In this document: one piece after another, positions 1 through 64,000 of the stretch | Layout of the letters: each line of letters starts with the position of its first letter | Numbering within the stretch: position 1 is the stretch's first letter | Assembly (NCBI GenBank): GCA_947649205.1 | Contig: CANSQM010000003.1 | Coordinates: forward strand, 1-64,000 | Direction of reading: 5' to 3' | Source: an uncultured Enterorhabdus sp. | GTDB taxonomy: Bacteria > Actinomycetota > Coriobacteriia > Coriobacteriales > Eggerthellaceae | DNA: 64,000 bases | Program-made: the position numbers and the translations under genes | The notes under the pieces: model-generated | What the model was told of the DNA's origin: nothing | Databases searched by the model: none | What the model saw: the letters and a program-made list of their open reading frames with translations, nothing else

Positions 1-285
1 TGAAGCTGCGCCAGCCGAGCAGCGCCCTGCCATCCCAGTCGAAGAAGCTCTTGGTTCCGTCCTTCCAGGTGATCCAGCCCGTCTGCATGACGCCGGACCC
101 ATTGAAGTAGTACCAGGAGCCGCCTATCTTCTGACTCCACTTCAGCGCATACCCGTCGGAGCCGAAGTAATACTGGCGCCCGCCCTCTTTGATCCACTGG
201 CTCTTAGCATCAATACCGTCGCCCCTGAGGTAGCGGTAGCCTTTTCCGTCGTAGTAGACTCCGCCTTTGCCCTTGATCGTTCCGG
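1..285 (-). repeat. Cell-wall-binding repeats of the amidase
   Basis: Tandem about 20-residue units with aromatic/Gly cores (KWSQKIGGSWYYF, GWITWKDG) encoded at the 3' end of the visible amidase gene. The DNA is clearly related to 34740-35130, with the same order of units, so the two wall proteins share an anchoring module. The array runs off the window. Confidence 0.8.
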
Positions 286-1780
286 CCGCAATGGCCTCGA
301 TAATGCCCTGAGCATCGGCCTCTCCCAACTTCTTGAGGAAGGCGGCGCTTTTCATCTTCACCGCTTCACCGGGATTGGTGATGAAGGCGTGCTCGATGAT
401 GATGCCGGGAATGCCGTTCTTGCGAGCGCCATTGATAACCGAATAATAGTCGGCAACGCTCCCATCGCTGTACTTCGATCCGTTGGCCGAATCCTTCGTC
501 TTCACCCCGCGATTCTTCAGGCCGAGGGCGGCGAGCTTGGCCACCACCTTTTTGCCCAAATCGTAGCCGGCCTCATGGGTATCGTAGTTGTAGCTGCTAT
601 CGTTGGGAACCCACACCTCGCAGCCTTCCGCCGCCGGAGTGGCGGAATTGATGTGAATGCTCACGAAAACCGAGGCCTTAGCAGCGACGGCCTTCTGCAC
701 GCGCTCGGAAAGGCCCACATACACGTCAGAAGAGCGCGTCATGAACACGTTGACGCCGTTCCGCTGAAGCGCCGCCTGGCAGTACTTCGCAATGGAGAGG
801 TTGATGTCCTTCTCTTTGAGCCCGTTGGCAACCGCACCCGAGTCGCTGCCGCCGTGACCCGGATCAAGGGCCACCATGATGTTGGAGGAGGCGCGGGGAG
901 TCGCGGCCAACCGGGCGGAGGCGGCCATCGGAGCCGCGGCCCGGGCGACAGCCCCCTCCTCGAGAGCGTCCTCAATCACATTCTCGGTCTCAACGTCGGC
1001 CTCCAGCTGGCCGCTGCCGTCAAGGGACAAGGCCGTCACCTCAATGGCACCCCCCGCAGGCCCCTGAACTTCAAAGGCGTAAGCATCGGCAGAGAACTCC
1101 TCGCGAAACTCCGCGTCGCAGCCCTCGATTGCATAGGCGAAGCCCGTAATCTGATATTCGCCCGACTCGAGATTCTCCAGCTCGAAGAGGGCGGCGTTGC
1201 CGTCCACGGCCGACGCGGCAACCTCATGATCGCCCGTCAAGGTGAAATAGCGCAGCACGGCGTGGGTGAGGGAGAACCCCTCATCGGAGAGAGCCACGAC
1301 GATGTTCTGGACCGACCCGACCGCGGGGGACTGCTCGTCGATGTAAACGAATCCCAGCAGGGGCTTCTCAACCTGTCCGCCCTCCGGCTCACCGGAAAGC
1401 GCCGTCGCGTCCTCAGACTCCTCCTCGGAAGAACCCTCGGAGACACCAGCGGCATCGGAGAGGGCCCCAGGCCGCCCATTCTCCGCCTCGGAAGAAGCGG
1501 CGGAAGCGTCTCCAGCGGCCTCAGAAGACCCCTCGCCGGGCTCTTTACTGCTCGGCTCGCCCTGGCAGACAGCCTCCCCCTCTTCCCCGACCGGCTGCTT
1601 TCCCGCAGTCTCCCCCTCGGCCAGCGCCTCACGTTCGTCCGACAGCTCCCCTTGCGCCGACGGCGCATCCGGCAGGACCTCGGCGAAAGCCACCGAGGGC
1701 ACAGACGAGAGGCCCAGCAGAACCGCCAGGGCCACAGCCGTCATCTTACGAAGATAGGAAGAAGTCACTCCAACAAACAT
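1..1780 (-). CDS. Secreted N-acetylmuramoyl-L-alanine amidase with wall-binding repeats (partial)
   Basis: Zinc amidase that cleaves the bond between MurNAc and the stem peptide; exported, acting on peptidoglycan. Starts at ATG 1780 and is still open at base 1, so the C-terminus is missing (593 codons visible). An N-terminal signal segment (hydrophobic residues about 13-33) is followed by about 90 residues rich in Glu, Ser and Ala, a beta-rich region, and the Amidase_3 domain at about 300-490. Zinc/catalytic motifs are DPGHGG (His about 309), SIHIN (about 376) and IIEHAF (Glu about 463). From about 500 come repeats with YYFNGSG and TGWITWKDG cores, like those of the 34721-37003 protein. The promoter region holds an 11-bp-spaced triple repeat (1820-1847). 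Fold assignment is firm; the physiological role (separation or remodelling) is inferred. Confidence 0.93.
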   Translation of the reverse strand, partial: MFVGVTSSYLRKMTAVALAVLLGLSSVPSVAFAEVLPDAPSAQGELSDEREALAEGETAGKQPVGEEGEAVCQGEPSSKEPGEGSSEAAGDASAASSEAENGRPGALSDAAGVSEGSSEEESEDATALSGEPEGGQVEKPLLGFVYIDEQSPAVGSVQNIVVALSDEGFSLTHAVLRYFTLTGDHEVAASAVDGNAALFELENLESGEYQITGFAYAIEGCDAEFREEFSADAYAFEVQGPAGGAIEVTALSLDGSGQLEADVETENVIEDALEEGAVARAAAPMAASARLAATPRASSNIMVALDPGHGGSDSGAVANGLKEKDINLSIAKYCQAALQRNGVNVFMTRSSDVYVGLSERVQKAVAAKASVFVSIHINSATPAAEGCEVWVPNDSSYNYDTHEAGYDLGKKVVAKLAALGLKNRGVKTKDSANGSKYSDGSVADYYSVINGARKNGIPGIIIEHAFITNPGEAVKMKSAAFLKKLGEADAQGIIEAIAAGTIKGKGGVYYDGKGYRYLRGDGIDAKSQWIKEGGRQYYFGSDGYALKWSQKIGGSWYYFNGSGVMQTGWITWKDGTKSFFDWDGRALLGWRSF

Positions 1781-1819
1781 GCTCTCGCTCCTACTGCCAT
1801 TGATGTTACGTTATCGAGC

Positions 1820-1847
1820 GTCAACCACCGGTTAACCTAGTGTCAAC
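1820..1847 (-). promoter_or_regulatory. Three 11-bp-spaced GTYAAC repeats upstream of the amidase
   Basis: Seen directly: GTCAAC (1820-1825), GTTAAC (1831-1836) and GTCAAC (1842-1847), each start 11 bp apart. On the minus strand they read TTGACA, TTAACC and TTGACG with 5-bp gaps, the arrangement known for PhoP/PhoB-type (OmpR-family) operators. The middle unit could serve as a -35, with TAACGT 16 bp downstream as the -10 of the amidase. The rest of 1781-2054 shows no gene; TATACT at 2012-2017 is a possible -10 for the downstream operon. The regulator is unknown. Confidence 0.5.
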
Positions 1848-1988
1848 TTTGGGTAAAACGGCATATTAGCATGCCTCGGCAAACAATTAAACCTGATCGA
1901 GAGGGTATTCCGTGAGCGCGTCACCAAACCCCCACGCTCGCAGACAACTCTTGATCGTTTAGGGGGAAACCCGCGCACATCCCCATAA

Positions 1989-3068
<1,080 letters not shown>

Positions 3069-3128
3069 AAGCAGGACGAACCCGCACCGCGATTCAACAC
3101 CCCAGCAACACAGAAGGAGCTCACTTTC

Positions 3129-4388
3129 ATGACCACCGATCAGCACCGCCTCGTTATCCTGGGATCCATGGACGAGTTCGTCGACCTCGTAAAACGCGCC
3201 CGTGCCCGCGGCATCTACACCATCGTCTGCGACGGCTACGAGAACGGGCCGGCCAAGGCCCATGCGGACAAGGCCTACTTGGAAGACGTGCGCCACACCG
3301 ACGCCATTGCCGACATCTGCCGCGATGAGCGGGCCGACGGCATCATCGCCTCGTTCTCCGACCTGCTCGCCGAGTGCATGATCGACATCGCCGACGCGGC
3401 GGGGCTTCCCGCCTACCTCAAGCCCGAAGGCGAGCGGTACCTGCGGGAGAAGCCCCTCATGAAGCAGATGTTCGCCGAGCTGGCCATTCCCTCGCCGCGT
3501 TACGAGAAGATCCACCTCGACACGCTGGAGGACGACTTCGCCGCTATGACGTTCCCCTGCGTCGTTAAGCCGGTGAACGGCTACGGCTCCCACGGCGTGT
3601 TCGTTGCCAGCTCTCTGGACGAGGTGCGGGAGCGCTTTGCCGACACGGCGGCTCAATCGTCATTCGATTACCTCATGGCCGAAGAGTACAACGACGGTCG
3701 GGAATTCAACATCATGACCTGGATCGTAGACGGCGAAGCCCACATCATCAGCATCGCCGACCGCGAGAAGGTGCCCTTTGAAAAGGGAGAGATACCCCAA
3801 GTGGTGCGCTGCGCCTACCCGAGCCCCCTCACCCGCGCGCTGCACGATGAGGCTGCGGCCATAGCCACCAAGATCGCCCGCTACGTCGGTCTTGAGAACG
3901 GCCCTCTGTGCATGCAGGCCTTCTACCGAGAGGGCGAAGGCCTCGCCCTTTGCGAAGCCGCCGGGCGCATCTTCGGCTACGAGCACGAGCTCGTAGCCCT
4001 CGCGAGCGGCCTTTCCATCGAAGAGTTGCTGCTCGACCTGGTGTACGAGCCCGAAGCGGCCAAGGCCCGCGTTCTCGCCCATAGCCCGCTCCTTCCCCGC
4101 CATGCCGCCGGCCTGTACTTTCACGGGCACGATGGGGAGGTAGCCGACATCTCCGCTATGGATGCCTTGGGCGAGCTGCCCCAGGTGGTGGAGTACCTTC
4201 CCTTCTACCAGCCTGGCGAGGCCATCTCCCATGCCACCGGGGCCAAGCCCTATGTGACGCGCTACTACGTAACGGGGGCTGACCGCCAGGAGGTTGATGC
4301 CGTAACCGAGAAGATCTTCTCGGAGGCGTCGGTGCGCGATCCCGAGGGCCGCGAGTTGCTGCTGAAAGCCCCGGAAGGCACTTGCTAG
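3129..4388 (+). CDS. ATP-grasp domain ligase
   Basis: 419-aa ATP-grasp enzyme, expected to activate a carboxylate with ATP and join it to an amine or similar nucleophile. The N-terminal Rossmann-like preATP domain (VILGSMDE start) is followed by the ATP-grasp core from about 110 to 310, with FPCVVKPVNGYGSHGV as the ATP-binding Lys/Gly loop and MAEEY as the adenine-contact stretch. A strong AGAAGGAG stands before ATG 3129. It lies between rfbB and a small-carrier pair, so it probably attaches an amino acid or acid to the sugar or lipid intermediate of this operon. The substrate cannot be read from the sequence. Confidence 0.8.
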   Translation: MTTDQHRLVILGSMDEFVDLVKRARARGIYTIVCDGYENGPAKAHADKAYLEDVRHTDAIADICRDERADGIIASFSDLLAECMIDIADAAGLPAYLKPEGERYLREKPLMKQMFAELAIPSPRYEKIHLDTLEDDFAAMTFPCVVKPVNGYGSHGVFVASSLDEVRERFADTAAQSSFDYLMAEEYNDGREFNIMTWIVDGEAHIISIADREKVPFEKGEIPQVVRCAYPSPLTRALHDEAAAIATKIARYVGLENGPLCMQAFYREGEGLALCEAAGRIFGYEHELVALASGLSIEELLLDLVYEPEAAKARVLAHSPLLPRHAAGLYFHGHDGEVADISAMDALGELPQVVEYLPFYQPGEAISHATGAKPYVTRYYVTGADRQEVDAVTEKIFSEASVRDPEGRELLLKAPEGTC

Positions 4389-4390
4389 CC

Positions 4391-4828
4391 ATGGGTGCAC
4401 CCAAAGCCCCCAACAAGCGCGCTGTCACGCTCATCGCGCTGCACCTGCTCTTGCTGGTGTACTCGCTCTCGGGCATTTTCAGCAAGAACGCGGCTCACGA
4501 GCCCTTCATGAGCCTGCCGTTCATCCTGCTGTACGGGGGCATGCTCGTCATCCTGTTCATCTACGCCATCGGCTGGCAGCAGATATTGAAGCGCCTCTCC
4601 CTCTCGGCGGCCTTCGCCAACAAGGCGGTCACGGTGGTCTGGGGCATGGTATGGGGGTTCTTCATCTTCGGCGAGGCCATCTCGGCCCTAAACCTGCTGG
4701 GAGCGGCCCTCGTCATAGGGGGCGTGGTGCTCTACGCCCAGGCCGATGCCGAGGAACAGCGTCCCGGCGATCCCGTTGACGGCGACGCGTGGATCGCGCC
4801 CGGCGATGCCCCGAGAAAGGAGGCGTGA
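4391..4828 (+). CDS. Small 4-TM EamA/SMR-type carrier, subunit 1
   Basis: About 145-aa integral membrane protein with four predicted helices (about 11-29, 40-58, 72-92, 97-114) and a hydrophilic tail. It resembles half-size EamA/SMR transporters such as ArnE/ArnF, which flip undecaprenyl-phosphate-linked sugars. ATG 4391 lies 2 nt after the preceding stop; a TTG at 4382 is also in frame. It is followed at once by a second small carrier and a polyprenyl-phosphate glycosyltransferase, which favours a lipid-linked-sugar flippase over a drug pump. Function is inferred from context. Confidence 0.75.
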   Translation: MGAPKAPNKRAVTLIALHLLLLVYSLSGIFSKNAAHEPFMSLPFILLYGGMLVILFIYAIGWQQILKRLSLSAAFANKAVTVVWGMVWGFFIFGEAISALNLLGAALVIGGVVLYAQADAEEQRPGDPVDGDAWIAPGDAPRKEA

Positions 4829-4832
4829 GCCC

Positions 4833-5183
4833 ATGCTCGAGCTCTACATCGGCATCTACCTGCTCGGAGTGCTCATCTCATCTGTATCCCAGGTGCTCCT
4901 GAAGAAGGCCGCCTTGAAGACCTACGATTCCCCGATCAAGGAGTATTTGAACCCGCTTGTCATCACCGCCTACGCCTTCTTCTTCGGCGCCACGCTCATG
5001 ACCATCCTCGCCTACAAGGTGGTGCCGCTGTCCATGGGTGCCATCCTGGAGGCCACGGCCTATCTGTACATCACGTTCTTCGGCGTGACCATCTTCAAGG
5101 AGAAGATCGGCAAGAAGAAGGCCTGCGCTCTGGCGCTTATCATTGCCGGCATCGTCATCTACGCCCTCGGGACGCCCCAATGA
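4833..5183 (+). CDS. Small 4-TM EamA/SMR-type carrier, subunit 2
   Basis: 116-aa membrane protein with four helices separated by short loops (LYIGIYLLGVLISSV at the start, ALIIAGIVIYAL at the end). The conserved SQVLLKKAA after helix 1 is common in SMR and ArnE-like proteins. ATG 4833 has AAAGGAGG ahead of it. Its stop TGA overlaps an ATG of the next frame. Tandem unequal SMR genes normally form heterodimers, so this and the previous gene are read as one transporter, probably moving the lipid-linked product of the next gene. Confidence 0.75.
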   Translation: MLELYIGIYLLGVLISSVSQVLLKKAALKTYDSPIKEYLNPLVITAYAFFFGATLMTILAYKVVPLSMGAILEATAYLYITFFGVTIFKEKIGKKKACALALIIAGIVIYALGTPQ

Positions 5184-5221
5184 CGGCGCCCCGCATCCCC
5201 GACTCCCGAGAAAGGCACCCT

Positions 5222-6154
5222 ATGCTGGTTTCCATTGTCATTCCCTGCTATTACTCCGAGAAGATGATCGGCACCGTGGTCGAGCAGACTCGCGCTGAGC
5301 TCGAGGCCGCCGGCTACGACTACGAGTTTATCCTCGTGAACGACGGCTCGACCGACGGCACCTTCGCGGCCATCGGGGAGCTCTGCTCCGAAGATGACCG
5401 CATTGTGGGAATCAACTGCGCCAAGAACTCCGGGCAGCACAACGCCATCATGGCCGGTCTGCGGCAAACTCGCGGCGACCTTATCCTGCTCATGGACGAC
5501 GACATGCAGACCCATCCCTCCCAGTGCGTGAAGCTGCTGGACTCCATGGCCGACGGCAGCGACATCGTTTTCGCCTGCTGGGATGAGCACAAAGAGGCTT
5601 GGTGGCGCGAGCTGGGCTCCAAGTTCACCATCTGGTCCATGCGCGTGCTCACCGACCGTCCCAAGGAGATCTATTCCAGCAACTTCGTCGTCTTTCGGCG
5701 GCACATCCGCGACGAGGTCGTGCGCTACCAGGGGCCCTACGTCTACATTCAGGGCCTTCTGTTCCGAGCCACGGCCAACATCAAGAACGAGAAGGTCGTC
5801 CACTACGAACGGGCCCAGGGCACCTCGGGCTACAGCCTGAAGTCCCTCATCCGCCTGTGGTCCACCGTGCTGAACTTCTCCATGGTGCCCCTGCGCATGG
5901 CGGCCATTGTCGGTGCGGCCCTCGGCGTCATCGGCCTTGCCTCGGCGCTCGTCATTTTCATCATGCGCCTGCTCGATCCGGGCATGCAGGCCGGCTGGCC
6001 CTCGCTCATGGCCACCATGCTCACCTGCTCGGGCCTCATCATATTGTTCCTGGGCATCATTGGCGAATACCTCGGCCGCATGTTCATGACCATCAACAAC
6101 GCGCCCCAGTACGTGCTGAAGGAGACCATCGACCATCGCACTCTTACCGAGTAG
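5222..6154 (+). CDS. Polyprenyl-phosphate glycosyltransferase (GT2, ArnC/GtrB-like)
   Basis: Membrane GT2 enzyme of about 310 aa that transfers a nucleotide sugar to undecaprenyl phosphate. The cytoplasmic catalytic domain has VSIVIPCYYSE at the start, VNDGSTDGT, and MDDDMQ as the DxD site. Two C-terminal hydrophobic helices (about residues 228-256 and 265-290) follow. The start is set at ATG 5222 because AGAAAGG lies 7 nt upstream; an in-frame ATG at 5180 overlapping the previous stop would add 14 residues. With the two small carriers it matches the transferase-plus-flippase logic of the Gtr and Arn systems. Confidence 0.88.
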   Translation: MLVSIVIPCYYSEKMIGTVVEQTRAELEAAGYDYEFILVNDGSTDGTFAAIGELCSEDDRIVGINCAKNSGQHNAIMAGLRQTRGDLILLMDDDMQTHPSQCVKLLDSMADGSDIVFACWDEHKEAWWRELGSKFTIWSMRVLTDRPKEIYSSNFVVFRRHIRDEVVRYQGPYVYIQGLLFRATANIKNEKVVHYERAQGTSGYSLKSLIRLWSTVLNFSMVPLRMAAIVGAALGVIGLASALVIFIMRLLDPGMQAGWPSLMATMLTCSGLIILFLGIIGEYLGRMFMTINNAPQYVLKETIDHRTLTE

Positions 6155-6187
6155 CCAAGCCCACCCCTAACAGAACGGAGCATTCCC

Positions 6188-7213
6188 ATGAGAAAGAAAA
6201 TCGTCATCTTCGGCGCCGGCGGCACGCTGGGCCTCTACCTTGTCGACCATCTGGCCAACCTCCTGCCGGCCGACGAGTGGGAGGTCGTCGCCAGCGGCCG
6301 GTCCGACATCCGGTTCTTCGACCGCTATGCCCCCCTCGTGCGCTACGTGCGGGCCGACATCACCGATGAGGCCTCCCTCGCGAACCTGCCTCAGGAGGAC
6401 GTGTACGCCGTTGTGCACTTCGCCGGCGCCCTTCCCGCCTACATGGAGGGCTACGATCCGCGGCGCTACGTGGATGCCAACGTCATGGGCACGCTGAACG
6501 TGCTGGAGTACGCCCGCACCGCCGGTGCCGACCGCGTGCTCTACACTCAGACCATCTCCGATTACACCGGCTACTTCGGCGAGCTCGTGGAACTGGCCGA
6601 TGATATGCCCCGCAAGCCGGCCATGACCGGCGACCACGCGGTCTACGCCATCACCAAGATCGCCGCCGAGGAGCTGTGCTGGCACTACCGCGCCGCCTAC
6701 GACATGGGCTTTTTCGCCTTCCGCCTGCCGAACATCTACTGCTTCATGCACGACAGCAAGACCCTCTACCACGACGGCAAGCCCGCCGTGAGCTCCTACC
6801 GCCTCATGATCGACAAGGCGCGGGCCGGCGAGCCGTTGGAGATCTGGGGCGATCCGGCCAAGGGCATGGATCTCATCTACGTGAAGGACTTCTGCCAGAT
6901 GATCGAGAAGGCCCTGTTCGCCCCCAAGGAGGCCAGCGGCACCTACAACGTGGGCACCGGCGTGCTCACCTCCCTGGAAGATCAGGTGCACAACATCGTC
7001 GAGGTGTTCTGCGAGCCCGATGCCGTCTCCGAAATCAGCTATCGCCCGGAGAAGCACGACTGCGTGAACTACTTCATGAACGTGGATAAGGCCCGGGCCA
7101 ACCTCGGCTACGAGCCGGCCTACCCGCCGGTGAAAATGCTCCAGGACTACAAGGCGGAACTGGAAGCGGACCGCTTCGCCGACTTCTTCACCGAGCGCTA
7201 CGAGGGACGGTAG
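6188..7213 (+). CDS. NAD-dependent epimerase/dehydratase
   Basis: 341-aa extended SDR enzyme. It has the Rossmann GAGGTLG motif near residue 9, a TQTISDYTG stretch at the usual Ser/Thr position, and VYAITK as the Tyr-xxx-Lys catalytic pair (about 154-158). Presumably it acts on the nucleotide sugar or on the product of the other operon enzymes; epimerisation, dehydration and reduction cannot be told apart. ACGGAG precedes ATG 6188. Only 3 nt separate it from the PLP decarboxylase, indicating co-translation. Confidence 0.85.
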   Translation: MRKKIVIFGAGGTLGLYLVDHLANLLPADEWEVVASGRSDIRFFDRYAPLVRYVRADITDEASLANLPQEDVYAVVHFAGALPAYMEGYDPRRYVDANVMGTLNVLEYARTAGADRVLYTQTISDYTGYFGELVELADDMPRKPAMTGDHAVYAITKIAAEELCWHYRAAYDMGFFAFRLPNIYCFMHDSKTLYHDGKPAVSSYRLMIDKARAGEPLEIWGDPAKGMDLIYVKDFCQMIEKALFAPKEASGTYNVGTGVLTSLEDQVHNIVEVFCEPDAVSEISYRPEKHDCVNYFMNVDKARANLGYEPAYPPVKMLQDYKAELEADRFADFFTERYEGR

Positions 7214-7216
7214 ATC

Positions 7217-8407
7217 ATGGCGCTCCCCATCGACTTCACCACCCTGCGCACCCCCTGCTACGTCTTCGACGAGGCGGAGCTGCGGCGGAACTTCGCCGAC
7301 TTCCGCCGCGCCCTGGCCGCCCACTGGTCGCCGTGCTCGAACGTGGCCTACTCGGTGAAGACCAACCCCCTCCCGTGGGTGCTCGAGGTGGCCCGGGAAG
7401 AGGGGTGCTACGCCGAGGTGGTCTCCAACGAAGAGTACGCCCGGGCCCTGGCCTGCGGCTTTCCTCCGGAGCAGATCGTGTTCAACGGGCCCATCAAGGG
7501 CCGCGAATGGCTCTTCTACGCCCTGGAGGCCGGCTCCTACGTGAACCTGGATTCCCAGCGGGAGCTGACCTGGACCTGCGAGTATGCCGCCACGGGCAAG
7601 CGGGCCCGGGTGGGCCTGCGGGCGAACATCCTGCTCGAGAAGCACTGCCCCGGCGAGACTCTCTCCGACGACCGCCACGGCCGCTTCGGATTCTCCTACG
7701 AGGGCGGTGAGCTGGCCCGGGCCCTGGAAGTGCTCCGCGCCGCAGAGAACGTGGAGGTGCGCGGCCTGCACATGCACGTGACCACGCTCAGCCGCTCCCA
7801 GAAGGTCTACCGCACCCTGGCCGACTTCGCGGCCGAGATCATCCGCAGCTACGGCCTTGAGCTCGACTGGTTCGACATCGGCGGCGGCTTCTACGGGGGC
7901 GGCCCGGCCAACGAGGGCGCCTACGACGAATATGTGCGCACCATCCGCGAGGCCATAGGAGACGCCTGCGATCCGGCGCGCACCGAGCTGTTGGTGGAGC
8001 CGGGCGGCGCGGTGGTGTGCACGCCGGGCTATTACGCCGGCCGCGTCATCGACGTGAAGGATATCGTGGACGAGCACTACGTGGTCACCGAGCTCTCGCG
8101 CATCAACATCGACCACGAGATGAAGAAGACCTCCTACGTGCACGAGATGCTCACCGACGCGACCGAGAGCCTGCCGCGGCAGATCATCTGCGGTTACACC
8201 TGCATGGACAGCGACCGTTTGTTTACCGCCGTGGACGAGCCGGCCCTGTCCCCGGGCGACATGGTGGTGATCCGCTACGCAGGGGCCTACTCCTTGAGCT
8301 TCACGCCCCAGTTCTTCATCGAGTACCCGCCGGCGGTGTACTCCGTGGCCGACGGCGTGGCCACCTTGCGCCGCGAACCCTGGGACGAGCAGCCGCCTAA
8401 GAGCTAA
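7217..8407 (+). CDS. PLP-dependent decarboxylase, DAP/ornithine group (fold III)
   Basis: 396-aa alanine-racemase-fold decarboxylase. YSVKTNP near residue 45 holds the Lys that binds PLP. GLHMHVTT, DIGGGFYGG (phosphate-binding glycine loop) and VEPGGAVV follow, and CGYTCMDSDRL near 320 carries the active-site Cys and Asp. It most resembles diaminopimelate or carboxynorspermidine decarboxylase-like proteins. Being last in a sugar-lipid operon with an ATP-grasp ligase, it probably makes an amine for attachment rather than serving lysine synthesis. The substrate is unknown. Confidence 0.85.
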   Translation: MALPIDFTTLRTPCYVFDEAELRRNFADFRRALAAHWSPCSNVAYSVKTNPLPWVLEVAREEGCYAEVVSNEEYARALACGFPPEQIVFNGPIKGREWLFYALEAGSYVNLDSQRELTWTCEYAATGKRARVGLRANILLEKHCPGETLSDDRHGRFGFSYEGGELARALEVLRAAENVEVRGLHMHVTTLSRSQKVYRTLADFAAEIIRSYGLELDWFDIGGGFYGGGPANEGAYDEYVRTIREAIGDACDPARTELLVEPGGAVVCTPGYYAGRVIDVKDIVDEHYVVTELSRINIDHEMKKTSYVHEMLTDATESLPRQIICGYTCMDSDRLFTAVDEPALSPGDMVVIRYAGAYSLSFTPQFFIEYPPAVYSVADGVATLRREPWDEQPPKS

Positions 8408-8462
8408 ACATTACCTTCAAGCATAACTTTTTTCTCCGGGTGCTAGAATTCAACCATCACAT

Positions 8463-8496
8463 CGCATGGGGAGACCAGGCTCTCCCCATGCGTTTT
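8463..8496 (+). terminator. Perfect 12-bp stem hairpin followed by TTTT
   Basis: CGCATGGGGAGA (8463-8474) and TCTCCCCATGCG (8481-8492) pair perfectly round a 6-nt loop, then TTTT. It ends the 2055-8407 operon, or, if a promoter with the extended -10 TGCTAGAAT (8441-8449) is used, sits in the leader of the symporter as a possible attenuator. Confidence 0.7.
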
Positions 8497-8519
8497 GGAG
8501 ACAACGTGAGAGGTGGTTT

Positions 8520-9881
8520 ATGGAATTCTCGGCCCTTGATCTGACATTTGACGTGTGTATCATGTCAGCGCTGCTCGTCCTCGGAAAGATCATCCGAACC
8601 CACGTTCCGCTCCTGCAGAACCTGTTCATCCCCTCGGCGCTCATCGCCGGCTTCATCGGCATCATTCTCGGCCCCTTCTGCCTGAACTGGGTGCCGCTCA
8701 GCTCCCAAGCCTCGAGCTATGCCGGTATCCTCATCGCCGTGCTGTTCGCCACCATGTATTTGGGCCGGCGCAGCGAGGGCAGCTTTAAGGATATGTTCCG
8801 CCGAGTGGGCGATACCTTCATGCTCAACGGAGCCGCGGAGATCCTGCAATACGGCGTGGCCCTCGTGCTCGGCGGCATTCTCATCGCAACGGTGTTCCAG
8901 GGCGTGACCGCGTGGTTCCCCATCTTCATGCCCGGCGGCTTTGTGGGCGGCCACGGCACGGCCGCCGCCATCGGCTCGGTGTTCGAGGAGGGGGGCTGGG
9001 CCGAGGCAACCACCGTGGGCCAAACCTTCGCCACCTTCGGGTTGCTCGGCGGCATCATCAGCGGCATTATCGCCATCAATTATTGCGCCAACCGCGGTTG
9101 GACCACCGAGATTCGCAAGGTGAAGGATATGCCCGAGGAGGTGCGCGTCGGCCTGGTTCCCGAGAAGGATCGCACCCCCATGGGCGAGAACACCGTAAAC
9201 CCCATGTCCATCGATCCTCTGGCCTGGCACCTCGCCCTGGTAATGGTCGCCGTGGGCGGTGCCTATCTCATCAACGAGGGGCTGAAGATCCTGTTCCCCC
9301 AAGTGTCGGTCCCCGTCTACGGCATCGCCCTGGTGGTGGGCGTCATCTTGTTCGCCCTGCTGAAGCTTATCAAGCTCGATAGCTACGTGGACACCCGCGT
9401 GGTGTCCCGCATCGGCAGCTGCGCCACCGACTACCTCGTTGCCTTCGGCGTGGCCACCATCAACATCAATGTCGTGATGCAGTACTGGGCCATCATCCTC
9501 GTCCTGTGCATTCTCGGCTTCGTGCTCGTGGCACTGTACTTCTTCATCATCTCGCGCCATCTCTTCTCCGACCACTGGGTGGAGCGCGGCATCTTCATCT
9601 GGGGCTGGTCCACGGGCGTCATGAGCATCGCCGTGCTCCTGCTCCGCGTCGTCGATCCCGAGTTCCGCACTTCCGCCCTGGAGGACTCCGGATTCGCCTG
9701 GATCTTCGTGTCGTTCATCGATATCGCCCTCGTCACCTTCCTGCCCATGTTCGTCATGCAGGGCCTGGGCATTGCCGCCGGTGCCGTGTGCTGCCTCATC
9801 GCCGCCGCCATGCTCGTGGCTACGGCGTTTATCTATGGGTGGCGCAACAGCCAGGGCACAAAGGTGTTCCCCAAGCAGTAG
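8520..9881 (+). CDS. gltS: Sodium/glutamate symporter-like permease (ESS family)
   Basis: 453-aa polytopic permease resembling GltS, which imports glutamate with sodium. About ten to twelve hydrophobic helices are visible, with two glycine-rich re-entrant-type loops: PGGFVGGHGTAAAIGSVFEEGG near residue 140 and the later WGWSTGVMSIAVLLLRVVDP region. The start is ATG 8520, preceded by GAGAGG; longer upstream frames cross the hairpin. A bidirectional terminator follows, so it forms its own unit. The substrate could be another dicarboxylic amino acid. Confidence 0.8.
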   Translation: MEFSALDLTFDVCIMSALLVLGKIIRTHVPLLQNLFIPSALIAGFIGIILGPFCLNWVPLSSQASSYAGILIAVLFATMYLGRRSEGSFKDMFRRVGDTFMLNGAAEILQYGVALVLGGILIATVFQGVTAWFPIFMPGGFVGGHGTAAAIGSVFEEGGWAEATTVGQTFATFGLLGGIISGIIAINYCANRGWTTEIRKVKDMPEEVRVGLVPEKDRTPMGENTVNPMSIDPLAWHLALVMVAVGGAYLINEGLKILFPQVSVPVYGIALVVGVILFALLKLIKLDSYVDTRVVSRIGSCATDYLVAFGVATININVVMQYWAIILVLCILGFVLVALYFFIISRHLFSDHWVERGIFIWGWSTGVMSIAVLLLRVVDPEFRTSALEDSGFAWIFVSFIDIALVTFLPMFVMQGLGIAAGAVCCLIAAAMLVATAFIYGWRNSQGTKVFPKQ

Positions 9882-9900
9882 GCTGAGTCGATACACAGAA

Positions 9901-9942
9901 AAGAGCCCGCGCCTGATGACTCAAGCGCGGGCTCTTCTTTTT
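9901..9942. terminator. Bidirectional rho-independent terminator
   Basis: AAGAGCCCGCGC (9901-9912) pairs perfectly with GCGCGGGCTCTT (9925-9936) and is followed by a T-run; an A-run on the left serves the opposite strand. It lies between the converging symporter gene and rfbA. Confidence 0.92.
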
Positions 9943-9953
9943 TGAACCTCAGC

Positions 9954-10853
9954 CTATTCCGAAAGGGCCGCCCCGCCGAGGAGGATGCGGTTCTCGGCCA
10001 CGCGGAACAGATGCTGGCCGTAGGCGGTCTTGCCGTGGCGTTCGGCCGCGTCCAGAAGCACCTCGCGGGTGATCCAGCCGTTGTTGTAGGCGATCTCCTC
10101 CAGGGATGCGATCTGAAGGCCCTGGTTGTCCTCCACGGCCTTCACGAATTCGGAGGCCTTGTACAGGCTCGGGATGGTGCCCGTGTCGAGCCAGGCCGAA
10201 CCGCGGTGCAGTACCTTCACTTCCAGGCTGCCGTCCTCCAGGTACATGCGGTTCACATCGGTGATCTCCAGCTCGCCGCGGTCGGAGGGCACCACGCTCT
10301 TGGCGAACTCCACCGCCCGGCTATCGTAGAAGTACAGGCCCGTGACGGCGTAGTTCGACTTCGGGTGATCCGGCTTCTCCTCGATGGATAGCGCGCGACC
10401 GGCCTCGTCGAACTCCACCACGCCGAAGCGCTCCGGATCGTCCACGTAGTAGCCGAACACCGTGGCGCCGCACTCCCGCGCGGCGGCCTGGCGCAGCAGC
10501 CCCGACAGGCCGCCGCCGTAGAAGATGTTATCGCCCAGAATGAGGGCGCAGCCATCGCCATCGAGGAACTCCTCACCGATGATGAGGGCCTGGGCCAAAC
10601 CGTCCGGCGAGGGCTGCACGGCATAGGACATGTTCACGCCGAACGACGAGCCGTCCTTGAGCAGCTCCTGGAAATTGGGCAGATCGGCCGGCGTTGAGAT
10701 GAGCAGGATGTCGCGAATGCCCGCCAACATGAGGATGGACAGCGGGTAGTACACCATGGGCTTGTCGTACACGGGCAGCAGCTGCTTCGACGTGACCTTC
10801 GTCAGCGGGTACAGGCGCGTGCCGGAGCCGCCTGCCAGAATAATGCCTTTCAC
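9954..10853 (-). CDS. rfbA: Glucose-1-phosphate thymidylyltransferase
   Basis: 299-aa nucleotidyltransferase making dTDP-glucose from dTTP and glucose-1-phosphate, the substrate of the RfbB at 2055. The N-terminal signature [16 protein letters not shown] and the [16 protein letters not shown] block are canonical for RmlA, as is [20 protein letters not shown] near 160. GTG 10853 has AGGAACGAGG upstream and lies 1 nt after the stop of the membrane-protein gene, so it is the last gene of the minus-strand run that begins at dltD. A longer upstream frame adds residues without a ribosome site. Confidence 0.95.
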
Positions 10854-10854
10854 G

Positions 10855-12666
10855 TTAACCTCGTTCCTTGCCGTCGGTTGGCGTATCTGTGCTGAATCGT
10901 ACCACAAGAAGAGGGTCGGAGCCCTTCTCTTTCAAGGGAACCTCGTCTATGATCGCGGCCGTCGCGCGATCGTCGTAATGCTCGTGCAGGTAGCTCGTGA
11001 TCTGCTCGATAGCCTGCTTCCGTCGCGTAACGAAATAGGTATCCGGCCGGTCTACGAGGGCCCTCAGGGGATTGGGAACCCCCAGGTCCTCGGTATGAGC
11101 CCGAACCAAAGGCGAGCCCTGGGTCCAACCTCCCGCGAACACCGCCGAATCCATGAGCTTCTTCGGCGGTAGATGGCGGTACTTGAGTTCCTTCTCCACC
11201 TGGGTGAAGGTGGTGGTATCCCACACATAGACCACCCCAGGTTCGGAGAAGCGGTTGATCAGCGCGTTGTCCTCCACAAAGGCGCTCTCCTTGGCGAACT
11301 GGTCAATGCGCTCGACATTGAAGGCCGGCCCCCACTTCACCCCGAGCCCCACCGCGCAGAGCACCGCGAAGAGCACACCGAGGGCAACCGAGGCCGTGAC
11401 GCGGCCCTGGGGCAGTGGCCGCTCGCCCGTCGGGGCGGGCAGCGAGCCACGCAACAGAATAACGGCGCAGGGCAAGAGCGAGAACAGCCACACAGCGTAC
11501 TCCACGCGGGCCGGAAGGCGGCCCGTATAGCGGAACAGCACGCAAGCGGCAAAGGCACCGACCAAGGAGAGCGCCGTCACCGCCAACACGCGCCGACGCC
11601 CCAGCAGCAGCACGGTAACGACCAGAAAGGCCAGAGACACCGTCAGCAGCGGAGACTTCACCAAATGGCGGCCTTCGGCCACGACCGAGGAAACGAAGCT
11701 GCGATCAGCGGCCGGCTCGCGGGCGATGGAGGAAACGGCCCCCAGCCGCTCGGCGGTGATATAGTCGGGATCGGCGGTGATCCAGTTCCGCATGAGCCAG
11801 TAGTCGCTCTCCGAGACGCCGATGGCGGCCAGTTCGTCTTTCATGGCCTCGTAGTCCCGCGTGGGATAATCCACCAAGCTGTAGCGCGCGTCGTTGTACT
11901 CCTGCCAAGGCGCCCAATGGGGGTCGCTCCACACCGCTCGATCATAGGCCAACGCCCCGCCCACGGCCAGCCCCACCACGGCGGCGCTGGCAAGGGCCCA
12001 CACCAGCAGGCGTCGCAGCTCAGACCGGTGCCCGCGGCCGCAGCGCAGCAACAGTCCCGCGAAGGCCAGGGCCAGAAACGGTGCGGACAGAAGCAGCACG
12101 AGGGCCCGCCACATGAAACCGAGCACGACCAGAACAGTGCCCGCGGCACAGGGCGAGAGCTTCCGCCGGGCAATGCCGACGCAGAAGCAGACCTCGCCGG
12201 CCATCACGCAGAGGGCGGCCACCACGGTGAAGTTGCTGCCCAGGGTGCACTTGGGCATGATGAAATAGGCAATGAATCCCAGGCACACGAGGGCAGGACC
12301 CAGGGGAACATGGCGCAGCAGCAGGTAGCTCAGGGCGAAGAACGCCACGGCAACGGCCGCGCGCTCGATGACGAGAAACCAGTTGAGCTCGGGAATGGCC
12401 ATGTTCAACTGGTAGATGATGCCATTGAGCACCGCATTGGTGAACAGGCACTGACCGCCATCGGGATACAGCCCCGAGAGGGCCAGGGAGATGCCCAGAT
12501 CGTCATCGGGGCCCCGATAGTCGTCGTTCAGCACGAGCAGCCCGACCACGAGCAGGGTCAGTCCGAAGGCCGCCGCAAGGCACGGCCCCACCGGCCGGCC
12601 CTCAGATCCGCCACGGCCCCATGCCCCCACCGCGCCCCGGGCGCGTTCCCATACCGTATCTGTCAT
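10855..12666 (-). CDS. Large polytopic membrane protein, possible GT-C glycosyltransferase
   Basis: 603-aa protein with roughly ten to twelve hydrophobic helices followed by a soluble C-terminal region of about 170 residues. No family motif is recognised with certainty. An acidic first external loop ([12 protein letters not shown], about residues 45-56) is the arrangement seen in GT-C transferases that use polyprenyl-phosphate sugars. ATG 12666 has weak GCGAG; GTG 12687 is also in frame. Coupled to rfbA by 1 nt. It could use the lipid-linked sugar predicted for the 2055-8407 operon to glycosylate a surface polymer; that is inference. Confidence 0.65.
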
Positions 12667-12749
12667 AATCTCGCTTCGATCGTGCACCAGGGTGCTCAGT
12701 GGACAATATCGTTTTATTGTACCCCAAAGCGCTGGCCTCCGTCAGGATT

Positions 12750-13664
12750 TTAGGAACGTCCGATCTTGCGCCTCACGGCACGCAGTGCCCGCCGCGCCAG
12801 GGAGGGCTCCGATGCCGGGGCCGTGGCCTCGGCAATGGCAAAGCGATTCTTCTCCGAGGCACCATAGGTTTCTTGAATCAGCGCAAGCCGCTCGCGGGAG
12901 TCTGCCGTCTCGGCCAAGCGATCGGCCAAGCGCACCAAGCCCGAATCATCCCGCCCAGGCGCCCCGGCGTAGACCCACCTCCGATCTTTGCACACCTGGG
13001 AGCGCTCCGTCTGCTCCGGAGTCCACCCGTGCACACAGGCACCATCGAAGAACACGCCACGACCGATCTGTCGCGCCGGATTACCGGCCCAGCTCGTGTT
13101 GGAGGCGATGGTCTTGCCCGCCACCACGGCCCCGCCGCCCACAATGCTGCCCGAACCGATGGTGGTGCCCTTCAGCACCATGGCCGACTGCCCGAGCCAC
13201 ACGTGATCGCCGATCACCACATCGCGGCTGGGGTTGATGCGCCGTCCGTCCTCGGCGCGGTATACCAGATGCGGATCGGCCGTGCGAATCCACACATCGA
13301 AGGAGATGAGACCGCGATCGCCGATGAGCACGCTGCGTCGCTCGGATACGATCAGGTGCAGCGGGCCATTGGTATAGGTGTCCGATCCGATGGCGAAGGT
13401 GCAACCCCCGTGCACGGCGGCGTCAAGGCGAAGGCCGCTGTTGCCTCCGGCGATGAAAACCACGGCACCCGGACCGGCGAACGTGAGTTTCGTACTCGTC
13501 AGCACGACCCCTTCGCCGCAACAGAGCACGCAGCCTCCTTGCTGCGCCTTTTCCGTCACCACAATTTGAGAGCCCGCCATATCCGGTGCCGTACCGATCA
13601 GCGTCGCACCATCCCCGGAAAAGAACTGCTCCACGTCCTCTTTCGCCTTCAAGACGATGTTCAT
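12750..13664 (-). CDS. Left-handed beta-helix (hexapeptide) acyltransferase
   Basis: 304-aa protein with imperfect hexapeptide repeats from about residue 40 to 205, ending in VVIGDHVWLGQSAMVLKGTTIGSGSIVGGGAVV and AGNPARQI, typical of CoA-dependent sugar O- or N-acetyltransferases. A charged helical tail ends in basic residues (LRAVRRKIGRS). Nine nt downstream of the DHHW gene and in the same run as two MBOAT systems, so it probably acetylates a cytoplasmic precursor of the same envelope polymer. The acceptor is unknown. Confidence 0.8.
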   Translation of the reverse strand: MNIVLKAKEDVEQFFSGDGATLIGTAPDMAGSQIVVTEKAQQGGCVLCCGEGVVLTSTKLTFAGPGAVVFIAGGNSGLRLDAAVHGGCTFAIGSDTYTNGPLHLIVSERRSVLIGDRGLISFDVWIRTADPHLVYRAEDGRRINPSRDVVIGDHVWLGQSAMVLKGTTIGSGSIVGGGAVVAGKTIASNTSWAGNPARQIGRGVFFDGACVHGWTPEQTERSQVCKDRRWVYAGAPGRDDSGLVRLADRLAETADSRERLALIQETYGASEKNRFAIAEATAPASEPSLARRALRAVRRKIGRS

Positions 13665-13673
13665 GGCATCCCC

Positions 13674-14927
13674 CTATCCCTGGGCCGACGCGGGAGCGAG
13701 CGCCTGCTCTGTTGCCTGGGCGAGCAAATTCGGACTGCGCATGATGAAAATGATGTCGGAGACGCCCTCGTGATCGGCGAGGAACTCGTCGAGCGTCTCG
13801 CGATCATGGCGCGGATCGAGCACATAGGTCGTTCGATAGTGGGCAGCCAAGAGACGCTCCATGCAATTCGAATAGGAGTCGGCGACAATGAGCAGGTTGC
13901 GATCGGTATCGGCCTCTTCGTTCACAAGGGTGATCAGGCCGTAGTCGGTGTGGTAGTACTCGGCATAGCGACTCGTAAAGGCGTTGGGCCCCCAGGTGCC
14001 CCACTCGTAATTCTTATGGTGCACGAGGGAATCCATTGAGCCCTCAGCGCCGTCGATAGTCACCGAGAACTTCGGGAAATCGGCGAACTCATAGTCCAGG
14101 ATATGGTCCTCATAGGCAGTCTCCAGACCGCGGCGGGCGAACGTCCCGCGGAAGGGAGGATCGTCATAGGTCACCAGGTCCTTCGGAGCGAGCGTATCGT
14201 CCCCGAAGCCGAGGGCGCCGGCCATACGCTCGTAGGCTTGGAAGGCGCCCAAGATGTTCCAGTGATGGTCAACTTTGTTCCAGCCCCGGGTGAATTCATC
14301 GAAGGTAACATTGCCCCCAATCCACTCGAAGGCACCGTCATGCTCCTCGAAGAGGTTCTCAGTACCCTCGTAGGTAAGGGCATTGGAAACGAGCTTAGCC
14401 GTCGGCGAGCCTTCGACGTTCATGGAGTCGGGGCCGAGATAGACAAAGACCCGTTGGTCGGGATGGCGCTTGCCAAAAGCATCCAGGCCATCGCGCACGC
14501 GACCGATGGCATCGCGCACGCTATCCGTGGCCTTCTCCGCCGTTTCCAGCAGACGCCCCTCGCTCGGCATCTTCACAATCGACGAGCCGTAGAAGGTCGG
14601 ATAGCACTCCCATCCGAATAAGATGTTGGAAGCCTCGATGGCGCTGCGCTGCACCGCGGCATTCGCCAGAAGCGCCGTGGCCTTCAGAGGGACGCAGTTG
14701 CCCACGGCATCTTCGGCCGCCTCCTGGAACTCGCCGGAAGCAAAGCCCTCGACGCTGAAATGAGCCGCCGGATCGGCCTCGGTTAGGCCGCCGGACAGGT
14801 AAGCGGCATCAGCAGCGGTGAGCCACGAGGGAAGTGCTACCCCCCCCCATGAGGCTAATCCGATCAGGGCCGGCCCGCAGAAGAGCAGGCAGAGCACGCC
14901 CGAGAGCAGGATGTTCCTTGCCTTCAC
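13674..14927 (-). CDS. DHHW/AlgJ-like O-acyltransferase partner, poly-G tract in frame
   Basis: 417-aa exported or membrane-anchored protein: hydrophobic N-terminus (about 6-24) followed by an SGNH-like domain. KVDHHW (about 217-222) is the DHHW-family signature and VADSYSN (about 356) supplies a Ser at the position expected for AlgJ/AlgX-type transferases. Such proteins accept an acyl group from an MBOAT partner and pass it to an extracellular glycan; the MBOAT gene ends 8 nt upstream. The coding strand carries nine Gs (14848-14840, codons 27-30), and the next bases are TAG in another register, so losing one G gives an immediate stop. Confidence 0.82.
   Translation of the reverse strand: MKARNILLSGVLCLLFCGPALIGLASWGGVALPSWLTAADAAYLSGGLTEADPAAHFSVEGFASGEFQEAAEDAVGNCVPLKATALLANAAVQRSAIEASNILFGWECYPTFYGSSIVKMPSEGRLLETAEKATDSVRDAIGRVRDGLDAFGKRHPDQRVFVYLGPDSMNVEGSPTAKLVSNALTYEGTENLFEEHDGAFEWIGGNVTFDEFTRGWNKVDHHWNILGAFQAYERMAGALGFGDDTLAPKDLVTYDDPPFRGTFARRGLETAYEDHILDYEFADFPKFSVTIDGAEGSMDSLVHHKNYEWGTWGPNAFTSRYAEYYHTDYGLITLVNEEADTDRNLLIVADSYSNCMERLLAAHYRTTYVLDPRHDRETLDEFLADHEGVSDIIFIMRSPNLLAQATEQALAPASAQG
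14840..14848 (-). repeat. G9 homopolymer (coding strand) in the DHHW gene
   Basis: Nine Cs on the plus strand read as G9 in codons W-G-G-V. With eight Gs the frame reads TGG GGG GGG TAG, an instant stop; with ten it stops within about ten codons. The tract is in frame and ON as given. It has the length and placement of contingency tracts that switch by slipped-strand replication. Confidence 0.85.
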
Positions 14928-14935
14928 GACACTCC

Positions 14936-16465
14936 TTAGAACTGGAAGTAGATGAACGGGTTGTAGGAGCTAGAGACGATCGCCATGGCCGACAGCACGA
15001 ACACGGCCACAAGCGCCACGTCCACCAGGGCATTCACCGCCGCGAGCACGCGGGCGCGACCCGGCGCCACGACGACGCCCTCGCAGAGGGCTTGGCAGGG
15101 AGGCACGGCGGAGTTGCCCTTGGCCGGCGCCGCCACGATGGAGCGGTGACTATCGCCCTCGGCCCAGGCCTCCAGCTTCTTGCGCAGATAGGGCGCCCAG
15201 GGCAGCGACCCCACGATGAAAATGGGAACGAGGGACACATAGCTCCACGACTGGAGCTCCCACAGGGTGGAGGTGCCGAGCCAACCGTAGGCACCGAAGA
15301 GGGCCGCCGTCCACTCGGCCACGTTGGAGAGCCCCGTCACGGCGAATAGGAGCCAGCCGAAGAAGAACAGCACCGCACACCAGATGTGGCTCACGAAGCC
15401 GGGCAGGCGGTCGAGCAGCCTCATGATGAAGAACTTCTCCAGCAGGATGAGTATGCCCCAATACAGGCCCCACAGCACGAAGTTCCAAGCCGCCCCATGC
15501 CAGATGCCCGTGAGCCCCCACACGATCATGGTGTTCACGATGAAGCGCGGAACCGACACGCGGTTGCCGCCGAGGGGGATGTACACATAGTCGCGGAAGA
15601 AGCCGCCCAGGGTCATGTGCCAGCGGCGCCAGAACTCTGTGGCCGACCGAGCGGTGTAGGGGTAGTTGAAGTTGCGCGGATAATCGAAGCCCATCATCTT
15701 GCCCATGCCGATGGCCATATCTGAATAGCCCGAGAAGTCGAAGTAGATCTGGAAGGTGTAGGCCGCCACGCCCGAGAAGCAACCGATGAAGCCGATCGTG
15801 GCGGCATCTTGGGCGAGCAGCGAGTCGGCGAGCACGCCGGCCGTATTGGCCAAGAGCACCTTCTTGCCCAGGCCCACACAGAACAGGCGCAGTCCCTGGG
15901 CAAAGCCGGCCAGAGTGGCGCGGCGATGGTCGATCTCGTATTCAATATCGGAGTAACGCACGATGGGCCCGGCCACCAGCTGCGGAAACATGGCAATATA
16001 CATGCCCAGGTACAGGGGGTTCTTCTGCACCTTCACTTCGCCGCGGTACACGTCCACGATGTAGGTGAGCGCCTGCAAGGTGAAAAACGAGATGCCGATG
16101 GGCAGGGCCAGCTGCAGATCGGCCAGAAACTCCTCGCCCAAGACGGCGTTGATGTTCTGCGCGAGAAAGCCCTGGTACTTCCAGAAGCCGAGGATGGCCA
16201 GATTCGCCACCACGGCCAAACCGAGAAACAGCTTGCGCCAAGGGCCGCTGCGCAGACCGGCCCGAGAAATACAGAGAGCCAGAGCCCAGTTCATAAGGAT
16301 GGAACCCACCATGAGCCACACGTACACCGGCTCTCCCCAAGCATAGAATACCAGGGAGAACACCAACAGCGCCACATTGCGTGCTGCCCGCCAGGGCATG
16401 GCGAAATACACCGCCAAGAACAGCGGGAAGAACGCGAAGAGGAAAATCGTACTCGAGAAAACCAC
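14936..16465 (-). CDS. MBOAT O-acyltransferase, AlgI-like
   Basis: 509-aa polytopic MBOAT protein with about a dozen helices, the size of AlgI/PatA rather than DltB. Signatures are DFSGYSDMAIGMGKMMGF (about 240), NFNYPYTARSATEFWRRWH, and GIWHGAAWNFVLWG (about 320), whose His is the MBOAT catalytic residue. It moves acyl groups across the membrane for delivery to surface glycans by the DHHW protein downstream. GTG 16465 has AAGGAG. Its 195-nt upstream gap holds two strong palindromes, so it may be transcribed partly independently of dltC. Confidence 0.92.
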   Translation of the reverse strand: MVFSSTIFLFAFFPLFLAVYFAMPWRAARNVALLVFSLVFYAWGEPVYVWLMVGSILMNWALALCISRAGLRSGPWRKLFLGLAVVANLAILGFWKYQGFLAQNINAVLGEEFLADLQLALPIGISFFTLQALTYIVDVYRGEVKVQKNPLYLGMYIAMFPQLVAGPIVRYSDIEYEIDHRRATLAGFAQGLRLFCVGLGKKVLLANTAGVLADSLLAQDAATIGFIGCFSGVAAYTFQIYFDFSGYSDMAIGMGKMMGFDYPRNFNYPYTARSATEFWRRWHMTLGGFFRDYVYIPLGGNRVSVPRFIVNTMIVWGLTGIWHGAAWNFVLWGLYWGILILLEKFFIMRLLDRLPGFVSHIWCAVLFFFGWLLFAVTGLSNVAEWTAALFGAYGWLGTSTLWELQSWSYVSLVPIFIVGSLPWAPYLRKKLEAWAEGDSHRSIVAAPAKGNSAVPPCQALCEGVVVAPGRARVLAAVNALVDVALVAVFVLSAMAIVSSSYNPFIYFQF

Positions 16466-16521
16466 CGAGCGCTCCTTGTTTCAAATGTTCACGGTACAAT
16501 CGCATAGGGATGATACCGTAA

Positions 16522-16541
16522 TCTGCGTCGCGCGACGCAGA
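16522..16541. repeat. 20-bp perfect palindrome between dltC and the AlgI-like gene
   Basis: The 20 bases centred on GTCGCGCGAC are self-complementary with no loop. It lies 57 nt before the AlgI-like start codon and not next to a T-run, so it looks more like an operator than a terminator. Confidence 0.5.
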
Positions 16542-16627
16542 GATTCTGCCGAAAACAAGGAGGCTCCCCCGCTGTGGAACTGAAGGGGTTCGATCTCCCA
16601 AATCGCACCGAACAGCTGCGCGAGCTG

Positions 16628-16659
16628 CTCGCCCGGGGCCGCGAAGCGCCCCGGGCGAG
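16628..16659 (-). other. Strong GC hairpin immediately after dltC
   Basis: CTCGCCCGGGGC (16628-16639) pairs perfectly with GCCCCGGGCGAG (16648-16659). It begins 1 nt past the dltC stop and has no T-run on the minus strand. Possible transcript-end stabiliser or partial terminator that lowers expression of the genes after dltC. Confidence 0.55.
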
Positions 16660-16660
16660 G

Positions 16661-16915
16661 CTATTGGGCGTCGTAGCGAATCTGCACCTGGTAGATGATC
16701 TTGTTCACCGTGTTCATCTCCTCGCGCTCCACTGCCGTGGGCGCAATGGTCACACCGAACTCCGTCTCGATGGCCACAAGCAGCTCGATGGCGGCCATGG
16801 AATCCAGCAGGCCCTCCTCGAACAGGTCCACGTCCCGCTCCTCGCGGATAACATCATCGTCGCAGATCTCCTCGATCAGCTCGAGCATGCGCTCTTCAAC
16901 GGAATTCTCAGCCAT
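16661..16915 (-). CDS. dltC: D-alanyl carrier protein
   Basis: 84-aa acyl-carrier-type four-helix protein. The phosphopantetheine attachment site is the DSM motif in FEEGLLDSMAAIELLVAI (Ser 39). It carries D-alanine as a thioester from DltA to DltB at the membrane. ATG 16915 overlaps the end of dltB by 8 nt, indicating translational coupling. Length and position after dltB match known dlt operons. Confidence 0.95.
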   Translation of the reverse strand: MAENSVEERMLELIEEICDDDVIREERDVDLFEEGLLDSMAAIELLVAIETEFGVTIAPTAVEREEMNTVNKIIYQVQIRYDAQ

Positions 16916-18092
16916 GGATCAAACCTCCTACAACGGTGTGCATCTGTCCGGAAAAGATGGCCATGCCCAGCATGACCACGTTAATGGTAACAAACCATTG
17001 AACGACCTTGTACCAGTTCTCCTTCTTGTGCCGCTTATGGAAGGCGGACTTCTTCTGATAGACGTCGGTGGCGCCCATGAGCACGCCGTAGTAGGCGCCA
17101 TAGACCAGGTAATCCACTGTCAATCCATGCCATGCGCCCATGAGCAGAAAATTCGCCATATAGCCGGCGCAAGCTGTGTGCAGACGATCCTTGAACAGCT
17201 TCCGCCGCGTGGCTGACTTCACCGCCCGCATGAACACAAAATCCCGCAACCAGGTGGACAGTGTCATATGCCACCGGTCCCAGAAATCGCGCACGTCGGT
17301 GGCCAGGAAGGGCGCGCGGAAATTGCGCGGCGTCTTGATGCCGAAGCAGTAGCTTGCCCCCATGGCCATGAGCGAGTAGCCAGCGAAATCGAAGAACAGG
17401 TAGAAGCCGTACATGTAGGCATCTTTCACCTGGGCGCCGAGCTCGGTCCACCAGGGCCCATCGCCCAAAGGCGCCGGCGTGAAGTAGTGGTGAAACACGG
17501 TGCCGAGCACTTTCTGGTACACCGCGCCCACGAGCAACAGCATGATGCCCCGGGCCAGCAGATCGGCGTACTCCGAGGCGGTGTAGGTGCGATTCGCGTC
17601 CTCGGCAAAGCGCCGGCTGCGATCGATGGGGCCAGAGGTGAACGGCGTGAAGAACACGAGGAAGTAGAGGTAGTCGGCGAAGTTCATATCCTCGATAAGG
17701 TCATCGCGAATCTCGATGATAACCTGCACGGCCTTGAAAGTGATATAGGATATGCCGAGAAAGCCCATGAGGTTATGGTCGAACACGGCGCCGATCTTGT
17801 AAACCACCAGCGGGGCAATGACCGCAACGAGGGCGCAGCGGAACTTCCACAGGGCCTTCTGCCCGCTCTTCCAGCTGGCAAGTTCCCAGAACGTGGCGGC
17901 GCAGGCAATGGCAAGGAAGGCCGCGAAGGCGAGCATGCCCTCCACGTTCTCGCCGAACAAGAGCAGCAGGAATGCGAGGGACGCCGCCAGGCCATAGTAC
18001 TTGATGCGGTGGCCCGAAAAGCCGAGCACCGCCGCCGGCACGATGGCCACGGCGAGAAAGACGTAGAAAGCGGGGTCGATATAGAAATTCAT
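16908..18092 (-). CDS. dltB: D-alanyl transfer MBOAT protein
   Basis: 394-aa polytopic MBOAT protein, the standard DltB size. DFAGYSLMAMGASYCFGI (about 225), NFRAPFLATDVRDFWDRWHMTLSTWLRDFV as the core funnel, and GAWHGLTVDYLVYG (about 335) with the catalytic His are all present. It moves D-alanine from DltC across the membrane toward (lipo)teichoic acid. It starts 14 nt after dltA and overlaps dltC. Confidence 0.95.
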   Translation of the reverse strand: MNFYIDPAFYVFLAVAIVPAAVLGFSGHRIKYYGLAASLAFLLLLFGENVEGMLAFAAFLAIACAATFWELASWKSGQKALWKFRCALVAVIAPLVVYKIGAVFDHNLMGFLGISYITFKAVQVIIEIRDDLIEDMNFADYLYFLVFFTPFTSGPIDRSRRFAEDANRTYTASEYADLLARGIMLLLVGAVYQKVLGTVFHHYFTPAPLGDGPWWTELGAQVKDAYMYGFYLFFDFAGYSLMAMGASYCFGIKTPRNFRAPFLATDVRDFWDRWHMTLSTWLRDFVFMRAVKSATRRKLFKDRLHTACAGYMANFLLMGAWHGLTVDYLVYGAYYGVLMGATDVYQKKSAFHKRHKKENWYKVVQWFVTINVVMLGMAIFSGQMHTVVGGLIHG

Positions 18093-18106
18093 GGTACGCG
18101 GCCGCC

Positions 18107-19651
18107 CTACGCCAAGGCCTTGCGATCGATCTTGCCGTTGACGTTCAGGGCGAACTCATCGTGGTAGACGATCTTCTTGGGCACCATGTACTCGGGAACC
18201 AACTCCTTGAGGGCGGCCTTGATGGACCGGGACGTGGCGAAGTCGCCCGGCACCGCCGGGTCGGCAAGGCGCACGTGAGCCACCAGATGGCTCACCTTTC
18301 CATCCCGCTCGGCGGCCAGCACCACGGCCTCCCCCACCGCAGGCACGCGCACGAGGGCCTGTTCCACATCGGCCAACTCCACCCGGAACCCGTTGAGCTT
18401 CACCTGGAAATCGAGGCGGCCGAGGCAGAAGAGGCGACCCTCCCCATCGAGATAGCCCTTGTCGCCGGTCTTATAGCAGCGCACCGGCGCGCCGTCCTCT
18501 CCCTCGATCTCGGAAAAGACCGCCTCGGTCAGATCAGGGCGCGCCCAATAGCCGGCCGACACCGTGTCACCGGCGAGGTAGATCTCCCCCACTTCCCCGC
18601 ACGGCAGCACCGCGCCTGTCTCCGGATCGCGCACGATGGCGGCCATGGCGCCACCCAGATACCCGACCGGCAGCGGGTTCTCTTCCGTTGCCAGGACCTC
18701 GTCGACGACGATATCGGTGACAGCCTGGGTCTCGGTGGGACCGTAGGTGTTCAAGATGCGGGCAGACGGAAAGCGCTCGATAAGCTTCAGGGCCGTGGCA
18801 TTGCGGAACACCTCGCCGCAGAGGATGACGTTGTCGAGCCGCGGCAGCAACTCCTCGTTGAAGGCGGGGTCGGCCAGGCACATCTCGATGAAGGAGGGTG
18901 TGGAGATCCACGTCGTCAGACCGCTGGCGGCCAGGGCGTCGAAGGCGGCCCGCATGGATTGCTCGTCCTCACTTTCCAAGGCGAACAAGGTGTAGCCCCG
19001 GGCGAGCCCCGCGATGATGTCGAAGAGGCTCACGTCGAAAGTGTAGGGCACGCGGTTGAAGCTCACGCCGTCTTCCCGAACCGGGAACAGGCCGGTGAAG
19101 TAATCCATGAAGGCATCTACGCAACGGGAGGGCATCTGCACACCCTTGGGACGCCCCGTAGAACCGGAGGTGAACAGCAGGTAGAAGGGCGTATCGCCAT
19201 CGATCCAGCGCTCCCGACCCATCGAACGGCCCGCGGCGATGGCCGTCTGCACCGCCTCGGCTCCCACGACTGAGGCGGCTAGGGACTCATCGCCAGCAAA
19301 GCCCTCGTCTGCCAGGGAGATGACGAGGGGATGATCGATCTGGGCCAAGATGTCGTTCACTCGGTCAGCCGGATAGGCTATGTCCACGGGGGCATAGGTG
19401 AGCCCCGCCTTGGCTGCGGCGATGAAGCATACAAGCATGAGCGGCGACTTGTGCCCGTAAATCACCACGGGCTTTCCCGCGGGGGCCGTGTCAGCCAGAT
19501 ACGCCGCTAGGGCATCCGACCACGCATCCAGCTCGCCGTAGGTCAGACGATGGGAGCTACCCCCCCCCGTGCGCGAATTGAGAAATGCGAGGCGATCAGG
19601 ATGGGCCGCCGCCTCCTTCACCAGCACTTCCAAAAACCTGCTCACGTCCAC
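18107..19651 (-). CDS. dltA: D-alanine--carrier ligase, poly-G tract in frame
   Basis: 514-aa adenylating enzyme that activates D-alanine with ATP and loads DltC. Motifs are LLFTSGSTGRPKGVQMP (P-loop, about 158), NTYGPTETQ (about 295), YKTGDKGYLDGEGRLFCLGRLDFQVKLNG (about 395-425) and the C-terminal catalytic Lys in NVNGKIDRKAL. GTG 19651 and GTG 19645 are both possible starts. Codons 28-31 contain nine consecutive Gs (19568-19560): one G fewer stops after about five codons, one more reads TAG at once. Since DltA is needed for the whole pathway, its switching would turn D-alanylation on or off. Confidence 0.95.
   Translation of the reverse strand: MDVSRFLEVLVKEAAAHPDRLAFLNSRTGGGSSHRLTYGELDAWSDALAAYLADTAPAGKPVVIYGHKSPLMLVCFIAAAKAGLTYAPVDIAYPADRVNDILAQIDHPLVISLADEGFAGDESLAASVVGAEAVQTAIAAGRSMGRERWIDGDTPFYLLFTSGSTGRPKGVQMPSRCVDAFMDYFTGLFPVREDGVSFNRVPYTFDVSLFDIIAGLARGYTLFALESEDEQSMRAAFDALAASGLTTWISTPSFIEMCLADPAFNEELLPRLDNVILCGEVFRNATALKLIERFPSARILNTYGPTETQAVTDIVVDEVLATEENPLPVGYLGGAMAAIVRDPETGAVLPCGEVGEIYLAGDTVSAGYWARPDLTEAVFSEIEGEDGAPVRCYKTGDKGYLDGEGRLFCLGRLDFQVKLNGFRVELADVEQALVRVPAVGEAVVLAAERDGKVSHLVAHVRLADPAVPGDFATSRSIKAALKELVPEYMVPKKIVYHDEFALNVNGKIDRKALA
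19560..19568 (-). repeat. dltA: G9 homopolymer (coding strand) in dltA
   Basis: Nine Cs on the plus strand form G9 in codons T-G-G-G of dltA. The flank is identical to that of the DHHW-gene tract (G9 followed by TAGC). The tract is in frame in this copy; ten Gs would bring the TAG into frame. Confidence 0.85.
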
Positions 19652-19742
19652 TCACCTTCCCGCCGCCCACGGGCGGCTTTTCTCTCTACGGCCACGCATC
19701 GGAGCCATCGCCCCACCACACCTCATGGGCACGGGTGATTCC

Positions 19743-19907
19743 CTAGAAGTTCTCGTACACTGGAGCGGCCGGCTCGCCGAACCCCGAATAAACGAGAAAC
19801 CACACGAGTAGCGCCAGCAGAGCGGCAGCCGCAACGAACCACAGAAGGGCCCCCGCCCACGTATCGCTGAAGAAGATCTCTGCGATCTTGTCGGCCAGCT
19901 TCCTCAC
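19743..19907 (-). CDS. dltX: DltX-like small membrane protein
   Basis: 54-aa protein: short amphipathic N-terminus (RKLADKIAEIFF), one transmembrane helix (about 21-40), and a C-terminus ending PVYENF. Known DltX proteins are about 50 aa with one helix and a conserved C-terminal aromatic motif of the FIYNEF kind, which this matches in position and character; DltX relays D-alanine outside the membrane. GTG 19907 overlaps the dltD stop as GTGA. DltX usually precedes dltA, as here. Recognised by pattern, not by search. Confidence 0.8.
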   Translation of the reverse strand: MRKLADKIAEIFFSDTWAGALLWFVAAAALLALLVWFLVYSGFGEPAAPVYENF

Positions 19908-21133
19908 TTCTGACCCTCCTTCCCCATAAAGAACTCGTAAATGTCCCGGTTCACCTGCACCCAGCCGGTCCAACCGAAATGGGCCATATCGTAGAGGAAA
20001 TAGGGATCATATTCATAGGGCGAGTAATCCACATAGGCCACGCCCCGTTTCTCGCAGATGGCCTTCATGCGGTCGTACCACAGGGCGCGCACCTCGGGAG
20101 TGTAATCGGTCTGGTCGATCATGGCGCCCTTCAAGGGCATGAGCACCACCAACGGCTCGATGCCCGTCTCCTCGCACACATCGAGGAACAGCTCGAAGTC
20201 CTCGAACTCCGTCTCCTGGTAAGGCTCGTCGGTAAATGTGAGCCACTCGTCCCATCCGTCGCGCCAGCTGTCGTAGCCGCCGTTCTCGTACCAGCTGTTG
20301 TAGATGCCCATCTCGTTGCTGGACGTCTGATCAGCCCCCTCGGCTTTCTCCTGGGCCAGCCATGCGTCCCAATCGGGAGCTTGGGCCTGACCAGCCGTGC
20401 GACCCTCGGGTACCGGACGGCTCCGATTCAGCTCGCGCTCTGGCGCGTTCCAATCGTCCTCCTCGTCGGAAAGCACAGCGTCCCAGTTCTTCGAGTCATC
20501 AAAGAACTCCTGGATACCGCTGTTGATGCGCTCGACGAGATTCTCACTCTTGGCCTCGCCGCCGTAAACCTCGGCCTCTTCCACGCCGTAGGCGATCATC
20601 TTCTCCTGGATCTTCGCCTTGGTCTCGTCGGTCACCTTGGGATTCGCCATGAGATCGGCATAGGCCTCGGGCGAGAAAGAAAGGCGGAAGCACTTGGCCG
20701 GGTTCTGATAGTCCATAAACCAGGTAATACCGCAGAAGAAGACCACCTTGTCATCGGGGATGTCCTCGGAGAGTGCGCCCACTTCGATGGCGTGCCACAG
20801 ATCCTGGCAGTAGGGCTGTCCCAAAAGGAAGGTGTCCATGCCGTAGTTGTTGTTTCCGAAGAAGTTGGCGGGATGCGAGGAAACGGTGTCCGGGTACACC
20901 CAGCGAAACTCCGAGGTACCGAGAACTACCTTGCAATTGTCGCCTTGCGCATTGCGCTGCTTGATGGCGGCGCGCACATAATCGGGAGAATTCGAGCGGG
21001 CCTTCGCGGGCCAAATCTGATAGGGAGCGTCGGCGATCTTCTTCTCGAGGGCCGACGAAGATGCCGGGGCGCCCATGGCAATGGGCACGCAGATCAGGGC
21101 AATCGCCAGAACAACGGCGATAAGACGCTTCAA
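19904..21133 (-). CDS. dltD: D-alanylation protein DltD
   Basis: 409-aa exported, membrane-anchored SGNH-like protein that transfers D-alanine to the teichoic acid outside. It has a hydrophobic N-terminal anchor (about 3-20), LGTSEFRW (about 71) as the Ser motif corresponding to GSSEL, and YDMAHFGWTGWVQV near 385 with the catalytic Asp/His. The start is TTG 21133 with AAAGGA upstream. A GCGGAGGG/CCCTCCGC hairpin lies just before the ribosome site. Unusually it is first in the operon, ahead of dltX and dltA. Confidence 0.93.
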   Translation of the reverse strand: MKRLIAVVLAIALICVPIAMGAPASSSALEKKIADAPYQIWPAKARSNSPDYVRAAIKQRNAQGDNCKVVLGTSEFRWVYPDTVSSHPANFFGNNNYGMDTFLLGQPYCQDLWHAIEVGALSEDIPDDKVVFFCGITWFMDYQNPAKCFRLSFSPEAYADLMANPKVTDETKAKIQEKMIAYGVEEAEVYGGEAKSENLVERINSGIQEFFDDSKNWDAVLSDEEDDWNAPERELNRSRPVPEGRTAGQAQAPDWDAWLAQEKAEGADQTSSNEMGIYNSWYENGGYDSWRDGWDEWLTFTDEPYQETEFEDFELFLDVCEETGIEPLVVLMPLKGAMIDQTDYTPEVRALWYDRMKAICEKRGVAYVDYSPYEYDPYFLYDMAHFGWTGWVQVNRDIYEFFMGKEGQK

Positions 21134-21153
21134 AGGGCAATCCTTTCACGGCG

Positions 21154-21172
21154 GCGGAGGGTCGCCCTCCGC
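21154..21172 (-). other. Hairpin upstream of the dltD ribosome site
   Basis: GCGGAGGG (21154-21161) pairs with CCCTCCGC (21165-21172) round a 3-nt loop, about 12 nt before the dltD Shine-Dalgarno. No T-run. It may affect dltD mRNA stability or translation. The remaining 21134-21430 has no gene; TACAAT (21254-21249, minus) is a possible -10 and GCCCGG/CCGGGC (21220-21238) a second small hairpin. Confidence 0.4.
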
Positions 21173-21430
21173 TATTCTCAACGGCAATCGCAGGCAGCGG
21201 CCGAGGCCGTCGCGCGAGAGCCCGGCGCAATTCCGGGCAAGGAATATGATTGTAGCGAAGCGCCTTCAGCTAGAACCGAACTTCCGCGATCTTGCCCACA
21301 TCGACACATCGGGCACACTCCGAGACCACAAGCCTTAACGAAGCATCCGATTCCGGCCGCTTGGTTGCTGCCTGCCTCGGGAAGCAGCACCCACCGCTCC
21401 CCATGAGAGCACGCACTCCGAATGCGCCGC

Positions 21431-24136
21431 CTAACGAGCGCGACCGTCAGCGCGGCGACGAGCGGACAGGGAGGCCGCAGCGTCGAAGATGCGCTTGCTG
21501 CTCTGGTAGTCTGAGAAGCCGAACATGGCATCGGCCCGCTTCTGGTACTCCGGCTCCAAGGCGCAGTCGCTCTCCATATAGCGGATGATGGCATCCACCG
21601 TGTCGTCGAGGGTACGGGTCACCGGGCCGAAGCCGTCGGTGTCGTAGTCGAAGTAGCTGTCCTCGCCGTAGGTGTGGCCGCCGCTGAACACCGAATCGTA
21701 CTGGCTGTACACCACGGGCTTGCGCTGGTAGCCAAAGTCGAAGCCTACACCGGAATAATCGGTCACCATGAGGGCCGACTCACTCAGCACGCGCTCGTAG
21801 TCGGCCGACCCCTCCCCCACTGTGACCAGGGCGTTGCCCGTGAAGTCACCGGCCTGCTTCTCGAAGGCCGGGTGCACGTAGAACTCCGCCGTGTAGCCGC
21901 AGCGCTCCATAGCCGCCAACAGGCGCTCGTCGTTGATGAGGGCGTTGTAGAACTTCCAGAAGTCCGTGGACTTGAAGTGGTGCACGTACTCGCGGGTGCT
22001 CGTACCGGGAATGATCTTGCCGGCAATGTTCGAGCGCCACGTGGGCAGAAACGCGATCTTCTTCTGCGTTTGGGCGTTCCCGTAAGCATCGTAGCGGGCC
22101 ATGCCCATGAGGGCCACCTCGCCCTCTTCGTAACCGTAGGCCTCGCCCAGAAGCGCCCGGCGTTCCATCTGGGTGCTCACCGAGAACAGCTTGATCTTCT
22201 TGGCCGGCTTGCCCAGCATGAAAGCCAAATCCCCGAAGAGCGTGCCGTGGGTCAGGTAAACGAAATCGTAATCCATCAGGTCCTTCACGAACACGAGCTC
22301 GGGCCCGTAGGGGTTCACCATGGCTTCCTCTGCCCGGGACGACACCACCACCGACGACAGGAGGAACAGCAGCTTGTAGCGGAACGTGGACGGATCGACC
22401 ACCTTGCCGTAGGCCGCCACCGAGGCGTAGTCGGCGCTCGACTTCTCCAAGGCGAAATACATCTTCGCATCGCGGTAGCCGGACTGCTTCATGGCGTAGC
22501 GGTACACGTTCTCGGCGTTGTCCCCGGCCTTCCACTCCTTGTCGCCGAAGATCCAGATAGGCTTCTTGAACAGGGCACGGTGAGCGCGGTAGCACAGGCG
22601 CAGCCACACGTATTGCAGGCGCAGCGGCGCCGTCCCCTTCTTCGAGCGCAGAATCTCGGCCCATCGGCGAAGCTCCGAGGCAACGGCCATGGGCAGCGTG
22701 GCCCGATAAGTGCGCAACTGCTTGCCGATGTGCTTCACCATAACGTCGCCGAATCGATGGTAGTCCCGCTTCATGGATTGGCTGAACAATGCGAAGTTCC
22801 CGTAATGGGGCGTGAGGATGACCTCCTGGGCGCGGCCGCAGAACCGAACGCGGAACGAGTAGGAGCGCTCGGGTTCCAGCGGCACATCGAAGGTGAAGCG
22901 CATACCCGCACAGACCGCCTGCTTGTCCAGCATGCGCCGGTCGTCGGTGGGATACGGGGACACCCGGGCCGCAAAGCACTCGTCGCTCTTCTCGTCCCGC
23001 ACGAATAGCTCGAAGGGCATGCCCAGGATATCGATATCGGTGGTGCCCTCGATATGGAGCACGTCGCCCGCAGGAGCGACCTCGTAGAGATAGCACGGAG
23101 CTTTCGCGTTCATGCTGACGAGCTGCATGCCGTCCAAAAGACCGCGGTCGCGATCGACCCACACCAGATCCTCGAATACGCCCACGCCGTACTTCAGACG
23201 GTACAGCACAAGCTTCTTCTCGCGGGTGAGCCAGCGCGCCGCGGCGATGACGCCTTCATCGGCCTGCACCACGATTTCGCGCACAGCGGCTGCCCACGCC
23301 TCGCCCTCCTCAGCCGTGAAGGCGTCGCTGGCCTTTCCAAGCAACTGCCAGCCGATGATGTAGAGGGCCACGGCCTGGGCGAAGGGCAGCACGCGACCGC
23401 GCGCCTCGCGCGATGCGGCGAGCATGCGGCGGCACACCTCCAGATTCTGCATGTGCTTGGCATAGGTGATGACCTGGCTGAGCGACGAGCCGTCCTGTCG
23501 CTTGCGGTACAGATACGAGCAGAAGGGAGTCACCCCGTAGGCGCATTTGTGCAGAATGACCCGGTTCACGAACAGCGTGTCCTCCGAGGTAGTCAAATCC
23601 TCGTCGAAGCGGATGTCCCCGATGGCCTTGCGCAAAAAGAAACAGTTGCCGATGGTGCTCTGGATATCGCAGGGGCGGTCGCCCAGACGCACGATGGAGT
23701 CCTTGTCCTTGGGGAAGCGGTAGGCCAGCGGATGGGTGTGATCTTCCCCCTCGAACAAGGTGAGCTCGCCGACGAGCACGTCCACATTGTTCTCCTGGTT
23801 GTCGAAGAACTCCAGGGCATGGGCGAACGACTCGCACGACCACTGGTCGTCGCTGTCCAGGCAGGTGACGATGCGGCCGCACGCGCGGTCCAGGCCGGCA
23901 TTGCGAGCCGACGACACCCCGCTGTTGGGCTGCTGGTGGAACACGACGTTTGCCGGGAAGCGTTCTTGGAATGCGCGGCACACGGCGGCGCTGCCGTCAG
24001 TAGAACCGTCGTCCACGAGAACGACCTGGATGTTCTCCATCCCCACGGTTTGGGCGACCACCGATTCCAGGGTCTCCCCCAAATACTCTTCGGCGTTGTA
24101 CACGGGAATCACGACGGAAATGGCAAATTCTGACAC
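21431..24136 (-). CDS. GT2 glycosyltransferase fused to CDP-glycerol glycerophosphotransferase (TagF-like)
   Basis: 901-aa two-domain enzyme. Residues 1-about 300 are a GT2 domain (VVIPVYNAEEYLGE, VDDGSTDGS, LDSDDQW). A linker of about 150 residues is followed by a TagF/TagB domain (about 490-880) with GDNAENVYRYA, YLTHGTLFGDLAFMLGKPAKKI, FLPTWRSN and VTDYSGVGFDFGYQRKPVV. It should extend a polyol-phosphate polymer from CDP-glycerol or a related donor and add a sugar, in the cytoplasm. GTG 24136 follows GGAGGG by 6 nt; an upstream frame to 24190 lacks a ribosome site. Its polymer is the likely substrate of the neighbouring dlt genes. Confidence 0.9.
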   Translation of the reverse strand: MSEFAISVVIPVYNAEEYLGETLESVVAQTVGMENIQVVLVDDGSTDGSAAVCRAFQERFPANVVFHQQPNSGVSSARNAGLDRACGRIVTCLDSDDQWSCESFAHALEFFDNQENNVDVLVGELTLFEGEDHTHPLAYRFPKDKDSIVRLGDRPCDIQSTIGNCFFLRKAIGDIRFDEDLTTSEDTLFVNRVILHKCAYGVTPFCSYLYRKRQDGSSLSQVITYAKHMQNLEVCRRMLAASREARGRVLPFAQAVALYIIGWQLLGKASDAFTAEEGEAWAAAVREIVVQADEGVIAAARWLTREKKLVLYRLKYGVGVFEDLVWVDRDRGLLDGMQLVSMNAKAPCYLYEVAPAGDVLHIEGTTDIDILGMPFELFVRDEKSDECFAARVSPYPTDDRRMLDKQAVCAGMRFTFDVPLEPERSYSFRVRFCGRAQEVILTPHYGNFALFSQSMKRDYHRFGDVMVKHIGKQLRTYRATLPMAVASELRRWAEILRSKKGTAPLRLQYVWLRLCYRAHRALFKKPIWIFGDKEWKAGDNAENVYRYAMKQSGYRDAKMYFALEKSSADYASVAAYGKVVDPSTFRYKLLFLLSSVVVSSRAEEAMVNPYGPELVFVKDLMDYDFVYLTHGTLFGDLAFMLGKPAKKIKLFSVSTQMERRALLGEAYGYEEGEVALMGMARYDAYGNAQTQKKIAFLPTWRSNIAGKIIPGTSTREYVHHFKSTDFWKFYNALINDERLLAAMERCGYTAEFYVHPAFEKQAGDFTGNALVTVGEGSADYERVLSESALMVTDYSGVGFDFGYQRKPVVYSQYDSVFSGGHTYGEDSYFDYDTDGFGPVTRTLDDTVDAIIRYMESDCALEPEYQKRADAMFGFSDYQSSKRIFDAAASLSARRRADGRAR

Positions 24137-24210
24137 TCTTGTCCCTCCAGCTTGGGAATACGCTTCACGGAGCGCGGGCGACGCGGGCATGCCGCGGCGC
24201 GGGCACAGCC

Positions 24211-24350
24211 TTCATATAATAGCATAGGGCATCGGGGCTTCATTTTGCTCATTTGCCGTAGGCTCGGCCGCTTTCGGCCCGCAGGGGGCCTTTTGGTCTA
24301 TCATGTAAGGTCAACTCTCATCGAGACACGCCCCTCGGGCGATAAAGGAG
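24211..24350. promoter_or_regulatory. Divergent promoter region between GT2-TagF and opine-dehydrogenase-like genes
   Basis: TATAAT occurs at 24215-24220 on the plus strand; the overlapping minus strand reads TATTAT. Neither has a clear -35. GGCCG-CTTT-CGGCC and GGCCC-GCAG-GGGGCC stems at about 24266-24290 precede TTTT and may block read-through. AAAGGAG (24344-24350) is the ribosome site of the plus-strand operon. Confidence 0.35.
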
Positions 24351-24356
24351 CTCACT

Positions 24357-25466
24357 GTGGAAATTACCGTTTTCGGAGCCGGAAACCTCGGACTGGCCTG
24401 CTGCGCCGTGCTCTCGCGGGACAACGCCGTGACGCTGTACACCACGCGCCCGCACCGCGAGCGGGAGTCGCTCACCTATACCTACGAGGGCGAGCCGGGC
24501 GACTCGGCGCCCTTCGCAGTCACCGACGACATGGCCCGCGCCTGCAAGGCCGACCTCATCCTGTGCACCTACCCGGCCTTCCTGCGCCAGCAGTTCGTGG
24601 CCGACGTGGAGCCCTTCGTGAAGGAGGGCTGCGCCATCGGCTTCGTGCCCGGCTACGGCGGCGTGGAGTACTTCTGCCAAGATCTCATCGCCCGCGGCGT
24701 CACCGTGTTCGGGCTGCAGCGCGTGCCCTACGTGTCGCGATCCAGCTGGGACGAGCGCAGCGCCGGCATCCTCTCGGCCAAGGACACGCTGTACGTGGCG
24801 GCCCTGCCCAAGGCGAAGACGCAGGAGATCGCCGCCCTTATGGAGAAGCTCTTCGACATTCCCACGGTGGCCCTGAGGGAGTTTCTGGCCGTCACGCTGG
24901 TGCCCTCCAACCCGCTTCTGCACACTTCGGGCGCCTATGGCGTCTTCAAAGACTACCAGCCGGGCGACACCTACCCCGAGCAGCTCATGTTCTACGAGCA
25001 GTGGAACGACGACACTTCGCGCTTCCTTCTGGCCTACGACGACGAGCTGCAGGCCATCTGCCGTGAGCTTGAGCCCCTCGACCTGTCCGAGGTGGTGTCG
25101 CTGCGAGAGTACTACGAATCCCCCGACGCCGAGGCCATGACCCGCAAGCTCAAGAGCATCCGCGCCTTCGAGGCCGTGAAGGTGCCCCTGACCCTTACCC
25201 CCGAGGGCGACTTCATGCCCAACTGGAACGACCGCATGTTCACCGAGGACTATCCCTTTGGCGTTGCCATCATCAAGGATATCGCCACCATGGTCGGCAT
25301 CGACACCCCCGCCATCGACACCCTGCTTGATTTCTACCGCGCCCAGACCGGCATCGCCTACCTAGAGACCGACGGCTCCTCGGCCAAAGACGCCGCCACC
25401 AGCACCATGCCCCGCAATTTCGGCCTGAGCGACAAAGAGGCCTTCATCGAGTTCTACCAGTCGTAA
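24357..25466 (+). CDS. NAD/NADP octopine/nopaline dehydrogenase-like protein
   Basis: 369-aa oxidoreductase. The N-terminal Rossmann domain begins EITVFGAGNLGLA; an all-alpha C-terminal domain from about 180 contains VPSNPLLHTSGAYG, the region of the catalytic His in opine dehydrogenases. The family reductively joins a 2-oxo acid to an amine, or oxidises the reverse. GTG 24357 has AAAGGAG 6 nt upstream. It leads a three-gene operon with an aminotransferase and a TagD-Gfo/Idh fusion, so it may build an amino-containing polymer unit. Substrate not readable. Confidence 0.75.
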   Translation: MEITVFGAGNLGLACCAVLSRDNAVTLYTTRPHRERESLTYTYEGEPGDSAPFAVTDDMARACKADLILCTYPAFLRQQFVADVEPFVKEGCAIGFVPGYGGVEYFCQDLIARGVTVFGLQRVPYVSRSSWDERSAGILSAKDTLYVAALPKAKTQEIAALMEKLFDIPTVALREFLAVTLVPSNPLLHTSGAYGVFKDYQPGDTYPEQLMFYEQWNDDTSRFLLAYDDELQAICRELEPLDLSEVVSLREYYESPDAEAMTRKLKSIRAFEAVKVPLTLTPEGDFMPNWNDRMFTEDYPFGVAIIKDIATMVGIDTPAIDTLLDFYRAQTGIAYLETDGSSAKDAATSTMPRNFGLSDKEAFIEFYQS

Positions 25467-25488
25467 CCATCGCAAAGGAGTACAACCC

Positions 25489-26547
25489 ATGGCATTTTAC
25501 GTTGACGAGCACATCAAGAACACCGAGCGCGTTTTCCCCGACCAGGGGCGCTACGGCATGCTCCGTTACGACATGAACGAGAATCCCGAGGGGCTTCCCG
25601 CATGGTTCGTGGAAGAGGTGAAGGCCGAGATAACGCCGGAGTACCTGTCCATCTATCCCGAGCCGAACCGCTTCCTGACCAAGTACGCCGCCTATGTGGG
25701 CGTGCCCCGCGATTGCGTGACGGCCACCAACGGCACCGACCAGGCCATTCGCTACCTGTTGCAGACCTTCTGCGGCCAGGGCCACGAGGTGGTCACCGTG
25801 GCACCATCCTTCGAGATGTACTGGGTGAACTGCAACATCCTGGGTCTTACCCACGTGCCCGTGGCCTACAACGACGACCTGTCCTTCAACATGGGCAACC
25901 TCATCGATGCCATCGGGCCCAACACCGACATCGTCGTGCTGCTGAACCCCAACAACCCTGTGGGCGATGCTTTCAGCCGCGAGGACGTCATCGCCGCCAT
26001 CGAGGCAGCCCGGGCCAACGATGCCGTGGTCATCATCGACGAAGCCTACCACTACTTCTACAAGAACACCTTCATCGATCTCACCCAGACCTACGACAAC
26101 GTCATCGTCATGCGCACCTTCTCGAAGCTGTTCTCCCTGGCCGCCTGCCGCCTCGGCGTCATCATCTCCAACCCGGCCATCATCCACTACGTGGAGAACG
26201 CCAAACTCACCTTTGACGTGAACGCCCTGGCCCTGCTGTTCGGCGAGAAGATCCTCGATCATCCCGAGATCGCCGACGAGCTCATGGCCAAGGAACGCGA
26301 AGGCCGCAGCTGGACCATCGAGACTCTGACCGAGCGTGGTTACGAGGCGCGACCCTCCGAGGGCAACTTCGTGTTCATCCGCACGCATCGGCCCGCGCCC
26401 GAGGTGGCGGCCGACCTCGAGACCCGCGGCATCCTCGTGAAGTCGTGGAACTCCGGCATGCTCGCCGATTTCCTGCGCGTGTCCACCGGCTCCAAGGCCG
26501 CCATGGAGAAGTTCGTGGACGCCCTTCTGGAAGTGGACGCCGCCTAG
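25489..26547 (+). CDS. Class I/II aminotransferase, HisC-like
   Basis: 352-aa fold-I PLP enzyme. It has TNGTDQAIRYLLQTF (about 83), NPNNPVGDAFS (about 155), IIDEAYHYF (about 182) with the PLP-contacting Asp/Tyr, and TFSKLFSLAACRLGV (about 207), where the Lys forms the Schiff base. The N-terminal DMNENPEGLP is close to the NxxENP opening of histidinol-phosphate aminotransferases and of L-threonine-phosphate decarboxylases. No other histidine gene is nearby, and the setting suggests a dedicated polymer-precursor transaminase. Confidence 0.85.
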   Translation: MAFYVDEHIKNTERVFPDQGRYGMLRYDMNENPEGLPAWFVEEVKAEITPEYLSIYPEPNRFLTKYAAYVGVPRDCVTATNGTDQAIRYLLQTFCGQGHEVVTVAPSFEMYWVNCNILGLTHVPVAYNDDLSFNMGNLIDAIGPNTDIVVLLNPNNPVGDAFSREDVIAAIEAARANDAVVIIDEAYHYFYKNTFIDLTQTYDNVIVMRTFSKLFSLAACRLGVIISNPAIIHYVENAKLTFDVNALALLFGEKILDHPEIADELMAKEREGRSWTIETLTERGYEARPSEGNFVFIRTHRPAPEVAADLETRGILVKSWNSGMLADFLRVSTGSKAAMEKFVDALLEVDAA

Positions 26548-26653
26548 AGCTACGCCCTGGACGGTGCGCGGCCCGAAAGGGAGCGCACCGTCCCTCCCCC
26601 TCCCGCACCACCCTCCCTCACAATCCAACCGCACCCAAGCGAAGGACCCAGCT

Positions 26654-28006
26654 GTGAAGAAAGTCATCACCTACGGCACGTTCGACCTGCTGCACCACGG
26701 ACACGTCAACCTCCTGCGCCGCGCCAAGGAGCTCGGCGACTACCTTATCGTGGGCGTTACCTCATCGGACTTCGATAAGAACCGCGGCAAGATCAACGTG
26801 AAGCAGTCGCTGATGGACCGCATCGAGGCCGTGAAGGCCACAGGTATCGCCGACGAGGTGATTCCCGAAGAGTACTACGGCCAGAAGATCGACGACATCC
26901 GCAACTATGATGTGGACATCTTCGCCATCGGGTCGGACTGGCGAGGGCACTTCGACTACCTGGGCGAATACTGCAACGTGGTGTACCTTGACCGCACCGA
27001 GGGCATCTCCAGCACCCAGTTGCGCGAGAGGGGCCATCACATCGCCCTGGGCATTGTGGGCGCTTCCCGAGACATCGCTAAGTTCATCGACGAGAGCAAG
27101 TACGTGAGCGGCGTGGATATCGTCGGCGCCTTCCCCGACGGGGACGAGTTCGACCTGGAGGGCAAGACGACGCTGTTCGGCTCGCTCGACGAGCTTATCG
27201 AGGCAAGCGACGCCCTGTACGTAGCCAACGCCCCCGAACGGCGCTACACCACGGCCCGAGCCGGCCTGGAGGCGGGCAAGGACGTGCTGAGCGAGTCGCC
27301 CGTGGCGCTGGAGGCCGCCGAGGCCGAGGAACTGTTCTCCCTGGCCGCCGAGCGGAAGCTCGTGTTCCACGAGGCGGCCAAGACCGCCTACGCGCTCGCA
27401 TTCTCGCGCCTGACGCTGAACGTGAAGAGCGGCATGATCGGCACCCCGGTGTCGGTGCGCGCCACCTGCACGAGCCAGGCCTTCGCGAGCCCGGCCGGCA
27501 GCCTCATCGGCTGGGGGCCCATCGCCTGCCTGCCCGTGTTCGAGATCCTAGGTACCGAATACGCCCACGCGAGCGCTGCGTCGCTCATGAGCCGCACCGA
27601 CGGCACCGACGTGTTCACGAAGGTGGATTTCGTGTACCCCGGGGCTTGTGCCTCCATCGAAGTGGGCAGCGGCGTGAAGTCCGAGGGTGAGCTAGTCATC
27701 GCCGGCACCAAGGGCTACATCTACGTTCCCTCCCCCTGGTGGAAGACCGATTACTTCGAGATTCGCTTCGAGGACTTCTCCAACAATAAGCGCTACTTCT
27801 ACCAGTTGAACGGCGAGGGCATCCGCGACGAGATCTCGGTCTTCGCCAAGACCATCCAGGACGGCAAGAAGCCCAACCTGGACATCACCCCTGCCCACAC
27901 CATAGCGCTCAGCCGCCTCATCGAGAGCTACCGCAACGGCCAGATGCCCGTTCACAGCCTCGGCACCGAATCCGAAGGCTGCGGCATCAGCTTCTTCCAG
28001 AATTAG
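26654..28006 (+). CDS. Glycerol-3-phosphate-type cytidylyltransferase fused to Gfo/Idh-like oxidoreductase
   Basis: 450-aa two-domain protein. Residues 1-about 130 are a TagD-type cytidylyltransferase with TYGTFDLLHHGHVNLLRR (HxGH site) and RTEGISSTQLR near 113, making a CDP-activated polyol. From about 135 a Gfo/Idh/MocA-like part follows (HIALGIVGASRDIAKFI; SESPVALEAAEAEEL in place of the usual EKP segment). GTG 26654 has AAGGA upstream. One peptide would thus oxidise or reduce a phosphorylated polyol and activate it with CTP. Loss of the usual EKP Lys in the second domain makes its catalysis uncertain. Confidence 0.85.
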   Translation: MKKVITYGTFDLLHHGHVNLLRRAKELGDYLIVGVTSSDFDKNRGKINVKQSLMDRIEAVKATGIADEVIPEEYYGQKIDDIRNYDVDIFAIGSDWRGHFDYLGEYCNVVYLDRTEGISSTQLRERGHHIALGIVGASRDIAKFIDESKYVSGVDIVGAFPDGDEFDLEGKTTLFGSLDELIEASDALYVANAPERRYTTARAGLEAGKDVLSESPVALEAAEAEELFSLAAERKLVFHEAAKTAYALAFSRLTLNVKSGMIGTPVSVRATCTSQAFASPAGSLIGWGPIACLPVFEILGTEYAHASAASLMSRTDGTDVFTKVDFVYPGACASIEVGSGVKSEGELVIAGTKGYIYVPSPWWKTDYFEIRFEDFSNNKRYFYQLNGEGIRDEISVFAKTIQDGKKPNLDITPAHTIALSRLIESYRNGQMPVHSLGTESEGCGISFFQN

Positions 28007-28028
28007 GGGGCTCGAAGGCCGCCCCTAA
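28003..28028. terminator. Inverted repeat spanning two converging stop codons
   Basis: TTAGGGG (28003-28009) pairs with CCCCTAA (28022-28028). The stem contains the TAG stops of both the plus-strand fusion gene and the minus-strand membrane-protein gene. Probably a compact bidirectional terminator, though T-runs are lacking. Confidence 0.45.
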
Positions 28029-28951
28029 GGCCTTGCGCCTCCCACCCGCGGGGGCACAAGGCCGCTCTGTTCCAGCAAGTCCAATTCGATGGCCAACCGC
28101 TGCCAGAGGACCTGCTCATCGAAGACCACGCCTATATTATAGGCCCGGTATCCTCTACCAAGAAGTTCTTGCACCATCTTTGCGCTATTCAGACCATAGT
28201 CCGAATAAACTAGATAGAGAACGTCTTCTTCTGCATCTGGAAGATCCGCGCTCTCGACAGAACCCGTCAAGCGAACCCCGAGCGCGCCACGCTCTGAATC
28301 GGCACGAACCAGGCACCAACGATCGCTCGATTCCACCAGCATCCTAACCGTCTTTCGGGCTAGCGGACCCACAATATAAGACCAATCTGGGTCTTCCGTC
28401 TTCTCTAAGGCCTTTTTTACCTCCCTGCGCACACCAATGGCCTTCCACTTCGAGCGCATCTCGGGAATATTGGCGCTGTTGGTCACTAGAAGCGCGAAAG
28501 GGACAATCGCCGATATACCCAACAAAGCGCCGAGAGACATAAGTACAAGGCCGATGAACGGCCATTCTAGGTATAGCGATGATGCACCGAAAACGATCGT
28601 CGCCGCTATCAAGCAGGCCACGAGCACGGCCAACTGCTCGAACAGAACGGGGACATACCGCCCAGTGCTCTTGCGAGCAAGATATCTGGAGCAATACCTT
28701 CTGATGTTGGCACGACCTTGAGCAGACAGGGGCTTTTGAGCTCCATCGGCTTCGACATCGGCAACAACTGCCTGGATATGCTCTTGTCCCTTGATGCCGC
28801 CTAAGCCGGATACAGCAGCTCCAACAAAAGATTTGATAAATGAAAATACCGTGCTTCCTGCCAGACCAATCAACAGAGTTAGCACTCCTGCAGACAGTAT
28901 ATCTGGCGTTGAATAATTTCTAATCAAATCAATGATCTCTTTTCCAATCAT
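28025..28951 (-). CDS. Membrane protein with degenerate rhodanese-like C-terminus
   Basis: 308-aa protein of no named family. A hydrophobic helix at about 17-36 is followed by a soluble segment and a helix pair at about 102-150. The C-terminal part (about 245-290) reads LYLVYSDYGLNSAKMVQELLGRGYRAYNIG, which follows the rhodanese pattern (VYC..G..SA.AA..L...GY..Y.L.GG) but has Ser where the catalytic Cys would be. ATG 28951 has GAAAGG. AT-richer than the genes to its left, it opens the first defence-type island. It may sense or anchor rather than catalyse. Confidence 0.6.
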   Translation of the reverse strand: MIGKEIIDLIRNYSTPDILSAGVLTLLIGLAGSTVFSFIKSFVGAAVSGLGGIKGQEHIQAVVADVEADGAQKPLSAQGRANIRRYCSRYLARKSTGRYVPVLFEQLAVLVACLIAATIVFGASSLYLEWPFIGLVLMSLGALLGISAIVPFALLVTNSANIPEMRSKWKAIGVRREVKKALEKTEDPDWSYIVGPLARKTVRMLVESSDRWCLVRADSERGALGVRLTGSVESADLPDAEEDVLYLVYSDYGLNSAKMVQELLGRGYRAYNIGVVFDEQVLWQRLAIELDLLEQSGLVPPRVGGARP

Positions 28952-29001
28952 AACAATTACCTTTCTCGTCACGCCGCCTACAACAGGCATTTAATCAATG
29001 A

Positions 29002-29032
29002 GCGCGCCCGAGCACCATGTGCTCGGGCGCGC
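29002..29032. terminator. 14-bp perfect hairpin
   Basis: GCGCGCCCGAGCAC (29002-29015) pairs with GTGCTCGGGCGCGC (29019-29032) round a 3-nt loop. It lies downstream of the 68-aa gene and upstream of the membrane-protein gene on the minus strand. No strong T-run, but the stem is stable enough to act as a terminator or insulator. Confidence 0.6.
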
Positions 29033-29147
29033 CTCCACGCAGACAGCCCAAAGATCACCTCCCGCCAAAGCCATAGAACAGCTCTCTGGCCGCCCGCGTC
29101 GCTTCGACAGCGTCATGCCGCAAGCGTGCTCGGCACTCATCTATACA

Positions 29148-29354
29148 TTAGTGGCGATGAATTGACGGGCAGCAGTGGGCGCACCCGTCTGCCTGTCGGT
29201 AAATCTTTCGCGCAACCGCGAGTGCAGCTTGATCAGTAGGGTGATACCCAAGGCCGTGCCGATTGACCGGCGCAGGCAAATAGGCACATTTAGCCTTATG
29301 CACCTCATGATCGCCGTTGGCCTGAGCTTGAGTGTTCACAAGATAGTAATCCAT
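29148..29354 (-). CDS. 68-aa Cys/His-rich small protein
   Basis: Small conserved-looking protein. Residues NGDHEVHKAKCAYLP are followed about 35 residues later by DGCAHCCPSIHRH; the paired HxxH...C and CxxCC...H elements suggest a metal-binding fold. I recall similar 60-70-aa uncharacterised proteins in other bacteria with this HEVH-C...GC-CC-H pattern, but no function. ATG 29354 has GAAAGGG. It is transcribed away from the IetAS-like pair from a divergent promoter (29646-29673), after a leader of nearly 300 nt. Confidence 0.7.
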   Translation of the reverse strand: MDYYLVNTQAQANGDHEVHKAKCAYLPAPVNRHGLGYHPTDQAALAVARKIYRQADGCAHCCPSIHRH

Positions 29355-29645
29355 GGTTCTGCCCTTTCAAAATCGCGCCCCGAGCACGCCGGCCGCAATG
29401 CCGTACAACGAAGAGCAGGCTTGCATTCATCTTCGAGTAACCATAGAATACATGCAGCCATGCGATCCGCCGTTATTCGTATTGGCATTGTGGAGGCCTT
29501 CGGAGCTTCCATTACAAGGTGGGGCCTCAGCGGCAACTGAGTCTCCACCGCTCTCTGAAACTGCGCCTTGCAAGTCGCAGTCGCTGCCCTCAAGCAGCTC
29601 AGGTCAGCATCTCTTCCCCCTTTCTCATTTCTGACCACGGCGCTC
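29355..29645 (-). other. Long leader region without a clear gene
   Basis: About 290 nt between the minus-strand promoter and the 68-aa gene. A 103-codon open frame (29647-29336) crosses it, but its ATG overlaps the -10, so it would not be translated from there, and its composition resembles nothing known. A good Shine-Dalgarno (AAAGGGGGAAG) precedes a four-codon ORF, ATG CTG ACC TGA, at about 29612. It may be a regulatory leader or an RNA. Confidence 0.35.
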
Positions 29646-29673
29646 ATGTTAGCACTAAAATAAAGTCAGTCAA
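29646..29673 (-). promoter_or_regulatory. Sigma-70-type promoter, minus strand
   Basis: TTGACT (29673-29668), 16-bp spacer, TAACAT (29651-29646). A good match to the -35/-10 consensus, directed at the 68-aa gene and back to back with the ietA promoter. Confidence 0.65.
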
Positions 29674-29697
29674 TATCTCTTTGAAAATTTATTTATC

Positions 29698-29726
29698 TGT
29701 CTCAATGTGTCTCAGCATGGTATACT
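29698..29726 (+). promoter_or_regulatory. ietA promoter region with TGTCTCA direct repeats
   Basis: TATACT (29721-29726) preceded by TGG is a likely -10. Two TGTCTCA copies (29698-29704, 29708-29714) exactly 10 bp apart lie where the -35 would be, which suggests a bound regulator. No good -35 hexamer is present. Confidence 0.5.
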
Positions 29727-29768
29727 ATCGCCGAAGACAAGCAAGAGACGGGATTGGGGTGGATCGTT

Positions 29769-30821
29769 TTGAAAAAAATAGATGTGGTCAATCTCATTCA
29801 ATACCATATCGCTAACGACGACATGAGTTTTCGAACGGAAGCCTACAACATCGCACGCGATTTCGATCAGTCGGGAGATGAGGATTTAGCAGCTTACGTC
29901 CTTTCTTTGCTCTCCCCTGTTGGCACCTTCTCATCTCAAACCTACGAGCCTCGCTCGGAATATCTCACAAAGGTAGCCGAAGCCAGCACCTCGCTGCCCC
30001 TCCCTACTTCTATATCAAATGAAATCAAGGGGATCATCAATGCGGTAAACCGCCATCGTGGCGTTAATAAATTTCTCTTTCAAGGCGCACCGGGGACGGG
30101 GAAGACCGAGAGCGTTAAACAAATTGCCCGACTATTAAACCGCACAGTATATGCCGTCGACTTTAGTCGCCTCGTAGACAGCAGGCTCGGACAAACGGGC
30201 AAAAATATCTCAGCACTTTTCACTGAGATTGACCGATTCCCTGATACAGGCGACTTCATTGTATTGCTTGATGAAATCGATGCGCTCGTGCTCGACCGCT
30301 CAAGCGAAAACGACTTACGGGAAATGGGGCGAGCCGCCTCCATCTTTCTGCGAGAATTCGACGCCCTGAGAGATGACATACTCATCATTGCGACGACAAA
30401 CCTCTACGACGGCTTCGACAGAGCCATCATTCGACGCTTCGACTACGTTGTTGACTTCAATCAATACTCCGATGATGACCTTAAGGATATTGCCGAAATA
30501 CTATACATTCAATCATTGGAGCAATTCGGCATAGGCAAAAGGGATCGGCGACTTTTCCGCAAGATCATTGAGTTCTCGGATCACCTGCCCAACCCTGGCG
30601 AACTTGCCAACGCGATCAAAACCTGCATCGCTTTCAGCAATCCAGATGATGATGCAGATTACCTTAAACGGCTCTACCGATTCTTCACAGGCAGGGAAAT
30701 TGCAGATATCGCGCATCTAAGCAAGCAGGGCTTCACCATACGAGAGATCGAAACTCTGACTAATGTCTCCCGAAGCACCATCTCAAGAACCCTAAAGGAG
30801 GCTGAGAATGCGCAGCAATGA
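29769..30821 (+). CDS. ietA: AAA+ ATPase of an IetAS-like defence pair
   Basis: 350-aa AAA+ ATPase. Walker A is GAPGTGKTES (about 107), Walker B IVLLDEIDAL (about 164), a sensor-1 Asn lies in IIATTN (about 207), and an Arg finger is likely in AIIRRFD (about 220). The C-terminus has a helix-turn-helix-like stretch (TIREIETLTNVSRSTISRTLKEAE). The next gene, a subtilisin-like protease, overlaps it by 14 nt. An AAA ATPase plus S8 protease pair is the composition of IetAS, reported as a plasmid-incompatibility and anti-phage system. TTG 29769 is preferred because GGGGTGG precedes it. Confidence 0.85.
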   Translation: MKKIDVVNLIQYHIANDDMSFRTEAYNIARDFDQSGDEDLAAYVLSLLSPVGTFSSQTYEPRSEYLTKVAEASTSLPLPTSISNEIKGIINAVNRHRGVNKFLFQGAPGTGKTESVKQIARLLNRTVYAVDFSRLVDSRLGQTGKNISALFTEIDRFPDTGDFIVLLDEIDALVLDRSSENDLREMGRAASIFLREFDALRDDILIIATTNLYDGFDRAIIRRFDYVVDFNQYSDDDLKDIAEILYIQSLEQFGIGKRDRRLFRKIIEFSDHLPNPGELANAIKTCIAFSNPDDDADYLKRLYRFFTGREIADIAHLSKQGFTIREIETLTNVSRSTISRTLKEAENAQQ

Positions 30822-33096
30822 GTTGCTTGAACTCAAAGGCCGTTTTTCGCAAGCGTCCGGCCCCCAGCCAGGGCCGCCCACTATTCCTGCCGACAAAAGC
30901 GTGCCGTCAGATCATATACGCGACCTCGCAAATCAACTCCGTTCGATAAAAGAATTCTGGCGCCAAAAAAATCTCGGAATCGAGCCCTTGGTCGGTGCCT
31001 ACTACCGCTGCGTGGTGGCAAAAAGCAATCGGGTGCAGAGACTATTTTCATATTCTGTAACGACTTCGAACGCCGCTATAGTCGGTGCTCGGTTTTACGA
31101 GAGTCAAAATTGCCACCCCAAGCATCTCATCACATACAGCGTGCCCGAGATGGATATCGACAAATCCATTCGTGAGCTTGACCAATGCGCCTCAGTTGTC
31201 AATAGTCTCCCAAACCACGAGATATCCGGCCAACTTCTCAGCTCGATCATGAAAACGGCATGCCGAGACGATCTGCAAGGGCTTCCGAAAACCGTCTTCG
31301 GGAAACTCGTCAAAGATGCCTACTATGTTGATAGACTTGGCATCACCTACTTCGACGAAGAGATCCATGGGCCCGCGATCGTATCGCTTTTCAGGGTCAA
31401 TGGCCAAAAAAAAGAGCAGCTACTCACAAAATTTGGAATCGAAGTAAGTTCGTCATCAATCCTCGGAGATGCCATCCTGCTCAATGAGGGAGAATTCCAA
31501 GTCCTCAGAGAAGAGGCGCCCTACCTGATCGCAATGGCCTCCCTCGATGATCTATCCAGTTATTCCCCTGATGACTTCGCAATTGACAAAAAGCGGAGAA
31601 TCCAGCCTACTTCTATTCCCTCTCCTCACGGAGAGCCCACTATCGGCGTCATCGACAAGGGTTTTTTCAGTGAGGTATATTTCGGAAAAGACTGGGTGAC
31701 GTACACGAAAAAGATCGATGACCAATTTGAATTGACCGATGACGACAAAGCCCACGGCACCGCAGTAACCTCCATCATCGTAGATGGGCCACGACTCAAT
31801 CCCGAATACGACGACGGCTGCGGTCACTTCCGGGTGCGCCACTTCTGCGTTGCAAAAGGCGATCATTTCAGCTCGTTTAGCGTCATGAAAAAGATCAGGA
31901 GTATCGTCGACGCCAACCCCGACATTAAAGTTTGGAATCTGTCATTAGGTTCGGAGCTGGCAGTGCGGGCAAATTCCATTTCACCTGAGGCAGCCATACT
32001 TGATCAAATTCAAGCTGAAAAGGGAATCATCTTCGTAGTCGCAGGCACAAACAATACGACCCGCAGAGACGATATGCCTATCGGAGCCCCGGCCGATTCG
32101 ATCAACTCCCTTGTCGTCAATTCGGTAGACCGCAACGGAAACCCAGCAAGTTATTCGCGGCGCGGCCCTGTCCTTTCGTTCTTCGCCAAACCTGATATTA
32201 GCTATTACGGCGGAACCCCTCGCGACCAAATGACCGTTGCAGCCCCCTTTGCCGCCTCCTCGGCATATGGTACTTCTATCGCAGCCCCCTGGATTGCACG
32301 CAAGATGGCTTATCTGATCGAGGTGATGAAGCTGGAGCCTCAAGTCGCAAAAGCTCTCCTCATTCACTCAGCAACGACATGGAGCAAAATACAGCAATCG
32401 AACACCATGGGCTACGGAATCGCTCCTATTCGCATCGAGGACATCCTCTATACTGATCGAGATGAAATTCGATTCGTCATATCTCAAGACCTCAATAGCT
32501 TCCGCACCTACAATCTCAAACTCCCCATACCCACAAAAGACGGTAAGTTTCCCTTCAAAGCTCGGGCAACCCTCTGCTACTTCCCCACTTGCTCCCAAAA
32601 TCAAGGAGTTGATTACACGGACTGCGAGGTTTCGCTCACATTGGGGCGAATGGCCGAGAAAAACGTAAAGAAGCGCGGAGCAAACGGTGAAGAAATTATT
32701 GAAGTAAAACGATACATCAAACCGATCAACAATGACAGCCAAGATATGGAGGGTTCCTACACCGACGAAGACACGGCGCGCCGTTTCTACCGCAAGTGGG
32801 ATAACGTCAAGCATATCGGCGAAATCCTGAAAACCAAAAACCCCGGATGCAAGCAATACGAATCTCAGTTTTGGGGGATAGCCTTCTCCCTCAAAACTCG
32901 ACTCGACGAAAAGCGAGGGCAAACGCTGCGCGTGGGACTGGTTGTCACCCTCAAGGAAGTCACTGGGGCTAATCGATTTGGCGAGTTCCGCTATGGCCTC
33001 GAGGCCAACTCCTGGATCGTCAACCCGATCGACATGCATTCTCGAGCACAAATTGTCGAACGAGCCACAGTAGAAGAGCTAAGATTCGATGAATAG
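30808..33096 (+). CDS. ietS: Subtilisin-like serine protease of an IetAS-like defence pair
   Basis: 762-aa protein: about 270 N-terminal residues of unknown fold, an S8 peptidase domain (about 275-530), and about 230 C-terminal residues. The triad is intact: Asp in GVIDKG (about 283), His in HGTAVTS (about 316), Ser in GTSIAAPW (about 490). No signal peptide is seen, so it acts in the cytoplasm, as expected for a defence effector whose activity is gated by the ATPase. Translationally coupled to ietA. An A8 run sits at 31406-31413. Pairing with ietA makes the IetAS call fairly safe; targets are unknown. Confidence 0.87.
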   Translation: MRSNELLELKGRFSQASGPQPGPPTIPADKSVPSDHIRDLANQLRSIKEFWRQKNLGIEPLVGAYYRCVVAKSNRVQRLFSYSVTTSNAAIVGARFYESQNCHPKHLITYSVPEMDIDKSIRELDQCASVVNSLPNHEISGQLLSSIMKTACRDDLQGLPKTVFGKLVKDAYYVDRLGITYFDEEIHGPAIVSLFRVNGQKKEQLLTKFGIEVSSSSILGDAILLNEGEFQVLREEAPYLIAMASLDDLSSYSPDDFAIDKKRRIQPTSIPSPHGEPTIGVIDKGFFSEVYFGKDWVTYTKKIDDQFELTDDDKAHGTAVTSIIVDGPRLNPEYDDGCGHFRVRHFCVAKGDHFSSFSVMKKIRSIVDANPDIKVWNLSLGSELAVRANSISPEAAILDQIQAEKGIIFVVAGTNNTTRRDDMPIGAPADSINSLVVNSVDRNGNPASYSRRGPVLSFFAKPDISYYGGTPRDQMTVAAPFAASSAYGTSIAAPWIARKMAYLIEVMKLEPQVAKALLIHSATTWSKIQQSNTMGYGIAPIRIEDILYTDRDEIRFVISQDLNSFRTYNLKLPIPTKDGKFPFKARATLCYFPTCSQNQGVDYTDCEVSLTLGRMAEKNVKKRGANGEEIIEVKRYIKPINNDSQDMEGSYTDEDTARRFYRKWDNVKHIGEILKTKNPGCKQYESQFWGIAFSLKTRLDEKRGQTLRVGLVVTLKEVTGANRFGEFRYGLEANSWIVNPIDMHSRAQIVERATVEELRFDE
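31406..31413 (+). repeat. A8 homopolymer inside ietS
   Basis: Eight As at codons 200-202 of the protease gene. In frame here; a slippage-prone length, though far less striking than the two G9 tracts. Confidence 0.5.
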
Positions 33097-33165
33097 TGTA
33101 ATAAATTTTTATTAAAATATATACATATTAGGGGAGTAACCTGATACAGAAAGAGGAGGGGAATC

Positions 33166-34638
33166 ATGGCTATTCGCAAAATTACTATCGAAAATCTCCT
33201 GGGAATCAACCGACTAGAATTCGACTTGCCCAGCAAGCCCGATGTCTATCTTCTGGTGGGACCAAATGGCACTGGCAAAACCACACTTCTCACATGCCTA
33301 GACCGCATCAAAAAATCCTATCGCCTTCCCCCAGGGCTTTCCCTCCTCGAAGGGCATTGGAAATATCGATCGATACGACAATGCGTCTATCACATACGAA
33401 TCGAATGCAGGATCTGTAACCTACACTAAAGCACCAGCCAAATGGGCACCCAAACCGCGCGACGGCTCGAAGATCTTAAAAACATTTGGATTGAGCGACA
33501 CAATATACGCACGCGCCGATCACAGTCGCTTGAGTATCTCTTCGCGCGACATAGAAAAAGGCCGATTCATCGAGGCCTCCCGGTTCATCAAGGAGTCTCT
33601 CTGTACTATATTTAACGACAGGAAATTCGAGAACTTGGTGAGATTTAGAGTGGCCCAACGAGGCCCGATCCCTTCTGATTCTCCCTACTTAATCAGACTA
33701 AGTAGGAGCGAATACTACTCTGAGAAGAGGTTCAGTACCGGAGAAATTGCTCTCCTGCGATTAATAGAGAGGCTTGAGAAGGCCTCCAACAATAGTTTGG
33801 TTCTTCTTGATGAAGCGGAACTTGCCCTGCATCCAGAAATACAGCGAAGACTTCTATCCTTTCTCGAGGGGCAGTCGCGCGACAAACAGCTCATTGTGCT
33901 TATAGCCACCCATTCGAATACACTGCTCGTAAACGCCAAGCCCCAGCGCATCATTCTATTACGCAAAACGAACGATAGCATTGAATCGGTCAATCCCTGC
34001 TATCCCGCCGAGGCGATGAGAAGCATCGATCTTTTCGACAGCGTATTGGGCGATTACCTGGTTCTAGTTGAGGATGACGTGGCCCAAAAATGCTTTCAAA
34101 GCATGTGCAGACGAGCTGTAAGAGAAGAGCACTTTGGCAGAGAAGCCCTCTCGCCGATCTTGCCTGTGGGAACTTTTTACGATACGGCAACTTTCGCTAT
34201 TAACATCTCCTTCAAGGTACCGGAATATACCAGCGTTAAAGCCCTCTTAGACCACGACGCTTTTACTGATGAGCGCATCATTGCCCTAAAAGAACGGTAC
34301 GGTGGGATTGTCCACGATCTAGGCTTCACGCCGGAGGAGGAGCTCCTTGAACTCATGGAAAAAACTCCTCAGAATTTGAGGAATACTGCCAAACAGAGTT
34401 TCAAGTAAGCTATCATCAAATAATTGGCTCGCAAAAATATGCAAATGTACTCAAGGAAGATTTTAAAAACCCACGCACGAAGGCAAAAGCACTCTTTTTC
34501 TGTGTCGTAGAGCAAATATCATCCCATGCGGTATTGAGAGAAGAGATCGAGGTCTGCAACAACATCATTGACCACTTGATGGGCTATTACGATATCCAAC
34601 GCATCATGAAACTAGTGCGGGCTATTTTTAAGAAATAA
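33166..34638 (+). pseudogene. Frameshifted OLD-like ATPase/TOPRIM gene
   Basis: Three frame segments together match the intact 489-aa protein at 57318-58787. Frame A (33166 to about 33350) encodes YLLVGPNGTGKTTLLTCLDR with Walker A. A shift near 33350 moves the sequence to frame B, which continues IDRYDNASITYES, the signature FSTGEIALLRL, Walker B LLDEAELALHP and the TOPRIM-like LVEDD and LLDHDAF, then stops at 34408. A second shift at the A6 run 34359-34364 leads to frame C, which continues FEEYCQTEFQ and ends at 34638. Two shifts argue for decay, unless the read quality is poor. It lies 70 nt after ietS. Confidence 0.85.
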
Positions 34639-34720
34639 TTGGATTCGATCATCAATACGGTTTTCTTATTCCCGCAGAGAAAAGCAGGGGCGAGTGCATC
34701 GCCCAATCGCCCCTGCGAAT

Positions 34721-37003
34721 TCACCTCGTCATTCCCGTCACGGGATCGAAGTAGTATTTCTTGCCGTTGAAGCTGCGCCAGCCGGTGAGGGCTTTGCCGT
34801 CCCAGTTGAAGTAGCTCTTGCGGCCGTCCTTCCAGGTGATCCAACCTGTCTTCATGCGAGAGGCGGAATCGAAGTAGTACCAGTAGCCCCCGAGACGCTG
34901 ACTCCAGCGCTTGGATATGCCCGTGGCCTGGTCGAAGTAGTACTTCACTCCGTTGAAGCTGCGCCAGCCGAGCAGGGCGGCAGCATGACCCTTGCCATCG
35001 GGGTGGAAGTAGCTCTTGGTGCCGTCTTTCCAGGTGATCCAGCCAGTCTGCATAACGCCCGAGCCGTTGAAGTAGTACCAGGCACCGCCGATTTTCTGGC
35101 TCCACTTCACGGGCTTGCCGGCACCGTCGTAATAGTACGTCTTACCACCGGCCGTCACCCACGCGTTCTTCGGCGCGACGATATTGAATGACAACTTCTT
35201 GCTGCCCGCATAGTTCTTGCCCGCGCCCTGAATGGTCAGCGTCGCCTTGCCAACCCGACTGTTGTTCTCGTAGGAAACCCGATAGTCAACGCCCTCCCGC
35301 AGCGTGCGGCTGCCATGCCGTATGGTCACCTCAGGCCGAATCGACGAACCGGTATACTCGTAGGAGGACCGCAGGCCTGCCACAGACACCCCGGCAATGG
35401 AGGCCGGAGCGATCTTCCATTGATACGGACGCTCCACCACACTGCCCGTCTTGTCCCAGGCGTATCCATCACCAGGCGCAGCCCAAACGGTGTAGGTTCC
35501 CGCGTCCACAGCGCTGGTCGTCCCCCGAAGCGCATAGGAGCCGGTCGAGGGAACGGTCACCCCCTCCTGGCTCGCACCGTTGTACACCAAGTTCCGCGCA
35601 ACCGTCGGCTCCCCAACGAGGACGGTGTACGTTTTCACGGTGAAATAGTCGTCGGCATAGGAGACGCGAACCACGGCATCGGCCATTTGCCCGTCGGTAA
35701 TCCACTCGTACTGGTTCAGCTCGTAGGCCACTAAATTATTGATCACGTCCTTGTAACTATCCTGGGCCCAATGGGCGTTGGGTGCCTCCAGCGTGAAAGA
35801 GGTCTCCTTGCGCTCAAGGCGTTGCAGAATCTGGTCGGCCACAGAGTCGGACCACTCCATAATATCGCCCGTCTTAATGAAGTAGTTATTCTCCAGCGAG
35901 GTGGCCTCATACCCCTGGGTGGGGCCCTCGTAGGAGGGGTTCGCGAGCATCATAGTGACATCATCGAGGCCGAACAGCAAATGAGCCTGCTGCTCCTTGG
36001 TGAGAAAGTCCGGTGTTGTCGGATCGGCGAAATCGTCCTTCACGTCATCGTGGGTCGTATCGACGTGGTACCAGGCGCCATCCATCTTCACAGCGGTCCA
36101 CACATGCCCGCCGTCCGTAATGCGTCCCGCCTCCAGACCAGCAATCTCCAGCAGCTTCACATAGGCGGCGTGATACCCCTCGCAGGTGACCGCCATGCCC
36201 GCCAAGGCCCGATCGATGCCCAGATGCTTGTAGCTGTAGTCGTAGCTGACGTTGTCGATGATCCAGTCATGCAGCGCAAGCGCCGTCTCGTAGTCATCAC
36301 TGCTTCCATCGGGAAGGCATTCGTCAACGATTTCCCGAGCCCGGGTCTCAACATCGATGAAACCATCGCCGTCCACGGTGATGTCGAACGTGAACCGCTG
36401 GAACAGGTTCGTCACCGTATCGCGCACCTGGAATTGGTACTGATACCGACCGGCGCTCACGAACTGATAGCTCAATACATTGGAATCCTGGTAGGGGTCG
36501 GCGCGACCGAACGAGGGGTCGTAGACCCAGACATAGCGTCCCTCTGTCGGATCGTACTTGTAGATGAAGCCTTGCTGGTACTGGTAGCTTCCCGACCCCT
36601 TCGGGCCCCCATCGGCCGTAATGGCGAAGCTCGTCGGCGTTCCGGCCACGGGCTTCATGTAGGAGACGGTGGCGCTCCAGCCATCGCGATTGAGCCCGTG
36701 AGGCCGCGCCGGCACCGTGATGACGTCGGGGTCGGCAGCGGCGGATGCGGCAGGCACTTCGGAAGCTGGCTCGCCGGGAAGCTCGACGCTGGGCTCAATG
36801 GACGGCTCGGCCATCGGTGCGGCGCTCAGTGCAAGGGGTAGCTCGACCGCCGGATCGGCGGCCACCTCAATATCGGATTCCCCGTTCGACGAGACAGCCG
36901 ATTCAGCGGACGATTCATCGCCGAAGGCCGCAACGGGCAGCAACGCCATCACCATCGCCGCCGCCAGGCAGCACCGTCCCCCTCGCGCGAACCTATCCAT
37001 CAT
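34721..37003 (-). CDS. Secreted transglutaminase-like protein with wall-binding repeats
   Basis: 760-aa exported protein. ATG 37003 (GGAGGG 6 nt upstream) gives a signal peptide (CCLAAAMVMALLPVAAFG). A Ser/Glu/Ala-rich linker and a beta-sandwich region precede a transglutaminase-like domain at about 250-400, with the likely triad Cys in AVTCEGYHAAY, His in GGHVWTAV and Asp in YHVDTTHDD. Ig-like segments follow (VGKATLTIQGAGKNYAGSKKLSFNIV). Residues about 620-760 are wall-binding repeats (WYYFNGSG, TGWITWKDG, GWRSFNGKKYYFD). It could crosslink or cleave peptides at the cell wall. Confidence 0.88.
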   Translation of the reverse strand: MMDRFARGGRCCLAAAMVMALLPVAAFGDESSAESAVSSNGESDIEVAADPAVELPLALSAAPMAEPSIEPSVELPGEPASEVPAASAAADPDVITVPARPHGLNRDGWSATVSYMKPVAGTPTSFAITADGGPKGSGSYQYQQGFIYKYDPTEGRYVWVYDPSFGRADPYQDSNVLSYQFVSAGRYQYQFQVRDTVTNLFQRFTFDITVDGDGFIDVETRAREIVDECLPDGSSDDYETALALHDWIIDNVSYDYSYKHLGIDRALAGMAVTCEGYHAAYVKLLEIAGLEAGRITDGGHVWTAVKMDGAWYHVDTTHDDVKDDFADPTTPDFLTKEQQAHLLFGLDDVTMMLANPSYEGPTQGYEATSLENNYFIKTGDIMEWSDSVADQILQRLERKETSFTLEAPNAHWAQDSYKDVINNLVAYELNQYEWITDGQMADAVVRVSYADDYFTVKTYTVLVGEPTVARNLVYNGASQEGVTVPSTGSYALRGTTSAVDAGTYTVWAAPGDGYAWDKTGSVVERPYQWKIAPASIAGVSVAGLRSSYEYTGSSIRPEVTIRHGSRTLREGVDYRVSYENNSRVGKATLTIQGAGKNYAGSKKLSFNIVAPKNAWVTAGGKTYYYDGAGKPVKWSQKIGGAWYYFNGSGVMQTGWITWKDGTKSYFHPDGKGHAAALLGWRSFNGVKYYFDQATGISKRWSQRLGGYWYYFDSASRMKTGWITWKDGRKSYFNWDGKALTGWRSFNGKKYYFDPVTGMTR
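34740..35160 (-). repeat. Cell-wall-binding repeats of the transglutaminase-like protein
   Basis: About seven 20-residue aromatic/Gly units. Two long blocks (34740-34950 and 34950-35160) are related to each other and to bases 1-180, so internal duplication and exchange with the amidase gene are likely. Confidence 0.85.
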
Positions 37004-37160
37004 CAGGCTCCCTCCAACTAGAAAGAGTCTCGCTCCATGCGCATTCTTTTTTGCACAGTGACAATTACACGACGACAGTCTACTGAATTTCTCGCCCTCC
37101 CTGCAATAGCCTTTCGGCGCCCGTAAGCACGCCTTATCAGTCTGCTGCTTCCGCTCCATA

Positions 37161-37202
37161 AAACCAAGGGATGCAAATGACCTTGGTTTACGTTACTATA
37201 TA
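37161..37202 (+). promoter_or_regulatory. 9-bp inverted repeat beside a TATATA -10
   Basis: AAACCAAGG (37161-37169) and CCTTGGTTT (37181-37189) are perfect inverted repeats with an 11-bp gap, directly upstream of TATATA (37197-37202). No -35 consensus is present, so this looks like a regulator site for the sugar-transferase genes. The remaining 37004-37290 shows no gene. Confidence 0.5.
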
Positions 37203-37290
37203 AATGACCGTGGGCAATTCCCAATCCCGCTTGCCCGCACGCGGTCCAGGCCGCGAAACCCCTTCCATCCAGGAGAGCAACGCAGAACTT

Positions 37291-38160
37291 ATGGAAACGC
37301 AACCGCATATGACAACCTCAGGCGCTATGGATTCCCCCATCGATTCCTGCGCACCGGGGGAGGCGGCCAACGACGATTGGATTCGTGGGGAGGTGGCCGA
37401 CGCCGCCCGCATTCTCCAAGAACGCAACCTTGGGAAGGCCAATGCCATTGCCAAGCCTGTCTCCCCCGCTGACGGCATCTACGTTCGCTATGTGAAGCGC
37501 GGCCTCGATATCGTTCTGTCGGCTGCAGCCCTTTTGGTCACGCTGCCCATCAACGGCGTGCTGGCGATCCTAACTTTCCGTGATGTGGGCTCTCCGGTGC
37601 TCTTTCGTCAAAAGCGCTCGGGAAGGAACCTCGAGCCTTTCGACCTCGTGAAGTTTCGCAACATGACCAACGAGCGTGACGAGAATGGCGAGCTGCTTCC
37701 TCCTGAAATGCGCACCACTGACCTCGGTCGTTTCGTGCGCCAGCATTCTCTCGACGAGCTCCTCAATTTCTGGAGCGTCTTCAAGGGCGACATGTCCCTT
37801 ATCGGACCTCGCCCCCTGCCCATCGAATACACGCCGCGCATGTCAGAGCGCCACAAACAGCGTTACTACGTGCGTCCTGGCCTCGAATGCCCCCTCATCG
37901 ATCCCACCCTCGAGGAGCGCTACGACTACAGCCATGCTCGTTTCGAGAACGACATCGCCTACGTAGAATCCGTCAGCTTCCTCACCGACGTCAAGCAGGC
38001 CTTTCGACTCGTAGCTATGGTGCTAAGACGCGGTAAGACCACGAATTTCATTGGATCGGATTCTCACTTCATCGGCTACGACTCAGACGGCCACGCCATG
38101 AGTCAGGGCCGTCTAAAAGACCGCGCATGCTATGAGCGCGAAGTGCTTGGCCAAGCCTAG
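37291..38160 (+). CDS. Priming undecaprenyl-phosphate sugar-phosphate transferase
   Basis: 289-aa bacterial sugar transferase that places the first sugar phosphate of a polysaccharide repeat on undecaprenyl phosphate. A hydrophobic N-terminal segment (DIVLSAAALLVTLPINGVLA, about 74-95) is followed by the catalytic part: FRQKRSGRN, FDLVKFRNM, QHSLDELLNFWSVFKGDMSLIGPRPL. ATG 37291 was chosen, but the frame is open from ATG 37204 and the AGGAG at 37271 lies rather far away, so the start is uncertain. It faces the wzx/wzy cluster convergently and probably initiates its product. Confidence 0.92.
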   Translation: METQPHMTTSGAMDSPIDSCAPGEAANDDWIRGEVADAARILQERNLGKANAIAKPVSPADGIYVRYVKRGLDIVLSAAALLVTLPINGVLAILTFRDVGSPVLFRQKRSGRNLEPFDLVKFRNMTNERDENGELLPPEMRTTDLGRFVRQHSLDELLNFWSVFKGDMSLIGPRPLPIEYTPRMSERHKQRYYVRPGLECPLIDPTLEERYDYSHARFENDIAYVESVSFLTDVKQAFRLVAMVLRRGKTTNFIGSDSHFIGYDSDGHAMSQGRLKDRACYEREVLGQA

Positions 38161-38179
38161 ACCACGAAAAGGTATCCAA

Positions 38180-39049
38180 GTGAAGAGAATTCTCGTAACG
38201 GGAAAAACGAGCTGGATCGGCAACGAACTCGAGCTTCATCTAGAACAATTCGGCGACAATTACGAAGTGCATCGCGTATCGCTACGCGGTGACGAATGGA
38301 AGTCGGAGAATTGGCGTGGCTTTGACTCCCTTATCCACACTGCTGCCATCGTCCATCAAGGGGAAGGTGTCGGAGACCTAGACGGCCTCTACGACGATGT
38401 CAATGTTGCCCTTACCCGCGACGTCGCCGTAAAGGCCAAGGCGGCCGGCATCCCTCACTTCATCTTTCTGAGCACTTTCGCCGTCTACGGCGTCACCGGT
38501 GCCGCGAACGCAGCGCCCATCGACTTGGACACACCGCCAAATCCCCGCACCTGGTATGGCAAGAGCAAACTCGAGGCGGAGCGGCAACTAAGTGATCTCG
38601 CAGACGATCATTTTGCCATCGCCATCATTAGACCGCCCCTGGTCTATGGCCCCCATTGCACCAAGGGGAACTTCCCCCGCTTTGTGCAATTCGCCGCCCG
38701 CACGCCCATTTTCCCGCATGTGCGCAACCGCCGCTCCATGATCTACTCCCGCAATTTGGCCGAGTTGATGCGCCTGCTCGTGGAAAGCAGGGAAGGAGGC
38801 CTGTTCCTCCCCCAGGAGGAACAGCATGTCTGCACCGCAGACATGGTCGAGCAACTCGGCCGCGCCATGGGGCGCCGCATCCACCTCAGCCGGCTGCTCG
38901 CCGGGCCGGCGTCGTTTCTCGCGCACCATAACGAAACATTTGGCAAGGTATTCGGCAGCGACTGCTATAGCCTGAAGGCCAGCGAGTGCGGCTACGACTA
39001 CCGCATCACGCCCCTTAAGGACTCCATCAGACTGTCGGTAGACGCATAG
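38180..39049 (+). CDS. NAD-dependent epimerase/dehydratase
   Basis: 289-aa extended SDR protein. RILVTGKTSWIGNELE is the Rossmann start with an unusual Lys-Thr-Ser insertion; FLSTFAVYG supplies the Ser and WYGKSKLEAE the Tyr/Lys pair (about 134-138). GTG 38180 has AAAAGG upstream and lies 19 nt after the priming transferase, so the two are co-transcribed. Such pairs often provide a 4-keto or 4-epimer HexNAc substrate for the priming step. The specific sugar is unknown. Confidence 0.87.
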   Translation: MKRILVTGKTSWIGNELELHLEQFGDNYEVHRVSLRGDEWKSENWRGFDSLIHTAAIVHQGEGVGDLDGLYDDVNVALTRDVAVKAKAAGIPHFIFLSTFAVYGVTGAANAAPIDLDTPPNPRTWYGKSKLEAERQLSDLADDHFAIAIIRPPLVYGPHCTKGNFPRFVQFAARTPIFPHVRNRRSMIYSRNLAELMRLLVESREGGLFLPQEEQHVCTADMVEQLGRAMGRRIHLSRLLAGPASFLAHHNETFGKVFGSDCYSLKASECGYDYRITPLKDSIRLSVDA

Positions 39050-39085
39050 CGATACGCGCCCACCGACAGCAGCTCATGCCCAAGC

Positions 39086-41056
39086 TCACAATTCCGGACA
39101 ATACGCGTCAAAGCGCCTCATGAACAGCTCAACCCAGAGAAAGCGCTCAAATGCCTTGCTCCCCCGATTGTTGCGGCATAACTCCCCCACAGCTCCCATA
39201 TCGAAGAGCGGCGCCGATCGCGCCTCTTTGACAAGCGACAGGGCGAAGGACTCGGGAAGCTTTTCCATCCAAGCCTCCCGGGGCGCCGGGAATCCCATTT
39301 TGTTCTTTCTCCAGATGACGCTGTCAGGCAATCGGCCGTCAAAAGCCTTACGGAGCAAGTACTTCGTCCAACCTCCTTGGATTTTCAAGCTGGGCGGGAT
39401 AGAGCAGGCAAACTCCACGAACTGGTAGTCCATAAAAGGAATCCGGCTTTCCAGTGACGCCGCCATATAGAGCCGATCATCCCAGCGAGTAATATGGGGC
39501 AGCTGGGTGCTGGTGAGCTCATTGTAGGTCACCCCACTCAAGCTCCCCGGGAACAACAGCTCTCGCAGTTGGCGGTCATCACAAGCTCGCATCATGAGAT
39601 CGCTGCAATAACGTTCTGACTCTCGACGACGAACCCGCTGCCGCAAAAACGCCATATTGTAGTAGCCCATCATAGCGGCAAGCTCTTTGAAAGTGAGCCG
39701 CGAATTGTCCACCGCGCGGCGCCCTTCCCGGAACGCCTCGGAGACCCTGCCGCTTCCCACAAGGTCTTTAAGGTAATAGGCATAGTAACGCTCATAACCG
39801 AACATGGTCTCGTCGCCGCATTGGCCGTTGATCAGCACCTTGAAGCCCGCATCGCGAACCTGCTCCAAAAGACTGAGTGTTCCCAGATTTGTGGGGTTGC
39901 ACATGCCCTCCAGATGCCAAACGAGATCCGACATTTTCTCGCCTATATCATGTGCCGCAAAGCTCGGCTCCACCATGTGTCCAATACAGTTCTTAGCCTG
40001 ATTCACGGCCTGGGCAAACACGCGCTCATCGCAGTCGGGGTATCCCTCGTAAGAAGTTGTGAAGGTAGACAGACGCGCGTCGGGATCGACGGAATGAAGT
40101 TGATCCGCCAACTCTGCGGTCAGACAAGAAGAATCGAGTCCTCCTGAAAGCAAAACCCCCAGCGGCACATCGCTCCTCATTCGCCACGAACAGCTACGGG
40201 ACACTTCTTGGCGAATCCGATCGACGCACTCTTCAGCAGACATGGGCTTCGGCTCAACCGAGAGATTCCAATATCTCTCCTTTCGCACCGAGACAATCGA
40301 CTGCATGTCATGGCCCATTTGAACAATGAGGTTATGACCCGCACTCAGCATCTCCACATGAGCAAAGGGGGTCTGGTGGTCGTAATCGCTCACTCCGTAA
40401 ATGACATTGGACGCCACATAGGGGACATTGAGTGCCCTATCAACAAGTGAGCAGGCCGCAACTTGTTTCAATTCCGACCCAAAGCAGAAAGCACTGTGCC
40501 CATCAGTCCACCAATGAAAGGGCTTTGCCCCCAGTCTGTCGCGAGAGCAAAACAGTCGTTTCTTACCCTCATCCCAGATGCAGAAGCCCCACATGCCGTT
40601 GAAATGATCGACGCAGTGCTCCCCCCATTCGAGATACGATCGCAGGAGAACCTCGGTGTCGCTGTGGGTAGAGAACTCGTGGCCGAGCGCAACCAACTGC
40701 GCCCTCACTTCAACATAATTGTACAGCTCACCATTGAAAACAAGTACGCATTGGGAGGCGGCATCCACCATGGGCTGATGGCCGGCAGCCGTCACATCGA
40801 GAATGCTCAGACGCCGATGGGCCAAACCCATCACCGGGCGGCATGACGCAGCAAGAGACTTTGCGGAACGATAGGGGGCGATCCTAAGGGAATGCACCGT
40901 ATCATCTCCGTAGCACTCATGGCCAACCGAAGACTGCTCCACCAGATAGTAGCCCTCATCATCCGGACCCCGATACTTGGCAACGTTGTTCATGGAGACT
41001 AACTCGCCAACTCCGATGCGCATCCTTGTATCAACAAACCCCGCAATGCCGCACAT
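39086..41056 (-). CDS. asnB: Asparagine synthase-like amidotransferase
   Basis: 656-aa glutamine-hydrolysing enzyme. MCGIAGFVD gives the N-terminal nucleophile Cys, KYRGPDDEGYY and HRRLSILD belong to the glutaminase domain, and PLGVLLSGGLDSS (about 290) is the synthetase PP-loop. Last gene of the minus-strand polysaccharide operon, starting 3 nt after the Wzy stop. In such loci AsnB-like proteins can amidate a uronic acid of the glycan; this would fit the UDP-ManNAcA enzymes here. Ordinary asparagine synthesis is the alternative. Confidence 0.92.
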   Translation of the reverse strand: MCGIAGFVDTRMRIGVGELVSMNNVAKYRGPDDEGYYLVEQSSVGHECYGDDTVHSLRIAPYRSAKSLAASCRPVMGLAHRRLSILDVTAAGHQPMVDAASQCVLVFNGELYNYVEVRAQLVALGHEFSTHSDTEVLLRSYLEWGEHCVDHFNGMWGFCIWDEGKKRLFCSRDRLGAKPFHWWTDGHSAFCFGSELKQVAACSLVDRALNVPYVASNVIYGVSDYDHQTPFAHVEMLSAGHNLIVQMGHDMQSIVSVRKERYWNLSVEPKPMSAEECVDRIRQEVSRSCSWRMRSDVPLGVLLSGGLDSSCLTAELADQLHSVDPDARLSTFTTSYEGYPDCDERVFAQAVNQAKNCIGHMVEPSFAAHDIGEKMSDLVWHLEGMCNPTNLGTLSLLEQVRDAGFKVLINGQCGDETMFGYERYYAYYLKDLVGSGRVSEAFREGRRAVDNSRLTFKELAAMMGYYNMAFLRQRVRRRESERYCSDLMMRACDDRQLRELLFPGSLSGVTYNELTSTQLPHITRWDDRLYMAASLESRIPFMDYQFVEFACSIPPSLKIQGGWTKYLLRKAFDGRLPDSVIWRKNKMGFPAPREAWMEKLPESFALSLVKEARSAPLFDMGAVGELCRNNRGSKAFERFLWVELFMRRFDAYCPEL

Positions 41057-41059
41057 TTG

Positions 41060-42517
41060 CTATTCAGCTCCTTCTCCGCCTGCTCGTGATGCCACCGACA
41101 AACGATGCCCAGAACGATTACCCATCCCTTCTTTTTTGGGAGGGGCAAGAAATACGGCCCCGAATCCGCCGTAGCGGGAAACGAAAAAGGCATATACGAG
41201 AAAAGGCAGGTACCCGTAGGACAAGAACACAGAGAATAAATTTCCGTTCACCATGAATTCCGTGGTCGAGATAAGTACCGGGACATAGAATGCCACAGCC
41301 TGCCTCGCAACCACCCGATCCATGAGACAGTATAGGCTCACCATAACAAGAGGATACACAACGAGGCCGAAAATACCGAAATTCATATAGGCATCGCCAA
41401 TGGTTCCCGCAGGGTTCTTATTGTCTGCCGTGCCATGGATCACCGTTCCCATGTGCTGGGAAACATCATCGACACCGAGGGGGTTCTCAAAGCCGAACTG
41501 GTTGAGCCATCGAAGCAGATGGTGCAACTCGTACAGTTTCTCCTGATCGTGAAAATATTCGATAAAGCCCCAAGCGTTGTGGCTCGTAGTGAACAAAACA
41601 CGACGTGTAATATAGTTGGAAATGAAAAGTCCGATTTTGGTATCGAAAAGGAGACCGCCGACCATGACAACTGCCCCAAGCATCAGGGGCGCCCATGCGA
41701 ACCATCTAAGGTCGGCCCTTCGCCTAAGAACAAGAACAAGTCCTATGGTGAGAACCAGCGTGAAAAGATATGTCTTCATGCCGTTAATCGCCGTAATGGA
41801 TAGATCAAAAAGAGCCAGCGCAGCTGCCATACCGTACCGACGCTTCAAAAGACAGACGGCCACACCGAAAGGAGCGAACACGCAACCGGTCCAGGAAACC
41901 AGCCGCTGCCAAATCGGCCCCAGGGGAGCCGTGAAGCTCTCCTGGCGCATATCGTAATAATCCGCCAAATTGAAGGCAAAACTTACCCCGCCGTTGTAGT
42001 AAACCGCATAGAGGAATACAACGAGGGTGAGCAGGAACGGAGCTGCTGCAAGGAAACGAGAGCCGCGAGGAGCCGCTATCGGCTCCCTGGGCCGCCAACG
42101 AATCTGGCCGAAAAAGTAATATCCCAGCAAGACCATGCTCCAGAAGAGACACGAGTACAAAATAAAGTAGTGCGGAAGATGCTGCACATAATAGAGAGAT
42201 GTATTGGGAACAAAGCACAGCAAAAAAAGCGCACCAACGAAAAGGTACGACGGACGATGGCTTTCGGCCATCAAAACGCAGGGTACGGCCATCAATAGAA
42301 GCAGAGCGTAGGATATGAGCAGCCAACCTGCATCGGGATCGTAAATCGACATCCCGTACAGGGCATAGTAGGGACATAGCGCACTTGCGTAGACATAGTC
42401 CAGGGACGCCCTGAAGAAGAGGATGCCTCCAAGCATGAGCACTTTGCGGCCCAAGGAGAAAGGCGAGCAGCCCTCGCTTTCCCTCTTCGTCGATACGGCA
42501 TTGTCACATATATTCAT
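41060..42517 (-). CDS. Oligosaccharide repeat-unit polymerase (Wzy-like)
   Basis: 485-aa polytopic protein with about twelve helices and a long extracytoplasmic loop in the second half (VDDVSQHMGTVIHGTADNKNPAGTIGDAYMNFG), the region that holds the conserved Arg/His/Gly of Wzy polymerases. It should link repeat units outside the membrane. Its ATG directly abuts the stop of the heparinase-like gene upstream, and it is followed by asnB. Wzy proteins are poorly conserved, so the call rests on topology plus the flippase two genes away. Confidence 0.82.
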   Translation of the reverse strand: MNICDNAVSTKRESEGCSPFSLGRKVLMLGGILFFRASLDYVYASALCPYYALYGMSIYDPDAGWLLISYALLLLMAVPCVLMAESHRPSYLFVGALFLLCFVPNTSLYYVQHLPHYFILYSCLFWSMVLLGYYFFGQIRWRPREPIAAPRGSRFLAAAPFLLTLVVFLYAVYYNGGVSFAFNLADYYDMRQESFTAPLGPIWQRLVSWTGCVFAPFGVAVCLLKRRYGMAAALALFDLSITAINGMKTYLFTLVLTIGLVLVLRRRADLRWFAWAPLMLGAVVMVGGLLFDTKIGLFISNYITRRVLFTTSHNAWGFIEYFHDQEKLYELHHLLRWLNQFGFENPLGVDDVSQHMGTVIHGTADNKNPAGTIGDAYMNFGIFGLVVYPLVMVSLYCLMDRVVARQAVAFYVPVLISTTEFMVNGNLFSVFLSYGYLPFLVYAFFVSRYGGFGAVFLAPPKKEGMGNRSGHRLSVASRAGGEGAE

Positions 42518-44389
42518 TTAGCGAATCACTCTCAGCTCGAGCGTCTGGGGGTTTGTCTGGGCCTCGGCCACAAGTTTTCTTGACTCTACTACGCAATCAT
42601 AATGAGAGGAATACCGCGCCTTCTCTATCCGGAACGACCACGAGCCCGACACTTCGACCGCCACGCCCTCGTTCACGAGCAAAATGCGGCCATCGTCACC
42701 GTCTCTCACCTCTACATCGGGATGAAGGGGCAGCGTGCACGTCATGGGTTGATCAGCGCCCACAATCCTATCGACAATGGTGATGCGCCCACGCTTGGAC
42801 CAGATCGCACAATCCCTCTCATGACGACAGGCCAGTCGTTTTTGGTAACCGTCGTGCCATCCCGAAATTCTGATTTCGCCGTCATTGCGCTCCATCGACA
42901 GATGCGTGACAACGGAATCGGCCCACCCAAAAGGATCGGGGCCAATCTCTCTCTGCTCAAGCCCCTCCACTGCAATAGTGGCATGGGAAAAAGTGGATCG
43001 CATCTCATTACGCAACAACGCATCGCCCGTATAGCTTCCCGTACCAGGGTCGACAATGAAGTCACGACCGTCAACAAAAAGCGTAAAGGACAGGAGGTCG
43101 TTGTGAGTATGCCCACCCATACCAAACTCTCCCGCATCGAAAGCGGTCATGGTCAGGTGCATACCGGCCCGTGAAACCACCATCATACGCGGTGTTTCCA
43201 GGATCCTCTCTTCCCCTTCAGCGCAAACGTCGCAGAAGCCTTCGCCGCTCCGCGACGCAAGTCTGAGAAAAACAGCATGGTCATTAGGGCCATCAGGCAA
43301 AAGGCGCAGCACTCTGCCCGAATCGTTGTCCCCTATTTGGACGGCTGTTCCGTTACTGCGCCTCAGAGTCGTTGAGTATCGAGCCATAGAGGCCAGCCGA
43401 TCATGAAACCCCCTCGACAGCTTTATCCCGCAAAACTCGAGCATTGCAGCAGAATAGCCCAGCAATTCCCCAGCTAGCCTTTGATAGGAAGTTGAACCTT
43501 CGTAATCGCAGCCCGCATCGAGGATCTGACGGCGAGACTCTTCTTCCAAAGCCCGCTGCACATATCGTCTCAACGACTCCTGAGACTCATCCGCTAAGGC
43601 GCAGAACGCGGCCAGCCCCACCAATCCCCCCAGATAGTGCGTCGAAGTAAGACCGCTGATATTTTCCTCGAATTGCAAGATATGGTGGCAATGCTGCTTC
43701 GCCGAGCGCAGGAATCTGTCCACGAACTCCTCGTCACAGACTTCCGCGTCAACCACAAAGGAGAAGGCGGCAATCATATTAATAAGACGGATGCCCACTT
43801 CAAAAGACGGTTGCCATTGTGGCCCTACATCATAGGGAACGCTCTCGATAAACGAGCCCAAGATGTCCACTACGACACCTGCGTAACGTTCTTCGCGCGT
43901 TAGATGGTACATAAGCGCCGGGGCGAGAAGATACTCCATACGCGCCACTTCCCACACTCGCTTTATGTCAGCCTTCTTCCCAGGCTCAACGGCACCGCGC
44001 GCACGGGAAAAATGAGCGGCCGTATATCGAGCACCTGTTGCATAATCGACACCCCAGCGAGGACGACCGTCTTCGAGCACTCCCTCTCGATAATCGTATA
44101 GCACATAGACAGAGCCGTCGAGCAACTTATCAGCATGGGATCTGATCTCCTGAATGTCCGGAGAGCCATTGACTTCGAGGAGAACCGTCGCCATGTGAGC
44201 CGCCAGCGATTGGGCTCGCGAAATCAGCAGCGAGTCGCCAGGAAACGCATCTTGATAGCGGAGTTCCTCCCGCCTAGCCCAAAGCGGTCGGTTCCTGGCA
44301 AAACGTGCTCGCCCCCGCGCATATCGCCACTCCCTCTTCACATAGCTCCATCCCACCGACGGATGCATAACGAGATCGACAATCCTCAT
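42518..44389 (-). CDS. Heparinase II/III-family protein 1
   Basis: 623-aa protein with an alpha/alpha-toroid N-terminal half and a beta-rich C-terminal half. GMGGHTHNDLLSFTLFVDGRDFIVDPGTGSYTGD (about 395-430) is the family signature with the catalytic-type His. No signal peptide, so it would act in the cytoplasm. Such proteins recur in capsule loci with uronic acids and may act as epimerases or lyases on lipid-linked or nucleotide-linked glycan; the exact role is unsettled. ATG 44389 has AGAGGA and follows the Wzx stop by 2 nt. Confidence 0.87.
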   Translation of the reverse strand: MRIVDLVMHPSVGWSYVKREWRYARGRARFARNRPLWARREELRYQDAFPGDSLLISRAQSLAAHMATVLLEVNGSPDIQEIRSHADKLLDGSVYVLYDYREGVLEDGRPRWGVDYATGARYTAAHFSRARGAVEPGKKADIKRVWEVARMEYLLAPALMYHLTREERYAGVVVDILGSFIESVPYDVGPQWQPSFEVGIRLINMIAAFSFVVDAEVCDEEFVDRFLRSAKQHCHHILQFEENISGLTSTHYLGGLVGLAAFCALADESQESLRRYVQRALEEESRRQILDAGCDYEGSTSYQRLAGELLGYSAAMLEFCGIKLSRGFHDRLASMARYSTTLRRSNGTAVQIGDNDSGRVLRLLPDGPNDHAVFLRLASRSGEGFCDVCAEGEERILETPRMMVVSRAGMHLTMTAFDAGEFGMGGHTHNDLLSFTLFVDGRDFIVDPGTGSYTGDALLRNEMRSTFSHATIAVEGLEQREIGPDPFGWADSVVTHLSMERNDGEIRISGWHDGYQKRLACRHERDCAIWSKRGRITIVDRIVGADQPMTCTLPLHPDVEVRDGDDGRILLVNEGVAVEVSGSWSFRIEKARYSSHYDCVVESRKLVAEAQTNPQTLELRVIR

Positions 44390-44391
44390 AT

Positions 44392-45612
44392 CTATCCTCT
44401 CTTGGCGGAGCTTTTGCCGCAATACAAATACGCAATACAGAAGGAGGCGCCATACATGAGGACATTGGCCAACCCCACTCCCCACGCATAACCGAGCAGA
44501 CCGCTCAACCACGTACCCACCAGAGCGCACAAGGCGTACAGAACCACCCGAACAGTCGAAAAAACCGTCTGCCACCAGGAAGGAGCCGCAACCATAATGA
44601 GAGTAGCATTGATGGTGAAGCCCAAGCCTAGGACGATAGCAAGATTTGCCCAGAAGATTATTCCCTCCGCATCATGATAAAGCGTGGGGTACAGAATACT
44701 CGTCACCACATTACCCGCTAAGGCGCACAGCCCTGCGAAAAAAGCCATCACTACGATACCAGCAAGGTTGATACCCAGCAGCGTTCTTGCCGACAAAGAC
44801 ACCCTTCCATTGCCCAGATAGGTGATGAGCACCGTTCTCAAGGGCGTGGAAACGAGAAAAACTATCTTCCCCAAAAAGGAAGCCGCAAAGAAAACAGAGA
44901 GGGATGCCTCGCCAAGGGCAAAGGGAATGAAGATGCGGTCAAAATAGCTTCCAAGACTACCAATAAACGTGCTAGCCGACAACGAGGCGTAAGTCTCCCT
45001 TGCCTTCTTCTTGCTTTTGACCTGCGCATCACGACCTATACGCACCTTTGTCTTCACGAGCACATAAACCAGCGAAAGTACTTCTCCCAGAATGAAAACC
45101 AGCAGCCAAACGCCACTCAGCCTGAACAGAAGCAAGCCCAAAAGATATCCCGCACTCACCACGCAGTTGGCAACAAAGAGACTCATGAAATCTATATTGA
45201 GGCGCACTCTCACCAAAAGGTATGCCTTGCTCGACGAGAGGACAAACAGCACCGAGAGCAACACGAGCTCGGCCGTGGTGTACCCAAAGAGGAACAAACC
45301 GCACAGAAGCACAGCCACGACGCCAGCCGCCCCGGATATTGCAAGCAGCTTCAGATAAAACGGAGGCTCATCGATAGTTTCGCAGACACCATCGCAAACG
45401 AGACGCGTGTTGCACAGCTCACGCCCGGTAGTCGCCACGATAATATCGACGATTCCCATGGTGGAAAGCAGGATGCCATACTGCGTTGGGCTCAATGCCG
45501 CCGCGAGAAATGGATAGAGGGCGAACTGGGTTACGAGAGATACAACGAGTGTCGACCCCATGGAAAAGAAGAGATCTTTGCCATACGACTTTATCTTGCC
45601 AAAAACGCTCAT
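44392..45612 (-). CDS. Polysaccharide flippase (Wzx-like)
   Basis: 406-aa MOP-superfamily membrane protein with about twelve helices. N-terminal FSMGSTLVVSLVTQFALYPFLAAALSPTQYGILLSTMGI is typical of oligosaccharide flippases. It moves the undecaprenyl-linked repeat unit to the outer face of the membrane for Wzy. It lies 18 nt downstream of a GT4 gene and is coupled to the heparinase-like gene. Confidence 0.88.
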   Translation of the reverse strand: MSVFGKIKSYGKDLFFSMGSTLVVSLVTQFALYPFLAAALSPTQYGILLSTMGIVDIIVATTGRELCNTRLVCDGVCETIDEPPFYLKLLAISGAAGVVAVLLCGLFLFGYTTAELVLLSVLFVLSSSKAYLLVRVRLNIDFMSLFVANCVVSAGYLLGLLLFRLSGVWLLVFILGEVLSLVYVLVKTKVRIGRDAQVKSKKKARETYASLSASTFIGSLGSYFDRIFIPFALGEASLSVFFAASFLGKIVFLVSTPLRTVLITYLGNGRVSLSARTLLGINLAGIVVMAFFAGLCALAGNVVTSILYPTLYHDAEGIIFWANLAIVLGLGFTINATLIMVAAPSWWQTVFSTVRVVLYALCALVGTWLSGLLGYAWGVGLANVLMYGASFCIAYLYCGKSSAKRG

Positions 45613-45630
45613 CGAGTTCAGTCCAGCAGT

Positions 45631-46791
45631 CTATACAAACTCCGCAACGGAAGGAGTTGCGGAACAGGCTGTTACGGCCGCAATCTTCTGCGCGAGTGCG
45701 TCATCTACAGAGTTGAAATCCGCATACTCGATCGCCTTCTTGAGGGCAGCGCCAAGCGCCTGATTCAATGAGGCATCGTCCATGAGGCGACGCAGGGCAC
45801 ACTCGAGCTCATCGACGCTCTCGCAATCAACGGACAGGCCTACGCCCCACTCCTCCACTAATTCCGAGAGATAGGTTCCTTTTGCGGCCAAAATGGGAAG
45901 CTCACAGAGGATGGATTCATACAGCTTGTTCGGGAGGGCAATTCTCACATTGGGGATAGAGGCATCGTAGACCGAGTAAATACAATCGGCCCGGCCGTAG
46001 AGATCGGCTACATCGCTCTCATAGCTGTACGTGCCCGTAAACTCCACATGACTCTTCCCGTCGCAATAGCGAACCAGCTCCTCATAGCATTCCTGCGTTT
46101 CTCCGCCACCCGCGAAGAACACCCGAGCACCCGCGCGCTCGGCAGCATCAACGAGCATCTTCATCTGCTCAAGATAGCGAATCCCGCCAATATAACCGAC
46201 AGTAAATGAACCGCTGTTCTTTTTCCGATAGGCGCGAAACGGAGCTGGGTCAGGAACATTGGGAACAAAGATCACCTTATCGGGATCGATGAACCGGGCG
46301 TAGTAATCATCGTAGTATTTCTTGGAAGTGACAACGATCAGATCGACATCGGAAAGCAATCGGCGCTCTAAGCGAGAAACGGCACGCTGTACGAACCTTT
46401 TAAGCGGATTACGCGCCGTAGCCAAGTGAAGGTTGCGCAGATCGGCCACCTCATAAACGACCTTGGCCCCACAGCCCCTCTTGTAGGGAATAACCCCCAT
46501 CAGCGCATCGAGCCCTGCCGTGTATACGCAATCGGGATTCGTCGTCTTCAGCTCACGAGCTATTTGCCTGCGCATGCGCAACGATCCGAGAGCTCGCTCC
46601 AGGGGTTTGTCCGCTGACGGGAGATCCAGAGAAAGTATCTTATGGGGAACATCCTTGTGCTCAGGCTCCCAAAGATCGTAGATTTTTCGCCTGAAGGACA
46701 GCACCGAGCAATCCCCGAATTTTTTCATTAAGCCGATGCGCTTATTCATTCGGGGATTGGGGACGTGCAAAAGTACGAACGTGGTTCTCAT
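45631..46791 (-). CDS. Glycosyltransferase, GT4-like
   Basis: 386-aa GT-B glycosyltransferase. The N-terminal acceptor domain is divergent; the C-terminal donor domain has VGYIGGIRYLEQMKMLVDAA (about 203), GTYSYESDVADLYGRADCIYSVYDASIPNVRIALPNKLYESILCELPILA (about 250-300), the region that holds the donor-binding Glu, and WGVGLSVD. Cytoplasmic enzyme adding one sugar of the repeat unit. Start and stop overlap its neighbour as TAATG. Confidence 0.88.
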   Translation of the reverse strand: MRTTFVLLHVPNPRMNKRIGLMKKFGDCSVLSFRRKIYDLWEPEHKDVPHKILSLDLPSADKPLERALGSLRMRRQIARELKTTNPDCVYTAGLDALMGVIPYKRGCGAKVVYEVADLRNLHLATARNPLKRFVQRAVSRLERRLLSDVDLIVVTSKKYYDDYYARFIDPDKVIFVPNVPDPAPFRAYRKKNSGSFTVGYIGGIRYLEQMKMLVDAAERAGARVFFAGGGETQECYEELVRYCDGKSHVEFTGTYSYESDVADLYGRADCIYSVYDASIPNVRIALPNKLYESILCELPILAAKGTYLSELVEEWGVGLSVDCESVDELECALRRLMDDASLNQALGAALKKAIEYADFNSVDDALAQKIAAVTACSATPSVAEFV

Positions 46792-48926
46792 TACCGAGCG
46801 GACGCCTCTCCCGCCGAAGCCTCCAGCGCCTCAATAAGCGCACGGTGGCCCGTGAACGTATCTTCAATGGCAGGGTTGGGGGATTCGCCGCGCAGTACTT
46901 TCAGGATGAAGTCATACTCGTTAGCGAAACCCTTATCCTGCTTAAGCCGCGGACTGCTCTTCTTCGCATTGCTGAACCGCGTGAGGCCAATGAAATTATC
47001 CACTTCGTATACGTTGCCGGCGCCAAACACCCTCAGCTGCTCCTTGGGGAACTTCTTCGATCCTGCCGAGGTATAGAGAATGTTCGCAATGGCCCCAGAT
47101 TTCATCTTAAGGGAAATGATGGCATTGTCCTTGCAGGGGCGATCCTCGCAATCGGCAAAGGTAAGGCCAAGACTATCGATGCCGCTGCCATCGAGGCTCT
47201 GCACCACATCTACCATATGGCAAGCTTCACCAATAATACGTCCCCCTCCCACATTGGCATCCTGCGTCCAATGATCCGCGGGTATCTCGCCGGCATTGAC
47301 GATGTAGTCGTACATGCACGGCATCTGATCGGTGTGAAGCTCTTCCTTAATCCGGAGGACGCTCGGAGCATATCGGCGATTCATTCCGCAGAACAAGTGC
47401 CCCTTGCTTTCCCGGTAGGCCTCTTCCACCATATCGAGTTCTTCCAGAGTAAGCGCCAAGGGCTTTTCGCAATAGACGCTCTTTCCTGCCCGAAGGGCCT
47501 CCGCGGCAATTTTGGCATGGGAGTTATGCCCCGTCGAAACAATGATCAAATCGATGTCGTCATCGTCAAGAAGATCATGGTAGTCATTGGTGATATACGA
47601 GAAGAGCCCTTCCTCGGCCGTTTGCCCCGTGCTCACGCCCCCCGTTGTCGCAAGCGCCTTGAGCCTGTAGCCGCCGTTGGCCTTCAAGCCAGGGAGAATG
47701 GTGCTGCGGGCAAATCCGCCGCCACCGACGAGCCCCACCGACACTTTCCCCTCGACGGCAGATTTCGCCTGAGAGGAAGCCCGGACGATGCTGTCCGTCT
47801 TCCCCGCGCGCTCAGGATACTGAAGGAGGATGCCGATGTATTGCTCGTGATTCTTATTGGTGGTGATCATCTCGTAGGCCGTCGCCGCATCCTCAAAAGG
47901 CACCTCATGGGTAATGAGATCCGACAAATCAAGACGGCCCGTGTCGAGCAGGCGCACGAATTCCTCGATATTGCGACCCTCTGTGAAGCGAACGTGGCCG
48001 ATGGGATAGTCGACTCCCTTTTCCTCGTACGAAGCATCATAGCGCCCCGGGCCGTAGGAGCGGGCGATTGTGAACGTAAGCTCCTTTTGGTAGTAAGGAC
48101 GACGGTCGATATCCATCTTGGTCACGCCAATCATGCAGATCACGCCTCGATCGCGCGCAATGGCGGCAGCCAAATCCATGGGAGCATTGGAGTCGGTAGC
48201 GGCCGTGATGATAACCTTGTCAACCCCTCGACCAGCCGTTTGGGCCAAGGTGAGCTCAGCGGCATTCTCGTCAAGGGAGTTGACGAAAGCCTTCAGGCGA
48301 GTACCCTCGAGCGACTTATCCACCACATCGAACCCGATGACATCGCAACCATAGGCATCAAGGATGCGAGCGCAAATTTGACCGATGAGCCCCATCCCTA
48401 TCACCGCCACCGTCTCGCCAGGACGCACGTCGGCCTGGTGAATGCCCTGGAGGGCGATACCTCCCAGAGCACACAGTGCCGCCTGCCGAGGATCGGGCAG
48501 GGAATCGGGCAGCTTCGCCACGAGATTCCGATTAACGCGGTTGATCTCCGAGTGGTAGGCCTGGCCGACCATGGCAACCAGGTCGCCGGGAAACACATCG
48601 GTTACCCCTTTGCCGCAAGAGAGCACGCGACCAACGGCGGAATAGCCCATGGGCATCGGCTCGCCCAGCTTATTGAAAGCGAGTTCCATGGTGGTCAGCA
48701 CGCCATCGGTGGAAAGCTTTTCGAGCACTTTCTTAACTTGATCGGGCCGCTCCAAAGCCTTGGCAACCAAGTTCTTTCCACCGAAGGATGTAAGCGTCCG
48801 CTCGGTTCCCGCACTCACAACCGACCACAGCGTTTCGACAACCACGTACCCCGGCTTATCAACAGGGGCGGGCACTTCGACAAGCTCAACATTTCCCTTA
48901 TCAACCATCAAGAATAGCTGTTTCAC
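46791..48926 (-). CDS. Zinc-type alcohol dehydrogenase fused to Gfo/Idh/MocA oxidoreductase
   Basis: 711-aa bidomain enzyme. Residues 1-about 350 are a medium-chain dehydrogenase (SAGTERTLTSF, GYSAVGRVLSCGKGV, VAVIGMGLIGQICARILDAYG). Residues about 370-711 are Gfo/Idh/MocA-like (VGLVGGGGFARSTILPGLK, VYCEKPLALTLEELDMVEEA). Fusions of this type and size occur in capsule loci together with heparinase-like proteins, where they probably process a uronate or amino sugar. GTG 48926 has AAGGA; the longer upstream frame overlaps the Wzz gene and is rejected. Confidence 0.9.
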   Translation of the reverse strand: MKQLFLMVDKGNVELVEVPAPVDKPGYVVVETLWSVVSAGTERTLTSFGGKNLVAKALERPDQVKKVLEKLSTDGVLTTMELAFNKLGEPMPMGYSAVGRVLSCGKGVTDVFPGDLVAMVGQAYHSEINRVNRNLVAKLPDSLPDPRQAALCALGGIALQGIHQADVRPGETVAVIGMGLIGQICARILDAYGCDVIGFDVVDKSLEGTRLKAFVNSLDENAAELTLAQTAGRGVDKVIITAATDSNAPMDLAAAIARDRGVICMIGVTKMDIDRRPYYQKELTFTIARSYGPGRYDASYEEKGVDYPIGHVRFTEGRNIEEFVRLLDTGRLDLSDLITHEVPFEDAATAYEMITTNKNHEQYIGILLQYPERAGKTDSIVRASSQAKSAVEGKVSVGLVGGGGFARSTILPGLKANGGYRLKALATTGGVSTGQTAEEGLFSYITNDYHDLLDDDDIDLIIVSTGHNSHAKIAAEALRAGKSVYCEKPLALTLEELDMVEEAYRESKGHLFCGMNRRYAPSVLRIKEELHTDQMPCMYDYIVNAGEIPADHWTQDANVGGGRIIGEACHMVDVVQSLDGSGIDSLGLTFADCEDRPCKDNAIISLKMKSGAIANILYTSAGSKKFPKEQLRVFGAGNVYEVDNFIGLTRFSNAKKSSPRLKQDKGFANEYDFILKVLRGESPNPAIEDTFTGHRALIEALEASAGEASAR

Positions 48927-49026
48927 GTTTTTCCTTCCTCGAATCACCCATACGAGCGACCAAAATAAATGGCTATACCATGACGACCAGTCGTTATCTC
49001 TCGGACATGTCCATGCTGCATGTCGC

Positions 49027-50142
49027 CTAATCGGTACGGAGAGCCGCCCCCGTAACCGAAACGCCTGCAAGTTCCAGTTCATCGGCAACGGTGCGCAAGG
49101 CAGGACGCGAATCCCGCCACAAGACTGCACACACCACCGTCGCAGATGCCTCTCGGGCGCAATAGGCGGCACCCATTCCCCGATCAAGCGACTCGCACTC
49201 AAAGACCGTTACCGAAGAATCATCCGACGATGAAACCTCGTTGGTGTCCGCCTCTACCGAAAGAATGCGGGCATGCACCCCCGTGCGCTCGATGGCGTCA
49301 ACCAGGTGGCGTGCGCACCATGAGGTGCCCTCGTCTCCAACAGGGAGAAGACAAATGGATTCTATAGTGCCAGAGGCTCTAAACTGGATATTTGCCCAGA
49401 GTTGCTCGGCCGCGGCTCGACCCTCCCCCTCACTGAGAACAGGCACATTAAGCCCATAGGTCACATCATCTTTCCCGCGAATCGGTTTACGCACGGCATC
49501 TATGAAGACAATGACAGCGCAAGCCGCCAGCAAACCCAGAATAGCGGCGGCGGCCCCCAGCAAAAGAGGACCCGCCCCCGCCGGTTCTGCTTCAACCGCA
49601 TTGTTGACAGTAAACGAGCAGAACTCGAAAGTGCGATCCGAGCCCAGCGTATCCTGCAAGAGAGAACCGCTCAGAACACCTGCGACATCATCGGCATTGT
49701 TGAGAGCCCCGAGATCGGCTCGACCGGCCTCGTCTTCCTCCTGTAAGGCCTGAAAAACTTCGGCAGATTTCAGTGCCACTGATTGAGCCAGGTCATTTGC
49801 CAATCCAAGGCATTCCTGCTCATCGCTGCACTTAACCGCCACCTCGAACATCTGAGCGCCCCCCGAGGGCGCGACGCTGTTCTTCGCCGTCACTTTTATC
49901 TTCGAATCGCGCACGGTGTAAGGGGCTATTTCGTCCGTTGCAATGGTGTTGACGACCGAAAGCAAATTAGCCGTAGAGACAGTACCCGACGGATCACTCA
50001 CCGTAATAGTGGCCGTTGCCTTGTAGGCGGGGGGCAAAACCGTGACAGTAAGCATCACAATAATGAAAAAGGCCACAACAGGGGTCACGACAACAGCCTT
50101 GACGTGACGTCTCAAAAGATTAATCAAATCACGGAGCGTCAA
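49027..50142 (-). CDS. Chain-length regulator Wzz with degenerate tyrosine-kinase-like domain
   Basis: 371-aa membrane protein. Two helices (about 20-42 and 175-198) flank an extracytoplasmic loop, as in Wzz/CpsC. The C-terminal cytoplasmic part resembles a BY-kinase: ICLLPVGDEGTSWCARHLVDAIERTG sits where Walker A should be, but the Lys is missing, and LWRDSRPALRTVADELELAGVSVTGAAL matches the last ATPase helix. No Tyr-rich tail is seen. Probably a structural regulator of polymer length. TTG 50142 has AGGAAAGGA. Confidence 0.8.
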   Translation of the reverse strand: MTLRDLINLLRRHVKAVVVTPVVAFFIIVMLTVTVLPPAYKATATITVSDPSGTVSTANLLSVVNTIATDEIAPYTVRDSKIKVTAKNSVAPSGGAQMFEVAVKCSDEQECLGLANDLAQSVALKSAEVFQALQEEDEAGRADLGALNNADDVAGVLSGSLLQDTLGSDRTFEFCSFTVNNAVEAEPAGAGPLLLGAAAAILGLLAACAVIVFIDAVRKPIRGKDDVTYGLNVPVLSEGEGRAAAEQLWANIQFRASGTIESICLLPVGDEGTSWCARHLVDAIERTGVHARILSVEADTNEVSSSDDSSVTVFECESLDRGMGAAYCAREASATVVCAVLWRDSRPALRTVADELELAGVSVTGAALRTD

Positions 50143-50220
50143 TGATATTCCTTTCCTCACTTTTATTCCTTGATTTTACTGCACCAGCCTATTGACGGGC
50201 CAAGCAGCCGTCAACTTCTC

Positions 50221-51900
50221 TCAAACCTCATCAGAGTCGGCGAAGACCCAATCCGTCTCACGCCGGCGTCCCAAGCAACCAGAGGGCGCATCGGGCCAGG
50301 GGATCTTACAGACGATCGAGCCGCGCCCCTCATAGTACCGACAAGCGGCAAGCTCCTCCCTGCCAAACTCGGGAGAATAGCGGCACGAAACCGCGCGAGA
50401 ACCCCAAGAATGCTGGAAAGATGGCGACACATGCACAGCGGACACAATGCGAGCAGCAGCTTCTGTTTCATCGACAATCTGCACGCCATCATCGGTCACT
50501 TGAAGGCAACGGGAAATGACATTTCCCCGCCAATCGCGCATCTTCGCCCGGAAAACCCCGTCGTGACAGGAGACAGCCAAAATTTGCGCCATATGGCCCG
50601 TGCGGAATGAGGCCCAGCATTGCGTTTGCTCCCCACCTTCAAGAGACGGCGCATTGTGAGCGAGTGTTTGCTTGTAGCAAAGCCTCGATTCGTCTTGATA
50701 GGCAAACGTCCCGCTATTGACCAGCCACGGTTCTCCATCGAGAAACACCTCAAACGAAAGCATATCGCAGTGGACATGGCCTGCGGCATAGCGGGGGCCC
50801 GGCTGTCCCCCATCACAGATAACCTTCACCTCTGTGCCGCCGATATCTCGCTCAATAATGAAATAGCCTGCATCGGGAAGCCTGTCCTTGAAGACCGGAG
50901 TCACACCGAGATGGGAGGCTGCGCAAGAAAGCAGCGCGTCGCGACTCTTTGCCACATTGTCCCCGGCATCATTAAAGAGGGGCGTTCTCTTGGTCTTCCG
51001 CTCGAGGGAATAGAGGCAGTCGCACATATCTTGCAATCGATAGCGGGATATGACGTCTCCCCCCAAGGCCGTTCCATTCAATGCCGATGCAGCCCTCAAC
51101 AGTGACTCCAGCATCACTTTATGATACATAGGCGATAGCTCAAAATGCATGCCATCGGGAAGTATCTGCTCTCGAATCTGCCGATCCAGGGATCTTAGCG
51201 CGATCTGCAACGTAGCCCCATCATCGAAATAACGCGCAAGCAAAACGAGGGCCTTCAAATTCTCGAGATAGTGGTTGGCAAGGAGGTCTTTCTCAAGATG
51301 ATGGGAGAGAAAGGCGTACTGCTCCGAGAGAGAGGCATTCATGCGTCCGATAAAGGAGGGGTCGTCCTCCAGCAGCTCGCGCGCCTCGCCATAAAATGCA
51401 AGCCAGTTGGTTACCCGCATAGATATGACGTACGGATCCCATCCCACCGCACCACGTTGAGGAGGATTCGCATCAATCCAACAGCTTATGATGTCTTTCG
51501 CTTTATCAAAGTACCTCGCATCCCCTGTTTCCAAAGTGGCATGCAAGAGCGGCAGCACATATTCGCAGTAATGGAGATTAAACCTCCAGAGGGCAGTGGC
51601 TACTCCCCCATCATGCCACGATTCACGCCAGTCAACTGCCATTTCCCGATGAAGCAGCTCGACACGGTTCTCGAGAAGAGCGTCCACATCGAAACGCCCC
51701 AGAAACTCAGGATCAAAATCCAACTCGGGTAAGGCGGGAATACGAGAGATATCCACCCGGTCAAGCGCAGGGCATACCGGCTTCATGCGAGAAAGGGGTG
51801 TTGCCCCGCCCAGCCGGCGCCATACACGATAAGCTACTTGGTTCGGCTTAAGATGGGAAACCGTTGCGGCGTACAGCCTCATTTTGCCAAGGACGCTCAT
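50221..51900 (-). CDS. Heparinase II/III-family protein 2
   Basis: 559-aa cytoplasmic protein of the same fold class as the 42518-44389 product but clearly divergent. The N-terminus has the LKPNQVAYRVWRRL opening common in this family; RYAAGHVHCDMLSFEVFLDGEPWLVNSGTFAYQDESR (about 375-410) contains the catalytic-type His and the beta-sheet signature. Its ATG overlaps the wecB stop as ATGA. Two such genes in one locus suggest two distinct uronate-containing intermediates or a paired activity. Confidence 0.87.
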   Translation of the reverse strand: MSVLGKMRLYAATVSHLKPNQVAYRVWRRLGGATPLSRMKPVCPALDRVDISRIPALPELDFDPEFLGRFDVDALLENRVELLHREMAVDWRESWHDGGVATALWRFNLHYCEYVLPLLHATLETGDARYFDKAKDIISCWIDANPPQRGAVGWDPYVISMRVTNWLAFYGEARELLEDDPSFIGRMNASLSEQYAFLSHHLEKDLLANHYLENLKALVLLARYFDDGATLQIALRSLDRQIREQILPDGMHFELSPMYHKVMLESLLRAASALNGTALGGDVISRYRLQDMCDCLYSLERKTKRTPLFNDAGDNVAKSRDALLSCAASHLGVTPVFKDRLPDAGYFIIERDIGGTEVKVICDGGQPGPRYAAGHVHCDMLSFEVFLDGEPWLVNSGTFAYQDESRLCYKQTLAHNAPSLEGGEQTQCWASFRTGHMAQILAVSCHDGVFRAKMRDWRGNVISRCLQVTDDGVQIVDETEAAARIVSAVHVSPSFQHSWGSRAVSCRYSPEFGREELAACRYYEGRGSIVCKIPWPDAPSGCLGRRRETDWVFADSDEV

Positions 51901-53003
51901 CGAACGCTTTCCAAAATCGAGGCAATACGGGCGGAGGCGAAGCCATCGCCATAGGGATTCGATGCCTGGGACATGGCGCGGTAGACAGAATCATCCTCTA
52001 GCAGTTCCGTAAAGGCTCGGTAGATCGTCTCCTCCTGAGTCCCCACCAACTTCAAAGTCCCCGCCTCGACGCCCTCAGGGCGCTCCGTTGTATCCCGCAT
52101 GACCAAGACGGGCTTGCCCAAACCAGGAGCCTCTTCTTGGATGCCGCCAGAATCGGTCAACACGAGGTGACTCGCAGCCAAAAAATTATGGAAATCGAGC
52201 ACGGCAAGGGGCTCAATAATGCGCAGCCGATCAAAGCCGTCCAACTCAGCATGGGCGGCGCTGCGCACCAGGGGGTTCATATGTATGGGATAGATAGCTT
52301 TCACATCAGAGTGCTCTTCCAAGACACGACGAATAGCGCGGAAGAGCCGATGCATCGGCTCACCGAGGTTCTCTCTGCGATGGGCCGTAATGAGAACCAG
52401 GCGGCTCCCCTCAGCCCAAGAAAGATCGGGATGCACATAGCCCTCTTGGACCGTAGTGCGCAAGGCATCGATCCCCGTGTTTCCCGTCACGTAAATGTGC
52501 TCAGCAGGCTTTCCCTCGTCAATAAGATTCTGGCGGGCCTGGTCAGTAGGGGCAAAATAGTATTGTGAAATCACATCGACTGCTTGACGATTAAACTCCT
52601 CGGGCCACGGCGAATAAAGATCACGAGTGCGGAGACCAGCTTCGACATGGCCCACCGGGATCTGCAGATAGAAGCACGCAAGCGCGGCCGCGAAAGATGT
52701 CGACGTGTCGCCATGCACGAGGACGATATCCGGCCTGCTTTCCTCTAGAACACCCTTTATGTCCAGAAGAACGTCGCAGGTAATATCAAAAAGCGTCTGG
52801 CTCGGCTGCATTACCGACAAATCGTAGTCTGGAACAACGGAGAATGCCCGGAGAACCTGATCGAGCATTTGGCGATGCTGCCCAGTAACGCAGACAACGG
52901 TCTCGAACGCCCCCGGATTGTCCTTCAGCTCATGCACCAAGGGACACATCTTGATCGCCTCAGGTCGAGTCCCGAAGACAAGCATGACTTTTTTTCGTTG
53001 CAT
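51897..53003 (-). CDS. wecB: UDP-N-acetylglucosamine 2-epimerase (non-hydrolysing)
   Basis: 368-aa GT-B-fold enzyme interconverting UDP-GlcNAc and UDP-ManNAc. MLVFGTRPEAIKMCPLVHEL, HGDTSTSFAAALACFY, GHVEAGLRTRD, TAHRRENLGEP and LTDSGGIQEEAPGLGKPVLVMRDTTERPEGVEAGT are all canonical. ATG 53003 is chosen over a longer frame that runs into wecC. It supplies WecC, 13 nt upstream in the operon. Confidence 0.96.
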   Translation of the reverse strand: MQRKKVMLVFGTRPEAIKMCPLVHELKDNPGAFETVVCVTGQHRQMLDQVLRAFSVVPDYDLSVMQPSQTLFDITCDVLLDIKGVLEESRPDIVLVHGDTSTSFAAALACFYLQIPVGHVEAGLRTRDLYSPWPEEFNRQAVDVISQYYFAPTDQARQNLIDEGKPAEHIYVTGNTGIDALRTTVQEGYVHPDLSWAEGSRLVLITAHRRENLGEPMHRLFRAIRRVLEEHSDVKAIYPIHMNPLVRSAAHAELDGFDRLRIIEPLAVLDFHNFLAASHLVLTDSGGIQEEAPGLGKPVLVMRDTTERPEGVEAGTLKLVGTQEETIYRAFTELLEDDSVYRAMSQASNPYGDGFASARIASILESVR

Positions 53004-53016
53004 CGCCAACCCTGCC

Positions 53017-54246
53017 CTACAGTTTATAGATGCGCTCGCCCACGCCACATATATTGCGCGTGTCGAGAACTACCCTCTGCCCCAACAGGGCCAGATTATC
53101 TTTCAACTCGGAGTGCCCAACCATAACGATGATCATGTCCAAGCCATCCAGAAACTCCTCCATGGAGTGAACTTGGCCGGGCACGACATCGCTTTCCACC
53201 CACGGATCGTACACGCGGCACGCGCCTGCGCACAGATGCCGCCCCATTGACTCAAGCATTTGAAGCGTGGGCGACTCGCGAATATCATCGACATCCTCTT
53301 TGTAGGTTAAGCCATAAATACCGACCTTTGAAGGCGAATCAATTCCCTCCGCCTTCATAATCTCCGATGCGCGGGCGAGGACAAAATCCGGCATGGAGTC
53401 ATTGATAGCACGAGCAGTCGAGATGAGATTCGTCAAGCGAGGGTAATCGCCTACCAGGAACCAGGGATCCACGCTGATGCAATGCCCCCCTACGCCGGGG
53501 CCGGGAGAGAGGATGTTAACGCGCGGATGCTTATTCGCAATGCGAATAATCTCGTGAACGTCCATGCCATCAGAGCGACAAATTTTCGCCAGCTCGTTCG
53601 CGAAGGCGATATTTATATCGCGGAAGGTGTTCTCGACCACCTTTGTCATTTCGGCGGTACAAATATCGGTTACTTCGATGTCTCCTTGGCAGAAGGAGGC
53701 GTACACTTCCCTCACACGCTCTCCCACCGCCGGATCGTCGGCGCCAATCGTGCGATTGTTGTAAAGAAGCTCATTGACCATATTGCCCGGGATAATTCGC
53801 TCAGGGGCATGCACCAAATGAACATCCGTCCCAGCAGTCCGACCACGTGATTCAATCACGGGGCGCACGAACTTATCCATGGTGCCTGGAGACACCGTAG
53901 ATTCGATGACCAGAATTGCCCCCTCGGGACAAACATCCAGCGTCGTCTCGACCGCGGCAACGACATAAGACGGATCGATCTTTTTGCTGTCGGCATCATA
54001 GGGAGTGGGAACGGAAATGATATACACGTCAGCAGGCTGGTACTCCGTGGTAAACACGATGCCCTTTTCGCGAGCATCGTCGAAAAGATCGTCAAGGCCC
54101 TTCTCGCTAAACGTCGTACGACCCGAATTCAAGGTAGCAACGAGCTCTTTATTGTAGTCCGTGCCTGTCACTTCCACCCCATGGCTGGCAAGCATAAGAG
54201 CGGTGGGCAGCCCGATATAACCGAGCCCAATTACGTTTACCTTCAT
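53017..54246 (-). CDS. wecC: UDP-N-acetyl-D-mannosamine dehydrogenase
   Basis: 409-aa nucleotide-sugar dehydrogenase that oxidises UDP-ManNAc to UDP-ManNAcA with NAD. It has VNVIGLGYIGLPTALMLAS at the start, the catalytic Cys in GPGVGGHCISVDPWFLV (about 262), and YGLTYKEDVDDIRESP in the C-terminal domain. Together with wecB it makes a uronic acid precursor, in agreement with the two heparinase-like proteins. Start overlaps the previous stop. Confidence 0.96.
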   Translation of the reverse strand: MKVNVIGLGYIGLPTALMLASHGVEVTGTDYNKELVATLNSGRTTFSEKGLDDLFDDAREKGIVFTTEYQPADVYIISVPTPYDADSKKIDPSYVVAAVETTLDVCPEGAILVIESTVSPGTMDKFVRPVIESRGRTAGTDVHLVHAPERIIPGNMVNELLYNNRTIGADDPAVGERVREVYASFCQGDIEVTDICTAEMTKVVENTFRDINIAFANELAKICRSDGMDVHEIIRIANKHPRVNILSPGPGVGGHCISVDPWFLVGDYPRLTNLISTARAINDSMPDFVLARASEIMKAEGIDSPSKVGIYGLTYKEDVDDIRESPTLQMLESMGRHLCAGACRVYDPWVESDVVPGQVHSMEEFLDGLDMIIVMVGHSELKDNLALLGQRVVLDTRNICGVGERIYKL

Positions 54247-55493
54247 CGACTCACACCTTTCTCTGTTGCATCTGCAATCACTTCTAAAACACGACCGGCA
54301 AGCATCGACCGGGAATAGTTCTTCTCCAAAGCCTCAAGCGCCCGTGCGCCCATGGATTCAATATCGCTATGCCATGTATCATTCGAAAAGAACCGGCGCA
54401 GGGCTTCCTCGTCTTCCTCGCGGGTGCCCGTCAATACGAGGCCGGCACCGGCGTCCCTAATAATGCGCGCAGCTTCCCCCTCGGGCCCACTGAACAAAAC
54501 CGGCACACCGCGAGCAAAAGACTGGAATATCTTCGATGGCACCGTCGCCTCGAAACGCTGGCTTTTCTTCAGGCTCACTACGGTCATGTGGCACAAACCA
54601 TAGTAAGGCTCGAGCTCCTCTTGCGAGATCCCATCCATCAACTGGGCAAAAGCGTAGGAGCTGTCCGAGAGCGCAGCTTGCACAGCCTCACGAGCAGCAC
54701 CATCCCCAATGAGCATATAACGAGCATGCTGGCGCGACGCTTCAGATGCGGCAACCACAAGCTCGAGCGTAGAGGGAACGTCCTGGGAAATGCCCATAGT
54801 GCCGAAATAACCAAAAACCAGGCCTTCTCCCATCGGGCAGCCCTTGCGAGGACGGGGGTCAGCCCCATTGGGGACAACGGCTACGATCGACGGATCAACA
54901 CCCTCTCGAGCCAAAATGGAGCGAAATCCGTTCGTGAGCACGATAACGCGTCGGGATCTTTTCGCCAGGCTCACCTCGCAAAGCCGCATAAGACGTACCC
55001 CAAGCCCCTCGGGACGCGAACCCGTGGCCACCATCTGCTCAAAGGCCAGATCGCGATACTCCATCACGAGGGGTGCTTTGAACGTCTTCGCGCACGCCCA
55101 TCCAAGCCAACCGGCAAAAATCGTACCGGAGCTGGCCACAACCACGTCAAAAGAATCGCCGATCCGGTTCCTCTTGGACAGAATATTGGCCACAGCGAAC
55201 ATCAAGAAACCCAAGCCATTTTGAATACGACGAATCGAACTTGTGAGCGGACGCGCCACCACTCGGCTGCGCAACACCCTCACACCATCAATGGACTCTT
55301 CTGCAAAAGACGTCATGGAATAGCCGTCGAAGAGTTCCCCCTTGGGGTAATGAGGCCACCCGGTCAACACGGTCACCCTGTGGCCCCGAGCAACCCACTC
55401 CCTCGCATGGTCTGCCGCTCGAAATGCGCCCGCGTTATGCTCGGGGGTATAGAACTGGGTCACCAACAGAATGTTCAGGCTCTTGTCTTCCAT
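54243..55493 (-). CDS. Glycosyltransferase, GT4
   Basis: 416-aa GT-B glycosyltransferase similar to WbuB/colanic-acid GT4 enzymes: LLVTQFYTPEHNAGAFRAADHAREWVARGHRVTVLTGWPHYPKG at the N-terminus, VFGYFGTMGISQDVPSTLELV at the start of the donor domain, and VPSKIFQSFARGVPVLFSGPEGEAARII with the conserved Glu. ATG 55493 gives the normal length; no strong ribosome site is visible and a TTG at 55577 is possible. TATAGT near 55621 on the minus strand may be a -10 in the 188-nt gap upstream. Confidence 0.9.
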   Translation of the reverse strand: MEDKSLNILLVTQFYTPEHNAGAFRAADHAREWVARGHRVTVLTGWPHYPKGELFDGYSMTSFAEESIDGVRVLRSRVVARPLTSSIRRIQNGLGFLMFAVANILSKRNRIGDSFDVVVASSGTIFAGWLGWACAKTFKAPLVMEYRDLAFEQMVATGSRPEGLGVRLMRLCEVSLAKRSRRVIVLTNGFRSILAREGVDPSIVAVVPNGADPRPRKGCPMGEGLVFGYFGTMGISQDVPSTLELVVAASEASRQHARYMLIGDGAAREAVQAALSDSSYAFAQLMDGISQEELEPYYGLCHMTVVSLKKSQRFEATVPSKIFQSFARGVPVLFSGPEGEAARIIRDAGAGLVLTGTREEDEEALRRFFSNDTWHSDIESMGARALEALEKNYSRSMLAGRVLEVIADATEKGVSR

Positions 55494-55680
55494 CGACGAA
55501 TCATAGGGCGCCGCGCCTCCCGTCAGCCATTCCGATTCAGTATCGCCGCCCCGCAATCTCGCACGCACCTTCCGCAAAAGTTTTCGACCAAACCGTTGAT
55601 TACAATCGTGAAGTTACTATACAAGAAAAATGCCTGTTCGCATAGAAATTCGCCAAAAGGCATAGAGTCCTAACATGGAG

Positions 55681-57006
55681 TCAACGGGAAAGTATCCTGG
55701 TGTTAGAAACCCTGTCGACCACTCCTTTGGAGCGCCTCGTCCCAAGCACGGTTCCCCAATAAAAGGCGAGCGCCACGAAGAGGGGCCACGCTATGGTAAT
55801 GAGCGATTCCATGAGGCCAATGACGAAAAAGCACGCCACTACAGCGGCAAGCACCGCAACTGAGTAAACCCTGCGATACCGATAGAGGGCATGTACGGCA
55901 ACTCCCATAAGAGCGACGCTGAGTACAAACCCCGCCACACCTCCAGTCAGCCACAAGTAAAGGAGAAAGCTGTGCGGATCGCTGTAGGGAATTCCCTCAA
56001 CTACAATGTCGAATCGAATGGACGAACCGTAGCCAATTAGCACGTGCTTGCCAGTCATGAGATCCAGCACGCTATCCCAAATATACGTCCGCCCCGTAAA
56101 CGTCAAAGTCTTCCCCAAAATCCCTTCGATTAGTGGGGCAAAAAGCCTTCGAACAGGGCCGACCATGATGAGCAGCGATAGCGCCCCGAACACCATCGTG
56201 CAGCTGATCCCGTTGACGAGGGAGCGCGCGCCACGGAACTGCACGGCCACCATTAAAACGGCCAATACAAATAGGGCGGCCACCGATGTGGCAGAGTACG
56301 ATATGAGACATTGCAAGGCGGCCACAATATACAGCAGAACGCTCCTCGCCGAGCAACGACGCCCCGCGAGCGCATCCAGCACCAACGATGCCCCCACCGA
56401 CGGCAACGCAACATAGATAGATGAGTTCTTATGCCCGTAGAAGTTCAAAAGCGCTCTCGTTTTGCGATCCATGAGATGCGGCCACAGGAGCACCGACACT
56501 AGATTGATAACAGAGAGTGTTCCGGCCACCACCACGATGGCCCACAGCAGCTCTCGCATCTTCGAGCGATGCGCCGCATAGGCCACAAGCAGCACTGCTA
56601 CAGCGAGAGGAACCCAATCGTAGAACCACTGGGTGTAAATCCATAGGCGACCGAATCCCTCATTCACCGCTGTCGTAAAAAACATGAACGTCACGATGGC
56701 TATGGCAAGCAGCGTAAAGTGATCCTTCGGAACTTTCAAAACATAGAGAACTGCCACGATGATCGCCGCGACAACCTGCAAGACGAGGTACGCCTTCCCA
56801 AAGAGCGGAGATATCACATGACGCAATCCCACCGGCTCGAAGAAGGGAAACAGGAGCGCCGCGAATATGGCAACAAACTTCCAGTCAGCCCAAGGAAAAC
56901 GGCGATGCAGCGGATCGAACACCTCGACTTCAAGCCAGACAACGACCGTATCCAGCCCACGATAGGCCGCCTCTCGGCCCGAGCGCAGCAGCAAGTCGAT
57001 CGTCAT
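55681..57006 (-). CDS. O-antigen ligase/polymerase-like membrane protein
   Basis: 441-aa polytopic protein with ten or more helices and a large external loop before the last helices (LDLMTGKHVLIGYGSSIRFDIVVEGIPYSDPHSFLLYLWLTGGVAGFVL), typical of the Wzy_C/RfaL ligase family, where a PHS-type motif is conserved. First gene of the minus-strand polysaccharide operon. It may attach the polymer to the wall or act as a second polymerase. ATG 57006 directly follows GGAGGAT, unusually close; GGAAAGG lies further out. Confidence 0.8.
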   Translation of the reverse strand: MTIDLLLRSGREAAYRGLDTVVVWLEVEVFDPLHRRFPWADWKFVAIFAALLFPFFEPVGLRHVISPLFGKAYLVLQVVAAIIVAVLYVLKVPKDHFTLLAIAIVTFMFFTTAVNEGFGRLWIYTQWFYDWVPLAVAVLLVAYAAHRSKMRELLWAIVVVAGTLSVINLVSVLLWPHLMDRKTRALLNFYGHKNSSIYVALPSVGASLVLDALAGRRCSARSVLLYIVAALQCLISYSATSVAALFVLAVLMVAVQFRGARSLVNGISCTMVFGALSLLIMVGPVRRLFAPLIEGILGKTLTFTGRTYIWDSVLDLMTGKHVLIGYGSSIRFDIVVEGIPYSDPHSFLLYLWLTGGVAGFVLSVALMGVAVHALYRYRRVYSVAVLAAVVACFFVIGLMESLITIAWPLFVALAFYWGTVLGTRRSKGVVDRVSNTRILSR

Positions 57007-57269
57007 ATCCTCCGCATTTCCTTTCCACGGCCCATCCGGGCACGCCGGCACCCCGCCAACAAACCAATGCGTCCCATAATACCGCGAGAGCAGAACAGGG
57101 AAAACTGTGACTCCGCCACAAGCACACCTTCGACAAAGCAATAGAGAGCAGTACGCTGAAACCCAACATGACCTATAGCACCATTTCGCTCAGACCTGAT
57201 GTCGCGAAATGGATGTTTTAGGACGACTCGCGAGGTGTTCATTGTAGAGATGAGCCAACGAGTGTTTTG

Positions 57270-57301
57270 TGCTAGCATATTTTTAATGGCAATTGATGCC
57301 A
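57270..57301 (+). promoter_or_regulatory. Extended -10 and TGGCA/TGCCA inverted repeat before the OLD-like gene
   Basis: TGCTAGCAT (57270-57278) is an extended -10. TGGCA (57287-57291) and TGCCA (57297-57301) flank ATTGA and lie between it and the ribosome site AGGAG, the position of a repressor operator. The rest of 57007-57317 holds no supportable gene. Confidence 0.4.
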
Positions 57302-57317
57302 ATCAGGAGAAAAGTCA

Positions 57318-58787
57318 GTGAGCAGCATCACGATCAGCAAACTCAAGGGAATCGAGCACCTCGAGTTCCAAATACCAGATAAACCTGGAGTCTATCTGCT
57401 AGTAGGCAAAAATGGATGTGGGAAAAGCACTTTGCTCACATGCTTGCATCGAATCGGCTTTTCGAACGCTTTCCCGAATGGCTTACCATGTGCCGAGGGT
57501 TCTAGCAAAGTCGATCAATACGCCGACAGTCAAATTACTTACCAGTCTCCCGAAGGAAAAATCGTCTATGGCCGACGCCGCCAAAGATGGATCCCCTCGC
57601 CATACAAACGAGCAAAAGAGGTGCTCGACGGGTTTGGCTTCAGGAGAACAATTTACGCACAAGCAGGCCAGAGCCGACTTCGAGTAACAGCCGATGATAT
57701 TATGGGCGGAAACCTTTACGAGGCTGAAGCATTTATCAGGGAGACGCTAAATGATATCTTCGACGAGACGAAATACTCCTATTTGCAAAGATTGGCAAAA
57801 ACGCGCGGTAGACACTCAAAGGAAGATCCCTACCTGCTGATGGAACCGAGCGGTTCGTGCTATTCGGAAAAACGCTTCAGTTCCGGCGAACTCGCCCTCT
57901 TACGGCTTATTGGTGAGCTGCAAAACCTTGAGCCTCGCAGCCTGATATTGCTTGATGAAGCCGAACTCGCACTGCACCCGGAAGCGCAACGGAAGCTTCT
58001 ATCCGTCTTAAAGAGTCATGCAGAAGAGGGCGACTTGACCATTTTGGTGGCGACGCACTCCACGACCCTTATCGCCAACGAGCCCGCCGAGCAAATCTAT
58101 TTGTTGAAAGAGCAGGAACCTGGAAATATTCAGGTTGTTCATCCTTGCTATCCAGCCGACGCCATGGAAAGCGTAGATGTTTTCGATAGCGTTTTGGGCG
58201 ATTATCTCATTCTTGTAGAGGACGAGATGGCCCAAGGGGCCTGGCGAGCTATGTGTAAACGCACCTTAGCTGAGCAAGAAGATATAATTCCTTTTCAGTA
58301 CAACGTACTTCCTGTAGGCGGTTACTCCGAAACAGCAAAACTGGCGCGGCGAATCAAGGATACACTACCCGACCACACCACCGTGAAAGCCGTGCTCGAC
58401 GCTGATGCCTTTAATAGCAATTCATCGGTTCTTGAGGAGATAATGGAGAAGGATCCGGAATTAGTGCACAACCTTGGCTTCACGCCAGAGGTTGCATTTA
58501 TCGAGGTGATCGAGAAAAACCGCAAGAAACTTGAGTCGGAGTGTCAGTCCACCTTCGGCAGAAGTCTTCGCTCAATTCTGTCCTCTCCAGAATACGCTGA
58601 ACATGAGAAAACGAGGAATCCAAGAAAAGTCGCGAAAAAGAAGTTCGAAAACATCGTGTCCGGCCTGGTCAATCCAATGCTCCTGTCAGAGAGAAGCGTC
58701 GTACAGCATGAAGTGATACCGATGATTGTCGCGCTAATGCCGCTAGAGGCAATATCGGCAACAGTTCGACAAGTATGTCGCAAGTAA
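57318..58787 (+). CDS. OLD-like ATPase with TOPRIM-type C-terminal region
   Basis: 489-aa ABC-type ATPase. Walker A VGKNGCGKST (about 30), signature KRFSSGELALLRL (about 185), Walker B LILLDEAELALHPEAQ (about 210) and the switch His in VATHSTT (about 248) are intact. The second half has YLILVEDEMAQ (about 297) and VLDADAF (about 358), which fit the Glu and DxD metal sites of a TOPRIM nuclease as in OLD-family proteins. GTG 57318 has AGGAG. Intact paralogue of the broken gene at 33166. It faces the reverse transcriptase gene convergently. A DNA-targeting defence role is inferred. Confidence 0.85.
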   Translation: MSSITISKLKGIEHLEFQIPDKPGVYLLVGKNGCGKSTLLTCLHRIGFSNAFPNGLPCAEGSSKVDQYADSQITYQSPEGKIVYGRRRQRWIPSPYKRAKEVLDGFGFRRTIYAQAGQSRLRVTADDIMGGNLYEAEAFIRETLNDIFDETKYSYLQRLAKTRGRHSKEDPYLLMEPSGSCYSEKRFSSGELALLRLIGELQNLEPRSLILLDEAELALHPEAQRKLLSVLKSHAEEGDLTILVATHSTTLIANEPAEQIYLLKEQEPGNIQVVHPCYPADAMESVDVFDSVLGDYLILVEDEMAQGAWRAMCKRTLAEQEDIIPFQYNVLPVGGYSETAKLARRIKDTLPDHTTVKAVLDADAFNSNSSVLEEIMEKDPELVHNLGFTPEVAFIEVIEKNRKKLESECQSTFGRSLRSILSSPEYAEHEKTRNPRKVAKKKFENIVSGLVNPMLLSERSVVQHEVIPMIVALMPLEAISATVRQVCRK

Positions 58788-58823
58788 CTTTTAGTTTTGA
58801 GGTATTCGCGAAACAATGAAAAG

Positions 58824-58862
58824 TGCGCCGGAGAAACCGAGCAGGTCGACTTCTCCGGCGCA
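58824..58862 (-). terminator. Terminator of the reverse transcriptase gene
   Basis: TGCGCCGGAGAA (58824-58835) pairs perfectly with TTCTCCGGCGCA (58851-58862) round a 15-nt loop; on the minus strand a T-rich stretch follows. It separates the converging ATPase and RT genes. Confidence 0.75.
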
Positions 58863-58907
58863 TAGAGGCCACACTATTTCGCAATCCGCGTTCCTTTCAT
58901 GTGTTGC

Positions 58908-60275
58908 CTAGCAATCAGAGTTTCCGGTACGCTTGACACCATTTTGGAAGTCTCTGCGAGAACGTGCTCGTATTTTTCTTTTATGGCGCCTCACATCATT
59001 CAAAATCGGGTCGCTTTCAAAAATCTTCGCTGCTCTGTGGGCGTAAGTCAGAAAGTTGCCGCCACGACGTCCATTAGGATTATGAAGGAGAGAGGTGCTT
59101 CGCCCCCAATCGCTAATAGCAACGTAGAGCCGTCGCACTCTTTTTCGAGAAGGCCGTTCCCCTCCCCCGAACGCTCGCCGCACCTTCCGGTAGGAGCGCC
59201 GATAGTACCTGCCAACGGTCGATTGCCTCATGCGCACCACACCGCCATCGAAGCAAAAACCCAGATAGTCAATTTGGCTCCCATGCGACGCTGCTCTCAT
59301 GGGACGCAGGCAGGAATCAATCCTCGTGACAATTCCGTCCTCAACGCAATACCCGAAGGTCTTTTCAGGATGAAGCATAACGCCCGGAACCCCTGATTGC
59401 TTGATCCCATTCATTAGTTTCCTGTACCCCTCTGCGGTAGGAGCAGCAACGATAAAGTCGTCGGAATAGCGCATGTACAGACCCGACACATTTTTCGCTA
59501 TCTCCTCAATCTTTGCGTCAAACTCAAGCATGTAAATGTTTGCGAGCACTCCACTAACCGGGAGTCCCTGGGCAATTCCGAGGCCGCTCTCTTTCCAAGG
59601 ATGAGTGACGCACTCCTTGACCGTGCTTTTAAATTCCTCGCGCGAAAGAACAACCGCTTTCTTATTAAGCTTCTGAATCCCCTTTCGCGTCACCGGGAGT
59701 TTGTGTCGAGCCAGCAGATCATCTATGGGCCATACTGCATACTTCGTAGCGCTCTTCAGGATGCGATAATAATCATCTGGTATTTTATTGTCATCAAATA
59801 ATGATCGCATCATTCTCTTGAGATAGCCATGGTCCAACGTCTCAAAAAAGCTCTTGAAGTCTCCAACTGCAACCCAGCACTCCCTCTGCTCACGTATATA
59901 CGAAAAAGCTTCGCAAGCATAATTGCAGTTTGACATCCCAGGATGATTAGTTCGATAGGCGATCGATACCCCATCGATGCCGGCATTATACGCCCTAATG
60001 TTGTAAAGGTCATTGAGCAGGGCAGTGTAGTATTGGTAGATGCATCTATCCAAATGGGCGGCGTAACGAATAGGACGCGGATCTTTATGAGGCACTCCCT
60101 CCCGCCATTTTATCCTACGCACCTCTTTGCCAATAAAGGGGTAAAACGAATGGCGAGCCACCCATTGAGGATCCGAAACCAAGTCATAGCAAGAAGCCAA
60201 CGACACACGATGGTCGAAATGTGCATACCCTCTTACGGAGTAGGGCATTTTCAAGCGAGAGAGGGGAATCTTCAT
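58908..60275 (-). CDS. Stand-alone reverse transcriptase (defence-type, group unassigned)
   Basis: 455-aa RNA-directed DNA polymerase. Motif A is VAVGDFKSFFETLDH (about 138), motif B GIAQGLPVSGVLANIYM (about 225), motif C YMRYSDDFIV (YSDD about 270), and motifs D/E appear as HPEKTFGYC and DYLGFCFDGG. The last 130 residues are rich in Arg and may bind nucleic acid. There is no maturase or HNH domain, so it is not a normal group II intron protein; it resembles DRT/UG-type or Abi-like enzymes. ATG 60275 has CAGGA; the frame stays open to 60365. UG class cannot be assigned by eye. Confidence 0.87.
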   Translation of the reverse strand: MKIPLSRLKMPYSVRGYAHFDHRVSLASCYDLVSDPQWVARHSFYPFIGKEVRRIKWREGVPHKDPRPIRYAAHLDRCIYQYYTALLNDLYNIRAYNAGIDGVSIAYRTNHPGMSNCNYACEAFSYIREQRECWVAVGDFKSFFETLDHGYLKRMMRSLFDDNKIPDDYYRILKSATKYAVWPIDDLLARHKLPVTRKGIQKLNKKAVVLSREEFKSTVKECVTHPWKESGLGIAQGLPVSGVLANIYMLEFDAKIEEIAKNVSGLYMRYSDDFIVAAPTAEGYRKLMNGIKQSGVPGVMLHPEKTFGYCVEDGIVTRIDSCLRPMRAASHGSQIDYLGFCFDGGVVRMRQSTVGRYYRRSYRKVRRAFGGGERPSRKRVRRLYVAISDWGRSTSLLHNPNGRRGGNFLTYAHRAAKIFESDPILNDVRRHKRKIRARSRRDFQNGVKRTGNSDC

Positions 60276-60816
60276 ACCGTTATCCTGCCCGGCAGGCCGA
60301 TCTATCAAGGGGCGGCGTCCATTTCGAATCGGCCTGCCTACATATACGACCCGGCATAAAGCCAAAGTCCGTACTCACGCGCAAAGGCGCGAGCAGCCGC
60401 CTTTCGGGTCAAGCCCGTTCCTGCAATCTTCATCTGCGGTACAATTGCCGAAGACGAAGGGAGCATCACCATGAGTTTCACTGTGTTACACATTTGTGCC
60501 ATACAGCTAGCTGATGGAGATTTCGTAGACACAGTTCGAAGTGTGTTTACGATAATGCTCTTCCGCTACGGCCAATTCCGCAGCGCACAATCATGATACC
60601 ACTCCCTGTTAATCAGTGTGGTCGTCAGCATATCGTTGGGGGCATCTTTCACAAGCTGATTGCACGTCACACAACTATTTCTTATTCCGACGACCAGCCC
60701 ATGCGCGACGCAATTCCATTCCCCTTGCCGACAGAGCAAAAGCCAAAGAAGCCGAAGACGGAGGATCATCCTCGCCAGTAACAATCATTAAAGCCTGCAA
60801 GGCGCCTACTTGTACG
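60276..60816. other. Gene-poor 540-nt region upstream of the reverse transcriptase
   Basis: No convincing gene. A 41-codon plus-strand ORF (60471-60596, GGGAG ahead, TACAAT at about 60440 as a -10) and a minus-strand frame to 60338 overlap here. Several stems are visible on the minus strand (CGCGCC-TTTG-GCGCG type near 60377-60391; GGGC-TTGA-GCCC near 60407-60416). Some defence RTs use a structured RNA encoded beside them; this is the natural place for one, without proof. Confidence 0.3.
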
Positions 60817-61554
60817 CTACAGCCCTAGGATTCCATTTATACGGGCGAGTTCTAAAATCCTAACCAACTTTCCAACAGGGTTCTTTCGCTCGTTTTTGTA
60901 AAGAGTCTCGAAAACAGTGAGATACGCCTTCAGCAACCCGTAGACGGCGAAACCTACGGCAAGGATCATTGTCGCAGCATCGCCAGGTGACAGATAGCCA
61001 ATAAGCACCTGCACCAGAGCAAAGGCCACTGCGAGACCGACCGCCCCTTCAACCGCAAATGTACTAGCAATTGCTTCACTCCTTTCAGCCAGAAACGCAT
61101 CTCTCCTCCGAACGCACAGCTCATAAAGAGCCACCCTTTGCCGTACAGAAAGGGCGTGTTCATTCATATAGTTCTCAACGATATGAAGATCTTTTTTCCA
61201 CCTCATCGCTTCGTACTCCGCATATTGGGGAGTCTCCCTCATAAGATCGATCTCATGACCTACTAAACGAATCAGAACAAACACCGATATCGCAAGAATA
61301 GGAATCAATACGCGAAATACGATACCCTCTCTTTCTGGGAACACAGTTCCCAAGGGCAGTCCGAACAATGCCCCACAGATAATACTGCAAAGCGACGCGA
61401 AAATAGAAACGCAAATTAGTTCCTTCATCAAGCCCGTTATTGGCTCATACTGATTCTCTACCCGACCCCACAAATAAGCGCTCAACCGACTTGTGGGCTC
61501 AGTGGCCACCAACTTTTGGTTCAGCTCTTTGATGCTCTCCATGTCAATCTGCAA
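60817..61554 (-). CDS. Four-helix membrane protein of unknown function
   Basis: 245-aa protein. Two helices at about 42-66 and 76-98 (counted from the chosen start) are followed by a cytoplasmic helical segment of about 60 residues (HEIDLMRETPQYAEYEAMRWKKDLHIVENYMNEH) and two further helices at about 160-205. The plan recalls small membrane effectors found in defence loci, but no motif proves that. TTG 61554 is preferred because GGAGGTG lies 7 nt upstream; ATG 61569 would overlap that site. It lies between the RT and the Fic fusion on the same strand. Confidence 0.6.
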   Translation of the reverse strand: MQIDMESIKELNQKLVATEPTSRLSAYLWGRVENQYEPITGLMKELICVSIFASLCSIICGALFGLPLGTVFPEREGIVFRVLIPILAISVFVLIRLVGHEIDLMRETPQYAEYEAMRWKKDLHIVENYMNEHALSVRQRVALYELCVRRRDAFLAERSEAIASTFAVEGAVGLAVAFALVQVLIGYLSPGDAATMILAVGFAVYGLLKAYLTVFETLYKNERKNPVGKLVRILELARINGILGL

Positions 61555-61800
61555 ACCTGTCACCTCCATCCACCTTTAATCCCCGCAAAGACGATCCCGG
61601 CATTCGCATCTCGTCGCCAGCTTTTCTAATCGTACAAAACTTCGCCCGCATCGCACGAACAACGCCCATCAAATGACTGGATTTTCACGACAGATAATAA
61701 GATGGTCGCGCGCCCCTATGCAATGCCACGTCACAAGAGCGTCAGAAGTGTGCCGTTGCGGCGGTTTTGATACCTACCCACATTATTGCCCTGCTCGAGG

Positions 61801-63171
61801 CTAGAGCAGGCTGCCCGTAAATATCGCATGGGCTTTGAGCATCTCTTTATAGTAAAGTTCGTAAAGAGCGTCTCGATTCCCCGTTTCATCTGCTTTGCCG
61901 AGAGCATCTTTGTACAGATCCTTTGTTTCGTCAGTGAAAAGAACCGGGGGAAGACCCCTTCTCAAGAACATTAAGTTTGCAAACGCTCTCAACGAACGAC
62001 CATTACCGTCCCGAAATGGGTGCACGACAGTAAGGCCATGATGGATATCCAAGACGCGCTCAAGGTACTCGCTCGGTAGCAAAGAATCGCTATTAGCCAC
62101 AAATGCGTCAATCTCCTTGCCCTTGAAATACATCTCTTGAACCACGCGACGATAGTCCACTGTCTCGAACTTGCCCCCAAGAACGAAAGTGTTTGCCTGC
62201 CGAAATGCGCCACCAAATTCCGGATGCCTCGCTGCCGAGAATAGGAGCTTGTTGATCTCTGTTGCATCATAGATTACCAACGGGCCGGCCGACATCGCCT
62301 TCCTAAAGACCCAGTCGTAAGCCGATGCCAAGCCCGCCACCTCAACAATGTTTTGGTTTTCTTCACTGTAAAACTTACTACGGCTGCCGTTCAATCTCAA
62401 GTCAACGACTATTTCCGCAGCAAGCTCCCTCTCGACGACCACGCCTTCCATTCGACTATCGTGAAATACATACTCTGTTTCAAATATCTGCTTCGTTTGG
62501 GGCGAGGGCTCCACTCTCAGAAACAGCTCTGAGGCGTCGTACAATTGACGATACAGGGGAACGTCGCTCAGGCCCAATTCAGCTCGATGGGCCATAGGAC
62601 CAAACTCGCTGCGCCTCTGCCTCAGCGCAGCCCCAGTGACATCGCCATCAATGACATGGAAATCGAAGGCAAGTCGATTCAGACACGCCGCGAAACTAAC
62701 ACCGAAATAATCGGCTATCTTCAAGGCGCTCTCGAAGCTTACAAAACCGTTGACCTTATATTCGTCCACCTGCTCACGAAAGAGCGATGATGGCATGAGC
62801 AGCGCCGCAGCGAATGCCTCGGCATAGCGCTCGATGTCATTGTCCAATGCAGTCGAGCACATATAACCTGTATCAGCATCTTTTATGTGATGACACAGTT
62901 CGTGAGAGGCAGTGTATCGCTGGCGCGTTACAGGACGATTCGCGTTAATGCCTACCACGGGCGCATCGTCATCGCCCTCGGCAGGAATATATACACCCTC
63001 GTAATTCGAAAAGTTCCGAAAAGAGAACACTATGCCCATATCCCGGAGAATCTCAAAAGGATTCACCGGGATAGAAGGCTCTTGTCCAGAATAATAGTCA
63101 GAAATAAAAGCCTCGGCCAGCTGTTCCGGAGAGGCTCCATCCCGCGCCATGCGCGCATAATCAACAGTCAA
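61801..63171 (-). CDS. ImmA/IrrE metallopeptidase - Fic domain fusion
   Basis: 456-aa two-domain protein. Residues about 5-180 are an ImmA/IrrE-type zinc peptidase with HELCHH (His about 90) and a following Glu-rich helix (ERYAEAFAAALLMP). Residues about 230-450 are a Fic domain: HDSRMEG at about 245 resembles the inhibitory helix motif, and HPFRDGNGRSLRAF (His about 384) is the complete catalytic loop for AMP transfer from ATP. The start is TTG 63171, with GAGG upstream, just after the XRE gene. XRE plus ImmA is a known regulator-protease pair; joining it to Fic suggests a toxin whose action is tied to proteolysis. Confidence 0.88.
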   Translation of the reverse strand: MTVDYARMARDGASPEQLAEAFISDYYSGQEPSIPVNPFEILRDMGIVFSFRNFSNYEGVYIPAEGDDDAPVVGINANRPVTRQRYTASHELCHHIKDADTGYMCSTALDNDIERYAEAFAAALLMPSSLFREQVDEYKVNGFVSFESALKIADYFGVSFAACLNRLAFDFHVIDGDVTGAALRQRRSEFGPMAHRAELGLSDVPLYRQLYDASELFLRVEPSPQTKQIFETEYVFHDSRMEGVVVERELAAEIVVDLRLNGSRSKFYSEENQNIVEVAGLASAYDWVFRKAMSAGPLVIYDATEINKLLFSAARHPEFGGAFRQANTFVLGGKFETVDYRRVVQEMYFKGKEIDAFVANSDSLLPSEYLERVLDIHHGLTVVHPFRDGNGRSLRAFANLMFLRRGLPPVLFTDETKDLYKDALGKADETGNRDALYELYYKEMLKAHAIFTGSLL

Positions 63172-63172
63172 C

Positions 63173-63487
63173 TTAGCCTCGAGCTTTCACCGCACGCTTG
63201 AACTCCATCAAATTGAGAATCTCTCTTTGGTCCTCTTCATCAAGCTGGTCAAAGCATCGCGCAAAAACTTGGCTGGGAGCTGCAGCCGCCCTGCCATGCA
63301 AAAGTTCGTCAACCGAAACAAGAAACAGCTTACTCAGGTCATCGAGCTCTTTGGCAGAAACCTTCCGACGTCCCGCCTCGATATCTGCAACTGCAGAACG
63401 ACCGATGCCAAGGTAGTCCGCAACATATTGTTGAGAGAGATGGAGCTTCGTTCTCGCAGCTTTTATACGTACGCACAACTCAGACAT
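63173..63487 (-). CDS. XRE-family transcriptional regulator
   Basis: 104-aa protein with an N-terminal helix-turn-helix (AARTKLHLSQQYVADYLGIGRSAVADIEAGRRKVSAKELDDLSKLF, about 8-55) and a short C-terminal extension containing the SQVFARCFDQLDEEDQREILNLMEFKRA helix. ATG 63487 has AAGGAGG. First gene of the pair with the ImmA-Fic fusion, 1 nt apart. Presumably it represses its own promoter (repeats at 63529-63566) and is cleaved or bound by the ImmA domain. Confidence 0.9.
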   Translation of the reverse strand: MSELCVRIKAARTKLHLSQQYVADYLGIGRSAVADIEAGRRKVSAKELDDLSKLFLVSVDELLHGRAAAAPSQVFARCFDQLDEEDQREILNLMEFKRAVKARG

Positions 63488-63528
63488 ACTTCCTCCTTCA
63501 CTCTGTCTGACGATCATCTCATACTATG

Positions 63529-63566
63529 CTGAATTTAACAACACTTCTTGTCTGAATTTCCGACAA
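63529..63566 (-). promoter_or_regulatory. Repeat-rich promoter/operator of the XRE-Fic operon
   Basis: CTGAATTT occurs at 63529-63536 and 63552-63559; TTGTC/GACAA (63548-63566) form an inverted repeat round the second copy. AT-rich minus-strand hexamers (TTGTTA, TAGTAT) nearby could form the promoter. A sensible site for autoregulation by the XRE protein. Confidence 0.45.
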
Positions 63567-63685
63567 TAGGAGATTGTCATCAATTCGCATAGAACAGATG
63601 TCCATCACGCAATGAGGGGCATTCTAAATGAGAGAGTTACCTTAAATGGTGCATTTTCGGTACACAATAGCATATAAGACACCTG

Positions 63686-64000
63686 CTACACCGACCTTGT
63701 GCAAGTTGCCTCCACTTCCCCATTGAACAGATCGGCGAAGTCCAGGAGGCTCTTTTCGGGCATGGGGCTGTAGGTGGCGAAGTCGTCGGTGGGCGCGATG
63801 ATCTTCTTGGCAGCGCAGAAGAGCATCTTGTGGCGCCGGGAGCCGAAGCTTACGACCTTGCCGTGTTTTCCGGCGTGCGGAGCCTTCTGGCCGGGACGCA
63901 CAGCATAGTAGCGCATCACGCCATCGTCTCGCTGGCTATCGTGCTCGAACCGGGATCGCACCTCTTCCGAGCCGTCGGGCCCATCCGCATACACCCAGAT
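63686..64000 (-). pseudogene. TagF/TagB-like fragment, cut before its catalytic part (partial at window edge)
   Basis: 104 codons visible, open at base 64000. RYYAVRPGQKAPHAGKHGKVVSFGSRRHKMLFCAAKKIIAPTDDF follows the pattern of CDP-glycerol glycerophosphotransferase proteins (YYV...K..G..VV.YGS.KHK.LF..A.K.I.S), and compare GYRDAKMYFALEKS...STFRYKLLF in the 21431 protein. After LLDFADLFN the family normally continues into an LQHG motif, but here it ends with an unrelated tail and TAG at 63686. High-GC, unlike the island to its left, so the break probably marks the island edge. Homology is by eye only. Confidence 0.5.

Follow-up and report, generated by a model that had tools for sequence, protein, structure and literature searches.

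Candidate phase-variable poly-G tracts in dltA and a PatB1-like acyltransferase gene within the poly-G repertoire of a gut Eggerthellaceae bacterium

Introduction

Gram-positive bacteria have in D-alanylation one of their main protections against cationic peptides, and this modification is usually viewed as regulated rather than switched. The locus described here, from a gut bacterium related to Adlercreutzia (genome G000), raises the question of whether this modification, together with a second envelope acylation, might instead be turned on and off by changes in the length of homopolymeric tracts. Two genes of this locus, dltA and a gene for a DHHW-type acyltransferase, each contain a run of nine Gs (G9) near the 5' end, and a preliminary description of this DNA had interpreted them as paired switches of a contingency system. 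This interpretation is examined below based upon the genes and tracts of the window (i.e., the whole 64 kb stretch of DNA that was analysed), the frequency of long G-runs in the genome and the corresponding sites in related genomes.

Genes and tracts at the locus

The features of the locus are listed in Table 1. All of these genes are on one strand and, in the order of their transcription, they encode the glycosyltransferase/CDP-glycerol transferase, DltD, the DltX-like protein, DltA, DltB, DltC, MBOAT2, the DHHW protein and the hexapeptide acyltransferase.

Table 1. Genes and G9 tracts of the locus, with their positions in the window.
Feature	Position	Strand	Basis or remarks
hexapeptide-type acyltransferase, downstream of DHHW	12750..13664	-	PF00132
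DHHW / PatB1-like outer-face O-acyltransferase	13674..14927	-	PF14286; predicted model nearest PatB1
G9 tract in DHHW gene	14840..14848	-	nt 80-88, codons 27-30; read from sequence
MBOAT2, PatA-like, C-terminus FIYFQF	14936..16465	-	PF03062
dltC carrier protein	16661..16915	-	NCBIfam DltC above cut-off
dltB	16908..18092	-	TIGR04091, 468 vs cut-off 375 bits
dltA, D-alanine carrier-protein ligase	18107..19651	-	AMP-binding; best solved relatives DltA
G9 tract in dltA	19560..19568	-	nt 84-92, codons 28-31; read from sequence
DltX-like small membrane protein, ends PVYENF	19743..19949	-	position and tail
dltD	19904..21133	-	PF04914; TIGR04092, 214.8 vs cut-off 150 bits
glycosyltransferase + CDP-glycerol glycerophosphotransferase	21431..24190	-	PF00535, PF04464

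The DltB, DltC, and DltD proteins all scored above their NCBIfam cut-offs. DltA, which is full length, scored below both of its cut-offs (466 of 476 and 462 of 559.85 bits) and its closest solved relatives are DltA enzymes; its start may lie two codons further downstream, as the copy from A. hattorii aligns from the second GTG. MBOAT2 reached only 142 of 375 bits on the DltB model, which rules it out as a DltB. It is PatA-like, and its C-terminal tail fits FXYXXF, the acyl-shuttle motif described for DltX and PatA-like proteins (PMC12148441). The 68 aa DltX-like protein, for which no match was found in Pfam or NCBIfam, does not have this motif, as its tail is without the first F.

In the DHHW protein, the residues D220, H221, and H222 as well as D350 and S351 were invariant in 20 homologues. 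The AlphaFold model of this protein (mean pLDDT 88.2) has a predicted PatB/AlgJ-type fold with the conserved D-H and S residues, and its best structural match was PatB1 from B. cereus (E 2.8e-15, TM by query length 0.53), followed by another DHHW protein and then by weak matches to AlgX and AlgJ. The combination of an MBOAT protein with an FXYXXF tail and an SGNH-type partner resembles the PatA/PatB systems (PMC12148441), for which no phase variation is described in the part of the source drawn upon here. The two tracts therefore hit two acyl-transfer pathways, viz. D-alanylation, of which dltA encodes the first cytoplasmic enzyme, and a predicted PatA/PatB-like O-acylation, of which the DHHW protein is the outer enzyme.

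The preliminary description had placed both genes in the same operon. The common strand agrees with this, but a gap of 195 nt separates dltC from MBOAT2 and a strong hairpin (z -1.85, no T-run) is present just after the dltC stop codon; because of this gap and hairpin, the locus may form two transcripts. Scanning for promoters yielded a single weak site, and shuffled sequences gave more.

Both tracts are runs of nine Cs on the plus strand and hence of nine Gs on the coding strand. Their number and approximate location (codons 27–31) were as originally described, and reading of the frames agreed that TAG comes into frame immediately with ten Gs in dltA and with eight Gs in the DHHW gene. In both genes the addition or removal of one or two bases leads to a stop at codon 30–40, so that a run of about eight or more bases inside the gene is combined with a stop that depends upon frame. 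The four bases TAGC directly follow G9 in both genes of the window, as had been pointed out, but in the DHHW gene of A. hattorii the tract is followed by TTGC, and TAGC as a conserved element is thus ruled out.

Long G-runs in the window and in the genome

G/C runs of six number ten in the window and those of nine number two, with no run of intermediate length; the claim that it has no other comparable run was thus confirmed, since apart from the dltA and DHHW tracts no run exceeds six. In 200 dinucleotide shuffles of the window, runs of nine or more occurred with a mean of 0.9, and two or more of them were present in 45 of the 200. Because of this frequency, the G9 pair by itself is weak evidence and is not improbable by chance, and composition was dropped as proof of switching. 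Runs of seven or more numbered two in the window as against a mean of 11.1 in the same shuffles. What is unusual is the shape of the spectrum, which has a gap at seven to eight and a peak at nine, and this is seen genome-wide as well.

In the complete set of 70 contigs of this genome (2,735,181 bases), the numbers of exact G-runs were 19 (G7), 7 (G8), 25 (G9), 4 (G10), 5 (G11), and 3 (G12), with 12 runs of ten or more. The 25 exact G9 runs compare with 2.6 expected if the drop from seven to eight had continued, i.e., long runs are in excess over the number predicted from the shorter ones. About 44 tracts of at least eight Gs are present; 42 of these were viewed in place and the remaining two are G9. 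This rules out the window pair as unique in the genome.

The same trait, although uneven, was observed in other genomes. In 36 genomes of the family there were 423 exact G9 as against 723 exact G7 runs, and G9 reached at least half of G7 in 19 of the 36; for 24 genomes from other families the corresponding numbers were 142 and 543, with G9 at least half of G7 in six of the 24. G007, which is of the same genus, has no exact G9 and 12 exact G7 runs, and A. hattorii has four and 21, respectively. The largest numbers of exact G9 runs were found in G012 (86) and G034 (70), as compared with no more than 33 in any of the remaining 58 genomes of this search.

Several of the other tracts in G000 fall within the signal peptide or leader of a large secreted protein, BspA-type leucine-rich repeat proteins among them, and others are intergenic or in ambiguous ORFs. 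Leaders of secreted proteins are the usual company of contingency loci. Apart from a YDG domain and the LRR/DUF285 group, Pfam searches on ten large ORFs near these tracts identified nothing. A repeated leader with G11–G12 (CCCCTTGC-G-run-CACTTATTTGCTA; L180 and L194 on contigs C40 and C58) lies ahead of or close to BspA-type LRR/DUF285 surface proteins, with six copies of the run. Three very large secreted ORFs also have a G9 run within or close to their signal peptide, at codon 26 of at least 1365 (L174:3905-7999), codon 29 of at least 1369 (L190:3894-8000), and codon 16 of 1241 (L176:3985-7710). A second family of tracts, agaaaactcga-Y-G9-tctc (L175, L195, L196), lies 190–193 nt before the starts of large ORFs on the opposite strand.

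The dltA tract in related genomes

A search of 138 genomes of the family with dltA (E 1e-100) gave 39 matches in 37 genomes. Eight of these are close orthologues (58–100% identical) from five genera and they form one clade with 100/99 support. A run of 9–10 is present at the same loop in six of the eight. The in-frame copies are the G9 of G000 and G157 and the G10 of G011, and the out-of-frame copies are the G10 of A. mucosicola DSM 19490 (G005) and the nine Cs of Slackia piriformis YIT 12062 (G130); in G024 the assembly splits within the run. Comparison of tract lengths with related genomes, which had been proposed as a check, thus revealed G9, G10, and poly-C forms, three in frame and two out of frame besides the split copy, this variation being between species and in assembled consensus sequences. 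The two out-of-frame copies are not old pseudogenes, because the rest of the gene after the tract remains open for more than 480 codons in both.

No tract is present in the dltA of A. hattorii (G001; 79% identical) or G111, and its distribution requires three changes on the tree, e.g., one gain and two losses. According to the preliminary description, synonymous interruption of the tract in close relatives would argue against switching; these two copies do speak against switching in that they are without the tract, but they are not synonymously interrupted versions of it. Among the 31 more distant matches, none of the 23 that were examined had a G/C run as long as seven at this site, which rules out the tract as a general feature of dltA. 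Among 78 contig loci, a long run was found inside a dltA-like gene in four, three of which are assemblies already counted above; the fourth is a Lachnospiraceae MAG (L066) with G9 near codon 196 of its DltA-like gene. In G024, a G8 run (C9:51282-51289) is located between two pieces (50953-51285 and 51369-52442) of a second DltA-like gene, and this is perhaps another switch.

These results bear on the alternative that the runs arose by chance, or by selection at the protein level for a glycine-rich turn written in GGG codons, with no switching. The dltA run sits in a turn that varies in length and directly precedes the conserved LTYGEL; this turn tolerates glycine, 69 of the 365 codons for glycine in ten genes of the operon are GGG, and the shuffles described above readily yielded pairs of G9 runs. 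However, the DltA proteins of A. hattorii and G111 have no glycine at the turn, and what is kept at this site is the run rather than the glycine, because S. piriformis has poly-C. The rarity of G7 and G8 relative to G9 in the genome also speaks against this alternative, and we consider it extremely improbable.

Another alternative is provided by slippage of RNA polymerase or the ribosome, which long homopolymers can cause. A mixture of frames would then be produced from a single length of DNA, setting the level of expression with no heritable switch, and copies that are out of frame in the DNA need not be fully off. However, the assembled DNA differs in length at orthologous sites and contigs part within the run, both of which point to a change in DNA, and a run with a regulatory role should hold one length. 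We therefore regard this explanation as improbable, although slippage at the RNA level could add leakiness to a switch operating on DNA.

Tracts in the DHHW and MBOAT genes of related genomes

Thirty DHHW homologues were examined among the 34 matches listed. The gene from A. hattorii (74% identical) carries an in-frame G9 at the corresponding codons, and the assembly concerned is a complete chromosome. In the other 28 of the 30 (26–49% identical), no run of seven or more was present at that site; with two of 30 carrying one, a widespread DHHW tract is ruled out.

For MBOAT genes, runs were found in seven of 90 loci at five places, near residues 62, 71, 74, 78, 214, 301 and 345. The four in G008, G073, G097 and G011 are in frame, the two in G158 and in a G111 paralogue of 34% identity are out of frame, and the one in G004 is split between contigs. 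In the 29 loci with at least 50% identity, six runs occurred in 43.7 kb of gene as compared with three in 82.2 kb of flanking sequence, an enrichment that is marginal (binomial p 0.05). At the run density of G000 only 0.7 runs would be expected (p 9e-5), a comparison in which the densities of the other genomes may differ. In G011, runs are present in both dltA and MBOAT2, which are about 31 kb apart.

Contigs that part inside tracts

In the G024 assembly, contig C15 stops after nine Cs of the dltA run. Contig C3 starts with the same 127 bases and adds a tenth C, following the out-of-frame path. An overlap of this kind, ending in the run, can be left by a de Bruijn assembler where reads are split by tract length. 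Similarly, MBOAT2 of G004 is cut within its run between contigs C40 and C61. As signs of mixed tract lengths both splits, including the 127-base overlap, are suggestive only, and the one in G024 could also stem from PCR or read errors. The sequence TTCGCGCAC precedes both the MBOAT2 run of G004 (L320, at the end of C40) and the dltA run of the window, by chance or through shared origin.

If such errors in sequencing or assembly of homopolymers were general, the out-of-frame copies and contig breaks would be technical and the genes would always be on. Next-generation calls at tracts of this type can be unreliable, as noted in work on Gardnerella (PMC11287997), and stutter from PCR could cause a split in the assembly graph. 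However, this explanation leaves the tracts themselves, their shared site across genera and the genome-wide G9 peak unexplained, and the in-frame DHHW tract of A. hattorii comes from a complete chromosome; we hold it to be very improbable.

Proposed switching of envelope acylation

Based upon the recurrence of the tracts at these sites in related species, their differing length or base, the occurrence of both frames, the parting contigs and the G9 peak, it is highly probable that D-alanylation and PatA/PatB-like O-acylation are subject to slipped-strand phase variation, within a large poly-G repertoire. The contingency reading of the preliminary description is thus upheld by the tracts and frames seen in relatives, but not its emphasis on the pair, which is not special among about 44 tracts. 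The tracts, their effect on the frame, the conserved sites, both frames in relatives and the G9 peak form the part of this interpretation that is read from sequence.

Under the proposed mechanism, slipped-strand mispairing at replication would add or remove Gs in the dltA and DHHW tracts, and the resulting shift of frame would end the protein after about 30–40 residues. With DltA lost, D-alanine would not be loaded onto DltC and D-alanylation would stop; with the DHHW protein lost, MBOAT2 would be without its outer-face partner and the second, PatA/PatB-like O-acylation would stop. We infer that such changes are reversible, and likewise their rate, the enzyme activities and the polymer modified; the benefit may lie in charge, phage receptors or immune recognition.

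A broader proposal is that the Eggerthellaceae possess a poly-G contingency repertoire with envelope acylation as its preferred target, in which the switch is kept in the pathway and moves between genes. Sites are found in dltA, in the DHHW gene and at five places in MBOAT-type genes, and both pathways carry tracts in G000 (dltA and DHHW) and G011 (dltA and MBOAT2), which could give these two genomes up to four envelope charge/acyl states. We regard the case for and against this proposal as evenly balanced.

Comparison with known systems

Homopolymeric contingency loci are known in Campylobacter, Helicobacter, and Neisseria (PMC2823697). The tracts described here resemble them in that poly-G or poly-C runs of about 8–12 are present in the 5' part of genes for surface structures, with on/off states that depend upon frame, and in that there are tens of loci per genome; they differ in belonging to another phylum, in their targets (dltA and MBOAT/DHHW), and in being known from assembled consensus. 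Within the Actinobacteria, homopolymer tracts have been reported from Gardnerella, where runs of at least eight (median of 20 G/C tracts) are found near genes for surface proteins and one tract was verified by Sanger sequencing at 9 and 10 (PMC11287997). However, Gardnerella belongs to another class, its tracts are mostly upstream of genes, and the section of that paper on tracts names no dlt or MBOAT targets.

In the same family, Eggerthella lenta shows reversible surface variation by inversion-based switching of its capsule (PMC13174815, preprint) as well as phage-borne recombinase and retroelement variation (PMC8778435). In contrast to the tracts reported here, the capsule system is based upon inversion, and in the part of that preprint drawn upon slipped-strand mispairing appears only as a general mechanism and the word 'homopolymer' is absent (PMC13174815). 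In pneumococci, invasion is accompanied by recurrent within-host inactivation of dltA, dltB, and dltD, but the mutations are spread over the operon (36 in 31 pairs) and no tract switch is named in the portion of the study consulted (PMC5361624). A search of open-licence papers found neither tract-switched dlt genes nor any account of poly-G tracts in Coriobacteriia. The mechanism proposed is therefore of a known kind, whereas the target pair and the clade are unusual.

The Eggerthellaceae have been studied for their metabolism of drugs and diet. If gut members of this family flip D-alanylation at random, one colony would be a mixture of envelope types and the type-strain assembly of A. mucosicola would be dltA-off, which would bear on phage sensitivity, immune recognition and the comparison of strains.

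What the first reader, a model, noticed from the sequence alone, without database searches (positions are those of the whole stretch)
57318..60816. Reverse transcriptase facing an OLD-like nuclease, with a gene-poor stretch upstream
The RT has intact YSDD and no intron features, and 540 nt on its 5' side hold no good gene but several stems. The intact ATPase/TOPRIM-type gene converges on it across a shared terminator. This could be an RT defence system with its own non-coding RNA, with the nuclease as partner or neighbour. Its class could not be assigned, so it may be a new subtype.
Basis: partly seen in the sequence, partly recalled or inferred. Interest (0 to 1): 0.66.

Follow-up and report, generated by a model that had tools for sequence, protein, structure and literature searches.

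The report
Divergent DRT2 antiviral reverse transcriptase system
A gut-type actinobacterium carries a distant version of the DRT2 anti-virus system, in which a reverse transcriptase is predicted to copy a small RNA round and round into a brand-new repetitive gene for a growth-stopping protein, here using a different 'jump' sequence from the one known in Klebsiella.

Summary
The RT (58908-60275, -) is DRT2, not an unclassifiable RT: PADLOC Drt2 408 bits against 69 for the next family, predicted fold best matched by DRT2 9c0i. It is divergent: below NCBI's Drt2 cut-off and in a Coriobacteriia/Bacillota clade apart from the Klebsiella type. The 'gene-poor' stretch holds the ncRNA, conserved with 19 compensatory pairs in four genomes. 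Inside it I predict a 129-nt rolling-circle template (60428-60556). Its concatemer builds TTTACG-17 bp-TACAAT across the repeat junction, then SD-ATG and a stop-free 43-aa Neo repeat. No such feature this good occurs in 834 other stretches of window DNA. The geometry recurs in homologues, but the jump motif is ATT/ACT instead of the published ACA, whose rule finds no Neo in the coriobacterial relatives. The source preprint says Neo annotation in divergent DRT2 clades was 'more challenging'; this offers a testable solution for this branch. The ATPase-TOPRIM gene is intact but found beside no other DRT2 examined: a neighbour, not a partner. No mechanism step was assayed.

The parts
58908..60275 (-). 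DRT2-family reverse transcriptase, 455 aa from ATG at 60275 (open frame begins at 60365), YSDD active site
60280..60595 (-). DRT2 ncRNA (ends approximate), conserved with compensatory base changes in L039, L040, L041
60564..60585 (-). 5' handle hairpin of the ncRNA (CGCTGCGG...CCGTAGCG), 4 pairs with double changes among relatives
60428..60556 (-). Predicted reverse-transcription template, 129 nt; its reverse complement is one neo repeat (43 codons, stop-free when concatenated)
60554..60556 (-). ATT-1, 5' jump motif (position of ACA-1 in Klebsiella DRT2)
60425..60427 (-). ATT-2, 3' jump motif just outside the template (position of ACA-2)
60546..60551 (+). -35-like TTTACG of the neo promoter, 17 bp from the -10 only after concatenation
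60440..60445 (+). -10-like TACAAT of the neo promoter
60459..60463 (+). Shine-Dalgarno GGGAG of neo
60471..60473 (+). ATG start of the Neo repeat MSFTVLHICAIQLADGDFVDTVRSVFTIIFICGTIAEDEGSIT
60396..60401 (-). 5' strand of predicted pseudoknot (GGCGGC)
   Evidence: complementarity kept with changes among relatives, but length alone is not significant against shuffles
60311..60316 (-). 3' strand of predicted pseudoknot (GCCGCC), in the loop of the terminal hairpin
60291..60338 (-). Terminal (tower-like) hairpin of the ncRNA scaffold
58824..58862 (-). Intrinsic-terminator-like hairpin after the RT
57318..58787 (+). Neighbour, not part of the system: OLD/retron I-B-like ATPase-TOPRIM protein, 489 aa

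Best explanation
This is a stand-alone two-component DRT2 system (RT plus upstream pseudoknotted ncRNA) of a divergent Coriobacteriia/Bacillota branch. The RT binds the ncRNA. On phage infection it copies the 129-nt template and, at its 5' end, the nascent cDNA end ...AAT re-pairs from ATT-1 to ATT-2, so copying starts over (rolling-circle reverse transcription). Each junction brings TTTACG and TACAAT to 17 bp, making a promoter that does not exist in that order in the chromosome. The double-stranded repeat DNA is transcribed and translated from an SD-ATG into an endless 43-aa-repeat Neo protein that arrests the cell and aborts infection. Shown here by sequence: RT identity, ncRNA conservation, stop-free repeat, junction promoter geometry and their recurrence. 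Inferred from the Klebsiella system: RNA binding, phage trigger, jumping, second strand, Neo toxicity.
For: RT: PADLOC Drt2 1.4e-122; only DRT2 chains give strong PDB sequence hits (1e-49); AlphaFold model pLDDT 86.5 with DRT2 9c0i top at E 2.4e-29, TM 0.75/0.80, next DRT9 2e-11; tree. ncRNA: 95% of cells paired and 19 pairs with double changes, against 7.3 in shuffles and 0-4 when slid. Neo: the unprompted scan ranks the 129-nt ATT unit first in the window. At that score 3/200 shuffles pass for the window; 0/200 for the relatives L045, L047, L005, L008 and L007; the opposite strand gives none. Restricted to the observed geometry, 0/834 other window stretches reach its score. Same geometry in L039, L040, L041 (129 nt), L044-L047 (138 nt), L005 (141 nt, perfect TTGACA-17-TATAAT), L008 (147 nt). 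Positive control: the same scan recovers the published ACA/117-nt unit with 12/12 promoters in L052, L054-L056.
Against: No expression or biochemical data. The window promoter is only 9/12 and that of L039-L041 8/12. A second junction (GAAGA, 132 nt) is also stop-free in the window, L039 and L040. Codon-position patterns between relatives do not show coding selection. L044, L046 and L041 need one wobble pair at the jump; L043 and four Paenibacillus loci are not resolved by the strict geometry. Pseudoknot length is not significant alone. The RT misses NCBI's Drt2 cut-off (319 against 390 bits).
Confidence: 0.77

Rival explanations
1. DRT2 with the same mechanism, but the jump uses the 5-nt GAAGA repeat, giving a 132-nt (44-codon) unit.
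For: GAAGA/GAAGA at distance 132 in the window, L039 and L040; stop-free in the same frame; junction promoter ACGATA or ACGACA-17-TACAAT or CACAAT, 8/12.
Against: L041 has only GAA, at distance 129. The 5+12 nt promoter geometry shared with L044-L047, L005 and L008 fits ATT/ACT, not GAAGA. Promoter score 8 against 9 in the window.
Confidence: 0.13
2. DRT2-like RT whose ncRNA-templated cDNA acts without a Neo protein (for example as repeat DNA, like DRT9 or DRT10 products); the open frame and promoter are by-products of RNA structure.
For: The preprint allowed for alternative mechanisms in divergent DRT2 clades (PMC11100668). Codon-substitution tests are inconclusive.
Against: SD-ATG, stop-free frame, unit divisible by three and 17-bp junction promoter recur together at homologous places in lineages with RTs about 36-52% identical to the window's.
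Confidence: 0.12
3. RT and the convergent ATPase-TOPRIM nuclease form one defence system with the nuclease as effector.
For: Adjacent, convergent and intact; best PADLOC match of the ATPase is a retron I-B ATPase-TOPRIM (3e-35).
Against: Beside the other DRT2 loci examined no homologue lies, apart from one weak 28% match to the ATPase core in L063. A partial paralogue sits elsewhere in the window, at 33172-34408, beside IetAS. DRT2 needs only RT and ncRNA (PMC12039810).
Confidence: 0.04
4. The RT belongs to a group II intron, retron or unrelated RT class.
For: General RT homology (Pfam RVT_1).
Against: 408 bits for Drt2 against at most 69 bits for any other family in PADLOC; group II maturase 58 bits against a cut-off of 300; fold search.
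Confidence: 0.01

Closest known systems
KpnDRT2 (Klebsiella pneumoniae DRT2/UG2 with Neo; PMC12039810, PMC11100668)
   Same: Stand-alone RT with an upstream ncRNA of about 300 nt; 5' handle hairpin, central template, 3' hairpins and predicted pseudoknot; repeat unit divisible by three; promoter made across the junction with 17-bp spacing; SD-ATG; stop-free repeat.
   Different: The window RT aligns over its whole length but at low identity (27% in the structural alignment); YSDD instead of YCDD; jump motif ATT/ATT instead of ACA/ACA; junction placed 5+12 instead of 6+11 nt from -35/-10; unit 129 nt instead of 120; no evident similarity of the Neo sequence; weaker consensus promoter.
Gordonibacter pamelaeae and other Eggerthellaceae homologues (L002/L041, L039, L040)
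   Same: RT 47-52% identical, ncRNA alignable along its length, same 129-nt unit and junction geometry.
   Different: L041 pairs ACT with ATT through one wobble; Neo sequences about 55-64% identical to the window's.
Other coriobacterial (L044-L047) and Bacillota (L005, L008) DRT2
   Same: Same geometry: -35, 5 nt, junction, 12 nt, -10; SD-ATG; A[TC]T-type jump motif (L046 pairs ATC with ATT through one wobble).
   Different: Units of 138, 141 and 147 nt; better -35 elements (TTGACG or TTGACA).
DRT9, DRT10, retrons
   Same: Defence RTs with ncRNA.
   Different: Low sequence and fold scores for DRT9 and retrons here (DRT10 not compared); their published products are not Neo-type genes.

Membership tests
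DRT2 (UG2) | RT of the Drt2 sequence family | tested here: met
   PADLOC Drt2 408.3 bits over almost the whole profile; DRT2 is the top PDB sequence and fold match. Caveat: NCBIfam NF041746 319 bits, below its equivalog cut-off of 390.
DRT2 (UG2) | Groups with Klebsiella DRT2 in a tree against other RT classes | tested here: inconclusive
   The tree holds DRT2 relatives only; the window lies in a supported 17-row branch apart from the Klebsiella-type branch. Other RT classes were compared by HMM score, not by tree.
DRT2 (UG2) | Intact RT active site | tested here: met
   Catalytic aspartates D139, D272 and D273 invariant among 25 homologues.
DRT2 (UG2) | Structured ncRNA directly upstream on the same strand | tested here: met
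   Fold z-score -3.07; 19 pairs with compensatory change.
DRT2 (UG2) | Pseudoknot in the 3' scaffold | tested here: inconclusive
   Complementary strands at a conserved place with covarying bases (GGCGGC/GCCGCC, GGCGGT/ACCGCC, GGGTGAT/ATCACCC), but not significant by length alone.
DRT2 (UG2) | ACA-1/ACA-2 motifs flanking the template | tested here: not met
   No ACA..ACA unit fulfils the Neo criteria in the window or its coriobacterial relatives; ATT or ACT takes the place. This defines the Klebsiella-type subclade, not the RT family.
DRT2 (UG2) | Concatemer unit divisible by 3, stop-free, with junction promoter and SD-ATG | tested here: met
DRT2 (UG2) | Phage-triggered concatemeric cDNA, Neo expression and abortive infection | not testable with these tools
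   Needs experiments.
Group II intron RT | Maturase family score and intron RNA | tested here: not met
   58 bits against a cut-off of 300; no Rfam intron.
Retron type I-B (ATPase-TOPRIM effector) | Retron RT with msr/msd beside the ATPase-TOPRIM | tested here: not met
   The RT is Drt2, and retron RT scores are at most about 45 bits; no Rfam hit.

The most novel reading that the evidence does not exclude
The DRT2 template jump needs no particular sequence: ACA, ATT, ACT (and perhaps GTT) are interchangeable provided the two copies can pair, so the jump motif has drifted between clades while unit length modulo 3 and the 17-bp junction promoter were kept. Neo synthesis would then be general to DRT2, and the missing Neo proteins in divergent clades were an artefact of the ACA rule.
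Probability: 0.55. Interest if true: 0.62.

Novelty: new variant of a known kind. Interest (0 to 1): 0.52.

Why it matters
Neo synthesis is known from Klebsiella-type DRT2; the authors reported that Neo was harder to annotate in divergent clades and proposed that other mechanisms may operate there. A concrete, coordinate-level prediction in a distant branch of gut Actinomycetota and Bacillota, with a different jump motif, makes that question directly testable. It also separates what is essential (pairing at the jump, length divisible by three, promoter spacing) from what is incidental (ACA). For annotation: such genes are invisible in the chromosome and would be missed by ORF callers and by the published ACA rule.

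Tried and rejected
Scan of viral contigs with the window RT alone: nothing; with the alignment: 8 relatives, several of them ACA-type controls. Exact ncRNA 20-mer in viral contigs: nothing. Codon-position and synonymous-change tests of Neo: inconclusive (one search compared L039/L040 from the wrong ATG, corrected). Own-against-swapped and shuffled test of pseudoknot length: not significant. ATPase, membrane protein, Fic/M78 and HTH as partners: no conserved neighbourhood. My first junction guesses by longest microhomology (CATTGT 111 nt, TATCGCA 111 nt) were dropped because they put the -35 outside the unit or spoil the spacing.

Full report
WHAT IS THERE. The RT frame 58908-60365 (-) is open; the best start is ATG at 60275 (MKIPLSRLKMPYSVRGYAHFDHRV..., 455 aa), just after a GGCAGG stretch and at the place where L041 starts as well. 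Its active site is YSDD, and the catalytic aspartates are invariant among 25 homologues. The ATPase-TOPRIM gene (57318-58787, +) is intact: by reading, the Walker A GKNGCGKST, the Walker B-like LILLDEAELALHP, and the TOPRIM residues LVEDE and VLDADAF. The hairpin between them has its T tract only on the RT strand.

WHICH RT. PADLOC Drt2 scores 408 bits (1.4e-122), the next family 69 bits. NCBIfam Drt2 scores 319 bits, below the equivalog cut-off of 390, so this model alone would not name it. PDB sequence search finds only DRT2 chains strongly (1e-49). The AlphaFold model (pLDDT 86.5) matches DRT2 9c0i at E 2.4e-29, TM 0.75/0.80, and DRT9 next at 2e-11. In a tree of 42 DRT2 relatives the window sits in a supported branch of Eggerthellaceae, other coriobacterial families, Paenibacillus, Desulfosporosinus and one gut phage scaffold, apart from the proteobacterial Klebsiella-type branch. 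It is rare: 6 of 138 genomes of its family, 10 of 398 of its class.

THE ncRNA. The upstream stretch folds better than 99 of 100 shuffles (z -3.07). It aligns along its length with L039, L040 and L041. The consensus structure has 91 pairs: 95% of cells are paired, and 19 pairs show change on both sides, against a shuffle mean of 7.3 and 0-4 in slid versions. Only four sequences enter and the structure was derived from them, so this is strong but not independent. The 5' handle, the template helices and the terminal hairpin all carry compensatory changes. A pseudoknot between GGCGGC (60401-60396) and the terminal loop GCCGCC (60316-60311) recurs with covarying bases, though its length is not significant alone.

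THE HIDDEN GENE. In Klebsiella DRT2 a ~120-nt template flanked by ACA motifs is copied in rounds. The concatemer has a -35/-10 pair 17 bp apart across each junction, an SD-ATG and a stop-free frame (PMC12039810, PMC11100668). I scanned each upstream region for units of 90-156 nt, divisible by three, with a 3-nt match at the jump, a junction-spanning promoter and a stop-free SD-start frame. In the window the top hit is 129 nt, ATT/ATT, TTTACG-17-TACAAT, Neo repeat MSFTVLHICAIQLADGDFVDTVRSVFTIIFICGTIAEDEGSIT. Both other frames of that strand contain stops. The ATT junction was first reached by hand, by comparing promoter spacing among relatives, and then recovered by the scan.

HOW SURE. Dinucleotide shuffles reach the observed score in 3/200 (window), 6/200 (L039), 7/200 (L041), 0/200 (L045, L047, L005, L007, L008); the opposite strand yields nothing. 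These loci are related, so the numbers must not be multiplied. In the remaining window DNA 2 of 834 stretches reach the score without, and 0 of 834 with, the geometry restriction. The geometry (-35, 5 nt, junction, 12 nt, -10) recurs in L039, L040, L041, L044-L047, L005 and L008, in L005 with a perfect consensus promoter. As a positive control the scan returns the published ACA/117-nt unit with 12/12 promoters in viral loci L052, L054-L056. The ACA rule applied to the window and its coriobacterial relatives returns nothing. Weak points: three relatives need one wobble pair, L043 and the Paenibacillus L003/L004/L006/L007 group are not resolved, a GAAGA/132-nt junction is possible, and codon substitution patterns are uninformative.

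NEIGHBOURS. None of ATPase-TOPRIM, the 250-aa membrane protein, Fic/M78 or HTH has a clear homologue beside the DRT2 loci examined (one weak 28% match to the ATPase core in L063). The system is therefore read as RT plus ncRNA, like Klebsiella DRT2, inside a region with other defence-type genes.

WHAT IS SHOWN AND WHAT IS INFERRED. Shown by sequence: RT family, ncRNA conservation, stop-free unit, junction promoter, recurrence, absence of ACA. Inferred by analogy: transcription of the ncRNA, RT binding, phage trigger, ATT-guided jumping, second-strand synthesis, Neo expression and toxicity, abortive infection. What it works like: Klebsiella DRT2 (0.77). Whether it is a member: yes for the DRT2 RT family; no for the ACA-motif subclade.

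NOVELTY. Searches of the held literature found no account of Neo or of a non-ACA jump motif in actinobacterial or Bacillota DRT2; most subscription papers are outside the library and supplements could not be read, so an existing report is possible.

Noticed in passing
window 29754-33096 (+): AAA ATPase plus subtilase pair matching PADLOC IetA (1.7e-34) and IetS (1.2e-65): a likely IetAS defence system.
   Followed up: partly
window 33172-34408 (+): Truncated or frameshifted paralogue (43% identical) of the ATPase-TOPRIM gene at 57318-58787, directly after IetAS.
   Followed up: partly
window 61801-63517 (-): ImmA/IrrE (M78)-Fic fusion next to an HTH protein; best PADLOC matches capP (3e-23) and capH (2e-12), the DNA-damage-type regulator pair seen with CBASS, here fused to a Fic domain.
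   Followed up: no
window 60817-61569 (-): 250-aa membrane-like protein without any Pfam, NCBIfam or PADLOC match, between the ncRNA and the Fic gene.
   Followed up: no
L048 (MT839204) 466-1107: Gut phage scaffold with a DRT2 of this branch and a second, weak RT-like match on the other strand 1.6 kb away.
   Followed up: no
L043 upstream of the RT at 1501-2814: Long-branch Eggerthellaceae DRT2 whose best scan hit uses GTT at the jump, a 120-nt unit, TTGACA-17-TATACT and a GTG start: possibly a further jump motif.
   Followed up: partly
window 60526-60553 (+): A 9/12 promoter-like pair (TAGACA-16-TACGAT) lies wholly inside the template on the antisense strand; it could fire antisense to the ncRNA.
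   Followed up: no
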